Shown here piece by piece: positions 1 through 21,165 of a DNA stretch of 21,165 nucleotides. The first letter of the stretch is position 1. Each line of letters begins with the position of its first letter. The translations under genes and the position numbers were made by a program. Source of the DNA: a virus; IMG/VR virus record IMGVR_UViG_3300025890_000191, positions 1 through 21,165 of that record, one strand, 5' to 3'. The notes under the pieces were generated by a model that made no database searches, had not been told where the DNA came from, and saw only the letters and a list, made by a program, of their open reading frames with translations.

Positions 1-1
1 A

Positions 2-91
2 ATGCGTAAAGCTCGTGAGATTAAGAACTTTAAGCAAGACTTAGATGTAAATCAAAAGCTCTTTGAAGTTGCAAAAGAGTTTGCAGCATAA
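2..91 (+). CDS. C-terminal end of an unidentified protein (cut by window edge)
   Basis: An open frame enters from the left edge and stops at TAA (89-91), giving 29 residues that begin MRKAREIKNF and end EVAKEFAA. An ATG sits at position 2, but the segment is short, charged and probably helical, so it is more likely the tail of a longer gene than a complete one. It is followed nine bases later by a strong terminator, which makes it the last gene of its transcription unit. There is too little sequence to assign a family. Confidence 0.55.
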   Translation: MRKAREIKNFKQDLDVNQKLFEVAKEFAA

Positions 92-99
92 AGAGTTGC

Positions 100-158
100 C
101 ATGTTGTTTGAGGGGGGAGTTGCCGCTCCCCCCATTAACATGTTTTTTAAATTTTTTT
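100..158 (+). terminator. Strong two-stem intrinsic terminator
   Basis: The inner stem is GGGGGGAG (112-119) pairing with CTCCCCCC (126-133) around the loop TTGCCG. An outer stem CATGTT (100-105) pairs with AACATG (137-142), separated from the inner stem by an asymmetric internal loop. The structure is followed by a T-rich tract (143-158: six T, three A, seven T). G/C-rich stem plus T tract is the classical Rho-independent layout, and the G-run is striking in an AT-rich genome. It ends the transcript of the gene at the left edge. Confidence 0.9.
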
Positions 159-160
159 AC

Positions 161-168
161 AATATTTC
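161..168 (+). promoter_or_regulatory. Candidate start-proximal promoter-like motif (variant AATATTTC)
   Basis: AATATTTC lies 7 bases before the ATG at 176 and directly downstream of the terminator, where a new transcription unit must begin. It is the weakest match to the TATATTTA motif seen before other genes in this window. Its role as promoter is inferred from position only. Confidence 0.35.
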
Positions 169-175
169 GATACGA

Positions 176-334
176 ATGAAAGAATCACGATCTGTTGAAT
201 CTATTATGGTTCAAGCCGGTAATTGGGGGTTAAGAGCCGAAGTAAGGGCTACAGCCATTGCACTCCTTAAAGATAACCCCGAACTTAATACAGGGTCAGC
301 TTATGCTATGGCTGCATATGAATGGGATATTTAA
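176..334 (+). CDS. Small hypothetical protein (52 aa)
   Basis: The protein begins MKESRSVESI and ends AMAAYEWDI, and I do not recognise it. I chose ATG 176 rather than the in-frame ATG at 101 because 101 lies inside the terminator stem and the extra residues would be translated from the hairpin and T tract. The middle is predicted mostly helical (RAEVRATAIALLKDN). It is the first gene after the terminator and precedes the YkuK-like gene by three bases, so the two are probably co-transcribed. The protein is small, soluble and without cysteine pairs or a membrane segment. Confidence 0.6.
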   Translation: MKESRSVESIMVQAGNWGLRAEVRATAIALLKDNPELNTGSAYAMAAYEWDI

Positions 335-337
335 TAT

Positions 338-787
338 ATGGATTTTAGAACAATAGGTAATCAAAGAGTTAATCCTATTACCTATACCGCTAAAATTATT
401 CAAAAAGATCCTTTTGTTGAAACTCATATAGGTACTGATTCCCAAAGGGTTGGTTCATATATTAATTATGTAACAGCTATTGCTTATCGATATCCTATGA
501 AAGGAGTTCATTATATATATTGTAAACATACCTTCCCCCCTAATAAAGATAACTGGAGTAGATTGTGGTTTGAAACTGAACGTACTATGAAAATTGCAGA
601 ACGTTTATCCCACAACCTCCCCGGAATTAGATTTGAGATTGATATGGATTATAATAATGATGAAGGTTACATGAGTCATAAACTGGTATCATCCGCTAAA
701 GGGTGGGCAGAATCTCTTGGATATAAAGTTAATATAAAGCCCAACAAGCAAGTTGCGACGAGGGCAGCAGATCACCATTGTAGATGA
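338..787 (+). CDS. YkuK/DUF458-type RNase H-like protein
   Basis: This 149-aa protein matches the pattern I know for the YkuK (DUF458) family, a predicted RNase H-fold nuclease group found in Bacillus and some phages. Visible hallmarks are HIGTDSQ (residues 30-36, first strand with the acidic D34), RLWFETE (75-81), an acidic strand FEIDMDY (99-105), S113, the helix KGWAESLGY and the C-terminal IKPNKQVATRAADHHCR with D145. The spacing of acidic residues fits a two-metal RNase H-like active site. The function in the family is not well established, so nuclease activity is inferred from fold. The length is typical of the family, so the gene looks complete. It sits in a cluster with an HD phosphohydrolase and the late sigma factor, which suggests a nucleic-acid role in phage metabolism. 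Confidence 0.78.
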   Translation: MDFRTIGNQRVNPITYTAKIIQKDPFVETHIGTDSQRVGSYINYVTAIAYRYPMKGVHYIYCKHTFPPNKDNWSRLWFETERTMKIAERLSHNLPGIRFEIDMDYNNDEGYMSHKLVSSAKGWAESLGYKVNIKPNKQVATRAADHHCR

Positions 788-844
788 ATTATTGGACATA
801 TAATACAAGTTATAGCGATTTAAAAATCGCCTATATTTATAATT
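788..844 (+). promoter_or_regulatory. Intergenic gap with perfect hairpin and TATATTTA motif
   Basis: The gap contains a perfect inverted repeat, GCGATTT (815-821) and AAATCGC (824-830) with a two-base centre. It is followed immediately by TATATTTA (832-839), five bases before the ATG at 845. There is no T tract after the hairpin, so it is not a convincing terminator. It may be a processing site, an operator or a weak terminator overlapping a promoter. The TATATTTA-N5-ATG arrangement recurs before the genes at 3493 and 20463. Confidence 0.5.
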
Positions 845-1057
845 ATGGAACATCGATTAATAAAGGCTCTGAAAAAACAGGCGGAAGCGGACAGAGAGGA
901 AGCATTACTTACATTGGAAACCCTATTACATTCACCAGCGGGTATTGGTGAACATACTTCGGGTCATTTTATTGAAGAAGGGAAAAAAGCACTTCAGAAA
1001 TTAACTGATGCTGAGGATCAAATTGAGACTTTAAAGTTACATTTTGGACATCAATAA
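845..1057 (+). CDS. Small helical hypothetical protein (70 aa)
   Basis: The protein begins MEHRLIKALK and ends LKLHFGHQ. It is rich in Glu, Lys and Leu and looks like two or three helices (KKQAEADREEALLTLETLL and EEGKKALQKLTDAEDQIETL). No catalytic motif or membrane segment is visible. It is preceded by the TATATTTA motif with a five-base spacer and so may start a transcript. Its 3' end overlaps the TTG start chosen for the next gene by 14 bases, implying translational coupling. I know of similar small helical proteins in T4-like genomes but cannot name a function. Confidence 0.7.
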   Translation: MEHRLIKALKKQAEADREEALLTLETLLHSPAGIGEHTSGHFIEEGKKALQKLTDAEDQIETLKLHFGHQ

Positions 1058-1490
1058 AATATTTGGAGCATTCAATTCATCATCAAAAGATGATAGTTGG
1101 GGAGGTAGTTATGGGATGAGTTATACCCCATCTACCCGTCAAATAGACGAAAATCATCCCCGATATTTTATTAAAATGTTTCAAAAACTTATCATTAACT
1201 ATACAGGTTATAGTGATAAAATTATAGATTTTTTTGGCCAGGCTGATCCTGATTTAGATATTGGGGAAGTAAAGAGAGCTGGGGAGAATATGCTATATAA
1301 TAGAGCTTATAACTACTTAATAAATATTGATATTCAAGATGAATATCATGTAAGAATTTTATTTGAAGAAGCAAATTCTAAATTAGAAGAAGCATTACAA
1401 AAAACACTTTCTTTTTTTGAAAATGAAGAAGAATATGAGAAATGCGCTATTCTTAAAAGATACCTTGACTTTTTAAATTTTTCATCGTAA
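1044..1490 (+). CDS. Hypothetical protein with C-terminal UVR-like motif
   Basis: This 148-aa protein has a Ser/Gly-rich N-terminus (FGAFNSSSKDDSWGGSYG, residues 7-24), a helical middle, and a C-terminal segment (about 113-145) with KLEEALQKTLSFFENEEEYE then CAILKRYLDFL. That segment resembles the UVR motif of UvrB/UvrC and McsA, a helical hairpin that mediates protein-protein contacts. The start is TTG at 1044, giving a 14-base overlap with the upstream gene. The next in-frame ATG (1116) would remove the conserved-looking N-terminus. If the motif is real, this is likely an adaptor that binds another protein rather than an enzyme. Partner and pathway are unknown. Confidence 0.65.
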   Translation: MDINKIFGAFNSSSKDDSWGGSYGMSYTPSTRQIDENHPRYFIKMFQKLIINYTGYSDKIIDFFGQADPDLDIGEVKRAGENMLYNRAYNYLINIDIQDEYHVRILFEEANSKLEEALQKTLSFFENEEEYEKCAILKRYLDFLNFSS

Positions 1491-1500
1491 CTTCAGTTAC
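1487..1500 (+). repeat. Small inverted repeat at gene end
   Basis: GTAACT and AGTTAC form a 6-bp inverted repeat with a TC centre. It overlaps the stop codon of the UVR-like gene (TAA at 1488-1490) and lies 13 bases before the next ATG. It has no T tract after it, so terminator function is doubtful; an A-rich stretch (ACAAAACATAAAAAC) follows and leads into the next start. Confidence 0.4.
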
Positions 1501-1513
1501 AAAACATAAAAAC

Positions 1514-1708
1514 ATGTATTATAGACAACACATTCAACAAAAGCTTGAAAATATTGAAGCTAAATTGAAACATATCGAATTCCATAATGGAAGAGGTAAT
1601 ACACAAAGTATTACAGAAGCAAAACAACAATGTGAGGAATTAATAGAAGAAATTAAATCTGCCATTGAAAGGGAACCTTTGACTCCTAACGAACAAAACC
1701 GAGTATAA
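1514..1708 (+). CDS. Small coiled-coil hypothetical protein (64 aa)
   Basis: The protein begins MYYRQHIQQKL and is dominated by two charged amphipathic helices (LENIEAKLKHIE and AKQQCEELIEEIKSAIERE), with a Pro-containing tail (PLTPNEQNRV). It looks like a small helical hairpin or dimerising coiled coil. Its stop shares bases with the start of the HD-domain gene (TAATG, 1706-1710), so the two are probably translationally coupled. No family is recognised. The long antisense open frame over this region is a shadow. Confidence 0.65.
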   Translation: MYYRQHIQQKLENIEAKLKHIEFHNGRGNTQSITEAKQQCEELIEEIKSAIEREPLTPNEQNRV

Positions 1709-2478
1709 TGCTTACAGCTGAACAAATTCAAACTAATTGGGAAGAATTCTGCAACAATATCAAGTTGTGGGTTACAGGAGAGCGACAAAAGGAACTCCTT
1801 AAATTTTACAAAAAATATGAGGATCGCATTATGATGATGCCTGCAGCCCATAAAAAGGAATACCATAATGCCTTCCCAGGGGGTTATGTTGATCATGTTA
1901 ATAGGGTTGTAAAATGTGCCCTTAACATTAATGATGTTTGGGTTGATATGGGTGTAGATAACACCACTTACACTTTGGAAGAACTCGTATTTTCTGCTAT
2001 TAATCATGATCTTGGTAAAATGGGTGATGAAGAACATGAATCTTATATTCCCCAAACAGATAAGTGGAGGAAAGAGAAGTTAGGAGAAGATTATATGTTT
2101 AACAAATCCCTCCCATTTGCTTCCGTCCCAGATCGTGGTTTATTCTTGCTTCAATCTCATGGTATTCCGTATAATTTTAATGAGATGATTGCTATTCAAA
2201 CTCACGATGGTTTGTATGACGAAGCTAATAAAAAATACCTGTTTTCTTACCTTCCAGAGCAGAAACCACGTACCTCCCTTCCACTTATTCTCCATCAAGC
2301 AGATTTAATGGCAGCTCGTATTGAGTTCGAACGTGAATGGTTACCTAAATTTAAAAATCCCGTGCCCCCCCAGGAAAAAGATTTTATATTAACCACAGAA
2401 TCTAAAAAATCAACAAAAGACAAAGCACTCTCTCAAATCCAGAGTAAAGGTCTTAAAGATTTATTTGACAAACTATGA
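1708..2478 (+). CDS. HD-domain phosphohydrolase
   Basis: This 256-aa protein carries the ordered metal-binding residues of the HD superfamily: GGYVDHVNRVV (H63), AINHDLGKMG (H100-D101), IQTHDGLYDE (H166-D167) and LILHQADLMAARIEFERE (H196, D199). HD enzymes hydrolyse phosphomonoester or phosphodiester bonds in nucleotides and nucleic acids using a divalent metal. The exact substrate cannot be told from sequence; nucleotidase/dNTP turnover or cyclic-nucleotide cleavage are both possible. The tail after about residue 225 is charged and probably flexible. The gene overlaps its neighbours by TAATG upstream and ATGA downstream. Its place between small accessory genes and the late sigma factor suggests a role in nucleotide metabolism or host takeover. 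Confidence 0.82.
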   Translation: MLTAEQIQTNWEEFCNNIKLWVTGERQKELLKFYKKYEDRIMMMPAAHKKEYHNAFPGGYVDHVNRVVKCALNINDVWVDMGVDNTTYTLEELVFSAINHDLGKMGDEEHESYIPQTDKWRKEKLGEDYMFNKSLPFASVPDRGLFLLQSHGIPYNFNEMIAIQTHDGLYDEANKKYLFSYLPEQKPRTSLPLILHQADLMAARIEFEREWLPKFKNPVPPQEKDFILTTESKKSTKDKALSQIQSKGLKDLFDKL

Positions 2479-2756
2479 TAGAAACCATCATCATTAGCAT
2501 ATTAGGAGTAGGAGTTGTGACCTTAGGATTCACAACTTTTAATCTCCTACGTAAAAATGAAAAACAAGAAGATATACTTACAGGGTATATCACGTATTTG
2601 GATCAATTAAGTCGAATTATAGAAATCTCTGATGAAAAGCTCAAGAAAATTGATGAGCGGGAAATATTTAAAAGTGATGATGAAATTGGTTTTATGTACC
2701 AACAAATAAAAGACCTCCAGAGAATTCTATCTCAATTTAGGATAGATAAATTATGA
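2475..2756 (+). CDS. Membrane-anchored coiled-coil protein (93 aa)
   Basis: Residues 1-25 (METIIISILGVGVVTLGF-like composition, starting MIETIIISILGVG) form one hydrophobic helix followed by RKNEK, consistent with a single-pass N-terminal anchor with the C-terminus in the cytoplasm. The rest is charged helix (LSRIIEISDEKLKKIDE and MYQQIKDLQRILSQF) likely to form a coiled coil. It overlaps both neighbours by ATGA, so it is made together with the HD phosphohydrolase and the sigma factor. The function is unknown. Alternatives such as a holin or spanin are possible, but no lysis gene is seen nearby, so I do not assign that. Confidence 0.65.
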   Translation: MIETIIISILGVGVVTLGFTTFNLLRKNEKQEDILTGYITYLDQLSRIIEISDEKLKKIDEREIFKSDDEIGFMYQQIKDLQRILSQFRIDKL

Positions 2757-3475
2757 GCACATTACCCCCTAAAAAAAGGAAAAAGAAAACAAAAAACCAA
2801 TATTTTACACAAGCAACCGAAGATGCGATAGTAAGATATAATAATTGTAGTGATTTTGAAGAGCGTAGTGAGATCTATCGTAAAGATATTCACTATGCTT
2901 TTTTTAAACTTACCGAAAATATAATTCATACCTTTAAATTTTACTATACAGAAGTAGATGAAATTGAACATCTTCAACATGAAGTAATTACATTTTTGTT
3001 AAGTAAAATACATTTATTTGATCCTACACGGGGGGCTAAAGCATTTTCATATTTTGGGACAATTGTTAAAAGGTATTTAATTATAGAAAATACTAAAAAT
3101 TATAAAAAAAGGGTAGACAAAGCCCCTCTTGAAGAATTACACCATGACCTAAGACATTCTTATGACATGGACTATAACCCCACAGAAAAGGATGATCTAT
3201 CAGATTTCCTAGATGAATACCTAAAATATTGTACCGATAATATTTACATTTTATTCCCTAAAGAAAAAGATGCTAAAGTAGCTGATGCTATACTAGAAGT
3301 ATTTAGAAAAAGAGAAAGTATAGATATCTTTAATAAAAAGGCTATTTATCTTTATATTAGAGAAATGGTAGATGTAAAAACCCCTCATATTACCCGAGTT
3401 GCAGATCAATTGGGTGATATTTTTAAAAAAAGTTTTATTTTTTACAAAGAATATGGGTATGTAGATTTTGAATAA
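2753..3475 (+). CDS. gp55: Late-transcription sigma factor (T4 gp55-like)
   Basis: This 240-aa protein has a Lys-rich N-terminus (PPKKRKKKTK) and a sigma region 2-like core. The segment DEIEHLQHEVITFLL followed by FDPTRGAKAFSYFGTIVKRYLI (start about residue 89) matches the T4 gp55 pattern, where the FDP...AF.YF block lies in the helix that binds core RNA polymerase and the -10 region. T4 gp55 is about 185 aa, so this version is longer, mainly after residue 115. The C-terminus ends in acidic-hydrophobic residues (GYVDFE), which could be a sliding-clamp contact like that of T4 gp55; this is inference. It lies immediately upstream of the virion genes it would be expected to switch on, and overlaps the upstream gene by ATGA. 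Confidence 0.82.
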   Translation: MSTLPPKKRKKKTKNQYFTQATEDAIVRYNNCSDFEERSEIYRKDIHYAFFKLTENIIHTFKFYYTEVDEIEHLQHEVITFLLSKIHLFDPTRGAKAFSYFGTIVKRYLIIENTKNYKKRVDKAPLEELHHDLRHSYDMDYNPTEKDDLSDFLDEYLKYCTDNIYILFPKEKDAKVADAILEVFRKRESIDIFNKKAIYLYIREMVDVKTPHITRVADQLGDIFKKSFIFYKEYGYVDFE

Positions 3476-3479
3476 TATT

Positions 3480-3487
3480 TATATTTA
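3480..3487 (+). promoter_or_regulatory. TATATTTA motif five bases before a start codon
   Basis: TATATTTA lies in the 17-base gap after the sigma-factor gene, with five bases (TTATC) before the ATG at 3493. It could mark the start of the structural transcript. The same motif and spacing occur before the genes at 845 and 20463, with one-base variants before 6001 and 16109. Confidence 0.5.
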
Positions 3488-3492
3488 TTATC

Positions 3493-3840
3493 ATGGGACA
3501 GTTAGATAAAAATATATTTGGTAATAAAAAATTTTCTGATATATTAGAAGAAATTTACAATAACCAAAAGAAAAAAGAAGAGCAAATCTCTACTCTCATT
3601 TCAGAATTAAAACCCCTTATTCAAGATATTGGGGATGCTACTCTTGTTGTTCCTCTCCTTAAAGAATATTTGGAAATATCTGTTAAAAACGATGAGCAGC
3701 TTATTAAAATGTCAACTATTATCCAACGTGCTGTACAAAGTGAGGTAGATGATGATGGTAGTTTTGGCATGACAGAAAAAGAAAAACAACAGTTATTAGA
3801 TGAGGTAAAAAAATTTGGAGAAGGTAAAAATAAGAAGTAA
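3493..3840 (+). CDS. Coiled-coil hypothetical protein (115 aa)
   Basis: The protein begins MGQLDKNIFGNKKFSDILEE and is helical throughout, with a likely coiled coil at NQKKKEEQISTLISELKPLI. Next comes a hydrophobic helix (DATLVVPLLKEYLEISV) and a lysine-rich tail (KKFGEGKNKK). It follows the gp55-like gene, where T4-type genomes may carry a second late regulator (gp33, 112 aa), but I see no sequence resemblance to T4 gp33. It is linked to the spike gene by a TAATG overlap, which favours a role in tail or baseplate assembly, for example as a chaperone. The function is unknown. Confidence 0.65.
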   Translation: MGQLDKNIFGNKKFSDILEEIYNNQKKKEEQISTLISELKPLIQDIGDATLVVPLLKEYLEISVKNDEQLIKMSTIIQRAVQSEVDDDGSFGMTEKEKQQLLDEVKKFGEGKNKK

Positions 3841-5045
3841 TGCCCCAACAATTTTATGGTGTTTCCGCTCTTACAAGAACCAATGAATCTACTTCTAACT
3901 TACAAGGAGAAGAGGGGAAAGATATAACCTCAGTTAGAGTTAAAGATATTATATTAGATGATACTCATCCCGAATTTAAAAATTATGGAGGATGGAATGG
4001 TATAGGAACAATATTTTTTGATTCTGTGAATTTCCCCTTTGGAGAAGAGGTAGCTAATATAGCACGACCCTTATATTCAAATAATAAATTTTATCCTTTA
4101 ATAAACGAGTTAGTAGCCCTAGTATTTTTAGCTTCTACAGAAACTCAAACTAACACTAATATTACAGAGGCTTATTATCTTCCCCCAATTAACTTGTGGA
4201 ATAGCCAACATCACAATGCCCTCCCAGACCCCACACTAGAACTTTCAGAAAATACTAAGCAAGATTATCAAAATGCTGAAGGGGGTTCCTCTCAGGAAGT
4301 AAGAAGAGTATATGATGATTCAACTGATATTAATTTAGGGGAGGGTTTCAATGAGCAAATTAATACTCATCCCTTATTATTTTTTGCAGGGGATAGTTTA
4401 ATTGAAGGTAGATGGGGGAATTCAATTAGATTAGGTAGTGTAATAGAAAATAATATAAATTATCCTATTACTATTATAAGAAATGGTCAACCTGTAGATA
4501 CAAGTAATGAAGGATGGGTACCCATTAAAGAAAATATAAATAAAGATATTTCTTCTATATATTTAACTGATACTCAATCTTTAGATCTAAATGTAGCTAG
4601 TACTTCTTATGAGAGTTATAATTCTGCTCCTGAAGGGGTAACAGAATACACAAACAGTCAAATTGTCTTAAATTCTGGGAGATTGATACTTAATGCTAAA
4701 TCTAGTGATATTTTATTAACTTCAAATAAAAGTATTAATTTAAATACTCCTACAACAATCAATATTGATTCAAAAGAAACATACATTGCTTCTAAAAAAA
4801 TATACTTAGGGGATAAACAAGCTACTGAACCTCTTTTAAAAGGGGATATAACTATAACTCAACTTAATTCAATTATTGATAGTTTAGTTCAATTTTTTAC
4901 AATATATGGGAAAGAACCTTCCCCATACAAACCAGGTTCAACTCCTTTATCTAATAGTATAATAGGTACTTTAAATTCTGCTAAAGCTACCTTAAATAGA
5001 GCAGGGCAAGGAGGTGCTAAATCAAATCAAAACTTTACCAAATAA
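3840..5045 (+). CDS. gp5: Baseplate central spike protein (T4 gp5-like, no lysozyme domain)
   Basis: This 401-aa protein has an N-terminal OB-fold-like segment (about 30-105: TSVRVKDIILDD through FYPLINELVALVFLAS). A conserved block DSLIEGRWGNSIRLGS (185-200) follows, which I know from gp5/spike proteins of cyanophage-type T4 relatives. Then comes a run of short alternating strands (about 272-335: QIVLNSGRLILNAK, DILLTSNKSINLN, TTINID, KIYLGDK) typical of the C-terminal triple-stranded beta-helix of gp5 and VgrG. The tail after 335 is helical then Gly/Ala-rich. There is no recognisable lysozyme domain between OB fold and helix, unlike T4 gp5. The protein would form the trimeric membrane-puncturing spike at the centre of the baseplate. 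It overlaps both neighbours by TAATG. Confidence 0.82.
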   Translation: MPQQFYGVSALTRTNESTSNLQGEEGKDITSVRVKDIILDDTHPEFKNYGGWNGIGTIFFDSVNFPFGEEVANIARPLYSNNKFYPLINELVALVFLASTETQTNTNITEAYYLPPINLWNSQHHNALPDPTLELSENTKQDYQNAEGGSSQEVRRVYDDSTDINLGEGFNEQINTHPLLFFAGDSLIEGRWGNSIRLGSVIENNINYPITIIRNGQPVDTSNEGWVPIKENINKDISSIYLTDTQSLDLNVASTSYESYNSAPEGVTEYTNSQIVLNSGRLILNAKSSDILLTSNKSINLNTPTTINIDSKETYIASKKIYLGDKQATEPLLKGDITITQLNSIIDSLVQFFTIYGKEPSPYKPGSTPLSNSIIGTLNSAKATLNRAGQGGAKSNQNFTK

Positions 5046-5983
5046 TGGCTAGTGAATTTTGCAAAATAGCACCTGCAGATGATACTAAAAGTATTTTATC
5101 TCAACTCCCCGCCTTACCAGGAATAAATCAAATTGTTGACTTAATTAATAAAGAAGTTAATAGTTTAAAAATTAAATATATAGGCAAGATAAAAGAAATC
5201 TTATTAAGTTTTGCAGAAGGGGTATGTCCTACACAACAACAAATCGATAAATTTGTTAATATTAGGAATAATATTGTAGAACAATTGACTAAAGTGTATG
5301 AAAAGGTAGATAGATTATCTAGCAATATCTCTGGTGTTACTAATTTTTTAACTCTTATATTAACAGGTATAAAAGTAGCTTCATCAGTAGCTAGAAGTTT
5401 GGCCTTAGGAACAATATTTTCCCCTTTCCCTATACCAGGAGCGGTATCCTCAGGAATTTCAGCAGCTCAAGGAGAAATAGAAAAATTTAAATTTAAAGCT
5501 GATGGTGCACAAAAATTAGTTCCTATAACAGGAGGACTTATATCAGCCAATATAGCTATTAAATTATTTGCAAATGCTTTAAGAGATTTAATTTGTACTA
5601 TAGAAGCTTTGGATGTTAGTATGGTAGAATGCTCTTCTCAACCCCCTTTAGATACTCCTCCTGAACAAGTCCAAGCAGTAAAATTACAATTAGCTAAAGA
5701 ATTTCAAGCAAAGTTAATTCCTATATCTGCTGATGTGATTTCTTTTGTAGAACAAGATGTAGAAGAAACTGAAAGTAGTTTATTAGATACTACTTATAAA
5801 GGATTTAATTTTGAAATTGAAGAAATCCCATTTTCTCCTACAGTAAATAGAAAGAGAGCCCTTGCTAAAAACTCAGACAATATTACTTTATTACAAAGTG
5901 AATTATCTTTTACTTCTACTCCTAATATTTTAATAGAAGAATTAAAATTTGTAATAGATAGAGATAATTTAAGAGCACAATAA
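5045..5983 (+). CDS. Virion-associated protein with long hydrophobic stretch (unknown)
   Basis: This 312-aa protein has an N-terminal helical region with two cysteines (C6, C61), a coiled-coil-like segment (FVNIRNNIVEQLTKVYEKVD, about 70-89) and a hydrophobic, Gly/Ala/Pro-rich stretch (about 95-142: NFLTLILTGIKVASSVARSL then GTIFSPFPIPGAVSSGISAA). A second weaker hydrophobic stretch lies at 158-180. The C-terminus is polar and ends in ILIEELKFVIDRDNLRAQ. Its place between the spike and gp25 genes, with TAATG coupling to the spike, suggests a baseplate or tail-tip protein. The hydrophobic part could insert in the host membrane during DNA entry. No named family is recognised. Confidence 0.65.
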   Translation: MASEFCKIAPADDTKSILSQLPALPGINQIVDLINKEVNSLKIKYIGKIKEILLSFAEGVCPTQQQIDKFVNIRNNIVEQLTKVYEKVDRLSSNISGVTNFLTLILTGIKVASSVARSLALGTIFSPFPIPGAVSSGISAAQGEIEKFKFKADGAQKLVPITGGLISANIAIKLFANALRDLICTIEALDVSMVECSSQPPLDTPPEQVQAVKLQLAKEFQAKLIPISADVISFVEQDVEETESSLLDTTYKGFNFEIEEIPFSPTVNRKRALAKNSDNITLLQSELSFTSTPNILIEELKFVIDRDNLRAQ

Positions 5984-5986
5984 TTA

Positions 5987-5994
5987 GATATTTA
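5987..5994 (+). promoter_or_regulatory. GATATTTA motif six bases before a start codon
   Basis: The 17-base gap between the 312-aa gene and the 109-aa gene contains GATATTTATAAACA directly before the ATG at 6001. It differs by one base from the TATATTTA seen at 832, 3480 and 20450. It is a candidate internal late promoter or translation-start element for the gp25-gp6 group. Confidence 0.45.
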
Positions 5995-6000
5995 TAAACA

Positions 6001-6330
6001 ATGAAACAGAACGTATTAAAATCATTAATAAAGCAAGCTGTAAAAGAAGCTATTCAAGAAGAGTTGAAAGATATTCTCCTTGAGGCAGTTCGCTCTCCTA
6101 AACAGGTAGTCGTAGAAAATACTCAACCACAAAAAGCTACTAAGAGCTCAGCTACAAATATAAAAGAAAAAAGAGCAGCTTATCAAAATATATTAGGAGA
6201 TATGTCAGCTCAATTTACATCTCAAGATGTTCCAAAACCTTTTAACCCCCAAGGAGGAGCACCTGGCATGGATCTTCCTGCAGGAGAAGTTAATATGAAT
6301 CAAATAATGGGGTTAATGAGTAATAAGTAA
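6001..6330 (+). CDS. Small virion or assembly protein (109 aa, unknown)
   Basis: The protein has an N-terminal amphipathic helix (LKSLIKQAVKEAIQEELKDI, from about residue 6), a polar low-complexity middle (ENTQPQKATKSSATN), a Pro/Gly-rich segment (PKPFNPQGGAPGMDLPAGE) and a Met/Asn-rich tail (NMNQIMGLMSNK). It is too short for a baseplate wedge subunit and looks mostly flexible, fitting a small structural or scaffolding protein. It begins after a gap with the GATATTTA motif and is coupled to gp25 by a TAATG overlap, so it is probably made in the same amounts as gp25. Confidence 0.6.
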   Translation: MKQNVLKSLIKQAVKEAIQEELKDILLEAVRSPKQVVVENTQPQKATKSSATNIKEKRAAYQNILGDMSAQFTSQDVPKPFNPQGGAPGMDLPAGEVNMNQIMGLMSNK

Positions 6331-6752
6331 TGGCTATTAAACAAACCAATATATTTCCTATTGATCAAGAACCAAGAAATGCTGTTGGTTTGGCATACCC
6401 TTTTTCGGCATTTGCTACTACAGGTTCTGTTCCTTTTAAATTAAATTATACTACAAGAGAACAAATTAATTCAAATTTAATAATATGGTTTACAACATCC
6501 CAAGGGGAAAGGCCATTAAATCCTAATTATGGAGGAGGTTTAAAAGATATTTTATTTGATAATTTAACTACTCAAACATATGATTTAGTAGAAAAAAGAA
6601 TTAAAGATGATTTAGCTAATTATTTTCCTGAGGTTGTTTTAGTAGATTTAGAAGTATTAGAAAATATAGATAATAATACTTTAAAAGTAATTATGTCTTA
6701 TACTGTGTTTAATAATAGTAAAGATACCTTAGAATTAAATTTTAATTTATAA
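6330..6752 (+). CDS. gp25: Baseplate wedge protein (T4 gp25 / P2 gpW family)
   Basis: The protein is 140 aa; T4 gp25 is 132. It has the family core NSNLIIWFTTSQGERPLNPN followed by YGGGLKDILFDNLT (about 47-80): a helix, then the conserved G-E-R-x-x-x-P-x-[YF]-G turn, then a [LI]-F helix. gp25 sits at the inner end of each baseplate wedge and contacts the central hub and first sheath ring; homologues occur in all contractile injection systems. It is followed directly by a gp6-type gene (TAATG overlap), the order found in T4-like and P2-like phages, which supports the call strongly. Confidence 0.92.
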   Translation: MAIKQTNIFPIDQEPRNAVGLAYPFSAFATTGSVPFKLNYTTREQINSNLIIWFTTSQGERPLNPNYGGGLKDILFDNLTTQTYDLVEKRIKDDLANYFPEVVLVDLEVLENIDNNTLKVIMSYTVFNNSKDTLELNFNL

Positions 6753-8614
6753 TGACTCCCAATAGTAAAGATATAAAATATATAAATAGAGATTTTGATA
6801 GTATTAGAAATAATCTTTTAGAATTTTCAAAAACCTATTTTCCAACTACTTATAATGACTTTAGTCCCAATTCTCCTGGGTCTTTATTTATAGAAATGTC
6901 TTCATATGTAGGGGATGTTTTATCTTTTTATTTAGATAACCAAGTACAGGAAACGTTTTTACAATATGCACGACAAGAACCTAATTTATATGAGTTAGCT
7001 TATATGATGGGATATAAACCTAAAGTAACAGGTACTTCTTTAACTGATATTGATTTTTATCAAACTGTTCCTGCTAAAACGGAAGGAGGAATCCAAATCC
7101 CTGATTTTGATTATGCTCTTCTTATTAGTGAAAATTCAACAATTTCTTCTACTTTAGGTTCCACTATTAATTTTTTAGTAGAGGATTCTATAGACTTTTC
7201 AGTTTCTTCCTCTTTAGATCCTACTGAGATTAGTGTATATTCTACTACCAATGGAGGAGCAGATGTTGATACTTTTCTCCTTAAAAAAACTAAAAAAGCT
7301 AAATCAGCCACTATTACTACTATTACTCAAACTTTTACTGAGGTAGAGCGTTATCCTACCATTACTATAAATGATTCTAATATTATAGGTATCTTAGATG
7401 TAACGGATAGTGATGGTAATATATGGACTGAAGTTGATTATTTAGCTCAAGAAACAATATTTAATCCCATTAAAAATAAAAGTACATATGGGAGTGATCC
7501 CAATACTGAAAATGATGCAGGTGAAGTACCTTATATACTTAACTTAAAAAAAGTTCCTAGAAGATTTGTAAGTAGATTTAAATCAAAAACTCAATTAGAA
7601 ATTCAATTTGGGGCAGGAACTAATCAATATAATATTAATGAAGTTATAACTCCTAACCCCACCAATGTAGGCATTGGGTTACCTTACACAAATAATAAAA
7701 TAAAAACAGCATTTGATCCCCAAAACTTTTTATTTACAAATACTTATGGAATTGCTCCTTCAAATACTACTTTAACTATTAGATATTTAACAGGTGGTGG
7801 TGTTACTTCTAATGTAGAAGCTAATATTTTAAATACTTTAACGGGAACTGTTAAATTTCAAAACGACACTTTAATAAATAATACAGCTCAAGATACTTTT
7901 GATTCTTTAATAGCAACTAATCCTCAAGCAGCTAGTGGAGGGAGTGATGGAGATTCAATTCAAGAAATTAGAAATAATTCATTAGGAAATTTTGGGGCTC
8001 AATTAAGGACAGTAACACCCCAAGATTATCTTACTAGAGCTTTAAGTTTACCCTCTCAATATGGTGCATTAGCTAAAGCTTATATTGAAAAAACAAAAGC
8101 AAGTAGTAAAAGTGGACCTATATCATCATTAGACTTATATGTGTTAGGGTATAACAGCCAAAAGCAATTAACTATTACCCCTTCTTCATTAAAAAAGAAT
8201 TTAAGTACTTATTTATCTCAATATAGAAGTGCTAATGATTCTGTTAATATTAAGAATGCCTTTATTATTAATATAACCATAGATTTTAGTTTAATTATAT
8301 TACCTAATTATAATAGCAATGAAGTTATATCTAGATGTATAACAGCCCTACAAGATTTTTTCAACATAGACAACCAGCAAATTAATCAACCTATTTTATT
8401 AAGGGAAATTTATATTATTTTAGATAAAATCGATGGGGTTCAAACTGTAGATGATATTAAAATTTCTAATAAAAATGGAGGGAATTATTCTGAGTATGGT
8501 TATGATATAGAAGGAGCAACACAAAGTAATATTATTTATCCCTCTTTAGACCCATCAATATTTGAAGTTAAATTTCCAGATGTAGATATTAGGGGTAGAG
8601 CTAGAACATTTTAA
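6752..8614 (+). CDS. gp6: Baseplate wedge protein (T4 gp6 / P2 gpJ family)
   Basis: This 620-aa protein is close to T4 gp6 (660 aa). The N-terminus KDIKYINRDFDSIRNNLLEF, then a block reading SPNSPGSLFIEMSSYVGDVL and SFYLDNQVQETFL (about 36-70), is the conserved gp6/gpJ signature. The C-terminal half holds the family core RTVTPQDYLTRAL with PSQYGALAKAYIEK (about 420-450), then a mixed alpha/beta region including YKF-like strands. gp6 dimers form the inner ring of the baseplate, linking neighbouring wedges and contacting gp25 and gp7. The adjacent gp25 gene confirms the assignment. The start follows a TAATG overlap; the next gene begins two bases after the stop. Confidence 0.9.
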   Translation: MTPNSKDIKYINRDFDSIRNNLLEFSKTYFPTTYNDFSPNSPGSLFIEMSSYVGDVLSFYLDNQVQETFLQYARQEPNLYELAYMMGYKPKVTGTSLTDIDFYQTVPAKTEGGIQIPDFDYALLISENSTISSTLGSTINFLVEDSIDFSVSSSLDPTEISVYSTTNGGADVDTFLLKKTKKAKSATITTITQTFTEVERYPTITINDSNIIGILDVTDSDGNIWTEVDYLAQETIFNPIKNKSTYGSDPNTENDAGEVPYILNLKKVPRRFVSRFKSKTQLEIQFGAGTNQYNINEVITPNPTNVGIGLPYTNNKIKTAFDPQNFLFTNTYGIAPSNTTLTIRYLTGGGVTSNVEANILNTLTGTVKFQNDTLINNTAQDTFDSLIATNPQAASGGSDGDSIQEIRNNSLGNFGAQLRTVTPQDYLTRALSLPSQYGALAKAYIEKTKASSKSGPISSLDLYVLGYNSQKQLTITPSSLKKNLSTYLSQYRSANDSVNIKNAFIINITIDFSLIILPNYNSNEVISRCITALQDFFNIDNQQINQPILLREIYIILDKIDGVQTVDDIKISNKNGGNYSEYGYDIEGATQSNIIYPSLDPSIFEVKFPDVDIRGRARTF

Positions 8615-8616
8615 TT

Positions 8617-9741
8617 ATGGCAGTATATAAATTATTCCCCACAAAAGATTCGACTATATATTCTAGATACCCATCACAGAATACAGGGTTAGATTCTATT
8701 ATAGAAACCACCACAGATGAAAATTCAAAGTTAAGTAGATATTTAATACAATTTTCTCAAGATGAAATTGATTCTTTAATAGATAATAGGATAGGTACAT
8801 CTTCTATGCAAGTTAATCTAAAAACTTATATAGCTGCTATAGAAAATTTAAATACCGATACTACAGTAGAAGTATTCCCTATATCCGATACGTGGGGTAT
8901 GGGAACAGGTCGTTTTAATGATTCGCCCCAAACTGAAAATGGGTGTAGTTGGGTTTATAGATCTTACTCGGGTTCAAACCCCTGGGTTACTTCAGGATGG
9001 GATACTAATATAACAGGTTCATATGGAGATACTGAAGGGGGTGGAACTTGGTATTATAACTCAGCTTTAGGGTTAAATATTACTCCTACACAAATTTATA
9101 ATTATACTAGTAATAAGGATTTAAATGTTGATACAACAGGTATAATTAAAACTTGGTATAGTCAATCTAAAAGTCTTACTGTAGATGGATTTGATAATAA
9201 TGGGTTTATTGTAAAACAGAGTAAAAGTGATGAAGTTGGTGGACTTTATAAACAAACTAGATTAAAATATTATTCTATAGATACTAATACTATATATCCC
9301 CCTGAATTAGAATTCCAATGGGAAGATCATGTTTTTAATACAGGATCATCAACATCCCCTATAATTAACACTTCTGAAGTAGTGGCATCCCTAGATAATA
9401 ATCCTGGGGAGTTTAGGAGGGATAGTATTCATAGGTTTAAAATAAATTGTAGACCACAATTTCCATCAAGGGTTTACCAAACATCATCTATTTATCTTAA
9501 CCAACATTATTTACCTGTTTCTTCATCATATGCTGTTAAAGATTTAGATACTAATGAATTTATTATTGATTTTGATGATAGTTATACCCGAATTAGTGCC
9601 AATTCTACAGGAAGTTACTTTGATTTGTATATGAAGGGACTTGAACCCGAAAGATACTACCAAATTTTATTAAAATTACCTATTGAAGAAGAAATAATTA
9701 TTTTAGATGATAATTATTACTTTAAAATTATTAACGGATGA
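8617..9741 (+). CDS. Baseplate/adhesion protein with DNRLRE-like domain
   Basis: The 374-aa protein begins MAVYKLFPTKDSTIYSRYPS, followed by N-T-G and a strand-rich region with SRYLIQFS (about 40-48). This is the pattern of DNRLRE/CBM96-like beta-sandwich domains (kDaTI...p..N.G...L.rFdlS), which often bind polysaccharide. The domain probably spans residues 1-225, including VEVFPISDTWGMGTGRFNDS and GIIKTWYSQ. The C-terminal 150 residues are beta-rich (RVYQTSSIYLNQHYLPVSSSY). It lies just after gp6, where outer wedge and adhesion proteins are expected. The domain call comes from pattern memory and is moderate; virion localisation from context is stronger. It overlaps the next gene by ATGA. Confidence 0.62.
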   Translation: MAVYKLFPTKDSTIYSRYPSQNTGLDSIIETTTDENSKLSRYLIQFSQDEIDSLIDNRIGTSSMQVNLKTYIAAIENLNTDTTVEVFPISDTWGMGTGRFNDSPQTENGCSWVYRSYSGSNPWVTSGWDTNITGSYGDTEGGGTWYYNSALGLNITPTQIYNYTSNKDLNVDTTGIIKTWYSQSKSLTVDGFDNNGFIVKQSKSDEVGGLYKQTRLKYYSIDTNTIYPPELEFQWEDHVFNTGSSTSPIINTSEVVASLDNNPGEFRRDSIHRFKINCRPQFPSRVYQTSSIYLNQHYLPVSSSYAVKDLDTNEFIIDFDDSYTRISANSTGSYFDLYMKGLEPERYYQILLKLPIEEEIIILDDNYYFKIING

Positions 9742-10106
9742 ACCAAAGAATAAATTTAAATAGAAAAGTTTATAATAAAAGTGATTATTTAAAAACAATA
9801 GACACTTCCTTTAATGAACTTCTTCCTCCTACTCCTATAGTAGAAGAAGATTCAATTACAGTAGAACAATTTTTTGATTATTATGATCAATTATTTTTTG
9901 ATATTCCTAAAACAGGAATAAATTCCCACAATACCCTTATACAGCAAAGTTCAGAATATGTAGGTGATGAACAAACCAATGAAGAAATAGAAGCTTTAGT
10001 TCAAGAAATTAATTCTTTAAGAGATCAACTTCTCCAAAATCAAACAGATTTAACAGAACTTCAACAAGCCAATGCTGAATTGGCACAAAATACATTAAAT
10101 GGCTGA
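9738..10106 (+). CDS. Small baseplate-associated coiled-coil protein (122 aa)
   Basis: The N-terminal half is polar with an aromatic-acidic segment (EQFFDYYDQLFFDIPKTG, about 44-61). The C-terminal half is a Gln/Leu/Glu-rich coiled coil (EEIEALVQEINSLRDQLLQN and LTELQQANAELAQN, about 82-118). The protein probably trimerises or binds helices of a larger baseplate protein. It overlaps the DNRLRE-like gene by ATGA and the 1460-aa gene by 8 bases, so all three are likely to be translated together and to act in one assembly. No family name can be given. Confidence 0.65.
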   Translation: MNQRINLNRKVYNKSDYLKTIDTSFNELLPPTPIVEEDSITVEQFFDYYDQLFFDIPKTGINSHNTLIQQSSEYVGDEQTNEEIEALVQEINSLRDQLLQNQTDLTELQQANAELAQNTLNG

Positions 10107-13100
10107 AGTTATAGTAAATAAGATATCAACTGATATAGTAGAAAACTATTCAAAAGAAGATTTAAATCTAATCCCATCTTTTGATGTGATCTCCCAGTTT
10201 AACCCTGAAACTGATGTAGTTGAATTTTCAATATACAATGAACAAAATTTACTTCAATATATAAATTATAATTATACTAATTATACAGTAACTTTAGATT
10301 ATAATACTAAAAAAAATGCTATATCTTCAGTCAATGTAAATCCTGAAGAAGATTTAGTTAGAGAAGGATATGATCAAGGAAATTATACTGTAATATATAA
10401 TTTTTTAAGAAACCAGATTTCTTCTTCCCAATCTTCCCCATATTACATAAAAGAAATCAGCTCAGATAGAACTGAGATTAGGGTAGCTAATAATAATATT
10501 TCTAATGAAGATTTAAAAGAATTAATAAATAATTTTAAATTAGAACTAACAGAATCTCCTTATTTTGAAGATTTTGAAATTAATTTTGGTAATAATAATA
10601 TATTTTTAGCTAATAATATTTTAATTGATACTACTACAGAACAATACACAGTTTTAATTAAACTATATGAGTCTTTAGAAACATCATTTAATGTAAAAGA
10701 TACATTAACAGTTGTATTACAAACTGCGGAAGAAGTTTCTTACAATGTTAATTTTCCTAGTATTACAATTGCTCCTCCTTTACCTTTGGAATTAAAGGGA
10801 CCTAATTTTAATTTATCTTTAAATGATAAAATTAATAATTCAACTACTTTTACTTCTAAAAAAGATTTATTTGATATAACACCTGAAAATGCTTGGACTG
10901 GTTCTTTAGGGGAATTGCAAAATATATTAAAAGACAAAGGAATTACCCCTAATGTAGACTATTCAGACTTTAACAATTTTATATATTTTTCTTCAGCGGA
11001 ACAAAGAGTTAGAAATTTTTATTATAAAGTAGGATTAATACAAGATTATAGTGCTTCTATTGCTGATTTGGGAGATATTTCTAGTGGGGATACTTCAGGT
11101 AGTATAGCAGAATATCAAACTTTAATAAATAATGTTTTAATAAATTTGGATGAGTATGAAAAGTATCAATATTATTCATCGGGATCTTTAGATATATATC
11201 CTAAAACTAATGATACTCCTCCTTATAATTTAGCTTTAACAAGTAGTGTATTAGCAACAGATTGGTTAACAGACCAAGCCATAAATTCTGGATCAGAATA
11301 TGATTTAGAAAATAGTGATAGTTTAAATAATTCTTTGCCTTCATATACTAGAGATGACTTAAGAAACATTCAGTTTTTTAGGTTTTTAGATATGGTAGGT
11401 CAAAGTTTTGATAATATATGGGTTTATACTAAGGATTTATCTAACAGGTTTGATGCAGATAATAGATTAGCTTATGGTATATCTAAGGACATTGTAGCGG
11501 ATGCTATTAGATCTATGGGAGTTAATTTATATCAAAATAATTTTGATTCATCTAATCTTTTATCATCTCTTACAGGTATTAATCCTGGTGGTGGTATCCT
11601 CCCCCCTACAGGCTCAGAAGTAATTGAGACTTACATAAGTGCCTCAGATGATCTTACTATAATAGATGATGTAAATAAAGAATTTTATAAAAGAATATTT
11701 CACAATTTACCTTTGTTACTTAAACAAAAAGGTAGTATAGCAGGATTAAGAAATTTAATTAATACCTTTGGAATTCCTGATACTGTTTTAAGAATATCTG
11801 AGTTTGGGGGGAAGGATAAAGATAATTCAAACGATTGGGATTATTTTCAAAACGAATTTAATTATGCTTGGGATGTTAGTGGTAGTTTAGATGCTCAAGC
11901 TGATGGAATGGGAGGAGAATTTCCATTTAGTTTAAATAGTGAATGGGAATCAACTGATGATGTTCCTGAGTCAGTTGCCTTTAGGTTTAAATTAAACCCT
12001 TCTGGGGGGCTGCCCAGTGAAGATACTTTTGTAGCTCTTGCAGATTTTAATACAGGAGGAACTAATGGAGTATTAGCACTTGAATATACAGGATCAGGTT
12101 ATTTAAGCTCTTCTTACTCGGGTTCAATTCCATCTTCATCAAACGAATATGCTACTTTAGCTTATTATAATGGTAGTACTAAAGTAGTATCTGTAGATGC
12201 TCCTTTTTATAACAACGATTGGTGGACTTTATATATAAATAAAAATTCAACAACATATACTTTAAAAGTAGGTAATCAAATTTATAATGGGGGTGATGGT
12301 TTTAAAGTAGGATTCACGGCTTCTAACTCAGCAACAGATGCTGGAGGGGCATGGGCCTCTACTACTGATTTAGAAATACCTGGTGCTGATGTTACTATAG
12401 GGAGTAATAATTATATAGGATTTACGGGTTCTATTCAAGAAATTAGATATTATAATTGTGCATTAAGTGATGATACTTTTTATGATTTTGTAATGAATTC
12501 TGATTCAATTGAAGGATCTTCCCCATCATCATCTGCAGATAATTTATGTTTTAGAGCTCGTTTAAAATCTATTGAAGGATCAGCAACCTTAAAATCTAGT
12601 CATCCTAAAATATCAGGATCTGTTTCTTATATAACTCAATCCTTTTCTTCTGATTCAGATTTTAGATTATGGAATTATAGACCCCAATATTGGTCTCCAC
12701 ATACTTATTTTGTATATCAAGATCAACCTGCAGCAGGTATAAAAAATAGAATTACTGAAAAAATTAGAACTGAAAATTTATCTCTCCCTTCTGGTGATAC
12801 CTTATCTCCTATTAGAAGTGTTCAACAAAATTATTTAACTAAAGAGAGTGGGAGCTACACTAAAGATATAAGTCTACTAGAGATAGCATTTTCCCCACAA
12901 AATGAGATTAATGATGATATTAATTCATCCATGGGATACTTTAATATAGGGGAGTATATAGGAGACCCACGTCAAATATATGACTCCGTTACTTCATATC
13001 CTGACTTGGATTATCTACAAAATACTTATTTTCAAAAATATTATAAAAATTATGATTTAAATGATTATATAAGATTAATTAAATTTTTTGATAATTCTTT

Positions 13101-14481
13101 GTTTAAGATGATTAAAGATTTTACCCCAACTAAATCAAGTTTAGCCACAGGGGTAGTTATAAAACAACATATTTTAGAAAGAAATAAACAAAAACCCCCT
13201 TCTACAGAATCCTCTCAATCTTATTATACGTCTTCTGTAAACTCAGGATTTATTGAAGGAGGTACTGGGGGGAGTTTTATAGGAACTAATAATTCTACAA
13301 TTTCTACAGGATCTCTTGATATACAAATTAACAGAAGTACTACTTTGGATCAAATTGGGGAATGGGTTAATGCCTTAAACCAAACCCCTTCAGTTAATGA
13401 TGGAGAATTATTTACTTTTAATACTAGTGATGATAGTATTACATATACCAACCCCGATGGGAGACCCAATAAAATATTATATATAGTATCAGGTTCAAGT
13501 AATATAGCAACTCCTTCTTCAAGAGATGTAAATTTACAAATATTTTCCTTAGATAGAAATATATCTTTAGGGCAGATAAATAATATAAATCCTGGAGGGG
13601 ATAATGTTGTATATTCTACTAGTTTTGTTATTCTACCTAATGAAGAAATTGAAATAAGAGTTCAACCCTTAAGTTCTACAACTAATAATGCTTATACTCA
13701 CCAATTTATATCTACTACTGAGTTTGTAGCTAATTCATTTGTAATTCCTACTAAAAGTGGCTCACTTAATTATATTAGAACCACTCAGGATGAATTTTAT
13801 AATGGTGAGTTAAGTGGTAGCATTATCTTAGCCAGTGATGGGGAATTAATTCCTAAATCCCTTAATCTTACTGGAAGTTTTGTATCAAACTATGATTCAG
13901 TTGTTAAAGACCCCCAAGCGGGTGCCGGTTCAGATGGGGCTTTATATTATCGTTCTACTAGCACTGGAAATGGGCCGTTAGTAGCAATTTCTAGATTAGA
14001 TTTTAATGAGAATGATGCTGATAGTAATGATAGAAGAAGTTATTTTGAAAATTTAAACCCTGGGGATATTTTATCTTTAGATTATATTAATGGAGAGGGT
14101 ACTACTTTTAGATTAAATTTAACAATTTCTTCTATTATTGAAGGATTAGTAGGTGATTTTAAGGTATCAGTAGTTCCATTTAAAAACACTGATTGGGTAA
14201 ATGGTAATATTTCAGAAGTAAATATTTATTATGACCCTAATATTATATCTAATAATGTTATAGAAAATAATGTAGAAGATAGTAGGCTTTCTACTATATA
14301 CCAAGATATAGATTATAGCTCAAATATGGTTACTCCTGTTAATTTAAATTTACTAAGTACAAATGAAGCTAATAGAGCTCCTATTCAAGATTCAAATTAT
14401 GGCAAAAAAGCATGGAGAAATAGTAGGTATGATGGAACACGTGTATCTTCTATAGATTTTAACATTCCTATAAGTAAATAA
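10099..14481 (+). CDS. Large baseplate wedge-like protein (gp7/gpI position) with LamG-like domain
   Basis: This is the largest gene here, 1460 aa. The N-terminal 400 residues are beta-rich. Around 425-445 comes FRFLDMVGQSFDNIWVYTKD, then at about 535-561 FHNLPLLLKQKGSIAGLRNL followed by INTFGIPDT. This last resembles the LP...KGT..aL...l..G core of P2 gpI-type tail proteins, the counterpart of T4 gp7. Residues about 615-800 form a LamG/concanavalin-like domain (SVAFRFKLNPSGG, WWTLYINKNSTTYTLKVGN, YIGFTGSIQEIRYYNCALSD). The rest is beta-rich and ends NSRYDGTRVSSIDFNIPISK. T4 gp7 is 1032 aa, so this protein is longer. It probably forms the outer wedge arm and displays a glycan-binding module. 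It overlaps the upstream gene by 8 bases. Confidence 0.68.
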   Translation: MAEVIVNKISTDIVENYSKEDLNLIPSFDVISQFNPETDVVEFSIYNEQNLLQYINYNYTNYTVTLDYNTKKNAISSVNVNPEEDLVREGYDQGNYTVIYNFLRNQISSSQSSPYYIKEISSDRTEIRVANNNISNEDLKELINNFKLELTESPYFEDFEINFGNNNIFLANNILIDTTTEQYTVLIKLYESLETSFNVKDTLTVVLQTAEEVSYNVNFPSITIAPPLPLELKGPNFNLSLNDKINNSTTFTSKKDLFDITPENAWTGSLGELQNILKDKGITPNVDYSDFNNFIYFSSAEQRVRNFYYKVGLIQDYSASIADLGDISSGDTSGSIAEYQTLINNVLINLDEYEKYQYYSSGSLDIYPKTNDTPPYNLALTSSVLATDWLTDQAINSGSEYDLENSDSLNNSLPSYTRDDLRNIQFFRFLDMVGQSFDNIWVYTKDLSNRFDADNRLAYGISKDIVADAIRSMGVNLYQNNFDSSNLLSSLTGINPGGGILPPTGSEVIETYISASDDLTIIDDVNKEFYKRIFHNLPLLLKQKGSIAGLRNLINTFGIPDTVLRISEFGGKDKDNSNDWDYFQNEFNYAWDVSGSLDAQADGMGGEFPFSLNSEWESTDDVPESVAFRFKLNPSGGLPSEDTFVALADFNTGGTNGVLALEYTGSGYLSSSYSGSIPSSSNEYATLAYYNGSTKVVSVDAPFYNNDWWTLYINKNSTTYTLKVGNQIYNGGDGFKVGFTASNSATDAGGAWASTTDLEIPGADVTIGSNNYIGFTGSIQEIRYYNCALSDDTFYDFVMNSDSIEGSSPSSSADNLCFRARLKSIEGSATLKSSHPKISGSVSYITQSFSSDSDFRLWNYRPQYWSPHTYFVYQDQPAAGIKNRITEKIRTENLSLPSGDTLSPIRSVQQNYLTKESGSYTKDISLLEIAFSPQNEINDDINSSMGYFNIGEYIGDPRQIYDSVTSYPDLDYLQNTYFQKYYKNYDLNDYIRLIKFFDNSLFKMIKDFTPTKSSLATGVVIKQHILERNKQKPPSTESSQSYYTSSVNSGFIEGGTGGSFIGTNNSTISTGSLDIQINRSTTLDQIGEWVNALNQTPSVNDGELFTFNTSDDSITYTNPDGRPNKILYIVSGSSNIATPSSRDVNLQIFSLDRNISLGQINNINPGGDNVVYSTSFVILPNEEIEIRVQPLSSTTNNAYTHQFISTTEFVANSFVIPTKSGSLNYIRTTQDEFYNGELSGSIILASDGELIPKSLNLTGSFVSNYDSVVKDPQAGAGSDGALYYRSTSTGNGPLVAISRLDFNENDADSNDRRSYFENLNPGDILSLDYINGEGTTFRLNLTISSIIEGLVGDFKVSVVPFKNTDWVNGNISEVNIYYDPNIISNNVIENNVEDSRLSTIYQDIDYSSNMVTPVNLNLLSTNEANRAPIQDSNYGKKAWRNSRYDGTRVSSIDFNIPISK

Positions 14482-14483
14482 AT

Positions 14484-16076
14484 ATGAATAATTATTACGG
14501 TGACCTTAATAATCCTTCAGCTCTTCAAGCAATTCAAACACAATTGCAAGAATCTACAGGAGAAACTATAAATGGAATTATTGGGGGATTACCTGTTGCA
14601 GAACAAAATCAAGAATATTTTTTAGTATTTGATGAAGCAGCAACTACTGATCCTGAAATTATAGATAAGACACAATTTAGGGTTACTTATGTAGTAGATT
14701 CTAATTTAAATACTTCAAAACCTACTGAAGAAACTGATGCCGCTTTAAATGCAACCCAAAATTTTGAAAAAGGTAGAAATTGTTTAGTAAGAGCAGATAA
14801 TGGTACTATATTAAATAATATCTTAACAGGAGATCAATCTATATATGATATAGGTACACTTCAATTAGTCTTTACTACAGAAAATGGAAAAACTAATGAT
14901 AGTTATGTTACTACTATGAGTTTTGATGGGATAGGAGCGCAATTAGTAGGACAGGCTCAAAATATAACATCAAATCATCTTCAAGTAGGTCAAGGTGCAA
15001 ATGAATTAAGTAATAATGGAAGTCTTAGAGTTATATTGGCTAATGACGTGCTCCCCATTTCGCAATCAGGATCCCCTGAGGCTTATGAATGGGTAGAATG
15101 GGTAAATGATGATACTCTTAATTTTGTGCAAAGTACTATTGTAGCAGGTACTAGAATAAAAGGTACATTTAATTATAATTTACAGATACGAAATATATAC
15201 CCTCAAATTCCAGTTAATATGACTATTCAATTTAGAATAGATAGAACTTCTGGATTTTCAGAAGTTTTAAGTCCTGTTAATCATATTTTTACTAACCCAA
15301 GTAATGATACAAAAGATCCACCTGTAAATGGTGGGGAAAGTGGAACTATTGAAATAGATTTTCAAGATTTTTCTCAAGGAGATACTATTTCGGCCGTACT
15401 ATTAGGTACAGGGTTGAGTAACAATAGTGATACTGAAGCTTATTTTAAAAATGCTGGTCTTTCTTTTACTCAAGAAACTCCATCTGGGGATATTTTAATT
15501 ATGGGAGTAAATGCTGCTACTTCTTCTTATTGGAGTGGGTTTACAACAATTTCAGGTTCTGGAATAGATCCTAATGATTTAGGTAATGCATACTCTATAC
15601 TAACTGCTTCTTCAGATATGAGTACTTTTGCTAATGGACAATATATACAAAGAGTAACGTCATCAATTACTGCTTTTGATCCTAATAATGATGGAAGTAC
15701 ATTCAACCCAGTTCAAGTACCATTCCAATTTAAAACAGGAGATGAAATAAGATTTGAATATAATGCTAATAAAGTTCATAAAGTAATAAAAACTGAAAAT
15801 GATGAAGATGGGTTAAAAGTACATATTAAACCGGGTATAAACACAGAGACATTAAGAGTATTTAATTCTATAGGCACTCAATTAAATCATTTTACTCATT
15901 ACAGAATATTACAAAATGGAGGGTATTTATTTATTAATCAAAAAAAAGATAATGAAGCAGGAATTAATCAAAATTTTAATGGGATTATTACTCCTCAATT
16001 TCCTACTGCTAACTTAAAAGATAAAGGAGATCAATTAATTTTTGATTTAAAGCAAGCTGGAATAATAGAAACTTAA
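14484..16076 (+). CDS. Beta-rich virion protein (530 aa, unknown)
   Basis: The N-terminus is helical (NPSALQAIQTQLQESTGETI), followed by long beta-rich regions full of Thr, Asn, Ser and Gly (FRVTYVVDSNLNTS, GTFNYNLQIRNIYPQIPVN, FQFKTGDEIRFEYNANKVHK). The end, NLKDKGDQLIFDLKQAGIIE, is helical. Composition and position after the wedge-like gene indicate an outer baseplate or fibre-attachment protein, where T4 encodes gp8-gp11. I see no specific similarity to those. The start lies two bases after the upstream stop. The 32-base gap downstream is one of the larger in the structural block. Confidence 0.68.
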   Translation: MNNYYGDLNNPSALQAIQTQLQESTGETINGIIGGLPVAEQNQEYFLVFDEAATTDPEIIDKTQFRVTYVVDSNLNTSKPTEETDAALNATQNFEKGRNCLVRADNGTILNNILTGDQSIYDIGTLQLVFTTENGKTNDSYVTTMSFDGIGAQLVGQAQNITSNHLQVGQGANELSNNGSLRVILANDVLPISQSGSPEAYEWVEWVNDDTLNFVQSTIVAGTRIKGTFNYNLQIRNIYPQIPVNMTIQFRIDRTSGFSEVLSPVNHIFTNPSNDTKDPPVNGGESGTIEIDFQDFSQGDTISAVLLGTGLSNNSDTEAYFKNAGLSFTQETPSGDILIMGVNAATSSYWSGFTTISGSGIDPNDLGNAYSILTASSDMSTFANGQYIQRVTSSITAFDPNNDGSTFNPVQVPFQFKTGDEIRFEYNANKVHKVIKTENDEDGLKVHIKPGINTETLRVFNSIGTQLNHFTHYRILQNGGYLFINQKKDNEAGINQNFNGIITPQFPTANLKDKGDQLIFDLKQAGIIET

Positions 16077-16082
16077 TTTTAT

Positions 16083-16090
16083 AATATTTA
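16083..16090 (+). promoter_or_regulatory. AATATTTA motif in 32-base gap, 18 bases before start
   Basis: The gap 16077-16108 contains ATAATATTTATAAAATATAC. The AATATTTA core differs by one base from the motif at 832, 3480 and 20450, but its spacing to the ATG (18 bases) is longer than the usual 5 to 7. The context also includes the palindrome-like ATTTATAAAAT. It may be an internal late promoter for the fibre-gene group. Confidence 0.4.
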
Positions 16091-16108
16091 TAAAATATAC
16101 ATACAAAT

Positions 16109-16765
16109 ATGGGATATCTAAATAATACAATAGTAACAATAGATGCTATTTTAACAAATAAAGGAAGAGAACTTTTAGCTAGAGGAGATGGGTCCTTTAA
16201 AATTACACAATTTGCTTTAGCAGATGATGAAATTGATTATACTCTATATAATCCTTCACATCCTTCGGGGAGTGCATTTTATGGTCAAGCTTTAGAAAAC
16301 ATGCCTTTGTTAGAGGCCTTTCCCGAAACTACTCAAAATTTAAGATATAAATTGGTAACCCTACCCAGAGGAACAGCTAAAATGCCAGTATTGGATGCTG
16401 GATTCTCAGCTATTACCTTAAAACAGGGAGCTTCATTAGCTGTTACTCCTCAAACACTAAATTATTTAGGTAATAATCAGGTATTTGAATCTAGCGGTTA
16501 TACTGCTACTATAGCTGATGTAAGGACATTAAGTTCATTTAATGGAGTAGGTATTAATACTGAACAGGCCCAAGAATTAAACCAAACGGAAACTATAGGA
16601 ACTAATGTATCTAAAACCGTTGTGGGAACTACTATTAATTTAACCGCAACTACTATTAATACATTATTTGGTTCTAATACCCAATTAAATACTACTTTAC
16701 AAATTGTAGGTAGAGATAGTGGGGCTAGAATAACAATCCCAGTAACTATAACTAAAACTACATAA
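16109..16765 (+). CDS. Virion protein with conserved N-terminal fibre-attachment-like domain (218 aa)
   Basis: The N-terminal 60 residues (AILTNKGRELLARGDGSFKI then TQFALADDEIDYTLYN) look compact and conserved and resemble start regions of several myovirus tail or fibre proteins that I have seen annotated only as structural. The C-terminal half is Thr/Asn/Val-rich beta sequence (TTINLTATTINTLFGSNTQL then LQIVGRDSGARITIPV). There is no signal peptide. It ends with tandem stops (TAA TAA, 16763-16768), followed at once by the next ATG, so it is co-translated with the paralogous pair downstream. The role, perhaps a collar linking baseplate and fibres, is inferred. Confidence 0.62.
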   Translation: MGYLNNTIVTIDAILTNKGRELLARGDGSFKITQFALADDEIDYTLYNPSHPSGSAFYGQALENMPLLEAFPETTQNLRYKLVTLPRGTAKMPVLDAGFSAITLKQGASLAVTPQTLNYLGNNQVFESSGYTATIADVRTLSSFNGVGINTEQAQELNQTETIGTNVSKTVVGTTINLTATTINTLFGSNTQLNTTLQIVGRDSGARITIPVTITKTT

Positions 16766-16768
16766 TAA

Positions 16769-17821
16769 ATGTCATTTAAAAGACTTGATCCTGACGACTT
16801 TCTAATTAGTGCCGATTCAATTACTGCGGGTGCTTGGACTGGGAATAACCCAACCCTTACTACTAATTTTACTTCATCCACTCAAGCAGGGGCATCTAGT
16901 GGAGATTATTATTTAGATGTATATGATGAAGATCCTTCCCTTTCAACAACTTCTTCGGTCCAATATTCAGTTGCATTTGGGGATTCTGCGGGTTCTGGGT
17001 CTTTGTTATTCGACCCAGGTATTGATGGTAAAGCCCCTACTTCTGTAGTATATGGGCAATTTCAAAATATAGTTTTAGGAGATGAAAATGCAGATTTTTC
17101 ATTTGGAGGAATTACAATTAATACTCAAAGTTTATATGCTATTTCTGTAGAAAGATCAAAATATAAAGGAAGTATACTTCCAGGTGTTTTATCCCTAAAT
17201 CTTTCTACTAATAATAATACTAACGTACTATCTTTAACAGATAATAGTAATGATGTTTCTACTGTATCTTTTAATGAAGCTGGGAGAGTTTATCAAATAG
17301 TATCAGGATCAGGGGGAAGTGCAATTGGAAGTGATGCTACCCCATTAGACGCAATATCTAATGGAATGACTGCTTCTGGATCTTATGGATTATTCCTTCC
17401 AGATATTGGAACACTTTTACTTAATCCCGAGGCTTTAGATTTACCTTTTGCGGGTGGAGGTATTAATTTATCTACAGCTTTTCAATCAAATACTGATGAT
17501 AATAATAACCAAAAATTATATCAAGCTATTTCTCAATCAGAAGCAGGATTTACTTTAAATAGCCAAGAGAATATAACTTCAGATTATATTTTTATAAGAG
17601 CTAGAAATTCAGAATATAATTATTCAGAAAATCCTTCATTTATAAGTGGTTCTTCAGGAGAAGTTTTATATACCAATTTTATAAATGCTCCTCAAACCTT
17701 TATAACATCTATTGGACTTTATAATGATAACAATGAATTATTAGCAGTAGCTAAATTAAGTAAACCCCTTAAAAAAGATTTTACTAAGGAAGCTTTAGTT
17801 AGGATTAAGTTAGATTTCTAA
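16769..17821 (+). CDS. Beta-rich virion protein, paralogue A (350 aa)
   Basis: The protein begins MSFKRLDPDDFLISADSITAG. Residues about 124-180 (ISVERSKYKGSILPGVLSL, then SLTDNSND and GRVYQIVSG) and the C-terminal 65 residues (SEYNYSENPSF at 281-291, TFITSIGLYNDNNELLAVAK through SKPL at 310-334) align well with the next gene product. The shared C-terminal domain suggests both bind the same partner or trimerise in the same way. The protein is Ser/Gly/Asn-rich with no catalytic motif. It starts right after a tandem stop and is followed by the paralogue after three bases. A fibre or adhesion-related structural role is inferred. Confidence 0.68.
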   Translation: MSFKRLDPDDFLISADSITAGAWTGNNPTLTTNFTSSTQAGASSGDYYLDVYDEDPSLSTTSSVQYSVAFGDSAGSGSLLFDPGIDGKAPTSVVYGQFQNIVLGDENADFSFGGITINTQSLYAISVERSKYKGSILPGVLSLNLSTNNNTNVLSLTDNSNDVSTVSFNEAGRVYQIVSGSGGSAIGSDATPLDAISNGMTASGSYGLFLPDIGTLLLNPEALDLPFAGGGINLSTAFQSNTDDNNNQKLYQAISQSEAGFTLNSQENITSDYIFIRARNSEYNYSENPSFISGSSGEVLYTNFINAPQTFITSIGLYNDNNELLAVAKLSKPLKKDFTKEALVRIKLDF

Positions 17822-17824
17822 TGA

Positions 17825-18787
17825 ATGAGTACTTACAAAAAATTCCTTTCGTCAGATATTATTATAAATCCCTTTGAGGTAAATAAGTCTTTTTCCTATT
17901 TAGGAGTAGCAGATTTAACAGGATCAGAAGGAGGAGTTGATAGATTCTTGGGGGAAAAAACTAATGAAACCACCTTTATATCAGGGGCTTGGCTTCAAAC
18001 GGGAGAAATAGCAACTGAATATAAGTATTTAATATACAATTCAGTAAAAGAATTATATTATAGTAATTTTACTTTTACTTCTTCTTCAAAAGGTACTTCT
18101 TATTTAGAATCTGGGAGTTTTTATAATTACCCACAATCAGATTTATATTATAGAAAATATTTCCCTACTAATACAGGAAGTGTAGTAGGAGTTATTTCTG
18201 TACCTTCTAAATTATATGGTAATAGAATTCAACCCAAATCCTTTTTATATAAATCTGGGAGTGATAGTATTACAGATGATGGAGAAGGAAATTTAATTTA
18301 TAACAATAATATATGTGGTAATATTATATATAATCAAGGATTAGCTATAATTACTAGTGATGGAACCCCTGGGAATTTAGGAGGGGAAACTTATGGAGAA
18401 GCAACCTATGGAAGTAGTACATATGGGGGGTCAGAATCTCCAACTTTTATTCAAGATTTAATTAATGAAACTGAAATTACTTGTTCTTTTAGTTCTTCTT
18501 TCGATATTTTTGAAACTCAATATAAATGTACTATAAATGCTAACGAATTTAATTATTCTCTTAATCCTAGTTTATTAACAGATAGTTTAAGAGGTCAAAA
18601 TAAAATATTAGATTCGGGGAGTGCTGTTTATAATAACTTTGTTACCTCTTCAGATTTTTCTCCTTTTGTTACTAATGTTGGGTTATATAATGAAAATCAA
18701 GAATTAGTAGCAGTAGGAAAGTTATCTCAACCCCTTCCAACTTCACAAACTACAGATACTACAATATTTATTAATATAGACAGATAA
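17825..18787 (+). CDS. Beta-rich virion protein, paralogue B (320 aa)
   Basis: The N-terminal 110 residues (YKKFLSSDIIINPFEVNKSF; ISGAWLQTGE; TYR-rich SDLYYRKYFPT) differ from the upstream gene. The middle (VISVPSKLYGNRIQPKSFLY, SITDDGEGNLIYNN, GNIIYNQGLAIIT at 122-177) and C-terminus (NEFNYSLNPSL at 240-250, FVTNVGLYNENQELVAVGKL then SQPL at 281-304) match paralogue A in order. Between them is a Gly/Tyr-rich linker (GGETYGEATYGSSTYGGSES, 186-205). The pattern indicates tandem duplication with later divergence of the N-terminal domain. It precedes the collagen-like fibre gene by one base, so the product is likely part of the fibre apparatus. Confidence 0.7.
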   Translation: MSTYKKFLSSDIIINPFEVNKSFSYLGVADLTGSEGGVDRFLGEKTNETTFISGAWLQTGEIATEYKYLIYNSVKELYYSNFTFTSSSKGTSYLESGSFYNYPQSDLYYRKYFPTNTGSVVGVISVPSKLYGNRIQPKSFLYKSGSDSITDDGEGNLIYNNNICGNIIYNQGLAIITSDGTPGNLGGETYGEATYGSSTYGGSESPTFIQDLINETEITCSFSSSFDIFETQYKCTINANEFNYSLNPSLLTDSLRGQNKILDSGSAVYNNFVTSSDFSPFVTNVGLYNENQELVAVGKLSQPLPTSQTTDTTIFINIDR

Positions 18788-18788
18788 A

Positions 18789-19958
18789 ATGGCAGAACAA
18801 CTTAAAACCAACTTTGGAGGAGATGATCAAATAGCAGATGGTAAAACCCTTCAACCTCACCACGTATCTCAATCAGTTGATGCGTTTACAGGAAATGTTG
18901 CTTATGATATTACTATAAGTGGAAGCCTTACAGTCAGTGAAGGTGATATTACTTTAGGGGATGTTGATACAGATGGAAGTGCTACTAATTTTTTAGTACT
19001 AGATGGAAGTAATGTAATAAAAAAACAAACATCAGGAGCAAACGGAACCTCAGGTTCATCAGGTACTTCAGGCTCTAGTGGTTCTTCAGGTACAAGTGGA
19101 TCATCAGGTAGCTCAGGTACTTCAGGTTCTTCAGGTACAAGTGGTTCTTCAGGTACAAGTGGATCATCAGGTACCTCAGGTTCATCAGGATCATCGGGTA
19201 TTGCAACTCTTACGGGTGCTACTGATGATGGTGTCCTTACTTTAAATGGTTCTTCCCCTAATGTTGCTGTAGAAGCAAATATTAGAATTACAGATGCAAA
19301 TTCCGATAGATACTTAGCCCTATCAGAAGGTATAGCTCCAAATGATTTTACACCTGTAGAAATTGTCCATATCTCAGGAAGTGGTGATCCCCACATATTA
19401 GTTCAAAGTGGAGTTGATAATTTTATTAAAATGGGTTGTGATACATCTGCTCACCCTCAAATATTGTTTGGTGATCAAGGCACAATAGATGGTAATGAAC
19501 TTAAAATAGGATACGCTACATCACCAGATGATACTGTACCTAATGTAGTAATGGCCATTAGTGCAAGTGGTAAAGTATCTATAGGTTCTACAACCCCCGA
19601 AGATGAATTTTTCTCAGTAGTAGGAGACGAAAGTGGGGAAGAAATAGCTAGATTCCAAAACAATAATAGTTCTAAACCTCAAGGTATTATAAATAGATTA
19701 AATATTTCTACCCCTGAATATGATAGTACTGCTGGGACTGATGCTCAAAATTTCGTATCTGTAGATACTACTCAATATATGATATTCCAAAGGGCAAGTG
19801 GTAATACAATGGGTGGTATTAGAGGGGATGATAGCCAAGCTTTTGGAAGTTTAGTATTTGAAGGAAAATCTACAGGTGTTATTTTAACATCACCAGATGG
19901 TACAAAATATGCAATAACTGTAGCCAATGATGGAACACTAGGAACATCAGCAGTATAA
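18789..19958 (+). CDS. Collagen-like tail fibre protein
   Basis: This 389-aa protein has a short N-terminal domain (1-82, MAEQLKTNFGGDDQIADGKT onward, with beta segments such as YDITISGSLTVSEGDITLG). A collagen-like run of Gly-X-Y triplets follows (83-139), almost all GTS or GSS. The C-terminal domain (140-389) contains VAMISASGKVSIGSTTPED-like strands (actual text VVMAISASGKVSIGSTTPED) and ends SPDGTKYAITVANDGTLGTS, a pattern seen in phage fibre tips. The triplet run would make a trimeric rod spacing the binding tip from the baseplate. There is no proline, so rigidity would differ from animal collagen. It is the last structural gene before DNA-metabolism genes. A role in host adsorption is inferred from architecture and position. 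Confidence 0.78.
   Translation: MAEQLKTNFGGDDQIADGKTLQPHHVSQSVDAFTGNVAYDITISGSLTVSEGDITLGDVDTDGSATNFLVLDGSNVIKKQTSGANGTSGSSGTSGSSGSSGTSGSSGSSGTSGSSGTSGSSGTSGSSGTSGSSGSSGIATLTGATDDGVLTLNGSSPNVAVEANIRITDANSDRYLALSEGIAPNDFTPVEIVHISGSGDPHILVQSGVDNFIKMGCDTSAHPQILFGDQGTIDGNELKIGYATSPDDTVPNVVMAISASGKVSIGSTTPEDEFFSVVGDESGEEIARFQNNNSSKPQGIINRLNISTPEYDSTAGTDAQNFVSVDTTQYMIFQRASGNTMGGIRGDDSQAFGSLVFEGKSTGVILTSPDGTKYAITVANDGTLGTSAV
19035..19199 (+). repeat. Collagen-like 9/18-base triplet repeat
   Basis: In-frame tandem GGN-encoded triplets run from residue 83 to about 137 of the fibre gene; the seventeen from 19044 to 19196 are all GTS or GSS. At DNA level, near-identical units recur (for example GGTTCTTCAGGTACAAGTGG at several places), while other units use synonymous codons. 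This indicates expansion by slippage or recombination on an older diverged array. Confidence 0.9.
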
Positions 19959-19988
19959 AATTATAGACATATTAGTAAAAAATAAAAC
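19959..19988 (+). other. Short A-rich intergenic gap
   Basis: The 30 bases between the fibre gene and the nuclease gene are A/T-rich and end AAAAAATAAAACATG. They hold no inverted repeat or T tract, so no terminator separates the fibre gene from the next. They lack the TATATTTA motif, as does the A-rich leader before the gene at 1514. Confidence 0.5.
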
Positions 19989-20438
19989 ATGAATTGGTTA
20001 TATAATGGAAAAGAAATCACAGACATATCACAATTTCCCTCAGACACATTTGGGTTTATATATGAAGTGATTACCCCCGAGGGGAAAAAATATGTGGGAA
20101 AAAAAGTTTTATACCACAATCAAAAGAAAAAACTTACTAAAGTCGAACTCTCAGAACAAACAGGACGTGGAAGAAGGAAGACATTTAAAATAGTTCAAAA
20201 AGAAAGCGATTGGAAAAAATATTATGGGTCAAATTCCCATCTTAAAAACCAAATCAGCAAAGGAGAAGTTACACTAGAAAGTTTGAAAAAACAAATTATC
20301 CAAACAGCTTCTAATAAGAAATATCTTACATACCTTGAAACTAAACACCTCTTCCAGCTTGAAGTATTAGAAAAACCAGATTTATACTATAATGATAATA
20401 TTTTAGGAAAATTCTTCACATCAGACTTTGATTCCTAA
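19989..20438 (+). CDS. GIY-YIG-like endonuclease
   Basis: This 149-aa protein has G-F-I-Y at residues 22-25 and Y-V-G at 35-37 (FGFIYEVITPEGKKYVGKK), which fits the two strands of the GIY-YIG nuclease motif. R60-R63 (GRGRRK) follow. The segment DWKKYYGSN (74-82) resembles the W..YYGSS block of phage Seg-like nucleases, and E117 (YLETKHL) is a candidate metal-binding glutamate. The family cuts DNA in homing endonucleases, restriction enzymes and repair nucleases. The protein is short and no separate DNA-binding domain is evident. It lies between the fibre gene and the primase gene, a typical place for a free-standing phage homing gene. It could instead be a resident DNA-processing gene. Confidence 0.62.
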   Translation: MNWLYNGKEITDISQFPSDTFGFIYEVITPEGKKYVGKKVLYHNQKKKLTKVELSEQTGRGRRKTFKIVQKESDWKKYYGSNSHLKNQISKGEVTLESLKKQIIQTASNKKYLTYLETKHLFQLEVLEKPDLYYNDNILGKFFTSDFDS

Positions 20439-20449
20439 ATTATATTTTG

Positions 20450-20470
20450 TATATTTACCCTAATGGTAAA
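20450..20470 (+). promoter_or_regulatory. TATATTTA motif and start-codon hairpin before primase
   Basis: TATATTTA (20450-20457) lies five bases before the ATG at 20463, matching the arrangement at 832 and 3480. It overlaps an inverted repeat, TTTACC (20454-20459) and GGTAAA (20465-20470), whose five-base centre CTAAT holds the first two bases of the start codon. If the RNA includes the left arm, the hairpin would enclose the start codon and could limit translation. Confidence 0.45.
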
Positions 20471-21165
20471 TCAATTACTAGTATCTTTAATGGACTCCGT
20501 CCTAGGTAAAGGTAAACAAACATCCAGAGGTAACCATGCTTACCACTGCCCCTTTTGTAAACATCACAAACCTAAAATGGAGGTGAATTTTACAGAAAAT
20601 AAAAAGGGTCATAATCCTTGGCATTGTTGGGTATGTAATACTAGAGGTAAAACCATCCCTAATCTTCTTAAAAAGATTGAGGCATATGATAGAATTGAGG
20701 AGGCTAAAAGATTAATTCCTCAAGGATCATTTGTTGAAGAAACAATAATTAAAAACGATCTTCATCTCCCTCAAGAATATACCCCTTTCATAGACAATCC
20801 TACCAGTCTAATGGCTAGACATGCCTTAGCTTATTTAAAGAAAAGAGGGGTTACTATGGAAGATATGATTAAATATCATATGGGATATTGTGAAGAAGGA
20901 GAATATAGAAATATGATTATTATTCCCTCATATGACTATAAAGGTAATCTAAATTACTTTACAGCTCGTAGTTTTGAAAAACAACCCTTCCGTAAATATA
21001 AAAACCCATCAGTATCTCGCGATATTGTGCCATTTGAAATGTTTATAAACTGGAATAGCCCGTTGGTATTGTGTGAAGGACCATTTGATGCCATAGCCAT
21101 CAAAAGAAATGCAATCCCGCTGTTAGGAAAAAATATACAAACTAACTTAATGAAGAAAATTGTTT
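20463..21165 (+). CDS. DNA primase, DnaG/T4 gp61 type (3' end cut by window edge)
   Basis: The frame from ATG 20463 stays open to the window end, giving 234 complete codons. The N-terminus has a zinc-ribbon: CPFC at about 30-33 and CWVC near 54-57 (WHCWVCNTRGK). A primase core follows (RHALAYLKKRGVTMEDMIKY, then YRNMIIIPSYDYKGNLNYFT ARSF). Near the end is LVLCEGPFDAIAIKRN, the Toprim motif with catalytic Glu and the E-G-x-x-D-A pattern. In T4 the primase gp61 makes RNA primers for lagging-strand synthesis with the gp41 helicase; a helicase domain downstream, as in T7 gp4, cannot be excluded because the gene is cut. The next in-frame ATG (20490) is a possible alternative start. Confidence 0.85.
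   Translation, partial: MVNQLLVSLMDSVLGKGKQTSRGNHAYHCPFCKHHKPKMEVNFTENKKGHNPWHCWVCNTRGKTIPNLLKKIEAYDRIEEAKRLIPQGSFVEETIIKNDLHLPQEYTPFIDNPTSLMARHALAYLKKRGVTMEDMIKYHMGYCEEGEYRNMIIIPSYDYKGNLNYFTARSFEKQPFRKYKNPSVSRDIVPFEMFINWNSPLVLCEGPFDAIAIKRNAIPLLGKNIQTNLMKKIV

Follow-up and report, generated by a model that had tools for sequence, protein, structure and literature searches.

A conserved myophage baseplate protein with a predicted LamG-type domain in one loop, and signs of the domain's exchange between relatives

The gene that concerns us here occupies positions 10099–14481 of a 21,165-base virus sequence, the whole of which we call the window. It encodes a protein of 1460 residues, made up of a conserved core, an insert with the predicted fold of a LamG domain and a variable C-terminal part. 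The features on which our argument draws are listed below, with residue numbers counted along this protein.

6752–8614, plus strand: gp6/gpJ-like baseplate wedge protein (PHROG 219 and 10646; TIGR02243 below its cut-off)
10099–14481, plus strand: the 1460-residue baseplate protein (core, LamG insert, variable C-terminal part)
11545–11664, plus strand: loop we call site A (residues 483–522), where relatives L108/L209 and L130 carry inserts
11665–11811, plus strand: upstream core block (residues 523–571), with the motif KGS..GLRNLINTFGIP at residues 544–560 (11728–11778)
11854–12720, plus strand: predicted LamG/concanavalin-like domain (residues 586–874; AlphaFold2, Foldseek, VIA-align)
11881–12696, plus strand: counterpart of the tract that appears exchanged in relatives (about residues 595–866)
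12865–13185, plus strand: downstream core block (residues 923–1029)
13240–14253, plus strand: residues 1048–1385, hard to align even with relatives that are 77% identical over the core
14254–14466, plus strand: residues 1386–1456, a C-terminal module that in many relatives is the end of the next, separate ORF

Further along, the window holds a collagen-repeat protein, probably a tail fibre (18789–19958; Pfam Collagen, E 1.2e-8, with PHROG tail fibre matches), and the beginning of a DNA primase/helicase-type gene (20463–21164; PHROG 47, E 5.6e-37).

What kind of baseplate protein is this? A first-pass annotation, made from the sequence by itself, had called it a wedge protein of gp7 or gpI type. 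Gene order and a short motif weakly support the core's kinship to P2 gpI, and the T4 gp7 half of the claim was left without support. The ORF lies downstream of the gp6/gpJ-like gene, much as gene I follows J in P2, with two ORFs intervening here; Flavobacterium phage immuto has the same order. The Tail_P2_I profile (PF09684) matches none of the window, Immuto and Mel-JY01 proteins; against the homologue in LR756508 it scores 12.7 bits around the KGT motif, below its cut-off of 20.6. When the KGS/KGT..GLR motif is aligned with the KGT motif of P2 gpI, hhalign gives a probability of 4–17% (P 0.0015–0.01) over just 20–28 columns. T4 gp7, entered as a single sequence, scores 0.2% against the core (E 0.35). 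A model of the LamG-less core (mean pLDDT 77, pTM 0.49) drew no match from the PDB at E ≤ 0.001, and only residues 113–215, a small barrel, drew structural matches at all (Z 6–8). Neither a gp7 nor a gpI chain is among the matches listed, an absence that excludes nothing. The same core has 17 matches in BFVD at E ≤ 0.001, nearly all of them uncharacterized or unnamed. We therefore regard the gene product as a wedge-position baseplate protein that is probably gpI-like and is not a proven gp7.

The insert is a LamG/concanavalin-type β-sandwich, predicted with good confidence. AlphaFold2, run on residues 420–1065 with an alignment that included 66 relatives, folds residues 586–874 as a two-sheet sandwich of LamG/pentraxin type, with pLDDT blocks mostly of 74–94; the model as a whole averages 59.5, being poor outside the domain. 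Foldseek returned 48 PDB matches at E ≤ 0.001, mostly LG domains of laminin, SHBG, neurexin and agrin (LG domains down to E 5e-5) along with CBA120 tailspike 2, and a few unrelated long chains are among them. VIA-align gave Z scores of 11–15 over 154–213 residues (rmsd 2.8–4.7 Å), where models without a clear match typically reach a best Z of 7–8. Both programs group the domain among concanavalin-like folds, those of LamG and pentraxin included. The LamG fold that the first-pass annotation had read from strand patterns was thus borne out, as was its position after the KGS motif, from which the domain begins some 25 residues on. The extent it gave, 11940–12500 (residues 614–801), lies wholly inside the domain but falls short of it at both ends.

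Sequence profiles would not have found this fold. No family in Pfam, PHROG or NCBIfam accounts for the window protein; comparison by sequence with these collections and with the PDB assigned the window protein to no LamG family, and no LamG family profile (PF13385, for example) reached its cut-off in the window protein or in the 67 aligned members. Among the inserts of ten distant relatives tested, PF13385 (Laminin_G_3) came up below threshold in three, with a best E of 7e-4. A weak Pfam match of a sub-sequence to Glyco_hydro_28 (E 0.034) was below cut-off and we discarded it.

The domain is carried by all 80 of the best IMG/VR relatives. To see it come and go one has to look further afield. 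We assembled 299 proteins from six scans, individual phage records and the window, some of them overlapping loci of one contig. At the LamG site the loop has 40–99 residues in 184 of these and at least 280 in the other 115, with nothing in between; after dereplication there are 87 compact loops and 57 with an insert of domain size. That some homologues lack the domain, a question raised by the first-pass annotation, is thereby supported. Flavobacterium phage vB_FspM_immuto gp161 and its relatives share a homologous core and the same gene order, but in place of the domain some 25 residues form a compact link between ..FGIP....GG and ..KIR. Microcystis phage Mel-JY01 (WWT39511) and the uncultured phage LR756508 (a 484 kb record) have a homologous core with an insert in the same place, in proteins only 26–27% identical to that of the window. 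The window clade's insert aligns with that of the Mel-JY01 group at an hhalign probability of 98.5% over 270 columns and with that of the L278 group at 98.3%; the LR756508 insert aligns weakly with the window group (14%). The homology of these distant inserts, taken with the sub-threshold PF13385 matches, argues for a single old domain. On a midpoint-rooted FastTree tree, whose deep nodes are weak (0.37 and 0.71), Fitch parsimony counts two changes in presence and absence, which allows two losses or a gain plus a loss. The insert is thus an old one that at least two lineages are without, unless it was first gained and then lost. Two apparent complications dissolved on inspection. A class of inserts of 100–175 residues at the LamG site was an artefact, a compact link with the surplus length further downstream, and L108, a LamG carrier in our first tree, turned out to hold a Fib_succ_major domain in another loop.

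Of 2211 pairs within the window clade, 2210 have a domain more diverged than the core. Column entropy reaches 1.72 bits in the domain, compared with core values of 0.59 and 0.88. One could imagine that the domain is a passive decoration, drifting under weak constraint, and that its sharp edges simply mark where constrained sequence gives way to unconstrained. The lower conservation agrees with this, and yet we think it improbable, largely because of two pairs of relatives. In the first, L007 and L009, the sequences are 95–99% identical beside the domain and 63% identical in nucleotides within it. At the third positions of conserved codons, identity is 0.66 in the domain; the flanks stand at 0.92 and 0.86, and the N-terminal part at 0.98. 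Since these silent positions drop too, selection on the protein alone is insufficient, and relaxed constraint on the protein does not account for the drop. In blocks of 25 codons the pair is 89–100% identical over residues 1–575 (97–100% before 375), 48–77% over 601–875 and 90–100% over 876–1150. Codon by codon, identity stops at about residue 594 and restarts at about 867, at the edges of the fold, and blastn alignments break at about the same places. The second pair, L018 and L016, presents the reverse case, with a domain 93% identical between flanks of 75%. A common domain between differing flanks largely contradicts passive drift. The proteins of the next ORF are just 54.5% identical in this pair, so that the domain travelled without the neighbouring gene.

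How general is this? There are 18 non-identical pairs in which both flanks are at least 88% identical in nucleotides; the domain is at most 69% identical in eight and at least 76% in ten. Those eight come from two groups only, L005–L009 and L032/L033, and a clear swap is missing from most close pairs. None was seen between the window and its nearest relatives, L002–L004, and the tract at 11881–12696 was placed through the relatives' alignment, no exchange event being shown in the window itself. As a control we asked how often a segment between near-identical flanks falls below 75%: the domain does so in 8 of 26 pairs, five other segments in 0 of 11, 0 of 18, 0 of 9, 0 of 7 and 0 of 8. The opposite statistic, a segment more similar than its flanks by at least 0.10, is not specific to the domain. 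It picks out four pairs for the domain (L018 with L014–L017), four for residues 20–305 and 19 for residues 220–505; for segments adjoining the domain the counts are inflated by its presence in the flanks. What carries the argument for exchange is therefore the drop between near-identical flanks, together with the silent sites and the edges. At third positions of conserved codons, the domain trails the flanks by more than 0.1 in 335 of all 3240 pairs and leads them in 69. The nearest neighbour by core differs from that by domain for 41 of 81 proteins, a count that includes near-ties and is supportive only.

Every case of swapping comes from an IMG/VR contig, with no isolate among them, and chimeric contigs could in principle imitate recombination. 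Such an assembly artefact seems to us very improbable. The breaks fall at both edges of the fold in separate pairs (L007/L009, L032/L033 and L018/L016), from differently numbered samples, and one variant was found in two contigs, L007 and L008, which are identical in core and domain. With recombination signatures in both directions, the insert behaves as a recombining module, and a modular, exchangeable insert, as first proposed, is well supported by these comparisons. What is traded here, though, are variants of the same fold and not different folds. In a literature search that was thin on subscription papers and preprints, neither this protein family nor swapping of this kind, bounded by the domain, came up among the papers listed.

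What might the domain be for? The account to which we give slightly better than even weight is that the insert sits at the periphery of a myophage baseplate, binds a glycan on the host surface and is traded in variant forms by recombination. On this account the insert, predicted to fold like LamG and some 290 residues long, occupies a single loop of the conserved protein, whose gene lies near that of the wedge; it would be displayed at the baseplate's edge and would bind a host surface glycan during adsorption. The insert is old, and some lineages do without it. Phages would exchange its variants by homologous recombination within the conserved stretches that border it, and one scaffold could thereby carry differing binding surfaces. 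The comparisons themselves show the predicted fold, where it sits in the protein, which relatives have or lack it, its faster divergence and its exchange in one piece; its location on the virion, the binding of a ligand and the identity of that ligand as a glycan are inferred. A surface-binding role is our preference on the strength of the fold, of the domain's exchange in one piece and of precedent, which makes binding of a host glycan or surface plausible. Against the glycan-binding reading, at least one collagen-like fibre candidate is encoded separately in this phage.

The precedents are instructive. A lectin-like insert in a wedge protein is already known in principle. In the accessible text on Bacillus phage Vp4, the baseplate wedge 3 protein Gp119, which has extra carbohydrate-binding modules, binds cells; as in our case, these sugar-binding-type domains are missing from homologues, there Deep-Blue Gp177 and A511 Gp105 (PMC11406892). 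Gp119 differs in having CBM16-type and xylanase-CBM folds, and in being a gp105-like protein of the Herelleviridae; the portion of the paper available names no LamG fold and describes no exchange of domains (PMC11406892). The evolved Dit of lactococcal skunaviruses, as described in the available part of its report, likewise has a carbohydrate-binding insert in a conserved tail-tip protein, patchy among relatives, and the insert affects adsorption by experiment (PMC10688798). There, however, the tail is non-contractile, the folds are others and the effect on the host is experimental, where ours comes from prediction and sequence (PMC10688798). The window protein fits the pattern of both, a lectin-type domain in a loop of a baseplate protein that is absent in homologues. 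Partially available sources report that core oligosaccharide is the ligand of a variant wedge protein in phage K8 (PMC9887876), and that concanavalin A domains occur in unidentified structural proteins of pelagimyophage baseplate regions (PMC7029224).

The main rival to glycan binding is that the domain is a docking adaptor, holding the tail fibres or a baseplate part, with variants that track this partner and not a glycan. Conservation is high in some loops of the domain (YTGS..SYSGSI, PF..G.WW), as would also suit a structural interface. Entropy is spread evenly (1.74 bits in strands, 1.70 at non-strand positions), and with strands as variable as the rest there is no focused hypervariable rim, a point against glycan binding. 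AlgoCIS, a contractile extracellular injection system found in Algoriphagus, a marine bacterium, bears on both readings. In the available text its gp7-like part, in Alg12, contacts fibres and is named a hotspot of change, and CBM-like domains are found in the Alg11 spike cage, a baseplate component (PMC8894135). These are CBM27-like, and that text does not describe swapping between near-identical scaffolds (PMC8894135). Against docking stand L018 and L016, which hold the domain in common while their next ORFs have diverged to 54.5%, although fibre genes there lie beyond the contig end. On balance we consider the adaptor unlikely, if less so than passive drift, and glycan binding remains our preferred reading.

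The LamG site is not the only loop to accept an insert. Fib_succ_major has a C-type-lectin-like fold, and such a domain (E 1.2e-40) sits at site A in one LamG-less relative (L108, 2580–5423, and L209). At the same upstream loop L130 (2697–7505) has an unnamed insert of about 200 residues, with no Pfam match. A third loop holds inserts of 60–77 residues in seven loci, some from one contig, and one of 469 residues, in the downstream core block, in L128 (3153–7082). Inserts at several sites among relatives indicate a scaffold that tolerates insertion at several loops. A bolder reading, to which we give slightly less than even weight, is that the scaffold is a multi-loop recognition platform in a large family of uncultured, unannotated myophages, with LamG variants traded by recombination exactly at the fold edges, in a receptor-tip-like diversification that owes nothing to the tail fibres.

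Predictions of host range for uncultured phages currently consider tail fibres. The present observations suggest that the baseplate itself, besides the fibres, helps select the host cell surface; if scaffolds do hold lectin-fold modules that can be exchanged, some of the choice of host lies in genes now called hypothetical. The limits of the exchanged tract are defined to a few residues, so that the module could be produced and tested on its own, and L005–L009, with natural swapped variants on near-identical scaffolds, are a ready comparison set.

The far end of the protein has a history of its own. The conserved tail of about 70 residues at 1386–1456 closes the next ORF in L005, L008, L012 and L014, among others, and in Immuto (L082) its counterpart is internal to the next ORF. 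The differing placement is gene fission or fusion.
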